DNA from: a virus
Reading direction: 5' to 3' (one strand)
DNA length: 56,865 nucleotides
Virus record (IMG/VR): IMGVR_UViG_3300045107_000127
Span: 1-56,865 of that record
Below are positions 1 through 56,865 of the stretch, one piece after another (position 1 is the stretch's first letter; each line of letters starts with the position of its first letter). Both the position numbers and the translations under genes were made by a program. Below the pieces are notes generated by a model that made no database searches, was not told the DNA's origin, and was given only the letters and a program-made list of their open reading frames with translations.

Positions 1-262
1 CGGGACGGCCGACCATCTCACTCATCTGCTTGGCGAGGATTTCACGCCCCTTCGCAGCACGGAAGAGGCAGTTGGTCATGATGTACTTCAACGCACCGCC
101 CTGGTAGGTGGGGCCACCCGGCACCATCGACAAGATCATGGCGAGGTTCATCGGGATCGGGAAACGCTGGTCTTCGAACTGCTGACCGTGGCCCTCGTCC
201 AGCATGAAGTCTGCCAGAGACGAAAACCGACGAGCGTTAATGAACTCACTGAAATTACCCAT
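1..262 (-). CDS. Partial phage protein with capsid-targeting-like N-terminus
   Basis: The window edge cuts this gene; 87 N-terminal residues are visible, starting at the ATG at 262 with GGAAGAG upstream. The start overlaps the stop of the methylase gene at 255 by 8 bases, so the two are translationally coupled. The protein opens MGNFSEFINARRFSS, which resembles the aromatic-x-x-F tag of T4 internal head proteins (MKTYQEFIAEA in IPIII), and an LDE at residues 22-24 could be a gp21-type (L/I)xE cleavage site. The rest is not recognised. Packaging into the head is inference from the tag alone. Confidence 0.75.
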   Translation of the reverse strand, partial: MGNFSEFINARRFSSLADFMLDEGHGQQFEDQRFPIPMNLAMILSMVPGGPTYQGGALKYIMTNCLFRAAKGREILAKQMSEMVGRP

Positions 263-1019
263 TACTCTTCCTGTTCAAGTAGTTAAGACCTTCGACCAAT
301 GGCTCCCTCGGATCGTAGTCCGTCGGCTTCATGTGGAACAACCTTTCCGTCTTCTCCAAACAACCATCCTTGTTTCTCACCTTCGACTTGATCGTCTTCT
401 CGAACAACACGTCAAAGTCTTCCGGCCCGCTGATTTCACTGATGAACACCAAGTTAGTCTTCGACCACTCCCTCATCGTGTTCCAAAACAACTCCCCGTC
501 GAACGACCCGTTGCCCCTCGTTCCGCAAATCCGGAACCCGTAGCTCTCGGCGTAGGGCGGGTCGCAGTAGATCACACAATTCTTCGGCGTGATCGTCTTG
601 TAGTCGTTCACGAAGAACTTCACCCCGCCCAGCTTCTTCTTTTTCCGCATGAGCGAGCCGTGGGTGAACTTGGCGTACTTCTCACCGGCGAACGTCCTCG
701 CCCAACTCCCGTAGTGGGCACAACCCGCCAGGGCGAAGGCCGTCAGTTGCTTCGGGTACTTGTCCCCGTGCTGGTTCGCCCGGATGTCGTTGTATAACTC
801 TTTCGTCATCGTGTTGGGCGGCACCCAGCCGTCGCACAACTCGTGAAACAGGTGGACGATTTCGGCGTGCAGGTCGCCCGCAAGACGGGTAGGTTTCTTA
901 ACTTCACACGTCACCCAGCAAGACCCCATGAAGGGTTCCAGGTAACAGTCGCCCTCCTGGGCGTTGATAATGGCGGCGATTTCCTTAGCAATCCTGCTTT
1001 TGCCACCCAGGTATCTCAT
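255..1019 (-). CDS. D12-class N6-adenine DNA methyltransferase (Dam-like)
   Basis: Predicted to transfer a methyl group from S-adenosylmethionine to adenine N6 in DNA. The 254-residue protein has the Dam family order: RYLGGKSRI at residues 2-10, the SAM-binding motif I YLEPFMGS at 26-33, and the catalytic DPPY at 153-156. Length is normal for Dam. The start is preceded by GAGAGGGG. A TATATA box lies about 25 bases upstream of the ribosome-binding site. A second D12 methylase lies at 4048..4893 but is only distantly similar, so they probably have different targets. Likely roles are protection from host restriction or marking of phage DNA. The target site cannot be read from the sequence. Confidence 0.9.
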   Translation of the reverse strand: MRYLGGKSRIAKEIAAIINAQEGDCYLEPFMGSCWVTCEVKKPTRLAGDLHAEIVHLFHELCDGWVPPNTMTKELYNDIRANQHGDKYPKQLTAFALAGCAHYGSWARTFAGEKYAKFTHGSLMRKKKKLGGVKFFVNDYKTITPKNCVIYCDPPYAESYGFRICGTRGNGSFDGELFWNTMREWSKTNLVFISEISGPEDFDVLFEKTIKSKVRNKDGCLEKTERLFHMKPTDYDPREPLVEGLNYLNRKSNG

Positions 1020-1037
1020 TTTTACCCCTCTCGTTAA

Positions 1038-1048
1038 CGTATATATGG
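1038..1048. promoter_or_regulatory. Candidate TATATA promoter box between divergent genes
   Basis: The gap between the divergent methylase (255..1019) and neck gene (start 1080) contains GTATATATGGG. Read on the minus strand it is CCCATATATACG followed by GAGAGGGG and the methylase ATG, an arrangement like that upstream of the gene starting at 38968 (TATATAAAT, then GAGAGGGG). T4 late promoters have TATAAATA as their only element, so this is a plausible relaxed version. Transcription start is not known. Confidence 0.35.
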
Positions 1049-1079
1049 GACAGAACCATCGAAATCTGGAGGAGACAAC

Positions 1080-1994
1080 ATGGCTTGTGGATCAGGAAGT
1101 ATGAACATCGGTCGCCCGTCCCAGGCGAGCTTTGACAAGGCATGTGCCACCGGCGAAAAGGCTACGGCCACGACGGTTTGCGGCAACGGCGGCTCCTGCA
1201 CCGCCTTCACGGGCAAGCGTAACCTCAGTAAAAGAAAGTATCGGGAGGAAACCCGCCAGAAGCTTCGGGATTATGTATTGCTGAAGCTCGGTGCCCCGGT
1301 CGTGAAAATCGAGTTGGACGAACAGGGTTTGGACTGCGCAATCGACGAGGCGTTCGACATTTACGAAGACTACGCCCCACGGGAGTTCTTCGACTACTAC
1401 GTCTTCAACACAACCGCCGGTAAGTCCGTCTACAAGATGCCGGACGACGTGGGCATCATCCGCAACGTGTTTTACAAGGAACAGGGCACCTTCGCCTTCC
1501 AGGCGTCCGACTTGGACGGTGCTATTCCGGTCGAATACTTCTACCCAGGTGGTGCCTACGCCTCCATCCAGGGTGGCCTCATCGACCCGATCCAACCGAT
1601 CTGGGGCCGTATGGGCGAATGGGTTCTCTACAAGCAATACGAGCAGATGTACAGCCGTGTGTCGAGTAACATCGGCGGCTGGGAGTGGATCAGCGACATG
1701 GGCTACGTCAAGCTGTACCCGACCCCGTGCCGGTGCAGCCGGGTCATGGTTCACTACCTACAGAAGTGTAAAGACTGGAAAGACGCCAACCAAGCCCTCC
1801 GTGAAGGCGCACTGGCCCACGCCATGATTATCCTCGGTCACATCCGGGGTAAGTACACGCAGATTCCTGGCATCCAGGGCGGCGTGCAGAACGACGGCCA
1901 GTACATGAAAGACAAGGGCTGGGAACTGAAACAGAAGTGGGAGGAACAGCTTATCACCCGGTACGGTGATCCGCTGCCGATCACGATGGACTAA
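1080..1994 (+). CDS. Neck / head-completion protein, T4 gp13-like
   Basis: Predicted virion neck protein that sits at the portal vertex after packaging and joins head to tail. The 304-residue length is close to T4 gp13. Residues about 52-110 carry the pattern seen in gp13-like neck proteins of large myoviruses: LRDYVLLKLGAPVVKIELDE, then a helix IDEAFDIYEDYAP and a strand-turn region AGKSVYKMPDDV. The start follows a clean ribosome-binding site (CTGGAGGAG). The gene is alone on the plus strand and ends in a strong hairpin terminator at 2016..2057. The assignment rests on remembered family pattern, not a search, so another connector or neck role is possible. Confidence 0.55.
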   Translation: MACGSGSMNIGRPSQASFDKACATGEKATATTVCGNGGSCTAFTGKRNLSKRKYREETRQKLRDYVLLKLGAPVVKIELDEQGLDCAIDEAFDIYEDYAPREFFDYYVFNTTAGKSVYKMPDDVGIIRNVFYKEQGTFAFQASDLDGAIPVEYFYPGGAYASIQGGLIDPIQPIWGRMGEWVLYKQYEQMYSRVSSNIGGWEWISDMGYVKLYPTPCRCSRVMVHYLQKCKDWKDANQALREGALAHAMIILGHIRGKYTQIPGIQGGVQNDGQYMKDKGWELKQKWEEQLITRYGDPLPITMD

Positions 1995-2015
1995 ACTCAA
2001 CACGAGTTGGGTTTG

Positions 2016-2057
2016 CACCCACGGAGACACACGCCTTGCTCTCCGTGGGTGTTTTTT
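2016..2057. terminator. Rho-independent terminator, probably bidirectional
   Basis: An 11-bp perfect stem (CACCCACGGAG / CTCCGTGGGTG) is followed by six T on the plus strand. It ends the neck gene and overlaps the stop codon of the convergent fibre gene at 2056. Confidence 0.9.
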
Positions 2058-3018
2058 ATCTCTCTTCGAAGTGGACAAACTTGGCGAACGCCGTGTTTCC
2101 GCCAGCACTGTTCATCTGCATGCCAATGGCGATTCTATCCACCGTCAGGAATGTTGTGTTACTCTCGGAATGCAGTGTCAACCAGTTGTTATTGTCAATC
2201 GAAACCTTAAAGTAACGAGTCGTTAAGTCTTCTTGGTATCTCAGGTACATCTGGGCACCGAAGGAAATACCACGCACCGCACCGTTTGGCTCTGAGTTGA
2301 AGCTGGTAACGCTATTCCATCTCTTGTAAGTAACCGTGTTATTGAACTCCTGCATGTAGCTCATAACCAGAGCGCCACCGCTATTGAATAAAAACATTCC
2401 GGCTGCGTTGAAGTTGTTCAAGCTCAACAACGACTGGAAGCTAATCGTCACGTCAATCGGCGTGGTCGAAGGAGCTTTCGCCAAGTACCGTAACTGGTCG
2501 CTCCCAGAGTTCGGCATAAAGAAATCAATGCCGTGATTGGTCTGCGTGGCCGTCGCAGTTCCCTGGTTGACCCAAGAGAAGTTGGCAAGAACCGGGGGTT
2601 TCGAGTAAGCAAGGCCGGTCAGAGTGTTCCATACCGATCCGTCGTCCACATCAATGCCACGTCCGTCACGAGCAATGTAAACCCGCTTCGGCGTACCAGC
2701 CGTCGGTCGGTTAGCCAACAAGCCAGAGTTGATCCGGTCCTCGAAAGTCTGAACCAGCCCGCCAGCCGTCAGGATGTGTTTTACAACCGCCCCGTCGGCG
2801 TGACTCCGGGCGGTTGTACCCTCAACCCCACGAGTGACAGTCCAGGTGGTCGTCCCCGCCCCGCCTGTCACGATCATGATCTCGTTATCAATCTTGATGC
2901 GGAATTGTGTCGAGGACGGGAACGTGCTGTACCCCGACACAGTGATGGAAGTCGCTCCGCTCGTGATGGACCCGTTCAGGGTCGTAGAGGCGTTGTTTGC
3001 ATACTGCTCAATAGACAT
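2056..3018 (-). CDS. Tail fibre / receptor-binding-like virion protein
   Basis: Probable virion protein of 320 residues. The first 100 residues form a small domain found at the N-terminus of many phage fibre proteins: ANNASTTLNGSITSGATSI, then FRIKIDNEIMIVT, RGVEGTTARSHADG and HILTAGG. The same domain starts the protein at 4893..5915. The C-terminal 190 residues are rich in beta-strand and aromatic residues and look like a lectin or concanavalin-like domain, which would suit glycan binding. It starts 4 bases after the secreted protein gene at 3022. There is no Shine-Dalgarno; instead ATAAATA sits 4 bases before the ATG. Confidence 0.7.
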   Translation of the reverse strand: MSIEQYANNASTTLNGSITSGATSITVSGYSTFPSSTQFRIKIDNEIMIVTGGAGTTTWTVTRGVEGTTARSHADGAVVKHILTAGGLVQTFEDRINSGLLANRPTAGTPKRVYIARDGRGIDVDDGSVWNTLTGLAYSKPPVLANFSWVNQGTATATQTNHGIDFFMPNSGSDQLRYLAKAPSTTPIDVTISFQSLLSLNNFNAAGMFLFNSGGALVMSYMQEFNNTVTYKRWNSVTSFNSEPNGAVRGISFGAQMYLRYQEDLTTRYFKVSIDNNNWLTLHSESNTTFLTVDRIAIGMQMNSAGGNTAFAKFVHFEER

Positions 3019-3021
3019 ACT

Positions 3022-3741
3022 TTATTTATGAGTCCTGTTGAGAGCTTTGAAATACTCGTCAATCATCGGCTTGTACTTTGGCGGAAGATCACGGGTGATC
3101 TCTTGAATAATCTCGGCCCGCCGAGCCGGAGGCAGCGTCCCCCAATTCTCGGCCACCTGACGCAGCTTCTTCTCGTCCACCTTGCCCGCTCCCGACCCAC
3201 CCATGACGTGTGAGTCCTGGGCCGGTTGTCCCTGCCCGCCCGGCCCCGGCAACGAGTCTTTCCCGTTGGCCTGACCGTCGCCGCCCTTGCCCTTGTTCTC
3301 CAATTCCTTAATCATCTTGTCGAGCTTGTTGACGATCTCCTTCTGGACGTGTTGGGTCTTCTCCCCGGCGTAGTTGTTCTTCAACTTGTTGCCCGAAATG
3401 CCCATGTCCCGGCCGATGTCGCCCAGGTCATCCTTCTTCCAGTTCTCCAGGTCGTACAACATCATGCCCGCCGTGTTCTTGTAGCGGGTCGGGATGTTTT
3501 TGTCGAACGAGTCGAACACCAACTCTAGCCACTTCTTCGCCTCGTCCTTGTTGTTCATGGCGAAGGCGTTGACGCCCCGGTAGAAGGCGTACTTGGCGAA
3601 CTCGTCCGAGTTCGGCTGGATTTGCTTCAGTAAAACATCCGACTTCTCGTAATCGCCCTGGTCGGTGAGTTTGTAGGGGTCTTCGGCCCTGAGCGTCGAA
3701 ACACTCAGGGCGAGAAGGACTACAGCGAGGAACTTCTTCAT
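3022..3741 (-). CDS. Secreted TPR-like protein of planctomycete type
   Basis: The 239-residue product starts with a signal peptide (MKKFLAVVLLALSVSTLRAE), so it should be exported. Residues 25-120 are helical and TPR-like. A Gly/Pro/Gln-rich linker follows at about 150-185. The end, WGTLPPARRAEIIQEITRD followed by LPPKYKPMIDEYFKAL, resembles C-termini I associate with planctomycete secreted proteins. In the host that motif occurs on cell-envelope proteins. The phage copy may have been captured from the host and may act in the periplasm. The ribosome-binding site AAAGGAT precedes the ATG. Function is not known. Confidence 0.75.
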   Translation of the reverse strand: MKKFLAVVLLALSVSTLRAEDPYKLTDQGDYEKSDVLLKQIQPNSDEFAKYAFYRGVNAFAMNNKDEAKKWLELVFDSFDKNIPTRYKNTAGMMLYDLENWKKDDLGDIGRDMGISGNKLKNNYAGEKTQHVQKEIVNKLDKMIKELENKGKGGDGQANGKDSLPGPGGQGQPAQDSHVMGGSGAGKVDEKKLRQVAENWGTLPPARRAEIIQEITRDLPPKYKPMIDEYFKALNRTHK

Positions 3742-3753
3742 GTTATCCTTTCT

Positions 3754-4020
3754 TTAGGCTCGACGAGTCGAGTTGACGAACGAGTTCGTCTGGATGGTGC
3801 TGGTCTGGCCGTTGGTAACGGAGGCGAACCGGAGTTGCACCGTACCTGGGGTCGCCCCGTTCACGATTATACCACGAACTCGGACAAAACCAGAGAGAAC
3901 CGCTGTTATTGAACACCACCGTTGAAAGTGTGTTCAGAGCGGTCATCACTTCGGTCGTGAAGGCCGTGATCGAGGCCGCATTGCCCCCTGGCCGACGCCC
4001 GTAACGGAAGTTGATGACAT
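3754..4020 (-). pseudogene. Frame-disrupted fibre-like remnant
   Basis: No intact gene fits 3742..4047. Reading the minus strand in two frames gives a continuous fibre-like sequence. One frame gives NAASITAFTTEVMTALNT and STVVFNNSGSL, and another gives RVRGIIVNGATPGTVQLRF ending in NSTRRA and TAA at 3754. The ending is typical of small beta-stranded tail proteins. An ATG at 4020 preceded by AGAGAGGA starts the same frame as the ending (267 bases in all), which would need two compensating shifts, one near a GGGGG run and one near TCTCTCTGG. The alternatives are decay, assembly error or recombination remnant. Confidence 0.45.
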
Positions 4021-4047
4021 ATTTCTGAATCCTCTCTGATCCCCTAT

Positions 4048-4893
4048 TTACGCAGAATTATCTCCTTTCCTGACATCCCGAATGTAGAGTGCATCCTTCG
4101 CTATGACCTTCGCTTTCGTCGCCAATTGGTCGAACTTGTTCAACCCGTTGTAGACCAGAACCTCACGGTCGTAGATGTCGCCAGGGATATTTATTCTGCA
4201 ATCAATTCCGTCCTTAAAACCGTTAAATGAAAATATGAGTTTTCCTGGGGAATTTCGTAACCACTCGTACATCCGCTCCAAATCAATCATTCCGAAATAT
4301 GCCCAACTGTTTTCCGGGGTGACATAGGGCGGATCAATGTAAAGCAAGTCCCCTTCAGTGGTTACGACGTGATCGTAGCTCGCAACCTTGATCTCGACGT
4401 TGTTCTCAGTGAACGCCTTGTGCCAGGAATTGACGGTTTTCTGGAGCGTGGCTGGGACCATGCCGTCCCGCTTCTGGTGGAAGCCGCTGTTGAACTCGCC
4501 CTTCTTGTTGTGGCGAACCAGTCCGTTGCGGCAGGTCCGCAAAAGGAAGAAGAACTTCTTCGGGTCTTTGTCCTTGTTGAACTCGGTGCGGGTGGCGTAG
4601 TAGTAATCCTGCCCCTGCTTCTTCAACTCCGTCCACCGGGTTGTGTAGTCCGCCATCAATGAATCCGGGTCGGAGGCCACGAGCTTGTAGATGCCGATCA
4701 GGGAGGCGTTGATGTCACTGAGGACGTACTTCTTCACCTTCTTGCCGGAGTTGGCGAGGCAATAGAAGACCGACGCCCCACCGAGGAAGGGTTCGTAGTA
4801 GGTGTCGATCTCATCGGGGAAGTGTTCAACAATCTTCGGGGCTTGAATCCGCTTGCTGCCGGTCCACTTCACCAGCACGTCGTTGTTACTCAT
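4048..4893 (-). CDS. D12-class N6-adenine DNA methyltransferase (Dam)
   Basis: A typical Dam of 281 residues that methylates adenine N6 in DNA. Motif order is WTGSKR at 10-15, the SAM site YYEPFLGGASVFY at 32-44, LSDINASLI at 58-66, TCRNGLVRHNKKGEFNSGF at 120-138 (characteristic of Dam), and catalytic DPPY at 187-190. This match is better than that of the methylase at 255..1019. GATC is the usual Dam target but is not shown here. The start codon overlaps the stop of the upstream fibre gene by one base (TAATG), so they are co-translated. Confidence 0.93.
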   Translation of the reverse strand: MSNNDVLVKWTGSKRIQAPKIVEHFPDEIDTYYEPFLGGASVFYCLANSGKKVKKYVLSDINASLIGIYKLVASDPDSLMADYTTRWTELKKQGQDYYYATRTEFNKDKDPKKFFFLLRTCRNGLVRHNKKGEFNSGFHQKRDGMVPATLQKTVNSWHKAFTENNVEIKVASYDHVVTTEGDLLYIDPPYVTPENSWAYFGMIDLERMYEWLRNSPGKLIFSFNGFKDGIDCRINIPGDIYDREVLVYNGLNKFDQLATKAKVIAKDALYIRDVRKGDNSA

Positions 4894-5915
4894 TAGTGAA
4901 CCGGGAAATCCAAATCGCTACGATACCTCAACCAATCAAGGCCGAGCAAACACTTCATGGTATAGGTATTAAAGCTGAAAAGAATGTGGTCGGGAGTGAA
5001 GCTGTGGGATTCGGGTGCGGCAATCTGATGGTAGCTCATGCCACTCGTACTTGCCCAAGCACGCCACACGTTGCTCGACGATCTTGTCAGGCCCAGGTAG
5101 TAAATGGTGGTTGCGGCACCGACTGTGTAACCGGCACCAGACGACCATGCTGATTCACCGCCGTTTGTTGTTAACGCTCGCACCCGAGGGTCGTTTTGGG
5201 GTGGATACACTTCCACAGCCCTGCCCTGCGACCGACCAGAGTTGTAGACATACATGCGGAAGTCACATCGCACAGAGTCCACGGCAGTGCCCACCATGAC
5301 CTTGCACCAAATACCGAAGTCGCCCGACGGGGTGAAGTTACTTCGTTTCAAGTAATAATTGCCACTGCCATCGCCATAAATCGACAGCCAACTTGGAAGG
5401 GAAGGTTTGTTAACATACCACGCATCACTACCGCTTGGTGCAGTTGTGTCTACCCAAGACCAATCCGTCGGGAGCGTGTTGAGCGTCCCGTCGAACTCCT
5501 CGTCATAGAGGCCGGGAGTATCTGGCACCACATCGGCCAGTGACCCGGCGAACTTCCACGAAGTCGTCGTGCCGTTGGTCTGCAAGAACTTGCCGTTGTT
5601 CCCGGTCTGCGACGGAACGCTAAGAAGGATGCGGTCGTCCACGAACTGCTGAGCGCCACCGGCCGTCAGGATGTGAGTGATCTTCGTCCCCGCAGCGTGG
5701 GATGCGATCTCGGTCCCTTCTTGGGCACGGGTGGCGGTGAACTGGTTGCCGCTCACACCCGTCACCAGGAGGATTTCCCCTTCAATGATGACACGGAAGT
5801 TCCCGCTCGACGGAAAACGATCAGCCACGGCCACGTTAAACACGGCCGGGTTATCGGTGTTGTTGATCGCATCGACGAGGGTGGTTTGGGCGTTATTGGC
5901 TAATTTCTCGGTCAT
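4893..5915 (-). CDS. Tail fibre / receptor-binding-like virion protein
   Basis: A 340-residue probable virion protein. Residues 1-95 repeat the N-terminal domain of the 2056..3018 protein (LANNAQTTL, FRVIIEGEILLVTG, RAQEGTEIASHAAGTKI, HILTAGG). The C-terminal 220 residues (EEFDGTLNTLPTDWSWVD onward) look like a laminin-G or concanavalin-like jelly roll, usual in carbohydrate-binding fibre tips. The shared base plus different tips suggests alternative or paired receptor binders. The ATG is 4 bases after GTAGATA, with no Shine-Dalgarno, and overlaps the end of the 5912..6262 gene. Confidence 0.72.
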   Translation of the reverse strand: MTEKLANNAQTTLVDAINNTDNPAVFNVAVADRFPSSGNFRVIIEGEILLVTGVSGNQFTATRAQEGTEIASHAAGTKITHILTAGGAQQFVDDRILLSVPSQTGNNGKFLQTNGTTTSWKFAGSLADVVPDTPGLYDEEFDGTLNTLPTDWSWVDTTAPSGSDAWYVNKPSLPSWLSIYGDGSGNYYLKRSNFTPSGDFGIWCKVMVGTAVDSVRCDFRMYVYNSGRSQGRAVEVYPPQNDPRVRALTTNGGESAWSSGAGYTVGAATTIYYLGLTRSSSNVWRAWASTSGMSYHQIAAPESHSFTPDHILFSFNTYTMKCLLGLDWLRYRSDLDFPVH

Positions 5916-6262
5916 ACGTTATCTACGCTCTCTTGCGGGTATTGTGTCCAAACATCAGGGTTACACCGCCGGGCCACCCGCATCGCCACCGTCTTCTGCG
6001 CATCGTGGATCGCCGTGCAGAACTCGGAGTCGTCGGCCGGGTGCTTCTCCCCCAGGGCCACGAATTTGTTGAACGCCAGTGCCAGCAGGTTGACGATCTC
6101 TTTCTCTTCCTCGGTCAGACTCGCCCCGAAGTTCATGAAAAACAGCGGGTGCGGGTGAACCAGCGGGGTCTGCTGCGGGGCGGGGATGTTGTCATAGATG
6201 GGTTGCGTGACCCAGGATTGGTTAACGAAACAGCCGTAGCAAGTCGGTAATGTGGTAGTCAT
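5912..6262 (-). CDS. Possible Acb2/Tad1-like cyclic-nucleotide sponge
   Basis: A 116-residue protein. Residues 49-103 form a predicted helical hairpin: SLTEEEKEIVNLLALAFNKF, a short turn, then SEFCTAIHDAQKTVAMRVAR and a terminal N-P. Phage proteins of the Acb2/Tad1 hairpin type have the same layout (E-x-x-L-I-N ... helix, turn, R-W-x-A-I-A-x-x-x-L-Q-x-G-x-M-x-x-x-R-A-V-A-R-P). Those proteins bind cyclic nucleotides or cyclic ADP-ribose signals and block CBASS or Thoeris defence. The first 45 residues, with two Cys, are an extra segment. The match is by pattern only and the expected lysine after the N-x-I is absent, so an unrelated hairpin is possible. Confidence 0.4.
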   Translation of the reverse strand: MTTTLPTCYGCFVNQSWVTQPIYDNIPAPQQTPLVHPHPLFFMNFGASLTEEEKEIVNLLALAFNKFVALGEKHPADDSEFCTAIHDAQKTVAMRVARRCNPDVWTQYPQESVDNV

Positions 6263-6297
6263 GAAGTAAAAGAGTGACGAGGACCGTAGATAGACTG

Positions 6298-6945
6298 ATG
6301 CGTTTCAGAGACTTCATAGAGCAGGACGACGCCGCAACTAAATCTTACGTCTTCATGGATGACGGTGAGAAGCAACCCGATGCGTTCGCCGCCACGACGA
6401 CCTACCACGCCTCCCCGACTGCGATCTTGAACAACAAGGTGATGCAGATCGTGTCGGCTGTACAGCAACTCGACCCATACATCCGTAACCGTGGCCGTAC
6501 TGCCATCTCTGGAACCCCGGACTTCATGTCCCCCGAACAGTCTCATGGGACGGAAACTGATCCCGACTGGTTGACGTACCTTTACATCACCACGTCTCGG
6601 AACCACCCGGCCCTCGCCGGACTCCTCAAGCCGGTGGTCGCCCTGGGCCAGAAGTTCCTGTCGAACGTCCAGAATTTGATGAACAACAGCCAGCACGAGA
6701 ACGCCGAGATGGTGGCTCGCCTGGACTTGCGGAACTTCGGTTCGGTTCAGAAGGCGATGGAGGCCATCCGACAGGTCATCGGCCAGATCAAACCAGAAGA
6801 ACTGAAAGTCAGCCCGACAATGGCCGCTGTTGCATCCTCGTTCGGCCCATTCTATACTAGGTTCCGGGTGATCTCGCCCCGTGTCGAACAGTATCTAAAA
6901 CAACAGTACAAGCAAGTTCAACACCTGAAGTGGGACCAGACTTGA
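6298..6945 (+). CDS. Unknown protein with capsid-targeting-like N-terminus
   Basis: A 215-residue protein of unknown function. I chose the ATG at 6298 (MRFRDFIEQDD) over an upstream GTG at 6274 because the former gives the aromatic-x-x-F tag seen in other genes here and lies 5 bases after GTAGATA. The body is mostly helical (for example AGLLKPVVALGQKFLSN and EMVARLDLRNFGSVQKAMEA). The tag resembles T4 capsid-targeting sequences, so it may be an internal head protein. Its end overlaps the next plus-strand gene. Confidence 0.65.
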   Translation: MRFRDFIEQDDAATKSYVFMDDGEKQPDAFAATTTYHASPTAILNNKVMQIVSAVQQLDPYIRNRGRTAISGTPDFMSPEQSHGTETDPDWLTYLYITTSRNHPALAGLLKPVVALGQKFLSNVQNLMNNSQHENAEMVARLDLRNFGSVQKAMEAIRQVIGQIKPEELKVSPTMAAVASSFGPFYTRFRVISPRVEQYLKQQYKQVQHLKWDQT

Positions 6946-7199
6946 GAGTCAAATTCACCAAGAGCATCACGTTGCTCGCTCGCCTCGATCACGACAAGTA
7001 CGGTGATCCGCACACCCTTGAGGAGTGGACGTTCGACGAGGGCGAGGAGTTGGAAATCTCCAGCCTCGACTGGTCCGAGCCGATGAAGGTCCGCAAAGCA
7101 AAGAAGCGGACCGAAGAGGCCCGCTTCGCAAAGCTGAACATTGAAGAACAGCGTGGTTACGTCTGGATGGTCCCGGCCGACGCCTTCGTCCTTCTTTAG
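6930..7199 (+). CDS. Small conserved-looking hypothetical protein
   Basis: Up to 89 residues, not recognised. Two starts are possible: ATG at 6930, overlapping the previous gene by 16 bases, or TTG at 6942 (LRVKFTKSITLLARLDHD). The body is charged with a central acidic stretch (EEWTFDEGEELEISSLDW) and a final strand-like RGYVWMVPADAFVLL. The stop TAG overlaps the stop of the convergent gene at 7196. Confidence 0.6.
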   Translation: MGPDLRVKFTKSITLLARLDHDKYGDPHTLEEWTFDEGEELEISSLDWSEPMKVRKAKKRTEEARFAKLNIEEQRGYVWMVPADAFVLL

Positions 7200-7558
7200 C
7201 GAACGTCGCTCGGCTTGTAGCCCTTCTTCGCCACCATGTAGTGAACATCGCACTCGGTATTGACGATTACGCTGAACCCTACGAAATCCCCGTCATCGTT
7301 TTCATCCAAATCAACCAGATAGGCGAGGCCGCCGCTGACGGTCGTCAAGTTAACCACATACTTCTCCGAACCACCGGGCAGCGGGGTCGGGAAAACGACC
7401 GTGCCGCCAGACGCAGGCGGGCTGGCGTTGTCAACCGCACTGGTGTGAAGAACGTCGGCGATCACGATCTGGGGGCCACCGGCGGCAATCGAAAGGTCGG
7501 CGAGCGTCGGCTTGTTGGATGAACCCGGTCCCTTTCCTGTTACAGAACTAGCTGTCAT
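7196..7558 (-). CDS. Hypothetical beta-rich protein, possibly virion
   Basis: 120 residues, not recognised. The first 25 residues are Ser/Gly/Pro-rich and look disordered; the rest is strand-rich (GGSEKYVVNLTTVSGGLAYL, DFVGFSVIVNTECDVHYMV). This could be a small decoration or fibre-associated protein, but nothing specific shows it. It overlaps the glycosyltransferase gene start region (7548..7558) by 11 bases and is in the same minus-strand operon. Confidence 0.6.
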   Translation of the reverse strand: MTASSVTGKGPGSSNKPTLADLSIAAGGPQIVIADVLHTSAVDNASPPASGGTVVFPTPLPGGSEKYVVNLTTVSGGLAYLVDLDENDDGDFVGFSVIVNTECDVHYMVAKKGYKPSDVR

Positions 7559-8318
7559 ATACTTCCTCGGGAATGTTGAACGTGTTCTCTACCAACACGG
7601 TCCTTCGGTTGAGGAAGTCCGGGGCGAGTCGCACTCTATCTCCTAAGTTGTATTTACGAAACTCTTCCACGAATTTCGCATGGCTCTTGTACTTGTGGGT
7701 GGTGTTCTCGATCTTCTCGACGAGGTTCTTCCTGACGTAGCTCATGTGGTGGACAACAAACTCGTCCCGCCGGAGAATCCAACACTTCTCCGTCTTCATC
7801 TTCCGTGAGTCGTCCTGGGGCACCGGGAACGTGGCGTTCACGTCGCAGCGGGTGTTGACCGTGTGAATGATAGGCATCAGTTGGTCCGGTGGCGGCACCA
7901 GCTTCCAGGTCGGCTTCTTGTAGTACCCCTCGCAGTGGGCCACACAGCAATCGTGATCCCCGAAGTTCTTCTTCACATACTCCAACTGGTGCGGCAGGTA
8001 CATCTCGTCCACGTCCGCCGTGATGTGGTGCGTACACCCTGCTGCTATGGCACAGTCCAGTCCGACGTTCCTGGCATTGGCCTCGTTGACTTTGTAACGG
8101 AGTGAAAAGTCAGGGTCGTATTTGGCAACGCAGTCGATCAGACCGCTGGCCTTGAGTCGGTGAAGGTGTTCGATCATCTCGGGTCGTGCTGGGTTGCTAT
8201 TGAACGACAAGTCTTGGTAGACAACCCCGACCCAATCGACCTGATTGCGGATGCTTCGGACCGTGTATTCCAAAAACTCCTCGCCGTGGAAGACGGGGTA
8301 CGAGATGCCGAGCTTCAT
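7548..8318 (-). CDS. GT-A fold glycosyltransferase (family 2-like)
   Basis: Predicted to transfer a sugar from a nucleotide donor. The 256-residue protein starts with a strand-loop typical of GT-A enzymes (MKLGISYPVFHGEEFLEYTV) with SIRNQVDWVGVVYQDLS after it. Residues about 85-107 hold NEANARNVGLDCAIAAGCTH followed by a DxD-type metal site, TADVDEMY. This order (N-x-A-R-N-x-G, then D-x-D) is the family 2 hallmark. The acceptor is unknown; phage GTs modify DNA bases, virion proteins or host surface glycans. It overlaps both neighbours, which suggests one transcript. Confidence 0.7.
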   Translation of the reverse strand: MKLGISYPVFHGEEFLEYTVRSIRNQVDWVGVVYQDLSFNSNPARPEMIEHLHRLKASGLIDCVAKYDPDFSLRYKVNEANARNVGLDCAIAAGCTHHITADVDEMYLPHQLEYVKKNFGDHDCCVAHCEGYYKKPTWKLVPPPDQLMPIIHTVNTRCDVNATFPVPQDDSRKMKTEKCWILRRDEFVVHHMSYVRKNLVEKIENTTHKYKSHAKFVEEFRKYNLGDRVRLAPDFLNRRTVLVENTFNIPEEVYDS

Positions 8319-8665
8319 TCTCCGACTCCTAGCCGACCGAGCTTATCCCAATCCATCGCCTGAACTCTCACGCCGGTCGTGGTGACGTGGGCGAATACGT
8401 CACAGCCGTCCCCGCAGATACAGCCCGGAGTGAAGCTCTCGTCCTTCACCACGAAGTCGTAGTACAAGTCAAATTCGTGTTCCTTGCATTCCGGGTGCTG
8501 GCTCAGGAACTCGTCGGCTGCCGTCTTCAACTCCCGAGGGTTGATCGGCTGGATGCCGTTGTAGGCTTTGGGCACTTCCCGGCCGTCGTGGGCCTGGGTC
8601 TTACGCTTCTCGTACCACGCCTCCAGGTGCGACCGGAGGGCGGTGATGGTTTCTTCTAGTGTCAT
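8315..8665 (-). CDS. Hypothetical acidic protein
   Basis: 116 residues, not recognised. The N-terminal 20 residues are helical (MTLEETITALRSHLEAWYEK). The centre has two short Cys pairs (PGCICGDGCDVFAH) that could bind a metal. It is first in a minus-strand unit whose ATG sits 4 bases after TATAATA with no Shine-Dalgarno. Its 3' end overlaps the glycosyltransferase by 4 bases (ATGA type). Confidence 0.65.
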   Translation of the reverse strand: MTLEETITALRSHLEAWYEKRKTQAHDGREVPKAYNGIQPINPRELKTAADEFLSQHPECKEHEFDLYYDFVVKDESFTPGCICGDGCDVFAHVTTTGVRVQAMDWDKLGRLGVGE

Positions 8666-8730
8666 ACCGTATTATAGGATGTTTGTTTACTTTTTTGCTG
8701 CGAAGTAAAAAAGTAAAACTACAATAGGGT
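8666..8730. promoter_or_regulatory. Divergent promoter with 11-bp inverted repeat
   Basis: Between the two ATGs lie mirror-image boxes: TATAATACGGT before the minus gene and TACAATAGGGT before the plus gene, each ending directly at the start codon. Between them TTTACTTTTTT (8686-8696) and AAAAAAGTAAA (8707-8717) form a perfect 11-bp inverted repeat with a 10-base spacer. The repeat could be an operator for both genes or a stem-loop. Confidence 0.5.
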
Positions 8731-9480
8731 ATGAAAATCTCGCACTCCATCTGGGAAGAGGGCTACAACTGCTCGATGAGCTTTGACCACTTCAGCCAGC
8801 ATTACCTGAAGATCATGCACCCGAAGCTGGGCATGGTGCCCTTCGAGTTACACGACTACCACCGCCGCCTGCTCGACTCGTATAACACAAACAGATTTGT
8901 GTTAGTGAAGAAATTCAGGTCGGCTGGCTACCTCACCATGTCGGCACTGTACGGGCTGTGGCAGTGCATCTTCCAGCCGCAAAGGCGGGTGTTCGTACTG
9001 TCGCCGAGCTACCGTGAGGCCGAGGAAGTTAGTGAACTCGTCTCCAGGGCGATCCACAACCTGCCGGAGTGGATGTCCCGGATGGTGGTGAAGAACACGA
9101 AGCACGAGAAGACGTTCGCCCTCGACAGCCGCATGGATTTCTACACATGGGAGGCGTGCCGAGGGCGACTGGTGACGCATCTCATCATCGACGAGGTTGC
9201 GTTCATTAAGGACTTCGACAAGAAGTGGCCGTGCGTCTTCCCCACGCTGTCCACGGACGGCAAGTGCTTCGCCCTTTCGACGACCAACGGCATCGGCAAC
9301 TGGTTCGAGCAGGCTTGGAGTGGTGCCTTACAGGGCACGAACAACTTCAAGGCGTTCGAGGCCGACTACCGGGAGAATCCGATCTACAAGGACGAAGGGG
9401 CCAACGAGAACATGAGGAAGATGATGGGCGAGGCGGCGTGGCTTCAGGAAGTCGAGGGCCACTTCCTCATCAGTAAATGA
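8731..9480 (+). CDS. Orphan terminase ATPase-domain paralogue
   Basis: A 249-residue protein that matches only the N-terminal ATPase half of the large terminase at 22351..24144. Shared landmarks are the DHFSQHYLKIMHPKLGMVPF region, LYGLWQCIFQPQRRVFVLSPS (strand after Walker A), Walker B HLIIDEVAFI at 150-159 and the coupling motif STTNGIGNWFE at 183-193. The Walker A region reads KFRSAGYLTM where the full terminase has KFRQGGLTTV, so the P-loop looks damaged. There is no nuclease domain. It may be a regulator, a scaffold for the motor, or a duplicated remnant. Codon use is like neighbours and the frame is intact, so it is probably expressed. Confidence 0.8.
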   Translation: MKISHSIWEEGYNCSMSFDHFSQHYLKIMHPKLGMVPFELHDYHRRLLDSYNTNRFVLVKKFRSAGYLTMSALYGLWQCIFQPQRRVFVLSPSYREAEEVSELVSRAIHNLPEWMSRMVVKNTKHEKTFALDSRMDFYTWEACRGRLVTHLIIDEVAFIKDFDKKWPCVFPTLSTDGKCFALSTTNGIGNWFEQAWSGALQGTNNFKAFEADYRENPIYKDEGANENMRKMMGEAAWLQEVEGHFLISK

Positions 9481-10015
9481 TGGAGGGGTTCGGGATCGGG
9501 CTGGCGAAGAACTCGTGCTGGCAGTTCGGGCACTTTGTCTTCGGGGCCGGTATTGCACAAAGGCCCAGCCCACCGAACGTCGGCGGGATGTACTTGTACT
9601 CGCCGTTCGGCACGGATGTCAACTTGCGGTATCGCACGTCGAACTCGAAGCAGACGTATTCATCCGGGTAAGTGTCACCGAAGACGAGACTGCTGATGTA
9701 GGCTTCGCTCATCGTGTGGGTTTCCATCAGCATGCCGCAGCCGTCGTACATCTTCAGTACAAACGTGCCGAGCTTGTCTTCCGGGGCGAACGGCACATTC
9801 TCGTGCAGCGACGGCTGGATCACCTTCCAGAACTCGTTGTTTAAGTCCATCTCGTAGACGATGACGTGGAGTTGTTCGCTGTGCCCGCCCGTGGTGACAA
9901 TGGGGTCTGTGGGACGACAGCCGATCTTAACCCAGAAGGGTTCGACGTTGCCCCCTGGGAGGGTGGCTTCGAGGGTGTAGCGGTACTTCCGCTTGAAGAC
10001 AATGTTGTTATTCAT
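9470..10015 (-). CDS. Tail-tube-like virion protein with zinc-ribbon tail
   Basis: 181 residues. The start is ATG 10015 (MNNNIVFKRKYRYTLEATLP); an upstream extension to 10264 is antisense to another gene. The sequence follows the tail-tube (T4 gp19 type) plan: an opening RKYRYTLEATLPGG with WVKIGCRP, then FVLKMYDGCGMLMETHTMSE, AYISSLVFGD and CFEFDVRYRKL. In gp19-like proteins the equivalent end is LxDGxGxxxxxWxLxxxW...FGDLDYS. The last 30 residues add a CPNC motif with other Cys, perhaps a zinc ribbon or half of one. A tail tube or baseplate tube-initiator role is likely but not proven. Confidence 0.6.
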   Translation of the reverse strand: MNNNIVFKRKYRYTLEATLPGGNVEPFWVKIGCRPTDPIVTTGGHSEQLHVIVYEMDLNNEFWKVIQPSLHENVPFAPEDKLGTFVLKMYDGCGMLMETHTMSEAYISSLVFGDTYPDEYVCFEFDVRYRKLTSVPNGEYKYIPPTFGGLGLCAIPAPKTKCPNCQHEFFASPIPNPSIIY

Positions 10016-10048
10016 AGATAGGTTATCCTTTAAGTCTGAGGAGGACTT

Positions 10049-10291
10049 ATGAGCATTTTGAGTTGGATCAAGGGCAAAGCCCAAATGGCAGAACAGGTTG
10101 TGCCTGTTGTGAAGGAAGGCGAAGATATCGTCAAGGATTTGATGGAGATCATCGCCGACATCAAGGCCGGTCGTTACACTGAGGTTGTAACGGACACGAA
10201 GCAGATCGCTTTGGATGTCGCTGAGTTCGCAGCCGAAGTAGAGAAGATCATGAACAAGCTGCAACCGCCGGTCGTCCCGGCCCAGAAGTAA
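10049..10291 (+). CDS. Small helical protein
   Basis: 80 residues, predicted almost entirely helical (SWIKGKAQMAEQVVPVVKEG, then LDVAEFAAEVEKIMNKLQ), with no recognised family. A strong ribosome-binding site (TGAGGAGGACTT) and an immediate strong terminator at 10308 show a single-gene, well expressed unit. It could be a small virion, scaffold or regulatory protein. Confidence 0.75.
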   Translation: MSILSWIKGKAQMAEQVVPVVKEGEDIVKDLMEIIADIKAGRYTEVVTDTKQIALDVAEFAAEVEKIMNKLQPPVVPAQK

Positions 10292-10307
10292 AGTAGTGTA
10301 CTAAAAG

Positions 10308-10336
10308 AAAACCCGGCCAACTGGCCGGGTTTTTTA
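10308..10336 (+). terminator. Rho-independent terminator
   Basis: Stem AACCCGGCCA / TGGCCGGGTT with a 2-base loop, followed by TTTTTT. It ends the 10049..10291 gene and belongs to a set of similar CCCGGC hairpins in the window. Confidence 0.92.
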
Positions 10337-10347
10337 CTAGATACGTC

Positions 10348-10806
10348 ATGCTTACGTTTCGATCATTCATGGAAAGACTGGCGGTAGAGCCGGAGAACCG
10401 TTTCCATACACGCACTCCCGAAATCGCAACGGAGTTCCCGAACGACGAAAGAGTTCCGCCTGGGTATTCAGTGATCCGAGGCCCGAATGATTTTGCCGAC
10501 TTCAAAGATAATCAACCTCAGCCGACTGCGCACCCACAAGGCTCTGGCAAGCCACAAGCTCTCTGGCCGTCCAAGTTTAAGAGTCGCACGCAATCATTCA
10601 TCCCGAAGAACGACGCAGCGATGAGCGGCTACGAGGCCGGTAAGCACGCCGACGAAAACGGCCAGTTCTACGTCTACGGCAACATGCGCCGCCACATGCG
10701 ATCCAACTTCCACCAATGGTACTTGGGTTTCGTGAAAGGGTGGGAAGAGTCACAACCGGAACTTCCGGTTCCGAATGCTGACGAACTCAGGCCGCAATAC
10801 AGTTAA
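10348..10806 (+). CDS. Unknown protein with capsid-targeting-like N-terminus
   Basis: 152 residues of unknown function. The opening MLTFRSFMERLAVEPE matches the short aromatic tag of phage internal head proteins (compare T4 MKTYQEFIAEA). The rest is polar, with Pro/Gln-rich residues about 55-75 and an ending region YVYGNMRRHMRSNFHQWYLG that is basic and aromatic and could contact DNA. The ATG lies 4 bases after CTAGATA and immediately after the terminator of the previous gene, with no Shine-Dalgarno. Cargo of the head is an inference. Confidence 0.7.
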   Translation: MLTFRSFMERLAVEPENRFHTRTPEIATEFPNDERVPPGYSVIRGPNDFADFKDNQPQPTAHPQGSGKPQALWPSKFKSRTQSFIPKNDAAMSGYEAGKHADENGQFYVYGNMRRHMRSNFHQWYLGFVKGWEESQPELPVPNADELRPQYS

Positions 10807-11219
10807 TCAATGACGATGGTGCAGTCCGGGACGACGTAAAGTCGGTCCCACTGCTTACGAGCCTTGCAGTGGTTGTAGAACCGTTCGTACTTCTCGCCAC
10901 GTTCCTTAAGCTCCTTACGGAAGTATTTGGCCGAGTGCAGTACCCGCTCCATGTGTTCTTTATTCGGACTCCAGATCGGCCAGATGTGTTGCTCGTCCCT
11001 GGTGATGACGATCCGACTGGTGAGATACCTCGGTTCGCAGGTGTCCGGGTCGAGTTGCATCGGCCCTGGGTTACACTCCACGTCGAACACGAAGCCCCGT
11101 GGCCCGGCGTTGACGAAGGTGAAGTCCTGTGGGAGCAGGGTGTATTCCAGATCACGAGGCGTGATCCGAATGAAGCAGCCGATCTGCTGTGCGGGTGGAA
11201 AGCCTTTGAGTAATGCCAT
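10803..11219 (-). CDS. Hypothetical protein
   Basis: 138 residues from ATG 11219 (MALLKGFPPAQQIGCFIRIT), which overlaps the upstream stop as TAATG; a longer start at 11273 would sit inside the upstream gene. It is strand-rich in the first half (DFTFVNAGPRGFVFDVECNP) and helical in the second (KEHMERVLHSAKYFRKELKE). It ends with VVPDCTIVID. I do not recognise a family. The stop overlaps the convergent 10348 gene by 4 bases. Confidence 0.65.
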   Translation of the reverse strand: MALLKGFPPAQQIGCFIRITPRDLEYTLLPQDFTFVNAGPRGFVFDVECNPGPMQLDPDTCEPRYLTSRIVITRDEQHIWPIWSPNKEHMERVLHSAKYFRKELKERGEKYERFYNHCKARKQWDRLYVVPDCTIVID

Positions 11220-11509
11220 TATTCTTCGTCCTTCGGGATGGTGATCTCGCCGGTGAAGGCGAATCTGACACATTTAGTGAATGTCGGTTCGGGTTCAGCC
11301 TTGTCATGCGGCCAGTAGTGGTCAATGCCGGTTAGCGGGCACGTCCAGACCTGACGCATCGTCAGCTTGTTTTCGTGTACCGGGGGCTTGCGCTGTTCGA
11401 GCTTTTCCAGCTTCTCTGCACAGTATTGTCGGAGCATGTCGGGGTAGCAGCGGCCACGATGCTTGTTGGAGGCTTCTTGGAACTTGCCTTTGAACTTGAG
11501 TTGAGTCAT
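11219..11509 (-). CDS. Mini-paralogue of the prohead protease N-terminus
   Basis: 96 residues. Residues 4-32 (KFKGKFQEASNKHRGRCYP, then a helix) match the prohead protease at 15246..15911 (IFRGKFQEAEAVNKNKRSYP). In gp21-like proteases this is the first strand and turn. The protease His (ELDHP) and Ser (GISSRG) regions are absent, so it cannot be a protease. The remainder has Cys and Trp residues (RQVWTCPLTGIDHYWPHDKA) of unknown role. It begins right after a terminator hairpin, with TTTTATA 4 bases before its ATG. It may be a fragment left by recombination or a small modulator of the protease. Confidence 0.6.
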   Translation of the reverse strand: MTQLKFKGKFQEASNKHRGRCYPDMLRQYCAEKLEKLEQRKPPVHENKLTMRQVWTCPLTGIDHYWPHDKAEPEPTFTKCVRFAFTGEITIPKDEE

Positions 11510-11514
11510 AGCCT

Positions 11515-11549
11515 ATAAAAGAAAACACCCGCCATTTCTGGCGGGTGTT
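11515..11549 (-). terminator. Rho-independent terminator (copy A)
   Basis: Stem AACACCCGCCA / TGGCGGGTGTT with a 4-base loop; on the minus strand it is followed by TTTTCTTTTATA. It closes the HNH gene at 11566 and lies directly before the start of the 11219..11509 gene. It is nearly identical to the hairpin at 43556..43592. Confidence 0.9.
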
Positions 11550-11565
11550 GTTGGTTTTCACTGCT

Positions 11566-12159
11566 TTACGCACCCAGGGTGAAGTTCCTGATGGCGGTGA
11601 ACACGAGATGAGCTTTCTCTAAAGGAACTCCGTATTCCTTCACGATCAAGTGAAGCATCTCATGTGCTTCAGCACAGAGAGGCATAAGGTCTGCGTCCGG
11701 TTCGTTGCCGAGGTTGGTGTACCGAATGTGGTGAAGCTGGATGTTGTCTGTTCGGCCTGTAAGACGGCATCGCCTCTCATGAGTTTCGAAATACCGCTCC
11801 CGTCTTTGAACCCAGCCGTCTGTGACGTAGTATTCATCCAGTGTTTCCAGACCCATGTCACGAAGAATTTCGTGAAGCGGCCTCTCCTTTCGACCGTCAA
11901 TGAAACCGAGGAAACGGTAAAGCGACTGCCGCCGGTTGACGATCTCGTAATTGATCTCACCCTTTCGCTTCAGATCACGGAGAATACGGCTCGGTGAATC
12001 AGGTGAGATGTCTGCTCTGGCGGCGACGTATTGCTGAAGATCGCCCATGTGATACTCGAACCCAGGACTTCGCTGATTGAAAAACTCCAGAACCACTGGA
12101 GCGATCTTCGACTCCACCCTGTTTAGTTCGGCAACCTGCACTGCTGTTTCAGCATCCAT
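11566..12159 (-). CDS. HNH endonuclease with winged-helix N-terminus
   Basis: 197 residues. Residues 30-95 look like a winged helix (HMGDLQQYVAARADISPDSP, then SRILRDLKRKGEINYEIVN), which would bind DNA. The C-terminal half has the HNH core: CRLTGRTDNIQLHHIRY, then NLGNEPDADLMPLCAEAHEM and a last His (LH). HNH proteins in phages are commonly homing endonucleases. It overlaps the next upstream nuclease gene by 37 bases and sits immediately downstream of the capsid operon. Confidence 0.8.
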   Translation of the reverse strand: MDAETAVQVAELNRVESKIAPVVLEFFNQRSPGFEYHMGDLQQYVAARADISPDSPSRILRDLKRKGEINYEIVNRRQSLYRFLGFIDGRKERPLHEILRDMGLETLDEYYVTDGWVQRRERYFETHERRCRLTGRTDNIQLHHIRYTNLGNEPDADLMPLCAEAHEMLHLIVKEYGVPLEKAHLVFTAIRNFTLGA

Positions 12160-12728
12160 GCCTCGAACTCCTTTTCGTCGTACTTGTCGGCTTTGGAAAG
12201 GTTCTCCTTGCCGGGCATTGGCCTCAAGTTACTCAACGAGTTGACTAATTTCAAGTCGAAAACCCCGTGATCGACGAACGCCTGGATCGGCCAGATGTGA
12301 TCGATGTGCCACTCTTCTCCGCACCGGGCCATCTCCGGGTGGTTCAAAATATGTTCCTGAAGATGCTGCGGGGTGTAGCCGAGGAGTTCGTGGGTGTGCT
12401 TCGTTTTCTTCTGGCCGCTGGCCTTCATGAACCGGCGGATGTGCCGCTCGCAGGTCTTGCGGAACCTTTTCCTCAGTGCAACCGCCTCACGGTCGGGGTC
12501 GTACATGTAGCAGTTCACCCCGGCAATCTTCTTCGAGCCGCACTTCTTGCAGTTCGGATAGTTCTTGAAGTTCGTCCAGTACGCCTCGCACGTCCGACCG
12601 CACCCGCAGACGTACTCCAAACGGGTCTTCTTGTTCTGAATCCAAGAACGGACGAACTGCGTGCCTTTTGATTCACAGAACTGCTTCAAATCTTCGTCAG
12701 TGATCTTAATGAACTTGGGTCTTGACAT
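12123..12728 (-). CDS. HNH homing-type endonuclease with zinc fingers
   Basis: About 201 residues from ATG 12728 (MSRPKFIKIT); a GTG at 12743 is also possible. An N-terminal zinc-finger-like region has CGCGRTCEAYW and CKKCG. The C-terminal HNH core reads WHIDHIWPIQAF, then KLVNSLSNLRPMPGKENLSK, the usual H-N-H spacing of phage homing enzymes. A basic helical segment (RFRKTCERHIRRFMKASGQKK) lies between. It overlaps the other HNH gene. A cleavage site in or near the capsid gene would be a typical homing target, but this cannot be read here. Confidence 0.82.
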   Translation of the reverse strand: MSRPKFIKITDEDLKQFCESKGTQFVRSWIQNKKTRLEYVCGCGRTCEAYWTNFKNYPNCKKCGSKKIAGVNCYMYDPDREAVALRKRFRKTCERHIRRFMKASGQKKTKHTHELLGYTPQHLQEHILNHPEMARCGEEWHIDHIWPIQAFVDHGVFDLKLVNSLSNLRPMPGKENLSKADKYDEKEFEAWMLKQQCRLPN

Positions 12729-12760
12729 GCCATATGATAACACACGGGCATAGAACTTAC

Positions 12761-12795
12761 AAAAAGAAAACCCGGCCTTTCGGCCGGGTTCTTTA
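12761..12795 (-). terminator. Rho-independent terminator of the capsid gene
   Basis: Stem AACCCGGCC / GGCCGGGTT with a 4-base loop; on the minus strand it is followed by TTCTTTTTG. It lies just after the major capsid gene stop at 12820 and separates it from the HNH genes. Confidence 0.92.
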
Positions 12796-12819
12796 GTTTG
12801 CTGCTACGCAGCCATCGCA

Positions 12820-14265
12820 TTACACAACGAAGTTGGCAATCGACATTCTTGCGTAGAATTTTGCCCCTTCACGCAGCAACTTCTTGCCGTACCGGGTGAG
12901 GATACCCTTCCGAGGGCAGAAGCTTTCCGGGTCGAGAACGACCGGGGTTTGCGTAAGAGGAACATACGGGCAGTAGAAGTAGCCGCTATCCATGTAGCTG
13001 TCGCCCTTGTAACCCATGAGGATTTGGCCCGTCGGGAACAGCGGGTCTTTGTACAGACGCCAACGGTTGTTCACGGTGCCGACGTACTGGACGCCGAGGC
13101 TGCTCGTGAAGGTGTCCGAAGGAGCCGGTGCGAAACCAGCGGTTGCCGTTTCGAAGACGGACGCAACTTCCGGGGAAGTCACGAGCCAGTTGCACCCGCC
13201 ACGGAGGGTCTTACGGTGAACGACGTTGGAAACTTCCACAACCTTGACGTACAGCGACTCGTACTTTTCCTTGATCGTGTCGCCGAGTGCGGTGTTGAAG
13301 TCCCACACTGCAATCGTACCGGCGTTGTTACGCAAGTCGGTGAGGACTTCACGGTCGATTTCAAGGTTAATTTCTTGAGCCAGGACGCTCGTCAACTCAG
13401 CTTCGGCGTCCAGGTTGTGCTGGGAACGCAGGTCTTGCTGAGCCTCGTAGCTCCACACAGCCTTCAACTTACGGGTCTTGGCTGCGATTTCTTCCGACTC
13501 AACGACGAGGTTGACTTCAGGAAGGTCTTGGTTGCACTCCATGTTGTACTCGTAGGAGGCAACGAAGTGGTTGTCACCAGGATCGCCGCCGGTCCATTGC
13601 AGAACAACTTCGCCGGTGTTCAGGTCGATGGACGAACCGCTCGACTGAGCCTTGACGGTCGGGGTGCCGATGTCCGTGAAGGTGAACACGCCAGACGTGG
13701 ACACAATGAAGGTCTGGATTGCGGTGCTGCCGTCGTACACGGTGCCGGTGAACGCACCCGGAAGAACCGGAGTGTGTTCCAGCGGTGCGTACACTGCTGC
13801 TACGCTGCTACCACCCGGATGCGTCGAAGAAACTTCGTTCTGTACGAACTGGTGGGTGTAGTAGATTTCCAGGTTGCCGTCACCGGAAGCCAACTGTTGC
13901 AGCGATGCTGCGTCGTCGCTCGGGTAGCCGCCCTGGAGGCTTGCGCCACGCATGCCGCCCTTGTTGGACGAGTAGCGGAAGCGGAGGTAGTACACAAGAC
14001 CCGTCGGGCCGAGAAGCGGCTGAACCGACACAATCTTGTTCGCAATCAACTGCGGGTAGATACGGCGAACCAGCGGAATGCTAATACGCTTGAAGCTGGC
14101 AATGTCGCCCGTATCCGTCATCGCTTCATTCATCAACCACTGGTTTTCCAGAAGAACAGCAGTGGCGGAACGAGTGAAGCGGTCTTCAATCTTGTTGAGA
14201 AGCTTAGTCTTGGCCCACTTTTGTTCGATGGCCTTAGCTTCGTTCAAGAATCGGGAATTCATCAT
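12820..14265 (-). CDS. 23: Major capsid protein, T4 gp23-like
   Basis: 481-residue shell protein of the head. Diagnostic regions are ISIPLVRRIYPQLIANKIVS and VQPLLGPTGLVYYLRFRYSS (residues 61-100), as in gp23 near its post-cleavage N-terminus, then EINLEIDREVLTDL (298-311), WDFNTALGDT (321-330) and MDSGYFYCPYVPLTQTP (425-441), matching gp23 MDAGIYYAPYVALTP. The gp21-like protease probably removes the first about 40 residues, where LLE occurs at 38-40. The gene follows scaffold and protease in T4 order and has its own terminator. Two separate gene fragments at 40188 and 43313 resemble its C-terminal half. Confidence 0.95.
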   Translation of the reverse strand: MMNSRFLNEAKAIEQKWAKTKLLNKIEDRFTRSATAVLLENQWLMNEAMTDTGDIASFKRISIPLVRRIYPQLIANKIVSVQPLLGPTGLVYYLRFRYSSNKGGMRGASLQGGYPSDDAASLQQLASGDGNLEIYYTHQFVQNEVSSTHPGGSSVAAVYAPLEHTPVLPGAFTGTVYDGSTAIQTFIVSTSGVFTFTDIGTPTVKAQSSGSSIDLNTGEVVLQWTGGDPGDNHFVASYEYNMECNQDLPEVNLVVESEEIAAKTRKLKAVWSYEAQQDLRSQHNLDAEAELTSVLAQEINLEIDREVLTDLRNNAGTIAVWDFNTALGDTIKEKYESLYVKVVEVSNVVHRKTLRGGCNWLVTSPEVASVFETATAGFAPAPSDTFTSSLGVQYVGTVNNRWRLYKDPLFPTGQILMGYKGDSYMDSGYFYCPYVPLTQTPVVLDPESFCPRKGILTRYGKKLLREGAKFYARMSIANFVV

Positions 14266-14302
14266 AGGTTATGTTTCCTTTATTTCTCAGTGTTAGTGAA
14301 CC

Positions 14303-15226
14303 TTACTTTTGCTCCGTCAAACCGGCGAGAGCGAGCAGGTCTTCCAACGCTGCGTTGTTTTCAACCAACGATTGACCGTCATCATCTTGTTGTTGTGCCT
14401 GCGGATTGTGGTATTCGGCAATGATCTGCTCCTTACCACCAAGCACCTTGCTTCCACGCCCACTTGCTGTTCCTGCTACTCGCTTCCGTTCTTGCTTTTC
14501 AACTTTGGTGCTTTCCGTAAGCATGTTGTTCATCTCACGAACCTGCTCGTTGAGCTTGTTGTTCTGAGTGGACAGACGCACGTTACGGGCTTCCAGCACC
14601 CGGACTTGACCCTTCAGGTCTTCGACCGCCTTGAACGCCTCATTGACCTTCGTGCTGTTTACACCAGCGAAGTCTTCTTCGCTAACGTAGTTGCCAACGA
14701 TGTCGATGATCTTGTCCAGAGCGACCTTGTGTTCCACCATCCGTGGGTCATTCATGATGTCCCGACGAGCGGCTTCGTAGATTTCGGCGTACTGGATTTG
14801 GCTGAACTGGTCGAACTTCTCGACGAACATGTCCTTCATCCGCTTCAGGCGGTTGTTGAACTCTTCGTACATCTCGACTTCGAGATTGTTGTTCTTGGCC
14901 TGTTCCTTCTCCAGCATCTCGTATGCTTCGCTGAAGCCCTCGTCCATCAGGTTGTCGAACTCTTCCTGCTGGCGTTCCAGACGCAGAGTCAACTCCTGAA
15001 TGTGAGCGAAAGCTTGCTTGTAACCCGTCTCGGCCGTTGCTTCTGCTTCTTGCAGTTCAGCCGAAACCTTGTCGTAAGCTTCGAGGAGCTTAGCGTTGAA
15101 TTCCTTTTCCTTCTTAGCTTCGATCTTCGCCTCGGCTTCAGCGATCATGGCTTCAACGGCCGTTGCGACTTCTTGCACATGCTCGGCAGGCAGAATCTTC
15201 TTCAAAGCTTCTAGTACCTTGTTCAT
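14303..15226 (-). CDS. 22: Prohead core scaffold protein, T4 gp22-like
   Basis: 307 residues from ATG 15226 (MNKVLEALKKILPAEHVQEV), preceded by GCGAGG; an in-frame upstream start at 15256 would overlap the protease gene. Almost the whole chain is helical and charged with long coiled coil (YEEFNNRLKRMKDMFVEKFD and others). It lies between protease and capsid genes, exactly where T4 has gene 22. It would form the inner core of the prohead and be degraded by the protease at maturation. The C-terminus ALEDLLALAGLTEQK probably contacts the capsid protein. Confidence 0.88.
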   Translation of the reverse strand: MNKVLEALKKILPAEHVQEVATAVEAMIAEAEAKIEAKKEKEFNAKLLEAYDKVSAELQEAEATAETGYKQAFAHIQELTLRLERQQEEFDNLMDEGFSEAYEMLEKEQAKNNNLEVEMYEEFNNRLKRMKDMFVEKFDQFSQIQYAEIYEAARRDIMNDPRMVEHKVALDKIIDIVGNYVSEEDFAGVNSTKVNEAFKAVEDLKGQVRVLEARNVRLSTQNNKLNEQVREMNNMLTESTKVEKQERKRVAGTASGRGSKVLGGKEQIIAEYHNPQAQQQDDDGQSLVENNAALEDLLALAGLTEQK

Positions 15227-15245
15227 ATTGTTAACCTCGCCTATG

Positions 15246-15911
15246 TTATTCAGCAACCTTTGAGTTCACGATCCCACCGAGGGCTGCGATCAACGTCTCT
15301 TTGATTACGGTGGTATCTATGCGACTGCTCTCATTTTTCACAGTCACATTCTTAGCAATTTCCTTCGTTTCACGGCTTTCGTTCCGACGGCCCGATACAA
15401 CCTTCTCTTGGAAGGCATCGAACGTGGAAGGATCAGCAACAGCGTCAAAGGTAATAAGCTTGTAGCCTTCACCAATAACGAGTACGCCGTCCTCGTTTAC
15501 CTTCCCGTTGCCTACGCCACGGGAGCTAATACCCACCTTCACGCCGTCCTCAAGGAGTGCCTTAAGAACCTTGCCGCTGGGGGTGTTCAGGATTTCGCCC
15601 TCACCCATCAGGATGTTGCCCTCCCACCACAGTTTCGTAACAAGGTGAGATGCGTTGGCGAAGTGTACGATAGAGTCCGTCGGGTGATCCAATTCACCGA
15701 TGAGACGACGGTCCTTGATAGCTGCCTGAAGACCGTGAACGTTCTCGTCCAACACGTCGAATGGGTAGCTACGCTTGTTCTTGTTGACGGCTTCCGCTTC
15801 TTGGAACTTACCACGGAAGATGGTCTTACCGTTGCGCACGGTAGTTGATTCATTAAGATTGAGAGTAACCCCGCCGTGGTCACAGCAATCGATCAGCAAA
15901 ATCTTGTCCAT
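15246..15911 (-). CDS. 21: Prohead core protease, T4 gp21-like
   Basis: 221-residue serine protease (S78/herpes-assemblin-like fold) that cleaves head proteins during maturation. The catalytic His is in RLIGELDHP (residues 69-77) and the nucleophile Ser in VGISSRGVGNG (126-136). Between them is HFANASHLVTKLWWEGNILM, also typical of gp21. The tail of about 40 residues is polar and probably self-cleaved. RBS AAAGAGG precedes ATG 15911. The known specificity of gp21, (L/I)xE, fits sites seen in several tagged proteins of this window. Confidence 0.95.
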   Translation of the reverse strand: MDKILLIDCCDHGGVTLNLNESTTVRNGKTIFRGKFQEAEAVNKNKRSYPFDVLDENVHGLQAAIKDRRLIGELDHPTDSIVHFANASHLVTKLWWEGNILMGEGEILNTPSGKVLKALLEDGVKVGISSRGVGNGKVNEDGVLVIGEGYKLITFDAVADPSTFDAFQEKVVSGRRNESRETKEIAKNVTVKNESSRIDTTVIKETLIAALGGIVNSKVAE

Positions 15912-15930
15912 TTAACCTCTTTCCAGATTG

Positions 15931-15960
15931 TGAAAATAAGGGGGCGGCGAACCGCCCCCT
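15931..15960 (-). terminator. Hairpin terminator
   Basis: Stem AGGGGGCGG / CCGCCCCCT with a 4-base loop, followed on the minus strand by TTATTTTC. It separates the 610-residue core protein gene from the protease gene. The weak U-tract suggests partial read-through into the protease, scaffold and capsid genes. Confidence 0.7.
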
Positions 15961-15978
15961 GTTGGACTTCCCATTCGA

Positions 15979-17811
15979 TTACTTGTCTACGATCAGGTCT
16001 TTTTCCTTCATCTTGTAAGACTTCGGAGTCTCGGCCTTCGGGACATACGGGTTCTGGAGGGTCGGCCAAGTGTCCTTAGACTGCCACGTCGAGTGGTGCT
16101 GGCCGGTTGCTTCCTTATCAACGCCCTTCTCGCCCTTCATTGTGTAATCACCGAAAGGCTTCGGAACGTATGGGTTCTTCAAGCTCGGGAAGGTATCGCT
16201 ACCACCCTCGTTGCCCCACGACGACTTGCGTGCGGTCTTGGAGTGCTTGCCCTTGTAGTTGTTGTCGTCCTGGCCGATCATCGGGGCTTCGTCACCCCAA
16301 TCGCCCTTGTACTTGCCCGGCACGCCGTCAACGGAAGCCTTCTTAGCCATGTCCGGGTGGTCGCCCACAACCGTGACGTGCGGCTTGTTGCTTACGTTCC
16401 AGCTACCAGCACCCGGCAGGTTGGCTTCGATGAAGTCAACGAGGAAGGTGGCAGCTTCTTCGGCCAGCGAGACATCTGCCTTCGCATCGCCGTTGAGTAC
16501 GTCGGCCAGATCGTTCAGGTAGCTGGCGGAAACCTTCATGGTTTCACGGTCGCCACGACGGTCTGCGGCCTTGTAGATGTTCTCGAACGACTCGTACAAG
16601 TCGCTGAACACACGCTGCTCCAACTCGAACTTCTCGTCCACGGCCGGGAAGAACTGCTCTACGACGCTCTGGAAGAACTCGTAAGGATCAGTACCTTCTT
16701 CAACCTTCGGGGCGGAAGCGAGATGCAGGATTTGGTTAACACGCTCGGAGTACGAACCGTGTGCGTGACGCAGAACGCCCTCGGCCAAGAATTCACAGTC
16801 CCGGTCGCCGTAGTTGGTAACACCAACAAGACGCAGCGACTCGCCGATCACCTGAGCGAGTTCGCTCTGGGTGGCGTAGAGGACTTGCGGGAATTCTTTG
16901 ACAATCTCTTCCAGCGACTCTTCGAGAGCCTGCGGGTTGGAGACGTTGTTCTGCTTCTTCAGTTCCGCAACCAACTTGCAGAACTTCTGGTTCTCCCACA
17001 GGGAAAGAGCGGACTCACGCAGGCTCTTGCACTTCTCGTTGAGAGTGCGCCAGTTGAACTTGAGAACCTTACCCTCGTTGCGAACCTTAACGGTCGGAAT
17101 CTGAACGCCAACAACGTTGCCGTTGTCGTCGGTAGCGACTGCGGACTCAGACAGAACCGGGCCGAGGTTGACGAATTCGACGTAGCCCAGGACGTTGTTA
17201 GCAACGTGCCAAGCTTCCTCGATCTTCTTGCCAGCACCCTTCAGGTTCTTGATGAACTCCGGGGACTTCTTGTCACCCTTCTTGTCCTTCTTGTCGCCCT
17301 TCTTCTTCATGAAGGCCGGAACTTTCTTGCCGTCCTTCTCGTCATCGCCATCCTTATCCTTCTTGCCCTTGAGCCACGGCGGCATCTTCTTGCCGTCCTT
17401 CTTGTCGTCCTTACCGAACAACATCTTCTTCGACTCGTTCCACGAGTGAAGGCCCAGGTAGCCCTTGTACAGTTCGGATGCCTTCTCGTTGTTATCCGTC
17501 AAAACGGCATCGAGAACTTCCGACAGAATTGCCTTCTGCTTTTCCTTCTTCGAGTCGTGGTCTACAACCAGTTCCTCGATGTTCTGGAAGGTGATCTTAC
17601 CATTCTCAATCTCGTAACCGGCGTGGACGTAGGTTTCGTCATCCGATTCGTAAACAGCAGTGGATTCATTAAAGCAGTGAAGCGAGAGAGTGCCCTTGCC
17701 AAGCTTCTTGGCTAGGACATCACCGGCTTCGACTAACTCGGTAGCTGCTGCATTGATTGAGGTATTGGCGATCTGCTCGAAGGCATCTTGCTTGATGAGT
17801 TTACGTCGCAT
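15979..17811 (-). CDS. Large charged prohead protein of the gp67/68 position
   Basis: 610 residues from ATG 17811 (MRRKLIKQDAFEQIAN), which has GAGGAG 9 bases upstream; the GTG at 17841 lacks one. It sits between portal and protease, where T4 has core genes 67 and 68. Features are a Lys/Asp-rich segment at about 140-190 (KKDGKKMPPWLKGKKDKDGD), a helical centre, and a C-terminal repeat: TFPSLKNPYVPKPFGDYTMK and TWPTLQNPYVPKAETPKSYK. A role inside the prohead core is likely from position and charge. It is much larger than the T4 core proteins, and no enzymatic motif is visible. Confidence 0.7.
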   Translation of the reverse strand: MRRKLIKQDAFEQIANTSINAAATELVEAGDVLAKKLGKGTLSLHCFNESTAVYESDDETYVHAGYEIENGKITFQNIEELVVDHDSKKEKQKAILSEVLDAVLTDNNEKASELYKGYLGLHSWNESKKMLFGKDDKKDGKKMPPWLKGKKDKDGDDEKDGKKVPAFMKKKGDKKDKKGDKKSPEFIKNLKGAGKKIEEAWHVANNVLGYVEFVNLGPVLSESAVATDDNGNVVGVQIPTVKVRNEGKVLKFNWRTLNEKCKSLRESALSLWENQKFCKLVAELKKQNNVSNPQALEESLEEIVKEFPQVLYATQSELAQVIGESLRLVGVTNYGDRDCEFLAEGVLRHAHGSYSERVNQILHLASAPKVEEGTDPYEFFQSVVEQFFPAVDEKFELEQRVFSDLYESFENIYKAADRRGDRETMKVSASYLNDLADVLNGDAKADVSLAEEAATFLVDFIEANLPGAGSWNVSNKPHVTVVGDHPDMAKKASVDGVPGKYKGDWGDEAPMIGQDDNNYKGKHSKTARKSSWGNEGGSDTFPSLKNPYVPKPFGDYTMKGEKGVDKEATGQHHSTWQSKDTWPTLQNPYVPKAETPKSYKMKEKDLIVDK

Positions 17812-17860
17812 ATCTCTTAACTCCTCGATAATGTTTGCCACTCTCGCTATTATCTATGGT

Positions 17861-17942
17861 CCGTGCGGCCGATTTGACGGTACGTTCGCTTATATACGGT
17901 GGCGGCAAATAATGCCTACTAACCTGTAGTTATGCCGCACGG
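17861..17942. promoter_or_regulatory. Divergent control region with GCCGCACGG inverted elements
   Basis: CCGTGCGGC (17861-17869) and GCCGCACGG (17934-17942) are perfect inverted copies flanking the space between the core-protein gene (minus) and the 17962 gene (plus). Between them, minus-strand GTATATAAGCG (about 17889-17899) resembles a T4-late-type box. A third copy of the element is at 27115-27123. A repressor or activator site is a reasonable reading. Confidence 0.45.
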
Positions 17943-17961
17943 TCGTTTTTTCAGAGGCATC

Positions 17962-18282
17962 ATGGGCAAATTCAAAGATTGGGTCAGGCAGCATCGGGAG
18001 TCATTTGGAGCGAAGTACGGCCTCGACCAAGACAAGGCTGGAGACTACGAAAACGACCTGAAGAATCTCGCTAAGTTATTAGTGAGTACCTACCACACCG
18101 AATTCTTCACGTTTCTCCAGCAATTAGCCGACGACGAGGGCAACTCGGAACTCCAAGAGTTGATGGACAAGGTGGCCCACGAGCGGAAGGGCGCATTCCG
18201 GGACGGGGACTTGCGTAACAAGGAACCCGACGAGGTTGTAGCCCCGATGGCCGACCGGGGGTCCAACGGCGGCGAAGGTTAA
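17962..18282 (+). CDS. Small protein with capsid-targeting-like N-terminus
   Basis: 106 residues from ATG 17962 (MGKFKDWVRQHRESFGAKYG), which has AGAGG upstream. An ATG at 17932 lies inside the conserved ATGCCGCACGGT element and is less likely. The N-terminus resembles phage head-packaging tags. The middle is helical (NDLKNLAKLLVSTYHTEFFT) and the end is polar. It interrupts the minus-strand head operon in the opposite direction with its own terminator, as an acquired single-gene unit (moron) would. Confidence 0.7.
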   Translation: MGKFKDWVRQHRESFGAKYGLDQDKAGDYENDLKNLAKLLVSTYHTEFFTFLQQLADDEGNSELQELMDKVAHERKGAFRDGDLRNKEPDEVVAPMADRGSNGGEG

Positions 18283-18312
18283 AAAAGAACCCGGCTTTCG
18301 CCGGGTTCTTTC
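18281..18312. terminator. Bidirectional rho-independent terminator
   Basis: Stem AAGAACCCGGC / GCCGGGTTCTT with a TTTC loop. The plus side overlaps the stop of the 17962 gene, and the minus strand gives TTCTTTTTTAACC after the portal gene stop. Confidence 0.92.
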
Positions 18313-18313
18313 G

Positions 18314-20890
18314 TTACATCTCCGAGTTGTCGATCTCTTCTTCGTCCTGCTCCGACCCGTAATCCTTGATCTCCAGGTCGTACTTGGCGATGTCGTCCAA
18401 CGCCGGTTGGGGGAGCGGCTGACCGCCACCCACAGGCGGGGTTTCCGCCGCCATGCTCATCCCAGGCATACCGCCACCCGGAGGCGGCGGGGCCGCACCA
18501 GGAGCGCCACCCATCGGGGCACCACCCGGAGCCGGTGGCATACCGCCCGGAGGGGCACCGCCACCAGCCATCGGGTCGCCGCCCAACATCGGCTGGCCCA
18601 ACCCGGCCTCGGCACCGACCTGTTGTTCGTCATCCGACGGTAGACCAACACCCAACAACTGCGGGTTCTGGGCGATGATCTGCAACTTCAGGTCTTCGAT
18701 CTTCTGAATCTTCAGCCGGGCCAGCATGATCTTGGCCTCGTCGTCCGGGTACTTCATCCACTTCGTCAGGATGTCGAAGTCGCTCATCAACTGAGAACCC
18801 TTCAACGACCCGGCGTTACCGATGCGAGCCGTAACAACCTCGGACCGGGTGAGTTCCCGCCAATCGCTCGGCGGGGTCATCTTGATCTCAAGGTCTTCGT
18901 ACATCTCCTCGGGATACCCACGGAGCTTCAGGTGGCGGTCACACAGTTCCCACAGCCCGTCTTCCATGTGGCTCTGAAGCCGCTCGATCATCCGGGCGAA
19001 CTTCACGTCCTGGGCGGACAGGCTGATTCTGGTCGCCTGGGCGTCCTCGTTGTTGAAGTAGTTCTTCGGGAAGTTCATCGACACGAACAGCTTGTTACGG
19101 AAGTAGACCGTATCGTCGATTTCGCCCAAGTTCTGTGCCCCTGGGAGGGTTTCGATACGGGTGTTCGAGTTCGGCCGGATCGGAATCCAGTAGTCCTCGT
19201 CCGCAGCCGGTGCGTGCCACCGTTCTTCAACCGCACTCGCCCCTTCGGCGTTGAACTGCTTCGGAACCTTCTTCTTCTTGAACTGATCCTTCATCCGCTC
19301 GATGAAGGCTTCGGCACGGGCACCGCTGTACTGTTGTGTATCAATATAGAACACACGCCGTTCTGGGGCACGGGTCAACCGATACACCAACATGGCGTCT
19401 TCCATCAGCCGCAACTGGTGGGCCGGGCCACGGGCGGCTTCGATCAGTGAAACACCATACGGGTAGAACGTCTTCCGGTCGTCGCCGATACGGATGTGGA
19501 CGATCTGCTGAGGCGCAAACCGGATGGCCTTCGCCTGCATCAAGTCCAGGTCAGTCGCTTTCGTAACCTCGACACGGGCCAGCGAATCGTAGTCCGGGCC
19601 TTCTTTAGACTGCTGGAACTCGACCAGCCGCCCCTTCGTGGTTTCAATACGGTACATCGTGTCCGGCGGGAGCGGGACGATGTTAACGATGCCCCGAGAC
19701 GGGTTCTCCGGGTCGATCACGACTTCCCAGAAGTCGTCGCCGTTGATGAACAACTGCTTCGCCCGGTTCCAGCACTTCTTCTGATCCAGGTTCAGCATCT
19801 TGCGGTGGAAGCACAGGAACTCCAGTTCTTCTTGAATGTCCTGGTTCTTGCAAACGATCTGGAACGCCCGGCCGCTGTCGTCCTTCTGGCAGTTGTGGGC
19901 TACACCCCAATCCGTGCAGAAGTTCTCGTGCTTCTCAACCGACAGGTCGTACACCTTCTGGACGCCGTTCGGGGCAACCCCGATCACCCGCCGAGCCGGT
20001 TCCTTCTTCGCCAGTTGTTTGAGTTCAGCGTTACTAAACCCGCACTTCTCCATGTGCCGTTTGATCGTGTCGAAGTCGCCGTGCCCGCCGCCGTAGATTT
20101 GACGGACGGTCAAGCCCTCGCACAGCATTCGGCAGAACTTGTTACCCTTCTCGTAGAACGGGTCGTCCCGGCCGGTCTTCCATTCGTCCACGAACTGCCG
20201 CTCGTTGATCCACCCCTTGCGGTTGGTGAAGATTCGGGGGAACTGGCGGACCTTCGGCTGATCCTCGCCGACCCGAGGGTTCACCCGGTAGAACGGCATC
20301 AGCAGGTCGCCTTCCTTCAGTTCGCCTGCGTTCCGCCACTTCTGATCCTTAGTCAAGATACGGTGGTCACGGGTGGCGACGAACGAGCTACCGTCGTCGA
20401 GCATGACCCGGACGGTTTCCTCTTCCTTAACGAGCCGGGGGTCGTAGGCCCAGCCCAACGTGTAGTCTTCTTTTGCGAAGTCCCAGCAATATACCAGGAA
20501 GCGTTCGCCCTTCTTGTTCTCTGCGAGCCATTCGAGAGTGCGAAACCCCCCGTCGTATGCCGGGGTAGCGATCTTAGTATCGCCCGCCAGACACGCCTCG
20601 TCGGCGAAGACGGTCATCGCCATCTCGATCTCGGGCATGTTTCGCAACCGCTCGTACTCTTTATAACGGTGGAGGCGGTTCGTGACCGTGGACAGGTCAA
20701 CCATCTCGTTCGTGTCACGAAGGCGAACGGACCCACGGCCACCCAGCGTGCCGTCGGCCATCGCCCGCACGTCGGGCATGGCGTCCGGTTGTGAAACACC
20801 GGCGTTCGGGAAGTCCCGCCCGTCTTTCTGGGCGAGCGGGTCGTTCTGGAACGCCCGTGTAAAAAGCTTGAAGAAATCGTACCAAGCCAT
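18314..20890 (-). CDS. 20: Portal protein (T4 gp20-like) interrupted by an intein
   Basis: 858-residue precursor. Removing residues 100-333 leaves a 624-residue portal, the dodecameric channel through which DNA enters the head. Portal-like parts are VDLSTVTNRLHRYKEYERLR and NMPEIEMAMTVFADEA before the intein and CQKDDSGRAFQIVC, LFVSMNFPKNYFNNEDAQAT and a helical C-domain after it. The last 120 residues are Gly/Pro/Met-rich, then acidic. Its place beside terminase and upstream of protease, scaffold and capsid genes is as in T4. RBS AGGAG precedes ATG 20890. The 20911 repeat element lies just upstream. Confidence 0.92.
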   Translation of the reverse strand: MAWYDFFKLFTRAFQNDPLAQKDGRDFPNAGVSQPDAMPDVRAMADGTLGGRGSVRLRDTNEMVDLSTVTNRLHRYKEYERLRNMPEIEMAMTVFADEACLAGDTKIATPAYDGGFRTLEWLAENKKGERFLVYCWDFAKEDYTLGWAYDPRLVKEEETVRVMLDDGSSFVATRDHRILTKDQKWRNAGELKEGDLLMPFYRVNPRVGEDQPKVRQFPRIFTNRKGWINERQFVDEWKTGRDDPFYEKGNKFCRMLCEGLTVRQIYGGGHGDFDTIKRHMEKCGFSNAELKQLAKKEPARRVIGVAPNGVQKVYDLSVEKHENFCTDWGVAHNCQKDDSGRAFQIVCKNQDIQEELEFLCFHRKMLNLDQKKCWNRAKQLFINGDDFWEVVIDPENPSRGIVNIVPLPPDTMYRIETTKGRLVEFQQSKEGPDYDSLARVEVTKATDLDLMQAKAIRFAPQQIVHIRIGDDRKTFYPYGVSLIEAARGPAHQLRLMEDAMLVYRLTRAPERRVFYIDTQQYSGARAEAFIERMKDQFKKKKVPKQFNAEGASAVEERWHAPAADEDYWIPIRPNSNTRIETLPGAQNLGEIDDTVYFRNKLFVSMNFPKNYFNNEDAQATRISLSAQDVKFARMIERLQSHMEDGLWELCDRHLKLRGYPEEMYEDLEIKMTPPSDWRELTRSEVVTARIGNAGSLKGSQLMSDFDILTKWMKYPDDEAKIMLARLKIQKIEDLKLQIIAQNPQLLGVGLPSDDEQQVGAEAGLGQPMLGGDPMAGGGAPPGGMPPAPGGAPMGGAPGAAPPPPGGGMPGMSMAAETPPVGGGQPLPQPALDDIAKYDLEIKDYGSEQDEEEIDNSEM
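19892..20593 (-). other. Intein inserted in the portal protein
   Basis: Residues 100-333 (234 aa) carry protein-splicing blocks: block A CLAGDTKIATP with nucleophile Cys100; block B SSFVATRDHRILT with the T-x-x-H at 173-176; block F VYDLSVEKHENFC; block G VAHN ending in Asn333; and Cys334 as the first C-extein residue. Splicing would join ADEA to CQKDDSG. About 105 central residues (200-305) have no LAGLIDADG or HNH motif; they contain LTVRQIYGGGHGDFDTIKRH, which looks like a helix-turn-helix. The homing domain is therefore lost or of an unfamiliar type. Confidence 0.92.
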
Positions 20891-20910
20891 AAATGAAACT
20901 CCTGTAGACT

Positions 20911-20937
20911 GTTACCTGGAGTTAGGTATTAACAAAC
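20911..20937. repeat. 27-bp conserved upstream element, copy 1
   Basis: Starts GTTACCTGGA and ends with TTAACAAAC. It agrees with 24175..24201 at 22 of 27 positions. Both copies lie 21-31 bases upstream of a minus-strand packaging gene (portal here, terminase there) in a divergent gap. It may be a promoter or activator site. Confidence 0.6.
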
Positions 20938-20954
20938 ACCCTATTTCTCTGTAT

Positions 20955-21407
20955 ATGCGCAACGTTTTATTCGTTCTGACCCACACCGGGGCAGAGATCG
21001 CCTCCCTCAAAGAAGCCATCTACGCCGTCCGGCCCAACGTCCATCTGTTCTGTAACGGCACTCAGTATCAGAGTTACGACGACCTGCAATATCTCCGCTC
21101 ATTGCCCCACCACGCCAAGAACGCCGCCGCCGTCTGGGGCGACGTGATCCTCGACAACGCCGGGTTGAGTCGGTTCCTGTTACCGTTCGTGGACGTGATC
21201 GCCTACGTCAGCACCACTAAGGTGTGCGAGGACATACTGAAAGGTGTGTACCGGGAGAGGGCACAGGACTACTACGTCAACCGGCTGACGGGCATCAGCC
21301 AGTTCGTCGCACGCAAGAAGGCACTTGTCATCAGTGAACCCGGAGAGCAGTCGCCCCGGCTGGTCAAGTTAGTGAGGGCCGCTTTCCCAACGGCAGAGTT
21401 GTCTTAA
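20955..21407 (+). CDS. Hypothetical alpha/beta protein
   Basis: 150 residues from ATG 20955 (MRNVLFVLTHTGAEIASLKE). The opening strand-loop-helix looks like a Rossmann-type fold, followed by RPNVHLFCNGTQYQSYDDLQ and AVWGDVILDNAGLSRFL. No family is recognised; a nucleotide or sugar enzyme is possible. It is divergent from the portal gene and overlaps the convergent 2H gene by 44 bases at the 3' end. Longer upstream ORF reading is antisense to portal and was rejected. Confidence 0.65.
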   Translation: MRNVLFVLTHTGAEIASLKEAIYAVRPNVHLFCNGTQYQSYDDLQYLRSLPHHAKNAAAVWGDVILDNAGLSRFLLPFVDVIAYVSTTKVCEDILKGVYRERAQDYYVNRLTGISQFVARKKALVISEPGEQSPRLVKLVRAAFPTAELS

Positions 21408-21921
21408 CCCCGACCTTGTTCGAGAAGACCAGCTTCTCGACTTCCAACTCCACGTCCACGAACGTCTCGTCCCCCAGCATGTCTTTACACTTCCCCTTCT
21501 GGATGTACGCCAGAGTGCAGTGCGGCTCGTAGTATTTGAACTTGGATGTGGTCTTGGTCGCCTTCATGACTTCGTGGTGGAGTTCGTGAAGTTGCCTGCC
21601 GTGTACCCGGATGATGAGTACGTCGAACTCCATCCGGTTGAACATGTCAACCTGACCGAGCGTGACCGTGAACGGCAAGTGCTTCTCGAAGATGCGGGCG
21701 ATCTCCTCCGGGGAGTCGGCGTGCATCCCGTAGGCGACGGTGATGTGGGGTTCGTCCTCCCGGCCGTAGAACTGCGTCTCGTTGTCGATGAACAGGTCGC
21801 CCTCGCCAACGGAATCCTCGCCGAAGGTTAAGATCGCTTCGGCGAGGGAGCCGGTAATCGGGATGTAGACGGAAGAAAAGCCGTGTCGAGCAGGCATGAT
21901 TCCGGTATCTAGCCGGATCAT
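21364..21921 (-). CDS. 2H phosphoesterase (Acb1/LigT-like)
   Basis: 185 residues with the two H-x-T motifs that define the 2H superfamily: EPHITVAYG at 57-65 and EPHCTLAYIQ at 132-141. These enzymes hydrolyse 2'-5' or cyclic phosphodiester bonds. One phage branch, T4 Acb1, cleaves the cyclic nucleotide signals of CBASS immunity; another includes RNA 2'-5' ligases (LigT). Distance to each branch cannot be judged by eye. The start overlaps the upstream stop as ATGA. It sits within the terminase-portal operon, where an anti-defence gene expressed late would be surprising; a nucleic-acid end-processing role is also possible. Confidence 0.82.
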   Translation of the reverse strand: MIRLDTGIMPARHGFSSVYIPITGSLAEAILTFGEDSVGEGDLFIDNETQFYGREDEPHITVAYGMHADSPEEIARIFEKHLPFTVTLGQVDMFNRMEFDVLIIRVHGRQLHELHHEVMKATKTTSKFKYYEPHCTLAYIQKGKCKDMLGDETFVDVELEVEKLVFSNKVGVKTTLPLGKRPSLT

Positions 21922-22349
21922 CCAAAAAACACCTGACCGGATTGCGGGTCGGACGGGCCGTCGTCGGCCGGTTGTTGGTCCGGCTTCGGCTGAGGTTTGA
22001 CCTTGTTTTCCAACTCGTTGAGCTTCTTCTGCTCCACGGAGAGCATCCGGTCGAGTTCCTTAAGCGTCCGCATGGCGGCTTGCTCGGCCATCTTGCTCGA
22101 CGGCTGGTTGGCGGTCGCAGCCATGCTCGTCGCCCCGGACTGCACCGTCCCCCACCACTGTTGGGCGGCGGTCTGGTTGGCCTCCTGCCGTTTGGCAGCC
22201 TTGTGGGCTTGGTGTTCCATTTTCTGAACCGCCATCTTCAGGTGGCCGTAAGCCTCCCGGAGTTCCTGGCTGCCCTGGGCCAATTGACTGAGTACCCGAA
22301 CGGCGTGCTGGCTATGGGCCAGAGCTTCTTGTATTTTCTTTTCTTTCAT
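21918..22349 (-). CDS. Helical terminase-associated protein
   Basis: 143 residues, mainly coiled coil (SQELREAYGHLKMAVQKMEH, LDRMLSVEQKKLNELENKVK) with a Pro/Gln-rich disordered end. It begins 1 base after the terminase stop and lies between terminase and portal. Small terminase subunits are short helical oligomers, but they usually precede the large subunit, so this is only a possibility. It could also be a head core or portal-associated protein. Confidence 0.6.
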   Translation of the reverse strand: MKEKKIQEALAHSQHAVRVLSQLAQGSQELREAYGHLKMAVQKMEHQAHKAAKRQEANQTAAQQWWGTVQSGATSMAATANQPSSKMAEQAAMRTLKELDRMLSVEQKKLNELENKVKPQPKPDQQPADDGPSDPQSGQVFFG

Positions 22350-22350
22350 G

Positions 22351-24144
22351 TTACCACCCGAATTCCTTGAACAGCGTGTCGAACGGCCGTTTGTATTCTT
22401 TCTTCACGGCCTCGTCCACTTCCACGTCGAACTCGTCCTTGTACAAGTCCTGCGGACTTAACCAAGTTTCCGGTGCCCCTCTTTCGAGTTCTTTCTTGAT
22501 TTCCTCGTACACCTTCGCCTTGAACGTCTCGGTCAACTCCTCCGGCATGCCGTCGCCGACAATCGGGGCGGACCGGCCGGAGATTTCCCGGATGTACAGG
22601 GCGAAACACAGGCTCATGATCGAGTCGTCGTGGTAGCCCTTCGGTGCCTCGGCCTTCTTCGTCGCCTTGTTGAAGATGAAGTGCTTCAACTCGTACACCG
22701 TCCGGCGGCTGCGGAGGATGATGGACTTCATCAACAACCGGGTCTGGAGGGTTTCCAGCAGCATCGGCCGACTGTTCTTGGTCGTCTTCAGCCCGGCTTG
22801 GTGGTTCTCGTCGTAGTACAGGTTCTCGTAGTCCAGGTCGTGTTCGAGCTTACTCAACACGGTCAGGCCGCACTTTTCCTTTTCGACCACGCACAGGGCG
22901 GTGTTGTACATGATCCCGACCTGGGCCACGATCTGCGAGAAGATGTGCAGCGGACAGTTGTTGCTGTAGAACTGAGCGCACTGCTCGCCCGTGTTGGCGT
23001 CGATAACCTCAATCGTGGAGTTGTCGCCGTCGTCGCCGACGCCTTCGGCGGCGTCCACGCCCATGATGTACTCCCGGCCTTCAATCGGTTCCCGCCAGAC
23101 CAACATGGCGGCTTTGTCCGCTCGGGCCTGGAACTTGGTCGCCTTGTTCGCCCAATCCTCGAACAGATAGCGGACGGGTTCGATCTCCCGGACCGCCAAG
23201 TCCAGGTCGTTCAGGATGTTGGACGGGATGAACGTGTCACCACCACCGAGGAAGTCGCCCAAGACTTCCTGGGCGAAGCCCTTCTCGCCAAGCTGCGAGC
23301 GGATGACCTTCACCCACTCGTCGTCGTTGTATTCCGGGTGTTGCTTGTAATCCAACTGGATGATGTTGAAGTCGTTCTCGCCCCGCTCGGCTTGGTGGTA
23401 CATTTCCTCGTACCAGTTGCCGACGCCGTTCACCGTGGAGACGACGATAACGCTACCACCCGTGCTAATCGTCGGGAACACGTCGTTCCAGAACTTGTGC
23501 ATGTTCGGGATGAACGCCGCCTCGTCGATGATGAGGTAGGAGATAGCACGACCACGGGCAGCTTCCGGGGTGTAGAAGAACAGCTTGCAGCCCGTGTCGT
23601 TGAAAATCTTCTGGTGGTCGTTGTTCTTCTCCATCACCGGGGCCATCCAACTCGGTAGCTCCTCGATGGCCCGCTTCACGATTTCACCGGCGGCGATGGC
23701 CTCACGGTCGGTCTTCGACACGACCATGATCGTTTCGTCCATCTTGAACAAACACCGCCAGAGTGCCCAGATGGTCGTGACCGTAGTCAGACCGCCCTGC
23801 CGGAACTTACGGATGATGTTGAAGCGGTGTTCGTCGTACTTGCGGATTGCGTAACGCTGGTAGGCGTAGGTGATGAAGGGCAGAAGACCCTTCTTCGGGT
23901 GGGCGATCTTAACGTACTTGTGGCAGAAGTAGTTGAACGAGAGGGCGCAACGTTTGATCTCTAGCTGCTGCCGCTTCTCGTCGTAAGCCTCGATGGAGTC
24001 TTCCGTCTCCATCGGGTCGATGGTGTACTCGAACTTCTCAAACTCGTAGTAGTCGTCCGGGTAGTTGTCTTTGTAAAACGCCTCCAGAGAGTCGTACTTG
24101 CCCCTCCAGTTCGGGTCTACAGCATCTTGCGGTTTGTATGGCAT
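22351..24144 (-). CDS. 17: Terminase large subunit, T4 gp17-like
   Basis: 597-residue DNA packaging motor. The ATPase half has Walker A-like IIRKFRQGGLTT (110-121), Walker B SYLIIDEAAF (202-211) and the coupling motif STVNGVGNWYE (236-246). The nuclease half has the RNase-H-like acidic residues in MGVDAAEGVGDDGDNS and, near the end, GYHDDSIMSLCFALY. Length is close to T4 gp17. RBS AAGGA precedes ATG 24144. The 24175 conserved element is just upstream. A partial paralogue lies at 8731..9480. Confidence 0.96.
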   Translation of the reverse strand: MPYKPQDAVDPNWRGKYDSLEAFYKDNYPDDYYEFEKFEYTIDPMETEDSIEAYDEKRQQLEIKRCALSFNYFCHKYVKIAHPKKGLLPFITYAYQRYAIRKYDEHRFNIIRKFRQGGLTTVTTIWALWRCLFKMDETIMVVSKTDREAIAAGEIVKRAIEELPSWMAPVMEKNNDHQKIFNDTGCKLFFYTPEAARGRAISYLIIDEAAFIPNMHKFWNDVFPTISTGGSVIVVSTVNGVGNWYEEMYHQAERGENDFNIIQLDYKQHPEYNDDEWVKVIRSQLGEKGFAQEVLGDFLGGGDTFIPSNILNDLDLAVREIEPVRYLFEDWANKATKFQARADKAAMLVWREPIEGREYIMGVDAAEGVGDDGDNSTIEVIDANTGEQCAQFYSNNCPLHIFSQIVAQVGIMYNTALCVVEKEKCGLTVLSKLEHDLDYENLYYDENHQAGLKTTKNSRPMLLETLQTRLLMKSIILRSRRTVYELKHFIFNKATKKAEAPKGYHDDSIMSLCFALYIREISGRSAPIVGDGMPEELTETFKAKVYEEIKKELERGAPETWLSPQDLYKDEFDVEVDEAVKKEYKRPFDTLFKEFGW

Positions 24145-24174
24145 TTGGTGTTCCTTAAATCATAGAGCCTTTCA

Positions 24175-24201
24175 GTTACCTGGAAGTAGATAATAAGAAA
24201 C
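24175..24201. repeat. 27-bp conserved upstream element, copy 2
   Basis: Starts GTTACCTGGA and ends AATAAGAAAC; 22 of 27 bases agree with 20911..20937. It lies 31 bases upstream of the terminase start and 47 bases from the M28 peptidase start, so it could control either. Confidence 0.6.
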
Positions 24202-24247
24202 GTTCATTTTTGAACTAACTTATGGGGCATTTACGCCAGAGGGGCAA

Positions 24248-25315
24248 ATGAAGAAACTTCTATTCGTCGCCTTGATCTTCAGCACGCTGATGACGGGTGG
24301 CCTCTACCTTTACAAACAATCACACAAGAAACAACCCGAGAGCAAATACGGGCCGCAAGCCGGTCCGGTTACTCCGGTGCAACCTGTCTCGCCCGTACCT
24401 CCGGTCGGGCCGAAGACGTACACGTTCGACGACGCACTCGCCCTCGTCAACAAGGCCGACGCTACAGAATGGCTGACCTACCTCACGTCCGATGAACTCG
24501 AAGGGCGGATGTCCGGCAAGGCGGGCAACAAGCTCGCCGCCGCCTTCGCCCAAAAGAAGTTCGAGGGCTGGGGTTACAAAACCGAATTGCAAAAGTTCAA
24601 CATCCGACGGGTCAACCCCGGACCGAAGGGCGAACAGGGCGACGACTTCACGCAGAACGTGATCGCCTACAAGCCGGGGACGACCGACTACTGGATCATC
24701 GTGGGTGCCCACTTGGATCACGTCGGCTACGGCCCGGCGATGGCACTCGACCAGGGCATCGCCATTCACCCCGGTGCCGACGACAACGGCTCGGGCACGA
24801 CGGGGGTTTTACTGACGGCACAGGCGATGAGTAAGCTGCCTCCCCTGCGGCACGGCATCATCTTCGTGCTGTTCAGCGGCGAGGAGATGGGGCTGCTCGG
24901 GTCGAAGCACTACGTCTCGCAACTCGGGGCCGACAAGTTGAAGAAGATCGACCTGATGGTGAACTATGACATGATCGGTCGGCTGAAGGACAACGGCTAC
25001 GTCGAGTGCGTCGGGGCACGCAAGTCCGCCACCGTCACCAGCTTGTTGCAGAAACTCGACGGCAAGTACCCGCCGATCAAGACGCTCGACCCGAAGACCG
25101 GCGACGGCCAGGGGAACAGCGACCACGCCCCGTTCTACGACCGGGGGATTCCGGTGTGCTTCTTCTTCACGGGGATGCACCCGCAGTACCACCGGGCGAC
25201 CGATAAGGTGGCGTTGATTAACTTCGACGGCCTCGTAGCGGTTGCCAAGACGGGCATGGATTTGGTATACCAGTACGACCAGCAAGTGCTGGGCGTGAAC
25301 TCAAACAGGAAGTGA
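24248..25315 (+). CDS. Exported M28-family zinc peptidase
   Basis: 355 residues. An N-terminal membrane anchor or signal (MKKLLFVALIFSTLMTGGLY) is followed by a Pro/Val-rich linker (35-55) and the peptidase domain. Zinc ligands of M28 aminopeptidases are all visible: H155/D157 in GAHLDH, D178 in GADDNGSG, the catalytic Glu pair in SGEEMG (210-215), D241 in NYDMIGR and a final His in HPQYHRATD. SDHAPFYDRGIP is also typical. It would act outside the cytoplasm on peptides or protein. This family is rare in phages. It is first in a plus-strand operon with the ferritin-like gene. Confidence 0.9.
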   Translation: MKKLLFVALIFSTLMTGGLYLYKQSHKKQPESKYGPQAGPVTPVQPVSPVPPVGPKTYTFDDALALVNKADATEWLTYLTSDELEGRMSGKAGNKLAAAFAQKKFEGWGYKTELQKFNIRRVNPGPKGEQGDDFTQNVIAYKPGTTDYWIIVGAHLDHVGYGPAMALDQGIAIHPGADDNGSGTTGVLLTAQAMSKLPPLRHGIIFVLFSGEEMGLLGSKHYVSQLGADKLKKIDLMVNYDMIGRLKDNGYVECVGARKSATVTSLLQKLDGKYPPIKTLDPKTGDGQGNSDHAPFYDRGIPVCFFFTGMHPQYHRATDKVALINFDGLVAVAKTGMDLVYQYDQQVLGVNSNRK

Positions 25316-25320
25316 AAAGA

Positions 25321-25764
25321 ATGACTCAAGAAGAATTCCTTGCATTGATGAACGAAGACCTGAAGCGGGAGTACCAGCACATGCTGTTCTACCTCCACTC
25401 CAGTGCCCTCGTCACCGGCCTGCACCGGCACGAGATCAGCGAGTTCCTTTTCGAAGAGGCTCAGAGCGAGTTGAAACACGTCCGGGAGTTCACGGATCAA
25501 ATCCTGGCCCACGGCGGCGTGCCGCTTTTACCGAAACAAGTCACCGAAAACCTGCCGAGCTACGTCAACGGCGGGCCGAAGGAGATTCTGCAACAAGTCT
25601 TGCTAATGGAGAAAGAAGTCGTTACCATCTTCTCAGATCGTTTGAAAGAGACGGAAGGGTGGCCGGGACCGTTCGGCCAGCTTCTCCACATCTTCTACGA
25701 GGATCAGATCATGGACTCGCACAAGACGGTGCATGAAGTCCAGATGATGCTTGCGAGGTTGTAA
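25321..25764 (+). CDS. Ferritin-like diiron protein
   Basis: 147 residues from ATG 25321; the GTG at 25312 overlaps the upstream stop. It forms a four-helix bundle with iron-ligand pattern E17 (KREYQHM), E50-x-x-H53 (SELKHVRE), E98/E99 region (LMEKEVVTIF) and E127 ... H134 (YEDQIMDSHK), as in bacterioferritin and related ferritin-like proteins. It might store iron or detoxify peroxide, or carry out another diiron reaction. It follows the peptidase gene closely, suggesting co-expression. Confidence 0.78.
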   Translation: MTQEEFLALMNEDLKREYQHMLFYLHSSALVTGLHRHEISEFLFEEAQSELKHVREFTDQILAHGGVPLLPKQVTENLPSYVNGGPKEILQQVLLMEKEVVTIFSDRLKETEGWPGPFGQLLHIFYEDQIMDSHKTVHEVQMMLARL

Positions 25765-25765
25765 A

Positions 25766-26194
25766 ATGTTCGACAAGTCAGGCCCGGTTTTCGAGATGGA
25801 AGTCGTCCTTCACCGAAAGTACGGCGGGTTCCACATCGACACGGAGATGGCTCTGTGGCTGATGGAGAACCGGGGCTGGAAGGTCGTTAAAGAATCGGAA
25901 TACGATTACAACAAGAAGGGCGACTGGCCGCTTAACTACCTCGTTGAAGGCTTCTCCGACTGGTACTATCACCCCCGGTCGGAAAGCCTCGCCTTTCGCA
26001 CGCAGAAGGACTTGATCGACTGCGTTCGGGCACTGCACGAAGTTCACAAAGACGACTCCTACCCGGAGTCCTACTACGGCCACATTCACGGGTTGAAGGT
26101 GGTCAAAGTGAAAGTCTTTGCCGAAGTCGAGGACTACGACGACGGCCACGAGCGGGTCAACTGCTGGAGCGATTCCTACCGAGAGGACGACTGA
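25766..26194 (+). CDS. Hypothetical protein
   Basis: 142 residues from ATG 25766, with GCGAGG upstream. The sequence has several aromatic clusters (LNYLVEGFSDWYYHPRSESL) and an acidic end. No family is recognised. It starts 1 base after the ferritin-like stop, and its last base overlaps the next start (TGATG), so it is translated in the same operon. Confidence 0.7.
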   Translation: MFDKSGPVFEMEVVLHRKYGGFHIDTEMALWLMENRGWKVVKESEYDYNKKGDWPLNYLVEGFSDWYYHPRSESLAFRTQKDLIDCVRALHEVHKDDSYPESYYGHIHGLKVVKVKVFAEVEDYDDGHERVNCWSDSYREDD

Positions 26195-26730
26195 TGCCGA
26201 CCGAACACGAGTACAAGTATGTGATCCGCAAGGATGCCCTGGACAACGCTAAGCGACTGGCGAAGAAGGTCGAGGAGATAGAGCAGGGGTACACGGTGTT
26301 CAACAAGGGGGTTTCGGCCAGAATCCGGGTGGTGACGAAGGACAGCGGGAAGAAGAAGTATTTCTTCACTTACAAGCAGAAGGTCGGGGATCGGGTCATC
26401 GAATTAGAACAAAAACTGGACGAGCGGGACGGCCAGGAACTCTGGGCAACCTGCATCGGAAAGCTAAAGAAATACCGCTACGAACTCGAAGACAGTGTAG
26501 GGCACAAGTGGGAGTTGGATTTCTTCTACGACCCGCTACAATGCCTGTACTTCGCAATGGCGGAAGTGGAAGTCGAGGAGGGGCACGGCCGACCGGCCAC
26601 GCCAAGATTCATTAAGGACTACTTGGTGTACGAAGTCCCCTTGACAGATGACCGTTTTGCGAATAAAAGATTGGGAGACTTGGAATATGCCAAGAATCTC
26701 TACGAGACGCTTGGCAAACAAAAGGAGTGA
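26194..26730 (+). CDS. CYTH / triphosphate tunnel metalloenzyme-like
   Basis: 178 residues. The opening EHEYKYVIR has the E-x-E-x-K signature of the CYTH superfamily at residues 4-8. Later strands carry the alternating charged residues that line the tunnel: ARIRVV, KYFFTYKQKV, IELEQKL, KWELDFFY, AEVEVEE and the late DDRFANKRL. Known members hydrolyse triphosphates (inorganic, thiamine or nucleoside) or make cyclic AMP (class IV cyclase). Which one applies cannot be told. It could act in nucleotide signalling. Start codon overlaps the previous stop. Confidence 0.78.
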   Translation: MPTEHEYKYVIRKDALDNAKRLAKKVEEIEQGYTVFNKGVSARIRVVTKDSGKKKYFFTYKQKVGDRVIELEQKLDERDGQELWATCIGKLKKYRYELEDSVGHKWELDFFYDPLQCLYFAMAEVEVEEGHGRPATPRFIKDYLVYEVPLTDDRFANKRLGDLEYAKNLYETLGKQKE

Positions 26731-26733
26731 CCA

Positions 26734-27084
26734 ATGTCTAACGCAAGGACGCAACGCAGGACTGAGACGACGAAGCAGTACGAGCCGGTATCGAGCATGC
26801 CGGTGGCCCGATTTTACTACCAGGGCAGCCACAGCCACCCGATCCGCCGGACGGTGCTGATTGTGGACGAAACCCCGACCATGTTGACCGGCTACGAACT
26901 GCGTGAAGGCAAGACCATCCGCAGTTACGGGGACGCCGTGATCCGCAGCTACCGCAAGGACCGGATCGCCAAGTTCGGCGACTACAGCCGCCTCCGTAAG
27001 AACCGTCAGAACTACAACCGCAACGACAGCGAAAGCACCCTGACCAGGGCCGAGATGTTCGATCTGGTCAAGAACGGTGCGTGA
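26734..27084 (+). CDS. Hypothetical basic protein
   Basis: 116 residues with AGGAG before ATG 26734. It is basic in the N-terminal 15 residues and in the centre (AVIRSYRKDRIAKFGDYSRL). The middle strand-rich part, ARFYYQGSHSHPIRRTVLIV, looks like a small folded domain. No family is recognised; nucleic-acid binding is conceivable. It is the last gene before a control region with hairpins. Confidence 0.65.
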   Translation: MSNARTQRRTETTKQYEPVSSMPVARFYYQGSHSHPIRRTVLIVDETPTMLTGYELREGKTIRSYGDAVIRSYRKDRIAKFGDYSRLRKNRQNYNRNDSESTLTRAEMFDLVKNGA

Positions 27085-27111
27085 GGTTATTAAGCAACTT
27101 CCCTTTCCTAC

Positions 27112-27147
27112 TATGCCGCACGGTAGAATTCCTACCGATGCGGCATA
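27112..27147. repeat. Inverted repeat carrying the GCCGCACGG element
   Basis: TATGCCGCA (27112-27120) pairs with TGCGGCATA (27139-27147), and inside them GGTAG pairs with CTACC around AATTC. The sequence TATGCCGCACGGT is also found at 17931-17943. A late-type box CATAAATATCG overlaps its 3' end. It could be a terminator without U-tract or, more likely, an operator. Confidence 0.7.
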
Positions 27148-27151
27148 AATA
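27144..27151 (+). promoter_or_regulatory. T4-late-like promoter box CATAAATA
   Basis: CATAAATA differs by one base from the T4 late consensus TATAAATA. It lies 53 bases before the 27204 gene and overlaps the inverted repeat, which could block it when bound. Confidence 0.5.
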
Positions 27152-27203
27152 TCGTTGTCGCACAACTCTTTCAGATTGTGCATAGTCAACCTCGGAGGGG
27201 GAT

Positions 27204-27761
27204 ATGGACAACAAAGTAACCAAAACCGTCGAGAAGTTCACGCTGGAAGACGGCCGGATGGCCGAGCGTCACATCACTCTCAACCCAGCCGGTGAGAAGG
27301 TTGTAGAAGTCTTCGTACAAGAAAAGCTGCCGCTGAAGCTCGAAAAGCGTATCACGGAAAAGAAAAAGGAAGTCGTTCACGAGCAGAAGGTCGAAACCAT
27401 CAAGGACGGCGAAGTCGTCGAAGTGAAGGTTCTCTCGACCGAGCCGAACGTGAAGATGGAACTTCGTGAACACATCGCAAAGACCGACAAGTCTGAGATC
27501 GGGGCACTCAATTATGCTACGAAGAAGGACTTGATCGATGTAGTAACCCAGGCTGTCGTCGCCGGTGTTGCGGCTGCAAAGCCCCAGCAGGTCGCCGTTC
27601 AGCAGCCCGCCCCGGCTCCGAAGCCGCTGTTCCGGGCGCAGAGCGTTGTGGAAGAAAACGTTGCTGCCAAGAAAAAGAATGACGCCCTCTGGATCGGCGT
27701 CATGGTTATCGCACTGATCGCACAAGTCGGCTTCTTCGGCTACTTGTTGTTCGGCCAGTAA
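27204..27761 (+). CDS. C-tail-anchored membrane protein
   Basis: 185 residues. The N-terminal 100 residues are beta/charged with a striking rhythm (VVEVFVQEKLPLKLEKRITE, KDGEVVEVKVLSTEP) that I associate with planctomycete proteins. A Pro/Ala/Gln linker at 125-145 leads to one C-terminal transmembrane helix (LWIGVMVIALIAQVGFFGYL). The protein should sit on the inner membrane facing the cytoplasm. It could help lysis or block superinfection, but nothing decides. Strong RBS GGAGGGGG. A terminator follows at 27811. Confidence 0.8.
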   Translation: MDNKVTKTVEKFTLEDGRMAERHITLNPAGEKVVEVFVQEKLPLKLEKRITEKKKEVVHEQKVETIKDGEVVEVKVLSTEPNVKMELREHIAKTDKSEIGALNYATKKDLIDVVTQAVVAGVAAAKPQQVAVQQPAPAPKPLFRAQSVVEENVAAKKKNDALWIGVMVIALIAQVGFFGYLLFGQ

Positions 27762-27763
27762 CC

Positions 27764-27958
27764 ATGTGGAAATACGAACTCGTTAACTTTCCTCCAGGTA
27801 TAACAGAAGTACGGCCCGCTCAACAGAGCGGGCCGTTCGTTTATCTGGAGCTTCAATCGGTCCCGGAAATCCCGGTCGTCCCCGACGAGGACATCGCCGG
27901 GATGTTCGACCACTTATATGCCCCAGCGTTGACGAAGCCGATCCATGAACCGACCTAA
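27764..27958 (+). CDS. Doubtful short ORF
   Basis: 64 codons starting 2 bases after the previous stop. A perfect 11-bp terminator stem lies inside it and its 3' end is antisense to the 27914..28438 gene. Either it is not a gene or it makes a protein only from read-through transcripts. Residues are Pro-rich (VPEIPVVPDEDIAGMF) with no family. Confidence 0.2.
   Translation: MWKYELVNFPPGITEVRPAQQSGPFVYLELQSVPEIPVVPDEDIAGMFDHLYAPALTKPIHEPT
27811..27842 (+). terminator. Rho-independent terminator
   Basis: Stem ACGGCCCGCTC / GAGCGGGCCGT with AACA loop, followed by TCGTTT. It is 50 bases after the membrane-protein gene stop. Confidence 0.88.
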
Positions 27959-28438
27959 CTGGTTCTTGGTCTGCTCCTCGATCTCGGGCTTCAGTCGCTC
28001 CATCTCACGCTGGCCTTTCTCTTTGGCCCGCTTGTAGAGCTTGTCCACCCAGCCCTCCCACTCTTCACTCGGTACATACCCGAGCAGGTCGCCCGCTTTC
28101 TCCTCGAAGACGGTGTGGCCCTTCCACGTCACCCGCAGCTTGTTCTCAGCCGCCATCAGCTTGATCTCCATGTGGATGCCGCTGGTCGTCCCGTCGAACA
28201 GGAAGCCTTCCGTAACAACGTAGTCCTGGGTGCCGTTGAACATCGGAATCTCGTCCGGGTCGTGCAGGGCGAACGGGTCGTCCAGGTACGACATATCAAA
28301 CAACGGACTGCCCTGCCGCTGGATCGGCGTCCCGAGCGTCTTGGCGATCATGCCGAGCTTACCGCTGGCACCCATCAGGTTCTTCCGGGTGGCCTCGATC
28401 TGACGCTTCTCGGCAATCATTATCTCTTTGGGGTTCAT
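27914..28438 (-). CDS. Hypothetical protein with basic C-terminus
   Basis: 174 residues, not recognised. A helical N-terminus (MNPKEIMIAEKRQIEATRKN) precedes a strand-rich centre (YVVTEGFLFDGTTSGIHMEI) and a long charged helix at the end (EKGQREMERLKPEIEEQTKN). It could be a virion or chaperone-like protein. The ATG is 5 bases after CTAGATA with no Shine-Dalgarno. It is divergent from the metallopeptidase gene. Confidence 0.65.
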   Translation of the reverse strand: MNPKEIMIAEKRQIEATRKNLMGASGKLGMIAKTLGTPIQRQGSPLFDMSYLDDPFALHDPDEIPMFNGTQDYVVTEGFLFDGTTSGIHMEIKLMAAENKLRVTWKGHTVFEEKAGDLLGYVPSEEWEGWVDKLYKRAKEKGQREMERLKPEIEEQTKNQLGRFMDRLRQRWGI

Positions 28439-28467
28439 AATAATATCTAGGGTAGGAGGAGATTTCT

Positions 28468-30015
28468 ATGGATTGGTTACACAAACTTCGCCGCCTAGAT
28501 GAGAATCAGGCCATGCGTTTCGTTGTAAAACGGACGCCCGTCATCCGTAAGAAAGTGGTCACGCCTTCGACCGTGACCCGAAAGGTCGGCACACCGGCCG
28601 CTCCGAAAACGATCAAATACTACCTCAGCGATCCGGTGAACCCGACGCTGGTTAAGGAAGTCGTGCCGCCAGTCGTCCCGGCAAAGCCCGCCTTCAAGGT
28701 GATCGGTTACACCGGCCCCGGCTTCGCCCTCGGCACCGTCGGGGCACAGGCCGGTGGCGTGTACGTCACCGTCGCCAACGGCATCAACAACGTCAACCTT
28801 TACTCGTCGGACGCCCCGATAACCCGGTGGGCCGCTGTTTCTCAACTGAACGTGATCCCACGGGCCGGACAGATGATGAACGCCTTCTACGACCGGCGGA
28901 ACCTTGCGTTCTTCTACGACGTAGACCCGGTGACGAATAAGACCTTCTTCTGTGCCGACTCGGCCGACGTGGTATCCCACGAACTCGGCCACGCCATCCT
29001 CGACTCCTACCGCCCGGAGTTGTGGAACATGGTTTCACTGGAGGTATGGGCATTCCACGAAGCGTTCGGGGACTTCTGGTCCGCCATGAACGCAATCATG
29101 TGCGACGAGGCCATCGCCTATTTACTGAATCAAACCGGGGGCAACCTCCGCACGGGCAACTTGTGCAGCAACCTCGCAGAAGAGTTCGGCCTTGTCATCT
29201 GGCACCAGAAGCAGGGGAAGGGTCGGTTGAGCCAGAACTACCTACGGTGTGCGTACAACGGCTACAAGTACACCCCGCCAGCCCTGCTGGGTACGGACGG
29301 CCCGGACACTGTACTGACGGGCGAACCCCACAGCTTCTCCCGTGTCATGAGCGGGGCACTGTACGACTGTTTCGTCCGAATTTATGAGACAAACATCAAC
29401 GCCCACGGGCAGGCAGGGGCGATCAAGGTGGCCCGTGACACGATGATGCGGTATGTTCTTCGGGCGATCCGCTACATGCCTTTGAGCAACAAACTGTACG
29501 CCTCGTTCGCCAACACCCTCCTGTGGGCCGACTACACCAGCCCGCTCCGGCCGTACCACGACATGATGTGGGAGGTTTTCCAAGACCGCCAGATCATTTC
29601 GGGCGTCCAGGCCCAGGCAGTTTCGGAACAACCTTCGGCCCCAAAGTTGGTTCGGGCCTGCGATCTCTGCGTTTCCGCACAGAGCGGCCACAACCCGCTC
29701 CACCAGTTCCACTGCCACGTTCCTGAAGAAGACGGCGAGGAGCTAGGTGCGGCGTTGCATTACCTCCACACCCGAGGTAAAGTATCTCAATCGGAGTTCA
29801 CCCCGTTCGAGGTTTGTGACAACAAGATCACGAGATCGCACTTTGCCTGCGGATGCGGCTGCCGCCAACCGGCTAAATCTTCTCCCGAGTACATGAGAAG
29901 ATACAAACCGCAAAATAACGCAGGATGTGGTTGCCAACAAAACACGAACGTGGTAGAACCTAAGAAACCCGAAGTGAAACGGGGTTGCTTTACACGGTAC
30001 AAGGTGGTTAAGTAA
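28468..30015 (+). CDS. Thermolysin-like (gluzincin) metallopeptidase
   Basis: 515 residues. The zinc site is SHELGHAILD (HExxH, 171-175) with the third ligand Glu in AFHEAFGDFWSAM (E198), the layout of M4/fungalysin peptidases. NAFYDRRNLAFFYDVD before it also fits that fold. The first 75 residues are basic and Pro/Val-rich with no clear signal peptide. The C-terminal 120 residues carry many Cys (CDLCV, CGCGC, GCGCQ) in metal-site-like clusters. It may be a virion-associated or released peptidase acting on host surface proteins. RBS GGAGGAG. Confidence 0.85.
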   Translation: MDWLHKLRRLDENQAMRFVVKRTPVIRKKVVTPSTVTRKVGTPAAPKTIKYYLSDPVNPTLVKEVVPPVVPAKPAFKVIGYTGPGFALGTVGAQAGGVYVTVANGINNVNLYSSDAPITRWAAVSQLNVIPRAGQMMNAFYDRRNLAFFYDVDPVTNKTFFCADSADVVSHELGHAILDSYRPELWNMVSLEVWAFHEAFGDFWSAMNAIMCDEAIAYLLNQTGGNLRTGNLCSNLAEEFGLVIWHQKQGKGRLSQNYLRCAYNGYKYTPPALLGTDGPDTVLTGEPHSFSRVMSGALYDCFVRIYETNINAHGQAGAIKVARDTMMRYVLRAIRYMPLSNKLYASFANTLLWADYTSPLRPYHDMMWEVFQDRQIISGVQAQAVSEQPSAPKLVRACDLCVSAQSGHNPLHQFHCHVPEEDGEELGAALHYLHTRGKVSQSEFTPFEVCDNKITRSHFACGCGCRQPAKSSPEYMRRYKPQNNAGCGCQQNTNVVEPKKPEVKRGCFTRYKVVK

Positions 30016-30057
30016 CACTACCTTAAGTTCGGTCCAACCAAGCACGGAGGTTCGGTG

Positions 30058-30402
30058 ATGTCCGATCTGTTCAACGAAGCCCTGGAAGACGAAATCCTGG
30101 CCCGCCACGAGGGGTCGTTCATGACGGCCTCCGTGGATGATGACGACGACGATGACGAGTTCTACGACTCCGATCTCGACGACGATGATGACGACGACTT
30201 CGACAGCGACCTGGACGACGACGACGATTGGGATTCCGATCTCGACGATGACGACGATTGGGACTCGGACCTAGACGACGACGACTTCGACGATGACGAT
30301 GACTTCGATGATGACGACGACGACGATTGGGACTCCGATCTCGATGACGACGATGACGACGACTTCGACTCGGACCTGGACGACGACGAAGAGGATGAGT
30401 AA
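30058..30402 (+). CDS. Poly-aspartate repeat protein
   Basis: 114 residues. After a 25-residue normal start (MSDLFNEALEDEILARHEGS) the protein is almost only Asp with repeats of W/F-DSDL-DDDD: about seven copies of a 10-14 residue unit. The predicted charge is extremely negative. Such chains can mimic DNA (blocking nucleases or restriction), bind metal ions, or act as a counter-charge for basic proteins. The opposite strand reads as poly-Ser and is not a gene. RBS GGAGG precedes; the next gene starts 3 bases after the stop. Confidence 0.85.
   Translation: MSDLFNEALEDEILARHEGSFMTASVDDDDDDDEFYDSDLDDDDDDDFDSDLDDDDDWDSDLDDDDDWDSDLDDDDFDDDDDFDDDDDDDWDSDLDDDDDDDFDSDLDDDEEDE
30150..30396 (+). repeat. 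Tandem GAC/GAT repeat tract
   Basis: Degenerate repeats of GAC and GAT codons with interspersed TTC/TGG GAC TCC GAT CTC, encoding the Asp-rich units. Codon variation among units argues for selection on the protein, not recent slippage. Confidence 0.85.
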
Positions 30403-30405
30403 TCC

Positions 30406-31137
30406 ATGACGCTTGGCATGGAGTACCTGATCCGTCACCGCATCGTCGAAGATATGGTGGAATACCCGCTCAGCCTGTTCCTCGAAGGGGCTGAGCGGGT
30501 TGCTCTCACGTTCGACCGGAAGGGTAATACGAAGCTTCTGGTTCGCCGCTATCTGATCGACCGAACCGACACCAAAGCCGCCCTACCGCCCTGCGATGAG
30601 TTTGTCATCAAGTCCAGTGCGATGTTCAGTGACCCTCGCATCGTGATCGATGGCATGCACCCGATCTCGTATGTCGAGGAACCCGTCGAAGCCTCCCTCA
30701 ACTCACCACGACGACCCATCGAGTCCGAAGTCTACCACTACTACGCCCTGAACCTGCTCAACAGCGGCTACCACCGCAGCGTCAAGGAAAGCTGGCTGTG
30801 GCGTGCGTTCTACGAAATCTACATGCTCCCCTTCACTGAGAGCAAGGGAGCCGCCTGGGACGAACTGGAAGAAGAACTCGTGCGGATGAATGCGAAGGAC
30901 TTCGCACGGAAGGACAAGTACCTGTGGACGCACTGGCTGCTCTGGAAGCGGATCATCATGCCCGAGAGCATGATGAAGCTGACCGAGCGGGGCGTGGCGG
31001 GAGAGTTGGCGTTTAGCCCTGTCTACTTAGACCGATATTCGGCTCGGGACGCATCGCCTTCTTGTTCGGGTCTTGTTTCAGAACATACTTCGAAGTCGCC
31101 GTCTGCGGACCCTTCGGCGGGTACTCTTTCGGCCTGA
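30406..31137 (+). CDS. Hypothetical protein with doubtful C-terminus
   Basis: 243 codons, not recognised. The first 200 residues are well-behaved, with a helical part (HYYALNLLNSGYHRSVKESW) and RKDKYLWTHWLLWKRIIMPE. The last about 40 residues (from VYLDRYSARD) use unusual codons, are Ser-rich, and are antisense to the 31013..31243 gene. The true end may be near 31015, where a TAG exists in another frame, if a base was lost or gained. It is in one unit with the poly-Asp gene. Confidence 0.65.
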   Translation: MTLGMEYLIRHRIVEDMVEYPLSLFLEGAERVALTFDRKGNTKLLVRRYLIDRTDTKAALPPCDEFVIKSSAMFSDPRIVIDGMHPISYVEEPVEASLNSPRRPIESEVYHYYALNLLNSGYHRSVKESWLWRAFYEIYMLPFTESKGAAWDELEEELVRMNAKDFARKDKYLWTHWLLWKRIIMPESMMKLTERGVAGELAFSPVYLDRYSARDASPSCSGLVSEHTSKSPSADPSAGTLSA

Positions 31138-31243
31138 TTTCACCCGGATTCGCCTTAAAGAACAGGTTCGGCAGTTCCTTCATCGGCTCGGCGTATCCGC
31201 CGTCCCCCACTTCTTTCAAGAACCACGATTTGAAACTCAGCAT
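31013..31243 (-). CDS. Small protein with capsid-targeting-like N-terminus
   Basis: 76 residues from ATG 31243 (MLSFKSWFLKEVGDG); an ATG at 31249 adds two residues. The start strongly resembles T4 head-packaging tags, and LKE at residues 9-11 fits the gp21 (L/I)xE cleavage rule. The remainder is Pro/Lys-rich and probably disordered (EIRPKEYPPKGPQTATSKYV). No Shine-Dalgarno; ATATAT is just upstream and shared with the divergent 31258 gene. Confidence 0.65.
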   Translation of the reverse strand: MLSFKSWFLKEVGDGGYAEPMKELPNLFFKANPGEIRPKEYPPKGPQTATSKYVLKQDPNKKAMRPEPNIGLSRQG

Positions 31244-31257
31244 ACTCATATATTGTC
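31244..31257. promoter_or_regulatory. Shared 14-bp bidirectional start region
   Basis: Only 14 bases separate the two divergent ATGs at 31243 and 31258. The centre is CATATATTG; on each strand ATATAT stands 4 bases before the ATG. If both genes use it, their transcripts begin at or next to the start codons. Confidence 0.45.
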
Positions 31258-31782
31258 ATGAGTAATCCAAACTGGCGTGGCATCATGAAGGTGTTGGAAA
31301 TCCAACACATTCGAGACGGTAAAGTAATCTGGGAGCAGAAGAACATCCTCAACCTGCTCCACAACGACGGCGAAGAGTTCGTCCTACGGGCCGCATTCAA
31401 CGGCGGGCGGGTCAGTAATATCATCCCCGAGAATTTCTACATGGGTCTGGACAACCGCCAGACCCCGGTGGCCTCGGACACGATGGACAGCCTGATCGCA
31501 GAGCCGACGGCGAACGGCTATACGAGGCAGCCGATTAGCTCGGCCGGTGACTTCACGGTAGTGGAAGACAGCAGTCACTTCCGGGCCGTGTCGCCCATCG
31601 TGGCGTTCCAGGCGGCAGGCGGTAGCTGGGGGCCGGTGCAGAACCTCTTCCTGACGGACCGCACGGACAACACGGGCTTCCTCATCGCCACGGCCACGAT
31701 CCAGACGCCGATCACCGTTAACGACGGCGAGACGGTCACTCTTCGGCTGGCGATTCAGCTTCGGGACTGTCCTGTAGAGTAA
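31258..31782 (+). CDS. Virion structural (tail-fibre associated) protein
   Basis: 174 residues of a family I know from phage tail genes: an N-terminal LNLLHNDGEEFVLRAAFNGG, then FYMGLDNRQTPVASDTMDSL, EPTANGYTRQPIS, and a final strand set ending in DGETVTLRLAIQLRD. The conserved Y/F-x-GLDNR and EPxxNGYxRQ are characteristic. A tail tip or fibre-connecting role is likely. The 3' end overlaps the convergent 31736 gene by 47 bases. Confidence 0.7.
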   Translation: MSNPNWRGIMKVLEIQHIRDGKVIWEQKNILNLLHNDGEEFVLRAAFNGGRVSNIIPENFYMGLDNRQTPVASDTMDSLIAEPTANGYTRQPISSAGDFTVVEDSSHFRAVSPIVAFQAAGGSWGPVQNLFLTDRTDNTGFLIATATIQTPITVNDGETVTLRLAIQLRDCPVE

Positions 31783-32275
31783 GAGATTCCGTCAGGTCCG
31801 CCATGTCCGATATCTGTACGAAGTGGATGATGGTCAGCCACCGCCCTTCGTGCTTGATCCTGTTGTGTTCACGGTAGTACAGGAACTTGCTGCCGCCGTC
31901 CGGGATGTCCAGCAAGTTCTCCGACGTGAACCCCGGTTTCACCTGCTCATCGTAAGCCGCCCGCTCCTCCTTGTTCATCCTGAACCACTCCTCGTCCGTT
32001 ACTTCCGGTAGCGGCGGGGCGGGCTTGTGCGGCAGCGGGATCGAATAGCCGTCTTTTCTTATCCCAATCGGGAAGTCGCCCTTCGGGTTCGACAGGTAGT
32101 AGTTACAGAACACTTCTTTGGCCGGTTCGGTCGAGTTCTCGCCGATGAACCACACCGGGACGCTCACGCCCACCGTTTTCACTTGTTCTCCTGCGTGAAG
32201 TGCGTACCGCTGCTCCCGAGTCAGGTGAATCAGGTGATGAACGGCGAGGGTGAGAGGTTGGGTGTTATTAGTCAT
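31736..32275 (-). CDS. Hypothetical protein
   Basis: 179 residues, not recognised. It has HLTREQRYALHAGEQVKTVG at the start, a Pro-rich centre (YSIPLPHKPAPPLPEVTDEE), and strand-helix at the end (LTIIHFVQISDMADLTESLT). The ATG follows CGGATA by 3 bases with no Shine-Dalgarno. The last residues are antisense to the structural gene. Confidence 0.6.
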   Translation of the reverse strand: MTNNTQPLTLAVHHLIHLTREQRYALHAGEQVKTVGVSVPVWFIGENSTEPAKEVFCNYYLSNPKGDFPIGIRKDGYSIPLPHKPAPPLPEVTDEEWFRMNKEERAAYDEQVKPGFTSENLLDIPDGGSKFLYYREHNRIKHEGRWLTIIHFVQISDMADLTESLTLQDSPEAESPAEE

Positions 32276-32301
32276 AGCTATCCGGTGAGAAGGAGGGCGC
32301 T

Positions 32302-33243
32302 ATGAAGAAAATAGCTATTGCCATTACGTCCATCGCCCTGAGTTTACTGTGCATGACCATCGTGGTCGTCTCAGATAAACAAGTAAAGCCGCCCGTGGTT
32401 CAGCGTGACTACGGGAACTTTCAATTGATCGAGGGCATGCCTGTTGTGCCGGACCACCCGCTTGCGATCTATGGGAGCAACATGGCTCCCATCGAACAGC
32501 GGGACGAGGCCGTGCGCAAGTGGCTCGCACCGTCGGTGAAGATCGGCGTCCGTGGGGCGTCCGGTTCAGGCACCATCGTCTACTACGACACGAAGGATAA
32601 CACCGCCTACGTCCAGTCCTGCGGCCACTTGTGGAACGGGAACATGTCTGGCGAGGAGGCTAAGAAGAAGAACGTGGAATGCGAGATCATCATCTGGTAT
32701 CAGAACATGAACAAGCTTCCGCAAACGAAGACCTACAAGGGCACCGTGCTGTACTACTGCAACGACCGTGGTCGGGACAGCAGCCTCGTGAAGTTCAACC
32801 CGGACTACGCACCGGACTACTTCCCGATTGCCCCTGAGAACTACACCCTCAACGCAGGGACGCAGTTGCACTCGGTCGGATGTGACGGCGGGCGGGAAGT
32901 TGCCCACTACGAAGTACAGGTCGTCGGTATGCAGGCCGCTCGGGGCCAGTACCAGGATTTGATTACGAAGAACAACAGCCCACGGCCGGGGCGGTCCGGC
33001 GGCGGGCTGATGAGTGACGACGGGTATTACGTCGGTATCTGTTGGGGTACGTCCGATAAGACCGGCAACGGCATCGGCCTGTTCACCCCACTAGGAACCG
33101 TCCGTAATCAGAATAAGATCAACGGGTACGACTGGTTGAACGAGGTTGGTCAGAATCCGGTTCGCCGTATTCCGATCAAAGACCGAAACAACCCGCAAGG
33201 ACAGTATCCGCCGGACTATATCCCGACTCCGGGGAAGAAGTAA
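32302..33243 (+). CDS. Exported trypsin-like serine protease
   Basis: 313 residues. A signal peptide or anchor (MKKIAIAITSIALSLLCMTI) is followed by a chymotrypsin-fold domain with the triad His109 (SCGHLW), Asp159 (RGRDSSLVKF) and Ser232 (PGRSGGGLM). The oxyanion motif GRSGGG is standard for bacterial trypsin-like or V8-like enzymes. The enzyme should act outside the cytoplasm. The last 40 residues are Pro-rich. RBS GAAGGAGGGCGC precedes ATG 32302. It is the third peptidase of the window. Confidence 0.88.
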   Translation: MKKIAIAITSIALSLLCMTIVVVSDKQVKPPVVQRDYGNFQLIEGMPVVPDHPLAIYGSNMAPIEQRDEAVRKWLAPSVKIGVRGASGSGTIVYYDTKDNTAYVQSCGHLWNGNMSGEEAKKKNVECEIIIWYQNMNKLPQTKTYKGTVLYYCNDRGRDSSLVKFNPDYAPDYFPIAPENYTLNAGTQLHSVGCDGGREVAHYEVQVVGMQAARGQYQDLITKNNSPRPGRSGGGLMSDDGYYVGICWGTSDKTGNGIGLFTPLGTVRNQNKINGYDWLNEVGQNPVRRIPIKDRNNPQGQYPPDYIPTPGKK

Positions 33244-33424
33244 AGACGTTAACGTACTTGCCGTCGGAGTAACCTCCGACGGTAAACGTTTGACACAGCC
33301 CCAACTCCTGCAACTGCTTGGCGTAAGCAATCGCATCTTCGACCGACGGGAAGCTCATCCCGTGACAAGCAATCTGCGTCGTGTCGGTCAGGATGTACGT
33401 CGGGCACACAATCGTTTCGTTCAT
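33176..33424 (-). CDS. Small hypothetical protein
   Basis: 82 codons with AAGGA before ATG 33424. Residues 26-60 look like a compact alpha/beta unit (PSVEDAIAYAKQLQELGLCQ, FTVGGYSDGKYVNVF). The last 20 codons are antisense to the protease gene. Not recognised; it is co-directional with the Cas4-like nuclease gene upstream. Confidence 0.6.
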   Translation of the reverse strand: MNETIVCPTYILTDTTQIACHGMSFPSVEDAIAYAKQLQELGLCQTFTVGGYSDGKYVNVFTSSPESGYSPADTVLAGCFGL

Positions 33425-33433
33425 GATATTCCT

Positions 33434-34276
33434 TTACAGTAGGTTGGTTCTGCCGAGCTTGCTCAGGTCGCCGTCCCACGCCTCCGAGGCCGAGACGCCG
33501 CCCGCCTTGCCGTATGCACTGTTCTGGTAGAACGTACACATGTTGTTGTACTCGCACCGGGTACAGTGCGGGCCGATCTTCCCACGAGCGGCCTCCGGCG
33601 GCTTGTTCTGGATGTCCTTGTAGACTTGCAGAAGCTCCTGCTCAATCGCCAGGATGGACTCCTCGCTGTAGGTCGATCCCACAAGGTCGCCGCCGTCAAC
33701 GTAGTACAGGGCGCACTTGATGTTCTCCGGGGCGATCCCGAAGTCTTTGTTAACGACACGGGCGTACATCCGAAGCTGCGGGTCACGCACGATGGTTTCC
33801 CGAGTCTCCCGGTACGGCCCCTTCTTGGTCGTCTTGTAGTCGAGAATCCACGCCTTGTCGTCCCGGATGATAATCCGGTCGATGAACCCCAGGATGTTCC
33901 GGTTGTGCGGCGGGTCCAGGTCGTAGGTGAACTTGTACTCGCAGTGCCCGTCGAACCCCATTTGGTGCGAAATCTTCTGGATGTTCCGCAATTGGGTGGG
34001 CAGTCTTGTGGTATAATCGGGGTGGCGGGGAGGGGCTTTCTTGCCCGGCTCTAGCTCGACCTTCCCTCGGGTCACGTCGGTCATGATCTCGCCCATCGCC
34101 CGCTCGCCCTTCGACTGGACGTAAAGTTCGGCGCACTTGTGGACGATCTTACCATAGGTGAAGTACCACTGCTCCGGCCCAGGGTTGGGGATTTTCTCGT
34201 GGTACTTGAGTTTATAGTACCAGTCGCACTGTTTCCAGCTTTTCGACCGGCTAATGGAAATGTGTTCGATAAGCAT
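33434..34276 (-). CDS. Cas4/RecB-like PD-(D/E)xK nuclease
   Basis: 280 residues. The nuclease core has the early ISISRSKSWKQCDWYYKLKY, GKIVHKCAELYV, the catalytic Asp in LGFIDRI and the ILDYKTTK motif, then PQLRMYARVV. Three C-terminal Cys (HCTRCEYNNMC) plus Cys17 (QCDW) match the iron-sulfur cluster of Cas4/AddB-type exonucleases. Phage Cas4-like proteins take part in recombination or replication and sometimes interfere with CRISPR spacer acquisition. It is divergent from the primase gene, which suggests a replication role. Confidence 0.85.
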   Translation of the reverse strand: MLIEHISISRSKSWKQCDWYYKLKYHEKIPNPGPEQWYFTYGKIVHKCAELYVQSKGERAMGEIMTDVTRGKVELEPGKKAPPRHPDYTTRLPTQLRNIQKISHQMGFDGHCEYKFTYDLDPPHNRNILGFIDRIIIRDDKAWILDYKTTKKGPYRETRETIVRDPQLRMYARVVNKDFGIAPENIKCALYYVDGGDLVGSTYSEESILAIEQELLQVYKDIQNKPPEAARGKIGPHCTRCEYNNMCTFYQNSAYGKAGGVSASEAWDGDLSKLGRTNLL

Positions 34277-34350
34277 CCTGCACTTGTTTCCTGTTAGAGA
34301 CTAAAGTAATATAGCTATTTGCAGGGCGTAAGTCCAGACGAGATTCACTA

Positions 34351-35400
34351 ATGAGCAACGTCGATTACGAAACATTCCTGAAGTGGGCACAAGAACGCTT
34401 TGGCGTTGAAAACGTGCGTGTCCACGGCGACGAAATCAAAGTGAACTCCGTGTTCGTCAACGACGACCACAAGTTCCACTTGTGGATGAACCCCAGCGGC
34501 GGCAAGTCGAAGCACGGCGAGCGTGGCTCCTACCGCTGCTGGAAGACCCACAAGGCCGGAAGTCTCGTCTCCCTCGTCGCCTACGTCGATAAATGCACCT
34601 TCGAGGAAGCCGAAGAGACGATCTGCAACATCCCTTCACTGAGGGCACTCGAAGCCCGTGTCCATGCCTTCTTCAACAGCCCGATGGACGAAGTGGCCCC
34701 GGCCCCCGACGAGCCGGTGAACGCCGGGATCGAGTTCCCGCCGGACACCTACAAGATCGACGACATGCCCTCACTGAGTCGTAACAAGCGAATCGCCTGC
34801 AACTACCTCCGCTCCCGGAACCTGCCGAGCGACGGGCTGTACTACTGCACGGACGGGGATTACCGCAACCGGATCGTTATCCCGTACTTCGACCAGCAAG
34901 GCCGATTGATCTACTGGAACGCCCGGAACGTGAAAGAGGGCGGGCTGAAATACATGAAGCCCGACGACCCGAATCTGTCACAGGAAAACGTCCTGTTCTG
35001 TCGTCAGTGGCCGAGAAAAGGGAAGAAGCTCTACATCACCGAGGGCGAGTTCGACGCCATCGTGCTAGACCTGTGCGGGCTGAACGGGTGCGGGCAGGGC
35101 GGCAAGTCGATCACCGACGCCCAGATCAACATGCTCCGGGGTTACATCCCGGTCTTGGCCTACGACAACGACGAAGGGAAACGGAAGGACACGGGGTTCG
35201 AGGCCACCATCGAGAACGGAAACAAGCTGCTGGCTGCCGGTTTCACTGAAGTCCATTACGTCCGACCCCCGAAGGGGTACAAGGACTGGAACGAACTCTA
35301 CCAGAAAAAGGGCGATGCCGTCGTCAAGGCATACATCGAGAAGTTCGAGATGCCTTTCAACATGTGGACCGAAGAGATGCTTAGGATGAAGCGAGCTTAG
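34351..35400 (+). CDS. DNA primase (DnaG-type)
   Basis: 349 residues. Makes RNA primers for DNA replication. An N-terminal zinc-binding-like part ends GERGSYRCWKTHKAGSLVSL (65-84). The core has RNRIVIPYFDQQGRLIYWNA and the TOPRIM domain: LYITEGEFDAIVLDL (catalytic Glu) with GLNGCGQGGKS and IPVLAYDNDEGK (metal-binding DxD). It lacks a visible helicase domain, so it would work with a separate helicase outside this window. The spacing to the Cas4-like gene is only 74 bases. Confidence 0.92.
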   Translation: MSNVDYETFLKWAQERFGVENVRVHGDEIKVNSVFVNDDHKFHLWMNPSGGKSKHGERGSYRCWKTHKAGSLVSLVAYVDKCTFEEAEETICNIPSLRALEARVHAFFNSPMDEVAPAPDEPVNAGIEFPPDTYKIDDMPSLSRNKRIACNYLRSRNLPSDGLYYCTDGDYRNRIVIPYFDQQGRLIYWNARNVKEGGLKYMKPDDPNLSQENVLFCRQWPRKGKKLYITEGEFDAIVLDLCGLNGCGQGGKSITDAQINMLRGYIPVLAYDNDEGKRKDTGFEATIENGNKLLAAGFTEVHYVRPPKGYKDWNELYQKKGDAVVKAYIEKFEMPFNMWTEEMLRMKRA

Positions 35401-35608
35401 CTTCTAGCCACCGGCTAAACGGGCCTTTGTAGCCCTCTTCTTTCTTTTCGGGCAAGCCCTTGTGCTTGGTCGAGGCGAAGTCGTCCGCATCGTCGTAGCT
35501 GATGTCCCCCGCAACTTTCTTGACTTCGGGGCTGGCGCAATTGCCGGTCTTCTGGCACTTGTGTACCATGCCGAAGAACCGTTGTTGGGATTTACTTTTA
35601 GCTGGCAT
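35381..35608 (-). CDS. DUF3008 family protein
   Basis: 75 residues from ATG 35608 (MPAKSKSQQRFFGMVHKCQK). This opening and the later SYDDADDFASTKHKGLPEKK are the signature of the DUF3008 family, short basic proteins frequent in phages and of unknown role. The sequence suggests DNA binding. A TATATAA box stands 5 bases upstream of the ATG with no Shine-Dalgarno. The stop lies inside the primase gene end (20-base antisense overlap). Confidence 0.85.
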   Translation of the reverse strand: MPAKSKSQQRFFGMVHKCQKTGNCASPEVKKVAGDISYDDADDFASTKHKGLPEKKEEGYKGPFSRWLEAKLASS

Positions 35609-35612
35609 GCTC

Positions 35613-35620
35613 TTATATAT
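35613..35620 (-). promoter_or_regulatory. TATATAA box next to a start codon
   Basis: On the minus strand ATATATAAGAGC ends directly at ATG 35608. It is one of the ATA-N4/5-ATG set described under findings. Confidence 0.4.
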
Positions 35621-35640
35621 CAACCCGAATTGAGGATCAT

Positions 35641-36102
35641 ATGGAAATCACCGCCAAGACAGTCGAGAGGCTGCAATACTTCAAGGGCAAGGTCTGCACC
35701 ATCCTGACCAGCCCCATCAACCGTGAGTTCAACGAGACGTTCGCCCGAGAACACTTCGTTGTGGAAGTTCAGGAAATCGGCCGTGAGTGCATCTGGGGGA
35801 CGCACCCCTACAACGGGACCGTCGCCTTCTTCCCGATGCAGAGCGTCATCAGCATCCAAGAGGAGATCGTGCTGGACCCGGTGAACAACCCCGAACACCG
35901 AAAGATGATCGAGGAGTACGAGAAGAAGTCCGGCAAGAAGGTCGTCAGCGACGTGAGTCCGCACCTTGCCCCGACCACCGCCACGCCCCCGGCCGTAAAA
36001 GAAGAAACGCCGCCCCAGCAAGAGGCGGCGTTCGTTGATATTCGGCGTCTGACGCAGTTGGCGAAGCAATCGAAAGAAGGCTTCGACAACAAGAAGCGTT
36101 AG
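35641..36102 (+). CDS. Hypothetical protein
   Basis: 153 residues with GAGGATC before ATG 35641. The N-terminal 85 residues look folded (YFKGKVCTILTSPINREFNE, GTVAFFPMQSVISIQEEIVL) like a small barrel. The C-terminal part is Pro/Thr-rich and charged. No family recognised. It converges on the 36099 frameshift ORF with a 4-base overlap. Confidence 0.7.
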   Translation: MEITAKTVERLQYFKGKVCTILTSPINREFNETFAREHFVVEVQEIGRECIWGTHPYNGTVAFFPMQSVISIQEEIVLDPVNNPEHRKMIEEYEKKSGKKVVSDVSPHLAPTTATPPAVKEETPPQQEAAFVDIRRLTQLAKQSKEGFDNKKR

Positions 36103-36377
36103 TCTTCACCCCAGGCGTCGTCGTCGTGATCGTCGGCGAACCGATTCTTCTTCGCCTTCCGAGCCGCAGAGACTTTAGCCAGGGCACGTCTGACCAGTTT
36201 GTCGGGCGTGCCCGTCATCTCCTGGTCGAGCATGTCTTGCAGGTAGTCTCTGAACTTTTCGCCCCAGCGGCTACCCAGCACCACATCGACCTTGCCGAGC
36301 AAGTCTTCGTCGCTCACGTTATCGATCACTGCGTCCACGCTGTCGGGGGCGACATACTCGTCTCCGGCGTCAATTAC
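36099..36377 (-). CDS. C-terminal extension made by probable -1 frameshift
   Basis: 92 codons open in the -1 frame from the end of the 36374..38968 gene to TAA 36099. It has no good start of its own; the only candidate is a GTG at 36338 without ribosome-binding site. The product (VIDAGDEYVAPDSVDAVIDN, then LGSRWGEKFRDYLQDMLDQE, and an acidic end) looks like a real folded peptide. A slippery A AAA AAG lies exactly where the frames meet. Translation as an extension of the large protein explains the missing start. Confidence 0.65.
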   Translation of the reverse strand, partial: VIDAGDEYVAPDSVDAVIDNVSDEDLLGKVDVVLGSRWGEKFRDYLQDMLDQEMTGTPDKLVRRALAKVSAARKAKKNRFADDHDDDAWGED

Positions 36378-38968
36378 TTTTTTTTTACGTCGCCCTCGCC
36401 GTCCTTCTTCTTCTCTTCCGGCTTCGGAGCTTCCTTCTTCTCTTCCGGCTTCTTCTCCTCGCCCTTCTTAGCCTCTGGCTTCGGGGCTTCCTTTGGAGCC
36501 TCCTTCGGAGTTTCCTTCGGGGCTTCGGTCGGCTTCTCTACGCCGACTTCCGCACCCTTAATCTTGAGTGCCAGTTGTTCCGGCGACATGCCTTCCAGTT
36601 CTTCAATCGAACCCAGGCCGTCCTTCGCCATAGCGTTACGGATGGCCGTCAGCCGGATCGAAACCGGGTAGTGTGCGTTGCCCGCAGCCTTCGGGTTCTT
36701 AGCAGCGAGGTACGCTTCCAACGCCTTCTGGGCATTCGGGTCTTCCGACATCTTCATGCCGCCAGCCTTCGGGGCTTCTGGCTTACCGGCTTCCGGCTTG
36801 GCTTCAGGAGCAACCTTCGGTGCTTCTGGCTTACCGGCTTCCGGCTTGGCTTCAGGAGCAACCTTGCCAGCCTCGGGAGCAGCGGTCGGGGCTTCAGACC
36901 CCGGACGCTTTGCCGGAGGCGTGGACGACGGAGTTGCATCAACCCCGGCGAACGCCAGCACTTCCGGTGGGAACGGAACCTTGTCCTTCGTGTTGCGAAC
37001 AGCCGCCTTCACCAGTTCAACGATCTTGTCCGGCGTCAACGGGTCGTTCTTCAACAAGGACAGGCTGACGGCCCGCTGTGCGAGCGGCGGCAGGTACTTG
37101 GTGAAGAAGTCGTCGTTCTCGTCCATGTCGGCGAAGACTTCGAGCGGCGAACCCGGCTTGGCGTTCGTGACGCTTGCCACCACCGCCTTCACAGCAGTCG
37201 TCGGATCAACTTCTTTGCCGTTCACGTTGACGGTTTGTGTACCGCTGCCAGTCACGTCGGTGTTGGCATCGCCCTTAATCTTCGACGCACCCGCCCCTGG
37301 GGCCGTGCCGCTAACCGGGGCTGGCGGCTGACCCGGCTTACGGGTATCCATCGGTGCCGTACCCGGAAGCGGCGGCTTCGGGAGCGGCGAACCTGCTGCT
37401 GGCTTAGAGCCAGCAGGCGGCGGCGTGCTTGCGGCCGGAGGCGTGGTGCCGGTAGCGGCAGCGGCCTTACCCTTGATCTTGTCAAAGATGCCAGCCATGT
37501 CTACCTTCGCCCGCTTGTCCTCGTTACGCATCAGGTCGATGATCTCGTCGGACAGGTCAACCGGCTGACCGGCGTTCTTCTTCTGCATGGCGTTGTACAC
37601 GGCCTGCTTCAGAATATCCATAGCCGGGATGGCCCGACTACGCCACTTCTTAGCGGTGCCGCCGAACCGACTCCAGTCGTCGTTCGGAGTGTCGCTGGCG
37701 ATGCCAGCGATCAGTTTCTTAATCATCGGCCGGGCACGGATAGCGGCCCCGCTGTCCACGCTCGTCAGTGCGGCCTGGAGAGCCTTCAGGAACGAGTTGT
37801 TCAACCGATGCCCGCCGAGGATGGACTTCAGGAACTTCACCCGTTCTGCGAGCGGGTCTGCACCTTCAGCCGCACCAGCCTTAGCAGCTTCGGGGTCAAC
37901 GCCCGTAGCGGCTGCAACTTTCTCAGGCGGCAATGCCTTCTCGGCCGGAGCTTCCGGCTTGACCGCATCAGCGGCACCGGCCGGGCCGGTCGGGGTCACT
38001 TCAGGCGTGCCAGTCGGGCCGGTCGGCTTCGGCATCGCACCGAGGGCCGCAGCGTACTTGTCGATCTGGTCGCTGATGTATTTCTCAAGAGTTGCCGTCA
38101 ACTCGTCAACGTCCTTCATCAGCTTCTCAAGCTGCTCGTTAGCGGCCTCTTCCAACAGGAGGGCCATCGCATTGACGACGTTTTCGGGCAGGCTGTCGCC
38201 TCTCCACGCACTACGGATTTTGTTAGCAGCCCAATGGAGCGGGGTGCGAACGAGGTTCGCCACGCCCTTCAGGCCACGGCTCAGGAGGTTGCCCTTAGAC
38301 GTATCGAAACGCCGCCACGGCCAGCCTCCCTTCTTGGGTGCCGGTGCGGCTGCGGATGTCGGGGCTTCTTCTTCAGAACCCGGTGCCGGGGCAGACGGTG
38401 GAGTCGAGGCGGAACCGGCAGGTTTGAACCCTGCCCCCGCCAACCCAGCGGCGGTTGCCGGTTTCGGCATACCACTCGGACCTGGGGGTGTAATACCAGC
38501 CGACCCGCCCTCGTCTCCGCTGTGAGAATGAGGAGGAGGACTTAAAGACGAATCCGCTGACGGATCGGCTGATGTACGAGATGTATTGATGATCTTGGCG
38601 ATCTGAACCTTAACCTGCTTGGAGAATTGGTTCAGTGCATTGACGAGGTTCTTCTTCAACGCAGTTGCGTCGAACGCCCCGCCCGTGCTGGTCGCCTCGA
38701 TAATGTAGTTATGGAAGTTCTTTTTGCAGTAGTCGATGTAGGCTTCGAGGAAGATTTTGTTTTGACGCTCGTCTTCCCGCAGAACCGATTCCATTACGAA
38801 ATGTGCCAGCGGGTCGTAGTGTTCAGTAAGAACGACGTTGAGCCGTGCGGACTCGGACAGATCGACCTTGAACTGGTCGAACATGTGGTCGATTGCTTCC
38901 AGTACCGAAGACTCGGCAATGGCGGATTGCCGCCGAGTCTTTCGGAAATCGTCAAAACTCAATAGCAT
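36374..38968 (-). CDS. Large low-complexity protein with capsid-targeting-like tag
   Basis: 864 residues from ATG 38968 (MLLSFDDFRKTRRQSAIAE), with GAGAGGGG upstream; an ORF start at 39019 lacks an RBS. The N-terminus resembles phage head-packaging tags and includes IAE, a possible gp21-type cleavage site. The chain alternates helical blocks with long Pro/Ala/Glu/Lys-rich linkers, including two copies of EAGKPEAPKVAPEAKP. It is likely an internal head or core protein given the tag, size and composition. No enzyme motif is visible. A -1 shift at its end would add 92 residues. Confidence 0.7.
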   Translation of the reverse strand: MLLSFDDFRKTRRQSAIAESSVLEAIDHMFDQFKVDLSESARLNVVLTEHYDPLAHFVMESVLREDERQNKIFLEAYIDYCKKNFHNYIIEATSTGGAFDATALKKNLVNALNQFSKQVKVQIAKIINTSRTSADPSADSSLSPPPHSHSGDEGGSAGITPPGPSGMPKPATAAGLAGAGFKPAGSASTPPSAPAPGSEEEAPTSAAAPAPKKGGWPWRRFDTSKGNLLSRGLKGVANLVRTPLHWAANKIRSAWRGDSLPENVVNAMALLLEEAANEQLEKLMKDVDELTATLEKYISDQIDKYAAALGAMPKPTGPTGTPEVTPTGPAGAADAVKPEAPAEKALPPEKVAAATGVDPEAAKAGAAEGADPLAERVKFLKSILGGHRLNNSFLKALQAALTSVDSGAAIRARPMIKKLIAGIASDTPNDDWSRFGGTAKKWRSRAIPAMDILKQAVYNAMQKKNAGQPVDLSDEIIDLMRNEDKRAKVDMAGIFDKIKGKAAAATGTTPPAASTPPPAGSKPAAGSPLPKPPLPGTAPMDTRKPGQPPAPVSGTAPGAGASKIKGDANTDVTGSGTQTVNVNGKEVDPTTAVKAVVASVTNAKPGSPLEVFADMDENDDFFTKYLPPLAQRAVSLSLLKNDPLTPDKIVELVKAAVRNTKDKVPFPPEVLAFAGVDATPSSTPPAKRPGSEAPTAAPEAGKVAPEAKPEAGKPEAPKVAPEAKPEAGKPEAPKAGGMKMSEDPNAQKALEAYLAAKNPKAAGNAHYPVSIRLTAIRNAMAKDGLGSIEELEGMSPEQLALKIKGAEVGVEKPTEAPKETPKEAPKEAPKPEAKKGEEKKPEEKKEAPKPEEKKKDGEGDVKKK
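36377..36387 (-). promoter_or_regulatory. Slippery site A AAA AAG for -1 frameshifting
   Basis: The gene ends GTA AAA AAA AAG TAA. A AAA AAG is the dnaX-type slippery heptamer, and a Shine-Dalgarno-like GAGGG lies about 10 bases upstream, where dnaX has its stimulator. The stop follows at once in frame 0, and the -1 frame is open for 92 codons. Confidence 0.6.
36774..36865. repeat. Two perfect 44-bp direct repeats (period 48)
   Basis: Copies at 36774-36817 and 36822-36865 are identical and encode the Glu/Ala/Pro/Lys linker of the large protein. Identical codons imply a recent duplication, unlike the varied poly-Asp repeats. Confidence 0.9.
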
Positions 38969-38987
38969 AACGTTTCCCCTCTCGAAT

Positions 38988-38998
38988 GATTTATATAC
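38988..38998 (-). promoter_or_regulatory. T4-late-like promoter box
   Basis: On the minus strand GGGTATATAAATCATTCG stands 20-30 bases before ATG 38968. TATAAAT is close to T4 late TATAAATA. No -35-like element is visible, as expected for a late promoter. Confidence 0.5.
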
Positions 38999-39015
38999 CC
39001 GAAAAAGGATCAAAA

Positions 39016-39516
39016 TCACTCGTCGGGTAGATATTCCCCAATCTTCTTCAATGCCATGAGGTTGCTGTCGTAGGTCTGGAACTGGCTCGGCAGATACTCG
39101 TAGCTCAGCCGCTTGAAGTCCTCGCCCCGACCAGCCGGATGCTCGAAGTAAACGTGCTTACCACGCTTCCCGATCACCTTCAGGCCCATCGCATTCGGCC
39201 GGTACTCGTGCATTAGCAAGTACGCAGCCACACCCAGGTCACTGACGACCTTGTGGATGGAATCGTCCAGTTGAGCAGGGACTTGCTCGTTGATCTTCTT
39301 CAAGAACATCAGACAGCTATCAAACGTGTAGAACTCGTTTGGCGGCTGATATTCGAGAACCATCTTATCGAACTCCTGGGCCTCTTCTTCGTTATGACAC
39401 TCGAAGAAGATCGACTTAGCCTTCTTCCCGATCACGGTGTACCCGTGCATCAGCAGGTAGGCGGCAACGCCCAAGTCGTTCACGAACTTGTGGATAAAGG
39501 TACGTTCTTCAACCAT
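39016..39516 (-). CDS. Tandem DUF5659-like protein
   Basis: 166 residues made of two copies of one about 70-residue domain: IHKFVNDLGVAAYLLMHGY ... KKAKSIFFE ... FDSCLMFLKKI and IHKVVSDLGVAAYLLMHEY ... KRGKHVYFE ... YDSNLMALKKI. The DLGVAAYLL opening is like the DUF5659 family of small phage and bacterial proteins with no known role. The duplication is internal and old (about half the residues differ). Confidence 0.7.
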   Translation of the reverse strand: MVEERTFIHKFVNDLGVAAYLLMHGYTVIGKKAKSIFFECHNEEEAQEFDKMVLEYQPPNEFYTFDSCLMFLKKINEQVPAQLDDSIHKVVSDLGVAAYLLMHEYRPNAMGLKVIGKRGKHVYFEHPAGRGEDFKRLSYEYLPSQFQTYDSNLMALKKIGEYLPDE

Positions 39517-39520
39517 CTTT

Positions 39521-40066
39521 TCACTCTCTTTCTTTGTACAGGCATTTCAGTTTCTTCCGGGCAAACCGCTTGGCTTGCACCAGATGATTTCGCAGGTATC
39601 TAGTCCCGGCGACACAACTCCGATACCAATTTTTCAGGCAACCGCCGATCAACTTAGAGTAGCGGGTTGCACGAGATTCTGGTTCGACGTAGGTGAGGAC
39701 GACTGGTTCCTCGAAGGTTTCTTCTTCCTCTTCCACCACTTCCGGCTCCGACGACGCCACGACACCCGCCAACACCAGCAGGTCGTGCGGATACCAGGAG
39801 TAACCCTTGTAGTCCTCGACGACGTACTGCTCGACACCGGCAGCAACCAGTTGCTCGAACGTTAACGGATATTCGAAATTGGGATCGACGGGAAGACGGA
39901 CGAGCGTCGGCATGCCGAACGCACTCATCTGCTTCAAGAACTCACGCTCATAGATCAGGCGCACTTCTCGCCCGTCCATGTTCCAAATGTTATTCAGTGA
40001 GTGGAATGGAATTGATGCGCACTTAGTGCGCTCGGATTTCACGTCCTTCGTTTCGGTGTAATTCAT
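39521..40066 (-). CDS. Hypothetical protein with basic C-terminus
   Basis: 181 residues from ATG 40066 (MNYTETKDVKSERTKCASIP); a start at 40177 would need reading through the terminator. It has a helical-strand N-part (LNNIWNMDGREVRLIYEREF), an acidic stretch (PEVVEEEEETFEEPVV) and a basic, Cys-containing end (NHLVQAKRFARKKLKCLYKE). No family recognised. It lies after a hairpin terminator of the capsid-fragment gene. Confidence 0.6.
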   Translation of the reverse strand: MNYTETKDVKSERTKCASIPFHSLNNIWNMDGREVRLIYEREFLKQMSAFGMPTLVRLPVDPNFEYPLTFEQLVAAGVEQYVVEDYKGYSWYPHDLLVLAGVVASSEPEVVEEEEETFEEPVVLTYVEPESRATRYSKLIGGCLKNWYRSCVAGTRYLRNHLVQAKRFARKKLKCLYKERE

Positions 40067-40130
40067 AGACTGCCTTTGACATTTTTTACCTATGTCCCAC
40101 ACGTTACCCAGGTGTAAGACAAGAAATATA

Positions 40131-40165
40131 TAAGCCGCAGCACCCGAAAATGCTGCGGCTCTTGT
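40131..40165 (-). terminator. Hairpin terminator after the capsid fragment gene
   Basis: Stem AGCCGCAGCA / TGCTGCGGCT with an 8-base loop; on the minus strand followed by TATATATTTC. The U-tract is interrupted, so termination may be partial. Confidence 0.65.
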
Positions 40166-40187
40166 TAAGAAAGACAATCAGTGAATA

Positions 40188-40652
40188 TCAGATGACAAAG
40201 TTAGCCACGGTCATTGCGGCGTAGCTCTTTTCGTCGCCCTCGTGCATCTTGTGTTCGCCACACCCGATCAAAACCTTGTTGCCGTCGAGCGACGGGTCAA
40301 CGTAGATGCTCCACCGGCGTTGCATGACCCCGAGCTTGTAAACCTTCTTGGTGCCCAACTCGATCTGTTCCGCACTGGTCGGGTAGAAGCCCATCGTCGC
40401 AACCTCGAAGATCGAGGCGACTTCCGGCGAGGCACAAATCCAGAACAACCCGCTCGCCCCCTTACGAATCAGGACGTTGGTGACTTCCACAACCTTGATG
40501 TACAGGGATTCGTACTTCTCACGGATCGTGTCGCCCAGGGCCGTGTTGAAATCCCAGGCACATCGGGTGCCCGCCGCCTCCAGCATCTTGACCACTTCGT
40601 CGTGATCCAAGAAACTCTCTTCCATATCGATTCCAAACATGTTAGCTGCCAT
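40188..40652 (-). CDS. Capsid protein C-terminal paralogue (fragment)
   Basis: 154 residues that match residues about 320-420 and 470-481 of the major capsid protein: WDFNTALGDTIREKYESLYI versus WDFNTALGDTIKEKYESLYV, then SPEVASIFEVATMGF and RRWSIYVDP, and the ending YAAMTVANFVI (capsid: YARMSIANFVV). The capsid segment around YFYCPY (420-467) is cleanly missing, while a 19-residue version of it occurs in the separate gene at 43313. The N-terminal 32 residues differ. It may be a minor head protein, a competitor of the capsid protein, or a recombination remnant; the frame is intact with a good RBS (AAAGGA). Confidence 0.8.
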   Translation of the reverse strand: MAANMFGIDMEESFLDHDEVVKMLEAAGTRCAWDFNTALGDTIREKYESLYIKVVEVTNVLIRKGASGLFWICASPEVASIFEVATMGFYPTSAEQIELGTKKVYKLGVMQRRWSIYVDPSLDGNKVLIGCGEHKMHEGDEKSYAAMTVANFVI

Positions 40653-40661
40653 TGTTTCCTT

Positions 40662-41078
40662 TCATTCAGGCAAGTAGATGATGACCATCTCCACGTTCCC
40701 GCCGCTGATTCCTACGGCGGCGTTACAGTCTTTGGTCTTGCTCAAGATGTCCGCAACCGACTCGTAGGAGTGGTGGAGTTCACGCCGACCGTTGAGGTTG
40801 GTTACGATGATCTCGGATTTGTTCGTGATCTTAACGTTGTGACAGGACTGGTCCGTACACACCATCAGCATCAACCCGTCGGCGTCCAGGCGGTGAGTGC
40901 TGATGTGGCCCATCACCGTCCTGTTGCCCTTCAACTCGGGCGGGGCTGTCGGGGCGGGTTGGTTCATCGGCTGGCCGACGGGTGGAACCACCCGCCAGAC
41001 CATACAACTGAGCATCACCGCCACGCCGACAACGAAACAGAAGATCGGGACGAGGCACGCCATCTGACGGTTAGACAT
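40662..41078 (-). CDS. Membrane-anchored hypothetical protein
   Basis: 138 residues. One N-terminal membrane helix (CLVPIFCFVVGVAVMLSCMV) precedes a periplasmic or outer domain with a Pro linker and a beta-rich part (LDADGLMLMVCTDQSCHNVK). The ending VGISGGNVEMVIIYLPE resembles a small folded domain. No family recognised. It overlaps the actin-like gene by 8 bases, so the two may work together at the membrane. Confidence 0.7.
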   Translation of the reverse strand: MSNRQMACLVPIFCFVVGVAVMLSCMVWRVVPPVGQPMNQPAPTAPPELKGNRTVMGHISTHRLDADGLMLMVCTDQSCHNVKITNKSEIIVTNLNGRRELHHSYESVADILSKTKDCNAAVGISGGNVEMVIIYLPE

Positions 41079-42081
41079 TGGCGTTCTCCGCTGCTACGAG
41101 GCAGCCACGGGCCACACTGTACAGCGGGTCGGCCGGGCGGATGACCTTGCCAATCTTGATCGGCAGTTCGGCCTCACGCAGCACCGTCTCGAACAGCTTG
41201 TCGAAGCCCGGAGGACTCGACGTGCCACCGGCGATCACCACGTCAACGGCCTCGGCGGTGTTACCCTTCTTGCTGTCTTCCAGACCCTTCTTGATCCCGG
41301 CGACGGTCTTCTCGATCATGAGCTTGTACTGAGTGCCGATGGCCCGCTCGGTGTTGTTCGTCGGCTCTTTGCCCAGGTCAATCTTCGTCTTCTCCTTGTT
41401 GACGAACGCCACGCTCTCGCCGAGAGCCTTAGCGGCCTGCTTGTCGATCCAGTCGCCCGAGTTGACCAGCGAGAACTGGAACACCGGGGCGGCGAAGATC
41501 GAGTAACACAGGTTGACCATACCGGCCCCGAAGCTGATGCCGATGCCCGTGAACGCCTTGTTCGCCAACTCGGCGTAGATCAGGGCGAGGGCTTCGTTGA
41601 TCGGGTGGGCGTTGACGATGTACCCATTCTTGCTCTTGTACGCCTTGAAGATGGCGTCGAGAATCTTGCGGTGGTAGTCAGCGTCCGTCTCTGTGTTCAC
41701 GGCGTTGGCCGGGACGGAGTAGTACAGGGTCGTCTTGTCTTCCGCAACGTCCCCGATCAGGCTGTGGGCCATGATGTTCAAGATTTGAAAAGCGTCACGC
41801 TCCTTCGGGTTGACACAGCCGTCCTTCATCGGGCGGCGAAGCTCGATCTGGGGCATCGTGTAAGCCATCTCGACAGCGGCCTCACCGATGGCGTAGGCGA
41901 CGTTCGCATCTTCCCGGAGGATCAGCGGCACGCCTGCCTTCTTCATCATGTTGTAGACGAACTTGTTCTCAAGAGGCATTTCCAAGAAGGCGTTAACCTC
42001 CCGGCGGTAAAGGAAGTCTCCCTTATCGTTGCGGTGGCAGCACACCAAGTTGTAGGTTCCGGCGTCGAATCCAATAGCCAT
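41071..42081 (-). CDS. Actin-like / Hsp70-fold ATPase
   Basis: 336 residues from ATG 42081 (MAIGFDAGTYNLVCCHRNDK), with GGAG 8 bases upstream; the GTG at 42090 is poor. The actin-ATPase nucleotide motifs are in order: phosphate-1 GFDAGTYNLV at 4-13, phosphate-2 GISFGAGMVNLCYS, and adenosine VVIAGGTSSPPGF near the end. ParM, MreB and archaeal actins share this plan. It may form filaments that position DNA or virions in the cell. The preceding small gene at 42087 and the membrane-protein gene at 40662 may be partners. Confidence 0.8.
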   Translation of the reverse strand: MAIGFDAGTYNLVCCHRNDKGDFLYRREVNAFLEMPLENKFVYNMMKKAGVPLILREDANVAYAIGEAAVEMAYTMPQIELRRPMKDGCVNPKERDAFQILNIMAHSLIGDVAEDKTTLYYSVPANAVNTETDADYHRKILDAIFKAYKSKNGYIVNAHPINEALALIYAELANKAFTGIGISFGAGMVNLCYSIFAAPVFQFSLVNSGDWIDKQAAKALGESVAFVNKEKTKIDLGKEPTNNTERAIGTQYKLMIEKTVAGIKKGLEDSKKGNTAEAVDVVIAGGTSSPPGFDKLFETVLREAELPIKIGKVIRPADPLYSVARGCLVAAENANV

Positions 42082-42086
42082 TTCTT

Positions 42087-42329
42087 TCACTCCACTTGTT
42101 TACCAAAGTCCAGCTTCATACCCGATACGAAATCCGGGACCGTAAGTTCGACATCATCGTCTTCCTGAATCGGCCGGGCTTTCATAGGCTTCTCTCCCTG
42201 AGCTTGCAGTGACGCACCGATCTCACCGTTGGCGGTCAAATTGATGTTCAACTCCAACGTGATCGTCAGATGGCACTCGCCATTCTGGCTCACGGACATG
42301 ACCTTCACGGGTGTAATACGCTGAGGCAT
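42087..42329 (-). CDS. Small protein beside the actin-like gene
   Basis: 80 residues with a strand-rich N-part (RITPVKVMSVSQNGECHLTI) and an acidic end (IQEDDDVELTVPDFVSGMKL). No family recognised. It lies 5 bases before the actin-like start, so it could be its regulator or adaptor, as small genes often are for ParM-type systems. The ATG is 4 bases after TAAATA with no Shine-Dalgarno. Confidence 0.65.
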   Translation of the reverse strand: MPQRITPVKVMSVSQNGECHLTITLELNINLTANGEIGASLQAQGEKPMKARPIQEDDDVELTVPDFVSGMKLDFGKQVE

Positions 42330-42332
42330 GTC

Positions 42333-43313
42333 TTATTTAGATGAGTGTTTCGCAAACATTTTGTCAGTTGCCTTCAGAATCATGTCCGAAGTGATCTCGG
42401 TCAGGCACGGCTTCGGGTTTGCCTTCGTCTTCGTGCAACGGCCCCAATCGTAACACGGCCCGCAGTCCCAATCCCCGTCGTCCCGGTGCCGTTGAACCAA
42501 CTCGAACCCCTTGTAATACCGCCCGTACACCTTCCCGTCGGCGAAAGTAAAGATGCCCGTCAGCGGCTTCCCCATCCCGCCTGCACAGTGGAACGCCGCC
42601 GTGTCCACGCTCACGACGTAATCCGCCGCCGCAATCACGCTCATCCACTGCCGAACCGAGAGCTTGTAGATACACGGGGCGTTTAACTTGGTGAAGTGCA
42701 TGAGCGGGTTGTAGTGCAGTCCGATCACACAATTCCCCCGCTCCCAAAGCCCCTTCACCGTCCCCTCCGTCTGGTGGTAGAGCAGGTTCTTGTTCTCCAT
42801 CGCACTCACCGGCGACATCAGGACAATCGGCCCCGGCCGGTCCCGGTTCTCCTCCAACTTCGCTCGCCCCCAGGCGACTTCCTCGGCCGTCATGCGTATG
42901 TGCATGTTGTGGTTCGTCAGGTGAACCCCGCAGTGTTGCGCCCAGATGTCGCTCCGGTGCAAGCCGGAATAGGGGAACATACGGAGTTCGTACCGGCCAC
43001 AGGCGGTGGTGGTGTTGTACGAGACGATGTACTGAAACCGATCCACCGTCGCCGAGTCCAGTACCTTGTCCACGAACGGGTGGTCAGTCACGGCGTCGTG
43101 GTACTGACGGGGGCAAGCGAAGTGAATCTTGGCGTCGGGCATGACCCGCTTGAAATCTTCGAACATCATCCGGTGCATGAAGATGTCGCCCAACCCGCCG
43201 ACGTTCCGCTGAATCAGCACTTGGTTACGCTTCTCGGCGAAGTCGCCCAGGGACATGATTCGCTGGAGCTTGTCGGGCCTGCGGTTCTCTACCCGTCGGG
43301 TAACAATCTTCAT
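42333..43313 (-). CDS. GT9-like (heptosyltransferase-type) glycosyltransferase
   Basis: 326 residues with a GT-B plan typical of ADP-heptose transferases: an N-terminal RNVGGLGDIFMHRMMFEDFK (glycine-rich loop), PDAKIHFACPRQYHDAV, then the C-domain IAAADYVVSVDTAAFHCAGG and MGKPLTGIFTF. Substrate is unknown. A Cys-rich tail (CGPCYDWGRCTKTK) is also seen in a relaxed form in the gene at 45343. The end overlaps the 43313 gene start region by one base. Confidence 0.75.
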   Translation of the reverse strand: MKIVTRRVENRRPDKLQRIMSLGDFAEKRNQVLIQRNVGGLGDIFMHRMMFEDFKRVMPDAKIHFACPRQYHDAVTDHPFVDKVLDSATVDRFQYIVSYNTTTACGRYELRMFPYSGLHRSDIWAQHCGVHLTNHNMHIRMTAEEVAWGRAKLEENRDRPGPIVLMSPVSAMENKNLLYHQTEGTVKGLWERGNCVIGLHYNPLMHFTKLNAPCIYKLSVRQWMSVIAAADYVVSVDTAAFHCAGGMGKPLTGIFTFADGKVYGRYYKGFELVQRHRDDGDWDCGPCYDWGRCTKTKANPKPCLTEITSDMILKATDKMFAKHSSK

Positions 43314-43552
43314 CAGAATCCTTCCTTTAGCCAGTCAAAGTCGATGGGCAGACTGCCACCCATGTAGAACACGGAGGCCGGATCGAAGTACGGGTCGTAG
43401 TCGTCCTCGTCGTACCGCCACCGCTCATGACCGTTCACGATGTCGTTAATGGTTCTGGCGTCATCCTGTGGGAACTCCGTCCCCTCCGGCGCAAGAACCG
43501 TGGGTGAATCTTGCAACGGGATGTACGGGCAGTAAAAGTAACCGGCGTTCAT
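43313..43552 (-). CDS. Mini-gene with a capsid-protein segment
   Basis: 79 residues. Residues 2-20 (NAGYFYCPYIPLQDSPTVL) match the capsid protein segment MDSGYFYCPYVPLTQTPVVL, which the other paralogue at 40188 lacks. The rest is acidic (WRYDEDDYDPYFDPASVFYM) and unrelated. The ATG follows TTTTATA by 4 bases, directly after a terminator. This is the same arrangement as at 11219..11509. It may be a product of recombination, or a small binding peptide that mimics a capsid contact. Confidence 0.65.
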   Translation of the reverse strand: MNAGYFYCPYIPLQDSPTVLAPEGTEFPQDDARTINDIVNGHERWRYDEDDYDPYFDPASVFYMGGSLPIDFDWLKEGF

Positions 43553-43555
43553 GCC

Positions 43556-43592
43556 GTATAAAAGAAAACACCCGGCATTTCTGCCGGGTGTT
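43556..43592 (-). terminator. Rho-independent terminator (copy B)
   Basis: Stem AACACCCGGCA / TGCCGGGTGTT with loop TTTC; on the minus strand followed by TTTTCTTTTATA. It ends the 43613 gene. It and the hairpin at 11515..11549 agree over most of about 48 bases, with compensating changes in the stem. Confidence 0.93.
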
Positions 43593-43612
43593 CGTTGTTT
43601 GTCTTGTCAAAC

Positions 43613-44188
43613 TTAGCTCTGGGACAGGGACCGGACGGAGCCGATAACCTGAGCGTCACCGTCGGTGCCGCCAACGCCCTTGAGCCGCAACATGGTGATG
43701 CGAACATCGCCGGTGTTGAAGACCTGGGTTTCGCCGTCAGCGAGGGTGAAGATGACGTTCGTGTCGCCGTTGACTTCGCCCTGGATCGAACGGGTCGAGC
43801 CAGTCGTGTTCGTGACCTGGAGGAACGTTGCCGGACCGCCGTAGGTGTCAACGAAGTCGATAACGTTGTCACTGAAGCTCGTCGAGAGGTTCGTGAACGT
43901 GTGACCAATAGCGAACGTGTTCTCTTCCGGGATGTCCGAGTAAACCGAACCGTCGTCGCTCACAACCTCGATGAAAGCGGCTTCGTAGCCAGCGATCTCG
44001 GCAGTGAACTGCTTCCAGTAGTTGTTGTCGGTGAAGGTTTCACCGTCACGCAGCTTCCGGTACTTGCGGCCCGGACCAGCGACGTAGATGCTACGCTGGT
44101 TCGACGTAGCAAAAGGAACACCCGTGGTCGGATCGATGTCCAGACGACCCTGGCCGACGTTGTTCAACTTGACCTTGAATACTGACAT
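43613..44188 (-). CDS. Beta-rich probable virion protein
   Basis: 191 residues with GGAG before ATG 44188. It is strand-rich with many Thr/Gly/Asn (FAIGHTFTNLSTSFSDNVID, TNTTGSTRSIQGEVNGDTNV), the composition of capsid decoration, head fibre or tail proteins. The strong terminator immediately after it suggests high expression. No family is recognised, and the position between glycosyltransferase-type genes gives no clue. Confidence 0.7.
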   Translation of the reverse strand: MSVFKVKLNNVGQGRLDIDPTTGVPFATSNQRSIYVAGPGRKYRKLRDGETFTDNNYWKQFTAEIAGYEAAFIEVVSDDGSVYSDIPEENTFAIGHTFTNLSTSFSDNVIDFVDTYGGPATFLQVTNTTGSTRSIQGEVNGDTNVIFTLADGETQVFNTGDVRITMLRLKGVGGTDGDAQVIGSVRSLSQS

Positions 44189-44193
44189 ATTCT

Positions 44194-44850
44194 TTATCTC
44201 CTAAGAGTGTTAGGTACTTTGCCCGTCTTCGATTTTATATATCCCGCCAGTTCTAAAATCTCCGACTCGGGGAACAACTTTTTGTAGAACCCCGTCCCAA
44301 CGCCGTTAGCGACCAACGCCGTCCGCACCCCAGCGAACCCGGCCCGGTACATTTCGTAACATTCCACCCCCAGGACGTACCCTGCGTTGTCCACCGGCAC
44401 GTCTACCTCCGGGTGGAACCCTTCCGATTGGGCCTTCATCAGCAGCCACTCCGTCTCCTGCGTGTTCAGGCCGGTCGTCGGGAAGTTGCCCTTAGTCAAG
44501 ACCACGGCCCTCGTCGTCACTGGCGGCGGGGTCACGTCCACCCGGACGTTGGTCAGCCCGCTCTCGGTCAGGAAATTCTCGATGGGGTGCCCGTTCCCGT
44601 CGTAAACGATCTCCTTGACGTAGACGAGTTCTTCTTTCTTCTGCTTGAGCAGGGAGATGGGGAAGGACCGGGGGTGGGTCAGAATTGGCAGATATTCGTC
44701 ACGGCAGCAGAGATAGATATTGATGCCGGGGTGTAGCACTTCCAGCCGGGGCACGAAGTAGTTCAATAACAACAGGTACTCGTTGCACTGCCCCAGGTAG
44801 GCCACGCAGTAGTTGTCTTTGATCTTGGCGTATTTCGGGAACGGTATCAT
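44194..44850 (-). CDS. Hypothetical protein in a sugar-gene cluster
   Basis: 218 residues from ATG 44850 (MIPFPKYAKIKDNYCVAYLG). The opening is a strand-helix-strand unit like the first part of GT-B glycosyltransferases (LEVLHPGINIYLCCRDEYLP). The second part has VLTKGNFPTTGLNTQETEWL and VGTGFYKKLFPESEILELAG. It may be a degenerate or distant GT9-type enzyme. The start codon abuts the divergent start at 44851. Confidence 0.55.
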   Translation of the reverse strand: MIPFPKYAKIKDNYCVAYLGQCNEYLLLLNYFVPRLEVLHPGINIYLCCRDEYLPILTHPRSFPISLLKQKKEELVYVKEIVYDGNGHPIENFLTESGLTNVRVDVTPPPVTTRAVVLTKGNFPTTGLNTQETEWLLMKAQSEGFHPEVDVPVDNAGYVLGVECYEMYRAGFAGVRTALVANGVGTGFYKKLFPESEILELAGYIKSKTGKVPNTLRR

Positions 44851-45141
44851 ATGAATGAACAAGAAAAAGCGGCACTCGCCGCCGTCACCGTGAAGGACTT
44901 CTTCCAGCAGTTCGGCGGACCCGACGGGAAGTACACCTTCGATTTACTTTCTATACTACTAGAGGAGTTGTTTAATGCGAAAGTTGTATCTCTACTTGGC
45001 GAGTCGGTCCAAACAGGGGGTCAAGATAGTGACCACTTTCAAGGCGGACACGGACAAGGAAGTGAACTCGCCGCTGGCGAGCCTGGAGGAACTGGAACTC
45101 CCGCCGCAGTGGAAGATGGCAGTCGGCCGGGTCTTGAATGA
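44851..45141 (+). CDS. Short ORF, only the first part likely real
   Basis: 96 codons. The first 40 residues (MNEQEKAALAAVTVKDFFQQ and GKYTFDLLSILLEELF) look like a small helical protein. The last 50 codons overlap the next gene in another frame and look like shadow sequence (Gly/Gln/Ser-rich). Start codons of this and the divergent 44850 gene abut (CATATG). Confidence is low. Confidence 0.35.
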   Translation: MNEQEKAALAAVTVKDFFQQFGGPDGKYTFDLLSILLEELFNAKVVSLLGESVQTGGQDSDHFQGGHGQGSELAAGEPGGTGTPAAVEDGSRPGLE

Positions 45142-45343
45142 AAATAAGATGATGTACGAGGCCCGCCTGGAGACGGCCAACTCCTACGCCGACCTTCGAC
45201 AGCGGCTAAAAGACCGTGGTTTCACTAATCTACCGATGGGGGAAATCCCCATGATCCACTTCACCAACATCCACAAAGCCCCGAAGGCCAACACGAGCGG
45301 GTGTAAGGTGGTGAAGACAATGCTCAGAAAGAAAGAATCGTAA
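44975..45343 (+). CDS. Hypothetical protein
   Basis: 122 residues with GAGGAG before ATG 44975. It has a strand-rich start (MRKLYLYLASRSKQGVKIVT), a helical centre (WKMAVGRVLNENKMMYEARL) and a basic end. No family is recognised. Its last base overlaps the next start (TAATG), so it is translated together with the GT9-like gene. Confidence 0.65.
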   Translation: MRKLYLYLASRSKQGVKIVTTFKADTDKEVNSPLASLEELELPPQWKMAVGRVLNENKMMYEARLETANSYADLRQRLKDRGFTNLPMGEIPMIHFTNIHKAPKANTSGCKVVKTMLRKKES

Positions 45344-46206
45344 TGGACATCCTCATCAACCGAATGGGTTCGACCGGCGACGTTTTCGTAGCCGCCGCCG
45401 TCTGCCCCGCCCTCAAAAAGAAGTACCCGGACTGCCGAATCTACTTCGCTACCGAGTGCCACCACTCCCTCCACGGCAACCCGTTCGTGGACTTCATCAT
45501 CAAGCCGGACCCACAACGACAGTTCGATCTCGTCATCAACCTGGACGCCGCCTACGAGGCCCGCCAGAGCGAGAACTTCCTGAAGTGCTACGCCGACAAG
45601 GCCGGGGTTCCCGTCGAGGACTGCGAACTGTTCGTCAAGAACGACCCGGTGAACAAGCCGGAAGTGGTGAACTACGTCGTCGTCCACGCCGGTGTTTCGG
45701 AAGGCTGGGTCGGCCGGGCGTGGGGCAAGAACGAGTGGCGGGAACTCGCCCTTCGGTTGTATAATGCGGGCTACCAGATCGTGTGCGTGGGCGGCGAGGG
45801 CGACCACTTCGTCCCGAGCCACGTTGACGTGAGGAACAAGACGACGGTCGGCGAACTGGCGACCATCATCAAAGATGCGAAGGCGTTCGTGGGGGTAGAC
45901 TCGTTCCCGTTCCACGTCGCCCAGGCCGTCGAGACTCCGGCGGTGGTGTTCTTCGGGAGCGTGGCCCCGAACACTCGGGTGTTCAACAGTAACGTGGTGC
46001 CGGTGACGGCAAAAGAATTGCCCTGTCTGGGCTGTCACAGCCGCAAGACAGGGCTAACGTATTGCACGGATGTTTGCGAAACCGGCGATCAGGCGTGCAT
46101 CAGCCGGGTTTCGGTGGACGACATGTGGAAGGCGTTACTCCTCGTCCTTAACCAGTCGGACGCAGAAGCGGGGCAGGTAAAAACAACCCGAATCAACCTC
46201 AATTAA
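45343..46206 (+). CDS. GT9-like (heptosyltransferase-type) glycosyltransferase
   Basis: 287 residues, GT-B plan. The opening MDILINRMGSTGDVFVAAAV with the glycine-rich loop and KKKYPDCRIYFATECHHSL are characteristic of ADP-heptose transferases. The C-domain has YQIVCVGGEGDHFVPSHVDV and AFVGVDSFPFHVAQAVETPA, the nucleotide-sugar site. A Cys-rich stretch follows (LPCLGCHSRKTGLTYCTDVC). It is distinct from the 42333 enzyme. Two enzymes of this class plus other sugar genes indicate a glycan pathway. Confidence 0.85.
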   Translation: MDILINRMGSTGDVFVAAAVCPALKKKYPDCRIYFATECHHSLHGNPFVDFIIKPDPQRQFDLVINLDAAYEARQSENFLKCYADKAGVPVEDCELFVKNDPVNKPEVVNYVVVHAGVSEGWVGRAWGKNEWRELALRLYNAGYQIVCVGGEGDHFVPSHVDVRNKTTVGELATIIKDAKAFVGVDSFPFHVAQAVETPAVVFFGSVAPNTRVFNSNVVPVTAKELPCLGCHSRKTGLTYCTDVCETGDQACISRVSVDDMWKALLLVLNQSDAEAGQVKTTRINLN

Positions 46207-46467
46207 GAGTTCTTTGCCCTTCGTGTCAACGATCACGCCGCCTTCCTCGACGAGTTCGTGAACCATTTGTTCCGCATCGCCGTCGTCGGCGTGAGCCTTC
46301 TCAAGCAACTTCTTCATCCCCACCTTTGGGGTCACACTCATCCCGATGAAGCCCTCTGCCTTCGAGGCGGTGGGTTTCTCGATGTTGAAGAACTCGGACA
46401 TATCCTTCTGTTGGGACAGCCAGTTCTTGAAATCGTGTAGCGAAAACGATGGTCGTTCGTTACTCAT
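46135..46467 (-). CDS. Small protein with possible capsid-targeting-like N-terminus
   Basis: 110 residues from ATG 46467 (MSNERPSFSLHDFKNWLSQQ) with GGAGG upstream; an ORF start at 46509 lacks one. The FSLHDFKNWL segment resembles head tags but is preceded by eight residues. The rest contains PKVGMKKLLEKAHADDGDAE and a compact strand region near the end (KGKELLIEVDSGCFYLPRFC). The 3' end is antisense to the GT9 gene for 72 bases. Confidence 0.6.
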   Translation of the reverse strand: MSNERPSFSLHDFKNWLSQQKDMSEFFNIEKPTASKAEGFIGMSVTPKVGMKKLLEKAHADDGDAEQMVHELVEEGGVIVDTKGKELLIEVDSGCFYLPRFCVRLVKDEE

Positions 46468-46531
46468 TAAGTCCTCCGAAGAATGTACCCGTGTAAGCAC
46501 TGCATTCATTCAGGCCCGCACAGCACATCCT

Positions 46532-47395
46532 TTAGGCGTCTTCATCTTCATCCGCAAAGAATGCCAATGCCTGCTCGTCTTGGGTTATATATGTAGCATG
46601 CTTGTTTTCTGGGCCGTCTGAGTAGTTTGCGGCCTTCGCCTCGCCGGTCTTCTTCTTAGTAAACCAGTACAGGTTGGCGTCGATCAACTCCTGGGCCATC
46701 AACTGCTGCGGATAGGTATAGAGGCCGTTCGGTAATTCCTCAGCCCCGTCCTTCTTCTCACCGAATGACTCGTCGCAACTGACGAGCATGATCTTCTGGG
46801 CACGCATCCGGTAGGCGAGGCCAATCGCCGCACACACCGGGTTTCGGTAGTCATCAACATAGTAAAGACTGTCACCCTTTTGTCCGAACCCTTCCTCGGG
46901 AACCGGCTCGTACACATACGTCGTCCCCTTGTAGTCCTTCAGGAACTTCGCATTGGTCCGCATTGACGCCACGCACGCCGGGTAGTATTTCGACTTTCTC
47001 GGCAGGTAGCTTGTCGCCTCCGGGTACGGGTTATTCACCACATACAGGTTTACGGGCTTCTTGAACCCGGTCGTCCGCCACTTGTTCAACGCATGGTTGA
47101 CGGCGAAGACCGCCACGTCGTTCGGCAGGCTGTTGATGAAGTCTACCCGCTTGGCAAACGAGTAGCCGTCGGAGATGATGACCACCTTCGGGAACACCAA
47201 CTTCTCGTCGCAGATGTTGCCGATGTTCAACGCCCGGTTCTGGAACTCGTTCTGCACGATCAACGGCTTGTCGGCCGGACGGACCAGGGCGTTCGGCGTC
47301 ACGGGCATGGAGTTGGGTTTAGTGAAGTCCCGGACCCAGACCCCGCCTGCACGAATGAAATTGTTACGAGTCTTTTCGTCTTTTCGGATTCTCAT
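46532..47395 (-). CDS. DUF115 / Maf-glycosyltransferase-like protein
   Basis: 287 residues. Residues 70-150 fit the DUF115 (motility-associated Maf) and sialyltransferase-type layout: KVVIISDGYSFAKRVDFINS, VAVFAVNHALNKWRTTGF and VNLYVVNNPYPEATSYLP. A later AAIGLAYRMRAQKIMLVSCD marks the second nucleotide-sugar-like strand. These proteins may transfer nonulosonic acids or act on sugars. The 4-base overlap with the DUF1152 gene links them. Assignment is tentative. Confidence 0.5.
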   Translation of the reverse strand: MRIRKDEKTRNNFIRAGGVWVRDFTKPNSMPVTPNALVRPADKPLIVQNEFQNRALNIGNICDEKLVFPKVVIISDGYSFAKRVDFINSLPNDVAVFAVNHALNKWRTTGFKKPVNLYVVNNPYPEATSYLPRKSKYYPACVASMRTNAKFLKDYKGTTYVYEPVPEEGFGQKGDSLYYVDDYRNPVCAAIGLAYRMRAQKIMLVSCDESFGEKKDGAEELPNGLYTYPQQLMAQELIDANLYWFTKKKTGEAKAANYSDGPENKHATYITQDEQALAFFADEDEDA

Positions 47396-48297
47396 AGCGG
47401 AATAGCTTGTCGCTCCCTCAGTGGTAACTTGTTAGACCTGTACAACATCAACACGTCGGTGCTGAGGTTGGTGTTCTCGAACAACTTCGCCAGCTTGTTA
47501 CGGGCCAGCACCTTGTCGAGATCGTAGAACCACATGATCGGCATCAACGGGTTAATGTAGTTTACTGTGTTCGTCTTCCCGGCGAGTTGCGGGTCCACGT
47601 CCGAGTACAGAGAGTCGTTCCCGAACTTCCCCTCGACGGCCGAGATGACTTTCGTGTGGACGTGGCTCTTACGCCTCCCGTCGGCCCATGCGTACTCGCA
47701 CACTTCTCGATAGGCTTGGTATTCCGGGTCGTCCTTCGTCAGTGAAGAACAACCCCAGAACGCCCCGTCGGCAGCCAGAGCCGCCATGTTCTGTAACGCA
47801 TGGTTGTGGCACACGTCCTCGTCCGTCTCCGTGCCGAAACCCAGGCAGACCAGAACCTTCGCCACACGCAGGGCACTCACCGCCTGCATCGTCACGAAGT
47901 CCTCCAGAATCGTCCCGGCCCCTTCCTCGTCGCCCACCATCAGTGAATCCACCCCGCCGTCCACGCACACAATCGTGTCAATGGCGTGTTCTTTCATGAT
48001 GGTGTGCAGGATGTTCCGGGTTGGGATCACACCGGCACGAGGTAGGGCGTAGACGGTGGTTTTGTATTCCTGCTTCTCCAGCCACCCGGCCAGGAAGCCT
48101 TCGGGACACGGGTGATCGTCCCTGGGGAACTTCAACACGCTCTTGACCGAGGCGTTGACATTGGCGAAGAAGAGTCTCGTGTTGGCGTTGTGGTTTTGCG
48201 CAAACAAAGGGACGGCCCCGTAGATGTCGAAGCCGCCCCCGATGCCCAAGAACAAGGTGTTCTTGGATTGAGTCAGGTCGATAGGTAGGTTGAGCAT
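47392..48297 (-). CDS. DUF1152-like protein
   Basis: 301 residues. The glycine-rich opening NTLFLGIGGGFDIYGAVPLF and the later IDTIVCVDGGVDSLMVGDEE, GTILEDFVTMQAVSAL and VLVCLGFGTETDEDV are the signature blocks of DUF1152, an archaeal and bacterial family of unknown function with a nucleotide-binding-like loop. It is unusual in phages. It neighbours sugar-related genes, so a nucleotide-sugar role is possible. Confidence 0.75.
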   Translation of the reverse strand: MLNLPIDLTQSKNTLFLGIGGGFDIYGAVPLFAQNHNANTRLFFANVNASVKSVLKFPRDDHPCPEGFLAGWLEKQEYKTTVYALPRAGVIPTRNILHTIMKEHAIDTIVCVDGGVDSLMVGDEEGAGTILEDFVTMQAVSALRVAKVLVCLGFGTETDEDVCHNHALQNMAALAADGAFWGCSSLTKDDPEYQAYREVCEYAWADGRRKSHVHTKVISAVEGKFGNDSLYSDVDPQLAGKTNTVNYINPLMPIMWFYDLDKVLARNKLAKLFENTNLSTDVLMLYRSNKLPLRERQAIPL

Positions 48298-48300
48298 AGT

Positions 48301-50172
48301 TTACTTTATACAAGGCATGATCCGCACGCACGGTGCGTCTTCGCCTTCCGCTGCTGCGATCATCTTGTCCATCGTGATCTTCAGTTCCAGCGGGGCACCT
48401 TTATAAACTAGCTCCATCTTCGGCATATCTTCTTCCTTCGGGAAGAGAATCGGGATGCCCTCCGGGAAGCCCACGACCGTCAGGGCTTCCGGGATACCCG
48501 TGACCGGCAGCGATGTCGGCACACCCGAGGCGTCCAAGATGATCTTGCTCGGAATGGGTTCGACCATCTCGACCGTGATCTTCTCGGGGATCGGGTGTTC
48601 CATCCGCAACACCATCTCGTGCGGCACGTCCTTGTTGACCAATTCGATCTGACGGGGAACGTCACGGTTCACCAACTCGATCTGGTCCGGCAGCGGCGTC
48701 TCCGGCCCGTGGATGTGGATCACGTCGGGCAGCGGCTTGTCCGGGCCGAAGATTCGGATGATCTCGGGCAGGTGGCAATCTTCCGTAACAACCTTGATCG
48801 TCTTCGGCACACTGGTGGCGTCGATCTTGATGTCCGGGATTTCGTCCGGCATCACGATCCTGATCTCTTCCGGCATCCCGACCGTCTCGTACTCCACCTT
48901 CAGTTGCTCGGACGCCTGGAACAAGTCGGCGAACTCGTCGCCGAACTCGTTCTGCACGTTCTGGGCCATCAACTGCGGCTTCGTGACCGGACGGACCATC
49001 GTCATCTGCATGGTCATCTCCGGCATGTTGCTCCAGTCGATCTCGAACTTCGGCAACTCGCCGTAGTCGATGCCCATCGCAATGCTCGACTGAGCCACGA
49101 TGACAATCGTCGGCGGGATCGGCGGGTCGATGACAATCGTCGGCGGCACGTCAACGAAGATGATCGACGGCAGGCTGAACCCGCCCTCAATCGTAACGGT
49201 GCTGTGGAGAATCTGTACCGGGTTGTCCGGCCCCTCGATCACCACGTTCGAAACCAACTGGATGTCCGGGCCGATGATGACCGACGGCAGCGGGCCGATC
49301 TGACCTTCCAGCGAGATGCACGGGAAGACCAGCGGCGGCAGGTTGATGTTCGGCTCCGGCACTTCGCACGGGACGAAGGTGAAGTCCGGGATATCCGGCA
49401 CGGTCGGAATCGGGATGTCGAACACGTCTTCAATGACGGCAGGCGGTTCACTCGGGTTCTCACGCTCGACCGGCGTCACGATGATCTGGCACTTGTCGTT
49501 ACTCAAAGTCACCACGGGGTCAATCGTGGCGTTCAGGGCGTAGCGGTGGCTGCCGGACAGGGCCGTCGTCGTGGACTCGCCGTCGCCGAAGTCCAAGCGG
49601 AACGAGTTGGCCGTCGTGGGTTGTGTAAGCTCGACGATATAGTTGGCGAGGATACCCGTTTCCTTGTCGTTCTCCACGATGTTGAACGTGAAGTTCACGT
49701 CCGGGCAGGCGTAGTCGTCGAAGATGATCGCCAACGCCTGAAGGTTGCGGATACGCCAGTCGAGGGTTTCCTGCCGTGGGTCGAAGTTGAACCCCACGAA
49801 GTTCTCGACGTTCAGGATCGCATCGACCAACTGGTTGTGGTGTTCGGCAATGACGTAACTGCGAACCCAGGTGCCACGGGGGTTGAACTTGGACTTGCCG
49901 AGCAACGCTCGGGCACAGCCCTTGAGCTTGTTCACCTTGCCGTTGGAGTCCTTCTCCACGGAGTCGTAGTAGAACAACTCGCCGTCGATGTTTCCGAACC
50001 CGTTGTCGGCCCAGATTTCCGGCTTGTCGGAGGCCACGGGCAGGAGTTCGATGGTTTCCGCCCAGGCGGCGTTGTCTGCGCACAGCTTCGTCTCCGTGGT
50101 GTTGTACACCAGGAACAAAGTGTAGTCCGAGTCAATCGCATTCGGGTACGCAGGAATCGGCGGAAATGGCAT
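48301..50172 (-). CDS. Large beta-repeat virion adhesin-like protein
   Basis: 623 residues from ATG 50172 (MPFPPIPAYPNAIDSDYTLF). The N-terminal 120 residues share the plan of the next two proteins (Y-P-x-A-x-D-S-D at the start, IAEHHNQLVDAILNVENFVG). A PKD-like piece follows (SFRLDFGDGESTTTALSGSH). The C-terminal 370 residues are a regular Pro/Ile-rich repeat (LPSVIIGPDIQLVSNVVIEG, MPDEIPDIKIDATSV) suggesting an elongated beta structure. It ends with Cys-containing APCVRIMPCIK. It is probably part of a tail fibre or baseplate arm. Confidence 0.75.
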   Translation of the reverse strand: MPFPPIPAYPNAIDSDYTLFLVYNTTETKLCADNAAWAETIELLPVASDKPEIWADNGFGNIDGELFYYDSVEKDSNGKVNKLKGCARALLGKSKFNPRGTWVRSYVIAEHHNQLVDAILNVENFVGFNFDPRQETLDWRIRNLQALAIIFDDYACPDVNFTFNIVENDKETGILANYIVELTQPTTANSFRLDFGDGESTTTALSGSHRYALNATIDPVVTLSNDKCQIIVTPVERENPSEPPAVIEDVFDIPIPTVPDIPDFTFVPCEVPEPNINLPPLVFPCISLEGQIGPLPSVIIGPDIQLVSNVVIEGPDNPVQILHSTVTIEGGFSLPSIIFVDVPPTIVIDPPIPPTIVIVAQSSIAMGIDYGELPKFEIDWSNMPEMTMQMTMVRPVTKPQLMAQNVQNEFGDEFADLFQASEQLKVEYETVGMPEEIRIVMPDEIPDIKIDATSVPKTIKVVTEDCHLPEIIRIFGPDKPLPDVIHIHGPETPLPDQIELVNRDVPRQIELVNKDVPHEMVLRMEHPIPEKITVEMVEPIPSKIILDASGVPTSLPVTGIPEALTVVGFPEGIPILFPKEEDMPKMELVYKGAPLELKITMDKMIAAAEGEDAPCVRIMPCIK

Positions 50173-50174
50173 CT

Positions 50175-52460
50175 TTAGTAAACTCCCATGATCCATTGCT
50201 CGCCGCTCGGCCGTGCGCCCAGGGCGGTGAATGTTAGGTCCGTCTCAGAGAACTTCAGGAACACGTTCTCGCTGTAGTCGAAGCTCAGGTACGCCCGCTT
50301 GTCCCCGTCCGAGGTACACAGCAGCGTGTTCGATGTATTATCGTATCCCGGAACGCCGGTATCTTGCAAAGCCCGGTACGCCACGGAGTTAAACCCAGGA
50401 CCGCCCGTAGACCAAGTGAAGCTCGTGTCGCTGAACGCCGAGATCGACCCGGAGTTGTTGAAGAAGTACACACCCTGGCTCAAGTTAGTCAACTGGCCCT
50501 CGGTCTTCGTCGGCCCCTGCATGTCCGTCAGCTTGCGGATCGTCTGGAACGGGTTGCCCACAGTCCCCTCCGTCCGGTAGAAGCTCTTGATGCGGAAGAA
50601 CGGGCCGATGCCCGAGTTCCGGGTGATGTACCCGGTGTTGTCCTTCCAGGCCGTCCGGTACACGCTGAAGTTACCGTAGATGCTGTTGCCGTCGTCGTCA
50701 TACGAGGCCACGTTACTCAACAATTCCTGGGCACCGTTGCTGAAGTTGTCCACCGTCAGCGTTTCGTCCGTGGTCGTCAAGAACGTCAGGTCGAGGATCG
50801 TCTTCGTCGGGTTGGTCGGCGAAGTCGATGGCGAGGGCACGGTGGTCGGGGCACCGAACACGAAGAACGCAGCCCCGGCGGAATTGAACGTCGCCCAATT
50901 CCACGGGCGGCTAACCTCGGACCGGGTGATGTAGGTGTCGCTGAACCCGGTGTACTCAACGAACCGAATCTCCTCGGCACTGATCGGGTCGGAACCAGAC
51001 CGGCCGCTCGCCCAATAAAGCAACACAGAGCCGCCACGGCCCGACTCCAGCGTACCACGGGGAGCAAAGCCGGTGTTCCGCTTGAACTCCCGCTTCTGCT
51101 GCGAGGCCGACGGCACGTTGTCCAAGAAGCTGTCGTCCCGCAACACGATCTGCGACGAGTTGCTGTTGAGCTTGAATGTTTCGCTAATCAACCCATACTC
51201 GTAGGCCCGGACCGTAACGCCCGTGTCGAACGTCCACAGCCACAGGTTCACGTTCTCCACCACGTCGATGCAGTTCTCGTAGGTGGTGATTCTGTAAGCC
51301 CCGAAGTCCGTGTCCACCCGCAGCTTCAGGTCGTACAACCCGCCGATAGAGTAAGACGCCTTCGTGCTGGAGGCGTTCGGGTGGTTCAGGTCGTCACCCA
51401 GACTCCAGGTGTAGTTCACAATCGGGTCAATCGGCGAGCCGCTGCCGTCGAGCGGTTCCCCGCCGAAGCTGATTCCCGGCGTGGACAGGTTCTCTCCGTC
51501 CGGGATGAACAGATTGATGATGGTGTTGATCGGTGCCCGCACCCGTGGGTTCACGGTGTACGGTCCGTTGACCGGCACGCCTGGGGTGATCGTCTGCCCT
51601 TCGCCGTTCTGGAACTTGATGATGGCCTCGTCCGGTGCCTTCACCCGAGCCTTGATGAAGGCCGGGAAGGTGCAGGAGTCGCTGCCGAAGTCGTTCGTGA
51701 CGGTCAGGGTCACGTCGAAGATGCCGGGCCGCAGGTAGGTCTTCTTGATCGTCCCGCCGTCCGTGTCGTAAACCAACACGTTCTCGGCGTCCTCTGGAAC
51801 TACGGAGGTTTCACTGATGACGCTGATGAGCGAGATGTTGCTGGTCGTGTTGTCGCCGAAGTCCCAGGAGATCGTCACGGGACCGGCGGTGCCGTCAGTA
51901 CCCAGGCGGAAGCTCAGGTCACGGAACTCGATGTCGAGCGGGACGATGCCCGTCCGCTTGTCGGCGGTGAACCACGCACGGGGGATGAGAACCACCTTGC
52001 GTAAGAAGTTGACCCGGCCTTCCATCGTCGGCCCGAACGGCAGGTCGTCCACGGTGCCCTTGACGCCGATGAACTCTTCGATAGCGATCAGGGCGTCCTT
52101 CAGGGCGTTGTGGTGCTGAGCCATGACGTTCTGCGTGACGTTCGTGATCCGCTTGAGTTTCGGAACATCTACGAACGTCGGCAGGACTTCGAGGCCGCTG
52201 ATGACGCCCGTGGCCGTGTCGATGTTCGAGTAGAACAGCGAGATGGCCCGCTTGTCGATGTCGCTGCACTGCTCGGTGAGCGTGATGATGCCCGTCGGCG
52301 GGAACCGAGACAGGATGAGAAGGTCGCCCTCCACCGTGATCTCGGTATCGCCGGGGTTGTAATCTTCGGCAAGACGGACCCGCAGACCGTCATGAACTGC
52401 GAACAGGTTAGTGTCCGAGTCGAAGGCGTCCGGGTAGTCACTCGCTGTAGGGATCGTCAT
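50175..52460 (-). CDS. PKD-domain virion protein, large
   Basis: 761 residues. The shared N-domain (YPDAFDSDTNLFAVHD, MAQHHNALKDALIAIEEFIG) leads to PKD-like domains: VTISWDFGDNTTSNISLISV and GIFDVTLTVTNDFGSDSCTF, then another with YTWSLGDDLNHPNASS and GLYDLKLRVDTDFGAY. PKD domains bind surface polymers or act as spacers in adhesins. The C-terminal 350 residues look like a beta-propeller or lectin region. It is in an operon with the two related proteins, ending at 48301. Confidence 0.78.
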   Translation of the reverse strand: MTIPTASDYPDAFDSDTNLFAVHDGLRVRLAEDYNPGDTEITVEGDLLILSRFPPTGIITLTEQCSDIDKRAISLFYSNIDTATGVISGLEVLPTFVDVPKLKRITNVTQNVMAQHHNALKDALIAIEEFIGVKGTVDDLPFGPTMEGRVNFLRKVVLIPRAWFTADKRTGIVPLDIEFRDLSFRLGTDGTAGPVTISWDFGDNTTSNISLISVISETSVVPEDAENVLVYDTDGGTIKKTYLRPGIFDVTLTVTNDFGSDSCTFPAFIKARVKAPDEAIIKFQNGEGQTITPGVPVNGPYTVNPRVRAPINTIINLFIPDGENLSTPGISFGGEPLDGSGSPIDPIVNYTWSLGDDLNHPNASSTKASYSIGGLYDLKLRVDTDFGAYRITTYENCIDVVENVNLWLWTFDTGVTVRAYEYGLISETFKLNSNSSQIVLRDDSFLDNVPSASQQKREFKRNTGFAPRGTLESGRGGSVLLYWASGRSGSDPISAEEIRFVEYTGFSDTYITRSEVSRPWNWATFNSAGAAFFVFGAPTTVPSPSTSPTNPTKTILDLTFLTTTDETLTVDNFSNGAQELLSNVASYDDDGNSIYGNFSVYRTAWKDNTGYITRNSGIGPFFRIKSFYRTEGTVGNPFQTIRKLTDMQGPTKTEGQLTNLSQGVYFFNNSGSISAFSDTSFTWSTGGPGFNSVAYRALQDTGVPGYDNTSNTLLCTSDGDKRAYLSFDYSENVFLKFSETDLTFTALGARPSGEQWIMGVY

Positions 52461-53503
52461 TACAAAACCACCAGTTCTTCAGACAAATTCACTTTCTTCA
52501 GCCGCCGGTTGCTGTAGATCAAGATCAGAGTCACGTCATACGTTCCGGGCTTGTCGTAGACGTGGGAGATCGTATGGATGTCCGGGTCGTTCTCAGTGAA
52601 CTGCTGTCCGTCGCCGAACACCCAATTCCGCTGAACGATGTCGCCGTCCGACTGATCCACGAAGACGAACGTCTTCGGCTCCGTCGGGTTGCCGCCGTCG
52701 GTCAACGCCGAGGCCGTCTCCACGGAGTACGGGTTGAGCAGCGAGTCAACGTAGACGAACGGAATGTTCTCGTCCTTGTCCACAGTGATGTAGCCGGTCT
52801 TCGTCGCAACCCCCTGGGCACCCGTCGAAGTGATGATGTTCAACTTCACCGTGTACACACCCTCTTGCAGATAGGTGTGGACCGGGTTCTTCTCCAGGGA
52901 CGTACCGCCGTCGCCAAAGTCCCACAGGTTGCGGACGATGTGCCCCGTCGTGAAGTTCTGGAACCGGACCTGATGCGGGGGTGGCCCCTTCGTCGGGAAC
53001 GCCCGGAACAGGGGTTTCGGCGTTAGGAAACGTACTTCCTGCTGTTTCAGAATGCCGTTGAGCGACAGCGGGTCCGGGTCTTCCTTCGTCCCCAGGTCTT
53101 TCTCAATGTTCAGGATGGCGTCCTTGATGGCGTTGTGGTGTTCCGCCACGACGCTGTTCGTGATGTACGCCTGCCCCGGACGCCATACGCCCTGCTTGGA
53201 CCCGGCGAACCCCCGCTTCAACTGCTGGAAGGTGTTACCCGTCTTCTTGTTGTAGGCGATCAGTTCGAAGTTCCCCTCGCCCTCGCCGGTGAACCCGATG
53301 CGGATGATGCCCCGGTCCGGGAACCCGGTCGTGTCGTCCACGACGACGATCTGGCCGTTGTAGGACAGGGTTTGCTTCAGTGAAGTCTTGGAGTTGTTCG
53401 TGGCCGTGTACAGAATGTTCTTGTCGTCCAGGGCGGTCGGGAAGACGGACAAATCCCCTGTTGCGTAACCTTCATCCAGTGAGGAGATTCTGTCGATAGC
53501 CAT
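52460..53503 (-). CDS. PKD-domain virion protein, small
   Basis: 347 residues. The shared N-domain ends with AEHHNAIKDAILNIEKDLGT; two PKD domains follow (RNLWDFGDGGTSLEKNPVHT, GVYTVKLNIITSTGAQGVAT; and RNWVFGDGQQFTENDP, GTYDVTLILIYSN). It is the first of three related genes, adjoining the 50175 gene by one base (TAATG type). A stacked set of connector proteins in a fibre or baseplate is a possible reading. Confidence 0.78.
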   Translation of the reverse strand: MAIDRISSLDEGYATGDLSVFPTALDDKNILYTATNNSKTSLKQTLSYNGQIVVVDDTTGFPDRGIIRIGFTGEGEGNFELIAYNKKTGNTFQQLKRGFAGSKQGVWRPGQAYITNSVVAEHHNAIKDAILNIEKDLGTKEDPDPLSLNGILKQQEVRFLTPKPLFRAFPTKGPPPHQVRFQNFTTGHIVRNLWDFGDGGTSLEKNPVHTYLQEGVYTVKLNIITSTGAQGVATKTGYITVDKDENIPFVYVDSLLNPYSVETASALTDGGNPTEPKTFVFVDQSDGDIVQRNWVFGDGQQFTENDPDIHTISHVYDKPGTYDVTLILIYSNRRLKKVNLSEELVVL

Positions 53504-54237
53504 TACTTACCACCTTGTTTTCTCAGTAAAGCCTTGTGCTGGCCGGTCTGCTTGTCGGCGGCGAGGGCCAACTGCCGGTCACGTTCTTCGAGCATGTTTT
53601 TCTGAACTTTGCCGAGGATTTCGACCATCTGCTTCTTGACAGGCGACGTGTCTTCGAGGGCCAGGATGGTCTTTACAAAATCGCTGTCGAGCGGGTTACG
53701 GAGGAGTAGGCGAAGATTGAGTTCTTCGGTGAGCTTTTCGTTCCAGTATTCCTGCTGTGCCTGCACGTCATCCAGCGGCTTCATGGCCTGAACCTTACTC
53801 AACGTCTCGTGGGCGTTGTAAAGGTAAGCCATCTCTTCCAGAAGGTATTTAGATTTATTCTTCAGGGTTTCCACGGTTCTTTCCAGGGAAGCCCGCTCCC
53901 GGTCCAGTTTCCGCAACTTGACCTGCTTTTCCCGCTCGTCCAGTTCGTCGTTCCCCATCGTGCCGGAGGATTTGTGGTTAATCCGCAGCCGCTCAGTTGC
54001 AATGTTCAGCAATTCGATGCTATCCTGGGAGTCGGCGATCTGGTCGTGGAGGGCCAGGAGGGAGTCCGACCGGGCACGGAGTTCACGGGTGATCTGCCAC
54101 AACTGGCCTTGTACCGTGCATTCCTTGCCGACGATGAAGTTTTTCATCTGAAAGAAGGTGTGCCGCTCCGGCATTTCGGCTTTCGCCAGGAGTTCCTGAA
54201 TGTTCTCGAACAACTTCTGGGGGTCGATGCTTGACAT
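53503..54237 (-). CDS. Coiled-coil protein of the adhesin operon
   Basis: 244 residues, almost all helical with heptad-like repeats (KLRKLDRERASLERTVETLK, LEERDRQLALAADKQTGQHK). GAGGAAA precedes ATG 54237. It is first in the operon of PKD proteins and overlaps the next start by one base. It could be an assembly chaperone for fibres, a trimeric shaft or a scaffold. No family is recognised. Confidence 0.7.
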   Translation of the reverse strand: MSSIDPQKLFENIQELLAKAEMPERHTFFQMKNFIVGKECTVQGQLWQITRELRARSDSLLALHDQIADSQDSIELLNIATERLRINHKSSGTMGNDELDEREKQVKLRKLDRERASLERTVETLKNKSKYLLEEMAYLYNAHETLSKVQAMKPLDDVQAQQEYWNEKLTEELNLRLLLRNPLDSDFVKTILALEDTSPVKKQMVEILGKVQKNMLEERDRQLALAADKQTGQHKALLRKQGGK

Positions 54238-54286
54238 ATTTTCCTCGTTTCGGTACTGTGATTATGAAAGTTAAGGAGGACTAGGA

Positions 54287-54826
54287 ATGTTCGTGTCCAC
54301 GGAAGGAAAGACAAGTTACTTGGCCGGACAGCGAGTCTACCTGTCCGGGCCGATTGAACACGACACGTCCGGCCACAACTGGCGGACCGAACCGAAGAAG
54401 GTGCTGACCGAGCGGTTCGGCCTCGATCTGTTCGACCCGTTCGACGACCCGAAGCAGCAGTGGGTGCCTTCACTCACGAAAGCTCAGGCCGAGAAGGACT
54501 TCGACACGATGCAGCGGATCGCCCGCCAGTTCGTGAAGAAAGACCTGAAGATGGTGGACCGGGCCGACATCGTGATCTCGTACCTTCCCCGGAAGGTGCC
54601 CACGACCGGCACGCACCACGAGATCATCAACAGCAGCAACCAAAAGAAGCCCACACTGTTGATGTGTCCGCAGGGCAAGGAATACGTCCCGCTGTGGTAC
54701 TACGGGTTCATCCCGCTGGACTTCATGTTCGGGTCTTGGGACGAGTTGTATAACTACCTGGACGAAGTGAACCAGGGTAAACATAAGGAGAATGACCGCT
54801 GGTCGTTCACCTACGGCTTGATCTAA
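54287..54826 (+). CDS. Nucleoside 2-deoxyribosyltransferase-like protein
   Basis: 179 residues with AAGGAGG before ATG 54287. The opening QRVYLSGPIEHD and KVLTERFGLDLFDPFDD, then DRADIVISYLPRK, GTHHEIINSS and KKPTLLMCPQGKEYVP are the ordered blocks of nucleoside deoxyribosyltransferases and related base-cleaving enzymes. The catalytic Glu would be in GTHHEI. These enzymes swap or remove nucleobases; relatives hydrolyse nucleotides or signal molecules. In a phage it could salvage nucleotides or counter NAD-type defences. Confidence 0.8.
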   Translation: MFVSTEGKTSYLAGQRVYLSGPIEHDTSGHNWRTEPKKVLTERFGLDLFDPFDDPKQQWVPSLTKAQAEKDFDTMQRIARQFVKKDLKMVDRADIVISYLPRKVPTTGTHHEIINSSNQKKPTLLMCPQGKEYVPLWYYGFIPLDFMFGSWDELYNYLDEVNQGKHKENDRWSFTYGLI

Positions 54827-55332
54827 AAGCCGTTGTTGAGCCAATCCACCGGCCCATCAGAGTCTCTGCCGCAATCCGGGTTTCTCCCCAGGTCTTGCAA
54901 CCTGTTTCTAATCTCGGTGTCGGGATTAGCCTGGGTCCGTGATTGTTGACTTCTGATGGGCCGGATGATTTGGAGCCTGTCCCCCGTGTGAATCTCGTAA
55001 AACTGACAGTAGAACGTCGTCTCCCCGTACCAAACCCCTTCCGCAATATCCAGGGCATTGAAGCTCTGGAAGATACAGTTCTTGAACAGGTAGTAGTTGT
55101 GGTGGTTGTCGCCGGACCGTTGCACCAGTAGCATCATGTTGCTGAACGGGTCACGGGTGACGATTGCCGAGCCGAAGCTGTCGTTCCGGGCGGCAACGGC
55201 CAAGTCCACCAGGAACATGCTGTTCCCGCCCGACAGTTCCGGCTTTAGGTTATAAACTGCGTGCCATTCCGTAAGAGGGTTCTGGTTGGCGTCTAGGAGG
55301 CGGGCACGGGTAACGTCGGACAGGACTGGCAT
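54823..55332 (-). CDS. Beta-rich hypothetical virion-type protein
   Basis: 169 residues. Strand-rich middle (GGNSMFLVDLAVAARNDSFG, NNYYLFKNCIFQSFNALDI pattern) and a polar, Gln/Arg-rich end. The region after KNCIFQS with NALDIAEGVWYGETTFYCQF has the spacing of tube-like beta proteins, but no landmark is decisive. It lies in a tail-protein region and its stop overlaps the 54287 gene by 4 bases. Confidence 0.6.
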   Translation of the reverse strand: MPVLSDVTRARLLDANQNPLTEWHAVYNLKPELSGGNSMFLVDLAVAARNDSFGSAIVTRDPFSNMMLLVQRSGDNHHNYYLFKNCIFQSFNALDIAEGVWYGETTFYCQFYEIHTGDRLQIIRPIRSQQSRTQANPDTEIRNRLQDLGRNPDCGRDSDGPVDWLNNGF

Positions 55333-55908
55333 TTAACACACTCGCATTCCCACGATGGCTTTGAAGATCGCACCCTTCTCGATGGCCTCAGCCGCCCAAA
55401 ACAGCTTCGCCATCTCGATGTCGCTCACGCCCGCCTTCTCCATCGCCCCGGCGGGGAACTCACCGGCGTCCTCGAACATCTTGCGGTGCAGGAATATGCC
55501 GTTCATCGAGCCGTCCACGAAGTTCGTCTTCCAGTCAACCACCGGGAACAACACATCCCGGTCGCTCTTGATGAACGTCCTGGCCTTGTTGATGAGGCTG
55601 GTGCGGAGCCAGCTACCGGAAAAGACGATGATGTTCCACTCGGCGTCCGAGTGCTTCATCCCCACGTTGATGAGGGACGTGATCGTGTTCCCGGCCTTGA
55701 CGGTGTTGCAAATCCCGATCATCTCGGCCAACTCGTCCTTCTGCACGTCGTCGCCGACGGTGCAGACGTAGGAGCATTCCGGGAAGTGGCTCTTGATCGA
55801 GTTGACGGTGTTCTTTAACCCACCGAGGTTGCGTTCCGGGCAGAGGATCACGAACCCGAACTCGGGACGTACTACCTCTGCCTTTTTCTTAGATGTACGA
55901 GATGTCAT
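55333..55908 (-). CDS. GT-A-like hypothetical protein
   Basis: 191 residues from ATG 55908 (MTSRTSKKKAEVVRPEFGFV). After a basic start, FVILCPERNLGGLKNTVNSI and CSYVCTVGDDVQKDELAEMI resemble the first half of a GT-A glycosyltransferase; VLFPVVDWKTNFVDGSMNGI could be the D-x-D region, though the exact motif is not clean. Neighbours are virion genes, so a virion-modifying enzyme is possible. It overlaps the fibre gene at 55889 by 20 bases. Confidence 0.5.
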   Translation of the reverse strand: MTSRTSKKKAEVVRPEFGFVILCPERNLGGLKNTVNSIKSHFPECSYVCTVGDDVQKDELAEMIGICNTVKAGNTITSLINVGMKHSDAEWNIIVFSGSWLRTSLINKARTFIKSDRDVLFPVVDWKTNFVDGSMNGIFLHRKMFEDAGEFPAGAMEKAGVSDIEMAKLFWAAEAIEKGAIFKAIVGMRVC

Positions 55909-56674
55909 AGTCAATTCTTACTACGTCCTCTTCGGACACGGCGGTAGAAAGGGCGAACGTGCCGTTCTCGAAGTCGGGCGTGTAGGTCATCAGCGTCCAG
56001 GGGTCGTTTACCAGTGCGCCTGGGACGTAGATGGAAGTTGTGGCGGACAACCGCACGCCGTTGATGTAGACACGCAGGGTGCCTTCGACGAACGGCGTGG
56101 CCGCTGAGTTTACCTTGTAGTTAATGTAGTCCGGCTCGGTGAGATCGGCGGGAACTGGTTCCTGGTCGTAGTAATGCTTGTGGGCAGCCTCGGCCGGGAA
56201 CGCCAGATTTGCACTGATCTTGTTCGGGGACTCGACGCTCCACGTCACCGTGTTGCTGGGGACGAGTCTCGCCGGACCATTGTCTAATGTTACGACATCA
56301 TCCCCGTCGTCGTCAAGCTGAATTTCCAAAGAAGTGTTGGTCGCCTCGTCGGCGATCAACGCCAGCTTGTCGGACTCGGACCGGAGCATACGAACATAGT
56401 CTACCGTGTCTTCGTGTTCCTCAACGCTGTGAAGTGCCTCGTCAATGGCGTCCGTCTTCAGACTACCGTCGGCGTTGATCGACTGGTTGAGCCGGTTCGC
56501 CATGCTCCCCTGCGTGCCGATGGCATCCCGAATCTGCTCGATCACGTTGTCGAGCGACAGATTGATGAGGTTCTGCCGCCGCAAGATGTTCTTCAACGGG
56601 ATGTTGTCGAACTCAAAGTGGTACGGGTCAGTCGGGTTGTACAGTGGGACTGTGATTAGCTCAATACGAGGCAT
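55889..56674 (-). CDS. Tail fibre / virion structural protein
   Basis: 261 residues. The first 90 are helical and connector-like (IPLKNILRRQNLINLSLDNV, IRDAIGTQGSMANRLNQSIN). The C-terminal domain is the known fibre beta-module: FVEGTLRVYINGVRLSATTS, then YVPGALVNDPWTLMTYTPDF and SEEDVVRIDYDISYI. AAAAGGTG precedes ATG 56674. This family is widespread in phage tails. Confidence 0.75.
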   Translation of the reverse strand: MPRIELITVPLYNPTDPYHFEFDNIPLKNILRRQNLINLSLDNVIEQIRDAIGTQGSMANRLNQSINADGSLKTDAIDEALHSVEEHEDTVDYVRMLRSESDKLALIADEATNTSLEIQLDDDGDDVVTLDNGPARLVPSNTVTWSVESPNKISANLAFPAEAAHKHYYDQEPVPADLTEPDYINYKVNSAATPFVEGTLRVYINGVRLSATTSIYVPGALVNDPWTLMTYTPDFENGTFALSTAVSEEDVVRIDYDISYI

Positions 56675-56684
56675 TCTTCACCTT

Positions 56685-56865
56685 TTACTCGATGGCGGGA
56701 GCCTTCACCACCTGCACTTCGGCGACTTCTACCGGACGGTAGGCTTCACCCAGCTTGGACAGCGGCTCTCCTTCTTGGATATTTATCTCTCTCGGGGCAC
56801 GTTCTGAAATCAATCGCAGAGTTAAGTGCCGCCCACTTTCGTGTTCCTTACAAGCCACGATGGAT
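56685..56865 (-). CDS. Partial hypothetical protein
   Basis: The window edge cuts this gene; about 60 C-terminal residues are seen, ending VEVAEVQVVKAPAIE and TAA at 56685. The visible part has HESGRHLTLRLISERAPREI and a Val/Glu-rich end. Not recognised. A GTG near the edge could also be its start. Confidence 0.6.
   Translation of the reverse strand, partial: SIVACKEHESGRHLTLRLISERAPREINIQEGEPLSKLGEAYRPVEVAEVQVVKAPAIE

Follow-up and report, generated by a model that had tools for sequence, protein, structure and literature searches.

In a huge T4-type phage, slippage on nine consecutive A's (A9) probably gives rise to a long protein in two sizes, a reading that we draw from sequence comparison and that spans two possible mechanisms. 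The gene concerned, which we call BIG, ends at a stop codon directly behind the A-run, and the -1 frame that opens there, which we call EXT, very probably represents the native C-terminus of the same gene, now cut off by the run. We regard BIG/EXT as a promising candidate for recoding of a known kind, set in an unusual phage. Genes of this sort are split by gene callers, and where nine A's stand immediately ahead of a stop, the next frame is worth inspecting.

Genome setting and anatomy of the site

The window, by which we mean the whole 56,865-nt stretch of DNA analyzed here (positions 1 to 56,865 of IMG/VR record IMGVR_UViG_3300045107_000127), is part of a huge T4-type phage. Positions 1026-56863 match a 245-kb IMG/VR record, IMGVR_UViG_3300045256_000050 (G001), with four mismatches and one 3-nt gap, and the window shares synteny with LR756511, an uncultured phage of 595 kb, the two capsid proteins being 75% identical. 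It encodes the major capsid protein (12820-14265), a gp21-type prohead protease (15246-15911), the portal (18314-20890), the large terminase (22351-24144), and, on the minus strand, a Volactin-family (actin-like) gene (41071..42090; Pfam PF25216, E = 3.6e-68), which we used as bait for related loci.

BIG lies on the minus strand (38968..36374). Its zero-frame ORF, with GAGAGGGGAAACGTT upstream of the start codon, runs from an ATG at 38968 to a TAA at 36376-36374 and encodes 864 aa, laid out as a helical N-terminal domain followed by linkers and repeats rich in Pro, Ala, Lys, and Glu. Two neighboring genes serve as landmarks conserved in relatives: a 166-aa gene upstream of BIG on the same strand (39016..39516) and a convergent 153-aa gene on the plus strand (35641..36102), whose TAG (36100-36102) overlaps the TAA of EXT by 4 nt. 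The 166-aa protein carries two copies of a ~75-aa domain, found as a single copy in LR756511 and several relatives, and has a weak HicA-like score.

Read on the minus strand, BIG ends GGC GAG GGC GAC GTA AAA AAA AAG TAA. The nine A's (36378-36386) form the candidate slippage site. Starting within the run is the heptamer A_AAA_AAG (36383-36377), in the correct zero-frame phase (phase 2 of the codon) and with the TAA immediately 3' of it, while GAGGG (36397-36393), a possible Shine-Dalgarno-like stimulator, is placed 9 nt 5' of the heptamer. EXT (36377..36099, minus strand) reads GTA ATT GAC and onward for 92 codons to a TAA at 36101-36099, and A9 sits exactly at the junction of the two frames. 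The original prediction had described this gene end, with its dnaX-type heptamer, and a -1 frame open for 92 codons to 36099; the sequence confirms both, and the frame of the heptamer is right.

Reality and rarity of the A-run

A9 is present in both of the non-identical assemblies, the window record and G001; a different run length, which had been named as grounds for doubting a frameshift, does not occur in the second assembly. No other A/T run in the window reaches 8, and the 245 kb of G001, where A/T runs of at least 9 are expected ~0.04 (order-2 model) to 0.7 (order-5 model) times, add just one, a T10. BIG also has the only in-frame A_AAA_AAG/A stretch among 145 long genes. Lysine is encoded by AAG in 84% of cases in this phage genome, and AAA-AAA accounts for 2 of 290 Lys-Lys pairs. 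The T10 (G001:192212-192221, locus L088), which is outside the window, falls within a 337-aa ORF and keeps its frame; slippage on it would shorten the protein, which is also its effect in Thermus dnaX.

A rare homopolymer at the end of an ORF may also be read as a plain indel. BIG would then normally be one ORF (with A10, for example), and A9 would be a recent or segregating mutation, part of a mixture akin to phase variation, or a counting error common to the two records, with nothing programmed about it. We consider this possible but doubtful. Homopolymers mutate easily, an in-frame A10 inside the BIG homolog of relative L033 shows that the gene can acquire such runs, and the two assemblies, with just five differing sites between them, may share a source. 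The occurrence of A9 in both records speaks against it, as does the absence of other frame-broken genes at the 82 places in G001 that were testable against relatives, by which measure the assembly does not look prone to indels. Moreover, an A9 born by mutation would still slip somewhat, so this reading partly merges with the slippage explanation that we prefer.

Coding status of EXT

EXT is a real coding sequence. Under a codon score trained on the codon usage of long G001 genes, it reaches 0.43 bits/codon (mean for random in-frame stretches of real genes, 0.41), and none of 3000 pieces from either shifted frame scores as high; it is this match in codon usage to known phage genes, together with the failure of off-frame pieces to reach its score, that establishes EXT as coding. 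A simple coding-potential gene call recovers it with 32 bits, and a stretch of 91 codons without a stop has a probability of 0.034 given the local composition. That EXT is still fully coding is also what a recent mutation would leave behind, in line with a plain indel.

The starts available near the 5' end of EXT are GTGs at 36338, 36329, and 36317, with ATGs (36233 and 36218) roughly halfway in. None of the starts within the 5' third (the GTGs and one TTG) has a Shine-Dalgarno site, in agreement with the earlier view that EXT lacks a convincing start codon. We find it improbable that EXT is a separate small gene, re-initiated at GTG 36338 (79 aa) once BIG has terminated. This reading draws on the distribution of the coding signal, with 1.2 bits in the 13 codons before this GTG and 34.7 bits in the 79 after it. 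Against it stand the missing Shine-Dalgarno sites, the exact abutment of an open -1 frame at A9, which would be a coincidence, and the lack of such a gene in every relative where BIG extends straight to the convergent gene; a homolog in which EXT is a separate gene with its own start, the case that could have overturned the frameshift, was not seen among the relatives found.

BIG in relatives

Pattern searches and tblastn for homologs of BIG and EXT across IMG/VR and annotated phages returned the same virus only; BIG evolves fast. Related loci were therefore sought through the neighboring Volactin gene, a route that gave 69 loci in which the syntenic BIG gene was then located by position. The N-terminal 135 aa are alignable in 14 relatives, and the remainder is repetitive and divergent.

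In relatives with both neighbors side by side, the BIG gene is one ORF of ~280-1506 aa (stop to stop), and its stop lies 0-46 nt from that of the convergent gene. The set comprises L012, L017, L023, L033, L037, L038, L042, L052, L053, L062, L067, L070, L094, L096, L098, L099, and LR756511, some of them near each other, which makes ~15 distinct relatives; loci with extra genes in between or running off the contig were left out. In the window, the zero-frame stop falls 272 nt short of the convergent-gene landmark, and only the stop of EXT reaches it, with a 4-nt stop overlap that recurs in L033, L037, L053, L062, and L097. Because the single ORFs of the relatives end at a landmark that only EXT reaches in the window, we take EXT, with considerable confidence, as the native C-terminus of BIG.

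This case is positional. A phmmer comparison of EXT with the C-termini of the relatives gave no sequence similarity, and a helix motif of those C-termini, which by eye seemed to recur in EXT, was set aside because it did not outscore shuffled EXT (p = 0.15) or random proteome pieces (p = 0.21). We likewise discarded a -1 frame overlap in L019, L020, L028, and L075 as a second frameshift, as the overlapping frame turned out to be a normal gene that starts at an ATG of its own.

The single ORFs of the relatives bear on the mechanism as well. The original prediction had proposed to look for conservation of the slippery site and the frame relation in homologs, and this conservation is not supported, with ~15 distinct relatives carrying one ORF and no frameshift at this place. 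Single ORFs are also what a plain indel in the present phage would predict. No fused version of the junction was found by pattern search in IMG/VR, and a scan of a genome collection added one more relative with the same neighbors, which has no close copy of the site. Since IMG/VR, annotated phages, and the genome collection yielded no close relative covering A9, an A10-to-A9 indel retains some probability.

A-runs occur inside the BIG homologs of L033 (A10, L033:16303-16312) and L070 (A8, L070:11532-11539), in frame in both, and each is the only A/T run of at least 8 in its fetched locus (21 kb in L033). One added A would end the L033 homolog ~440 aa early. The BIG gene is lysine-rich, so these runs may be chance occurrences. 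It is rather far-fetched, if conceivable, that A-tracts in the BIG family form a recurrent length switch that would lengthen the product here and shorten it in L033 (A10). An equally speculative corollary is that, in such a switch, RNA-polymerase slippage, and not a conserved ribosomal signal, would set the ratio of the two forms.

Mechanism of the proposed slippage on nine A's

We infer that slippage occurs at A9 and that the long form is both made and used. Most ribosomes would stop at the zero-frame TAA and release the 864-aa protein, while a fraction of the products would run on into EXT and reach 956 aa, with the junction ...GDVKKK-VIDAG.... In the transcriptional route, RNA polymerase would add an A on A9 and the resulting A10 mRNA would be read into the EXT frame; in the ribosomal route, the ribosome would slip by -1 on A_AAA_AAG. 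Both routes would give an identical protein.

We lean slightly toward transcriptional slippage, since it explains the A's beyond six plus G and ribosomal slippage does not. Slippage by RNA polymerase, which the original prediction did not consider, fits the nine A's at least as well as the dnaX-type reading. Bacterial RNA polymerase is described as slipping very efficiently on nine A's or T's (PMC5009743, PMC1088944), and a 2018 study of the E. coli enzyme found slippage on poly(A) to be weak and much below that on poly(T) (PMC6260861). On the ribosomal side, few -1 heptamers are as efficient in E. coli as A_AAA_AAG, which shifts at ~0.3% when stimulators are lacking (PMC4066793), and ribosome sliding on A9 is small in vitro (PMC4363877).

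Ribosomal frameshifting of the dnaX type, with a Shine-Dalgarno-like stimulator, is a sub-case of the slippage explanation, and its probability is contained in, not added to, that of slippage as a whole; taken by itself, we judge it somewhat unlikely. The site has the correct heptamer, in the correct phase and directly 5' of the zero-frame stop, with GAGGG 9 nt upstream, and phage structural genes with dual products by -1 frameshifting are known, T3/T7 gene 10 among them (PMC5009743). Yet there is no 3' structure: no hairpin was found at the site, shuffled sequence folds better than the 3' region in a pseudoknot-free model (z = +1.27), and a single-strand fold of a wider stretch around the site gains nothing over shuffled controls (z = 0.17). 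Of the final 90 BIG codons, 37% have a Shine-Dalgarno-like core at a similar distance, which puts GAGGG at chance level. Such heptamers shift at only ~0.3% in E. coli when no stimulator assists (PMC4066793), and the three A's in excess of what the heptamer needs are left unexplained. For the programmed -1 frameshift as first proposed, the heptamer, its phase, and the coding EXT stand, while a conserved site and a 3' hairpin were not found; as to the proposed stimulator, which in the dnaX type is placed 10-14 nt from the site, GAGGG is indeed present 9 nt upstream, but in a purine-rich tail where such cores stand at 37% of positions.

Known systems resemble BIG in different respects. Very similar in its anatomy is tssM1 of Citrobacter rodentium (PMC4256274), likewise one ORF in relatives but broken by a premature stop 3' of an A-run, where experiment has shown that slippage restores the full-length protein and that both lengths are made, whereas the proposal for BIG comes from its sequence; tssM1 is a bacterial secretion gene with an A11 located 28 nt before the stop, whereas BIG has an A9 directly before it. 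The dnaX gene of Thermus thermophilus (PMC1088944, PMC5009743) shares with BIG a sense-strand A9 near the 3' end of the gene, but there the zero frame encodes the long form and slippage yields a shorter one, whereas slippage would lengthen BIG. Escherichia coli dnaX has the same heptamer, A_AAA_AAG, and a Shine-Dalgarno-like sequence ~10 nt upstream; there, however, the shift makes the shorter product, and BIG has no 3' hairpin and a Shine-Dalgarno-like core not above chance. Gene 10 of phages T3/T7 (10A/10B; PMC5009743) yields a protein both with and without a C-terminal extension, by a -1 shift near the zero-frame stop, as proposed for BIG, but on another slippery sequence and in the major capsid protein, whereas BIG has no family match.

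What BIG might be

BIG had been labeled a head-type protein. Searches of Pfam and PHROG gave no significant match and placed it in no structural family, fold searches with the N-terminal domain and EXT returned no match at E < 0.001 (the predicted models being modest, with mean pLDDT of 72 and 62, respectively), and an N-terminal profile found no convincing match in the PDB.

Some weak hints point toward the label, namely the start motif of BIG, an N-terminal tag, and the gp21-type protease of the phage. The conserved start of BIG, M-x-S-F-x-x-Y-R-K, is reminiscent of the short N-terminal peptides that target T4 internal proteins to the capsid. The concept of such targeting is described in PMC3012670. 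An N-terminal F..[FYW] tag is present in 11 of 256 G001 proteins, against 3.1 expected, and BIG shows no homology to T4 internal proteins. A fair guess is that BIG may be an internal head protein. In G001 as a whole, a motif of F/Y-x-x-aromatic-aliphatic/R is ~3.6 times commoner at N-termini, that of BIG included, than inside proteins; MRFKTWLENEE and MRFRDFIEQDD are examples, and the motif may be a capsid-targeting tag.

Other features of the region

In relatives L070 (4604-6730) and L116 (5369-7486), the Volactin gene carries an in-frame insert of ~370 aa whose ends are intein-like (GIGVS|CLCPGTKIY ... LTIHN|CGAGMVN). Stand-alone fragments of the major capsid protein gene are also present, two on the minus strand of the window (40188-40652 and 43313-43552) and one elsewhere in the genome (G001:81335-81520). 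One fragment gene, of 154 aa, matches the middle of Gp23 (PF07068), the others being smaller, and includes an 84-nt stretch that is 84.5% identical to the capsid gene of the phage itself.
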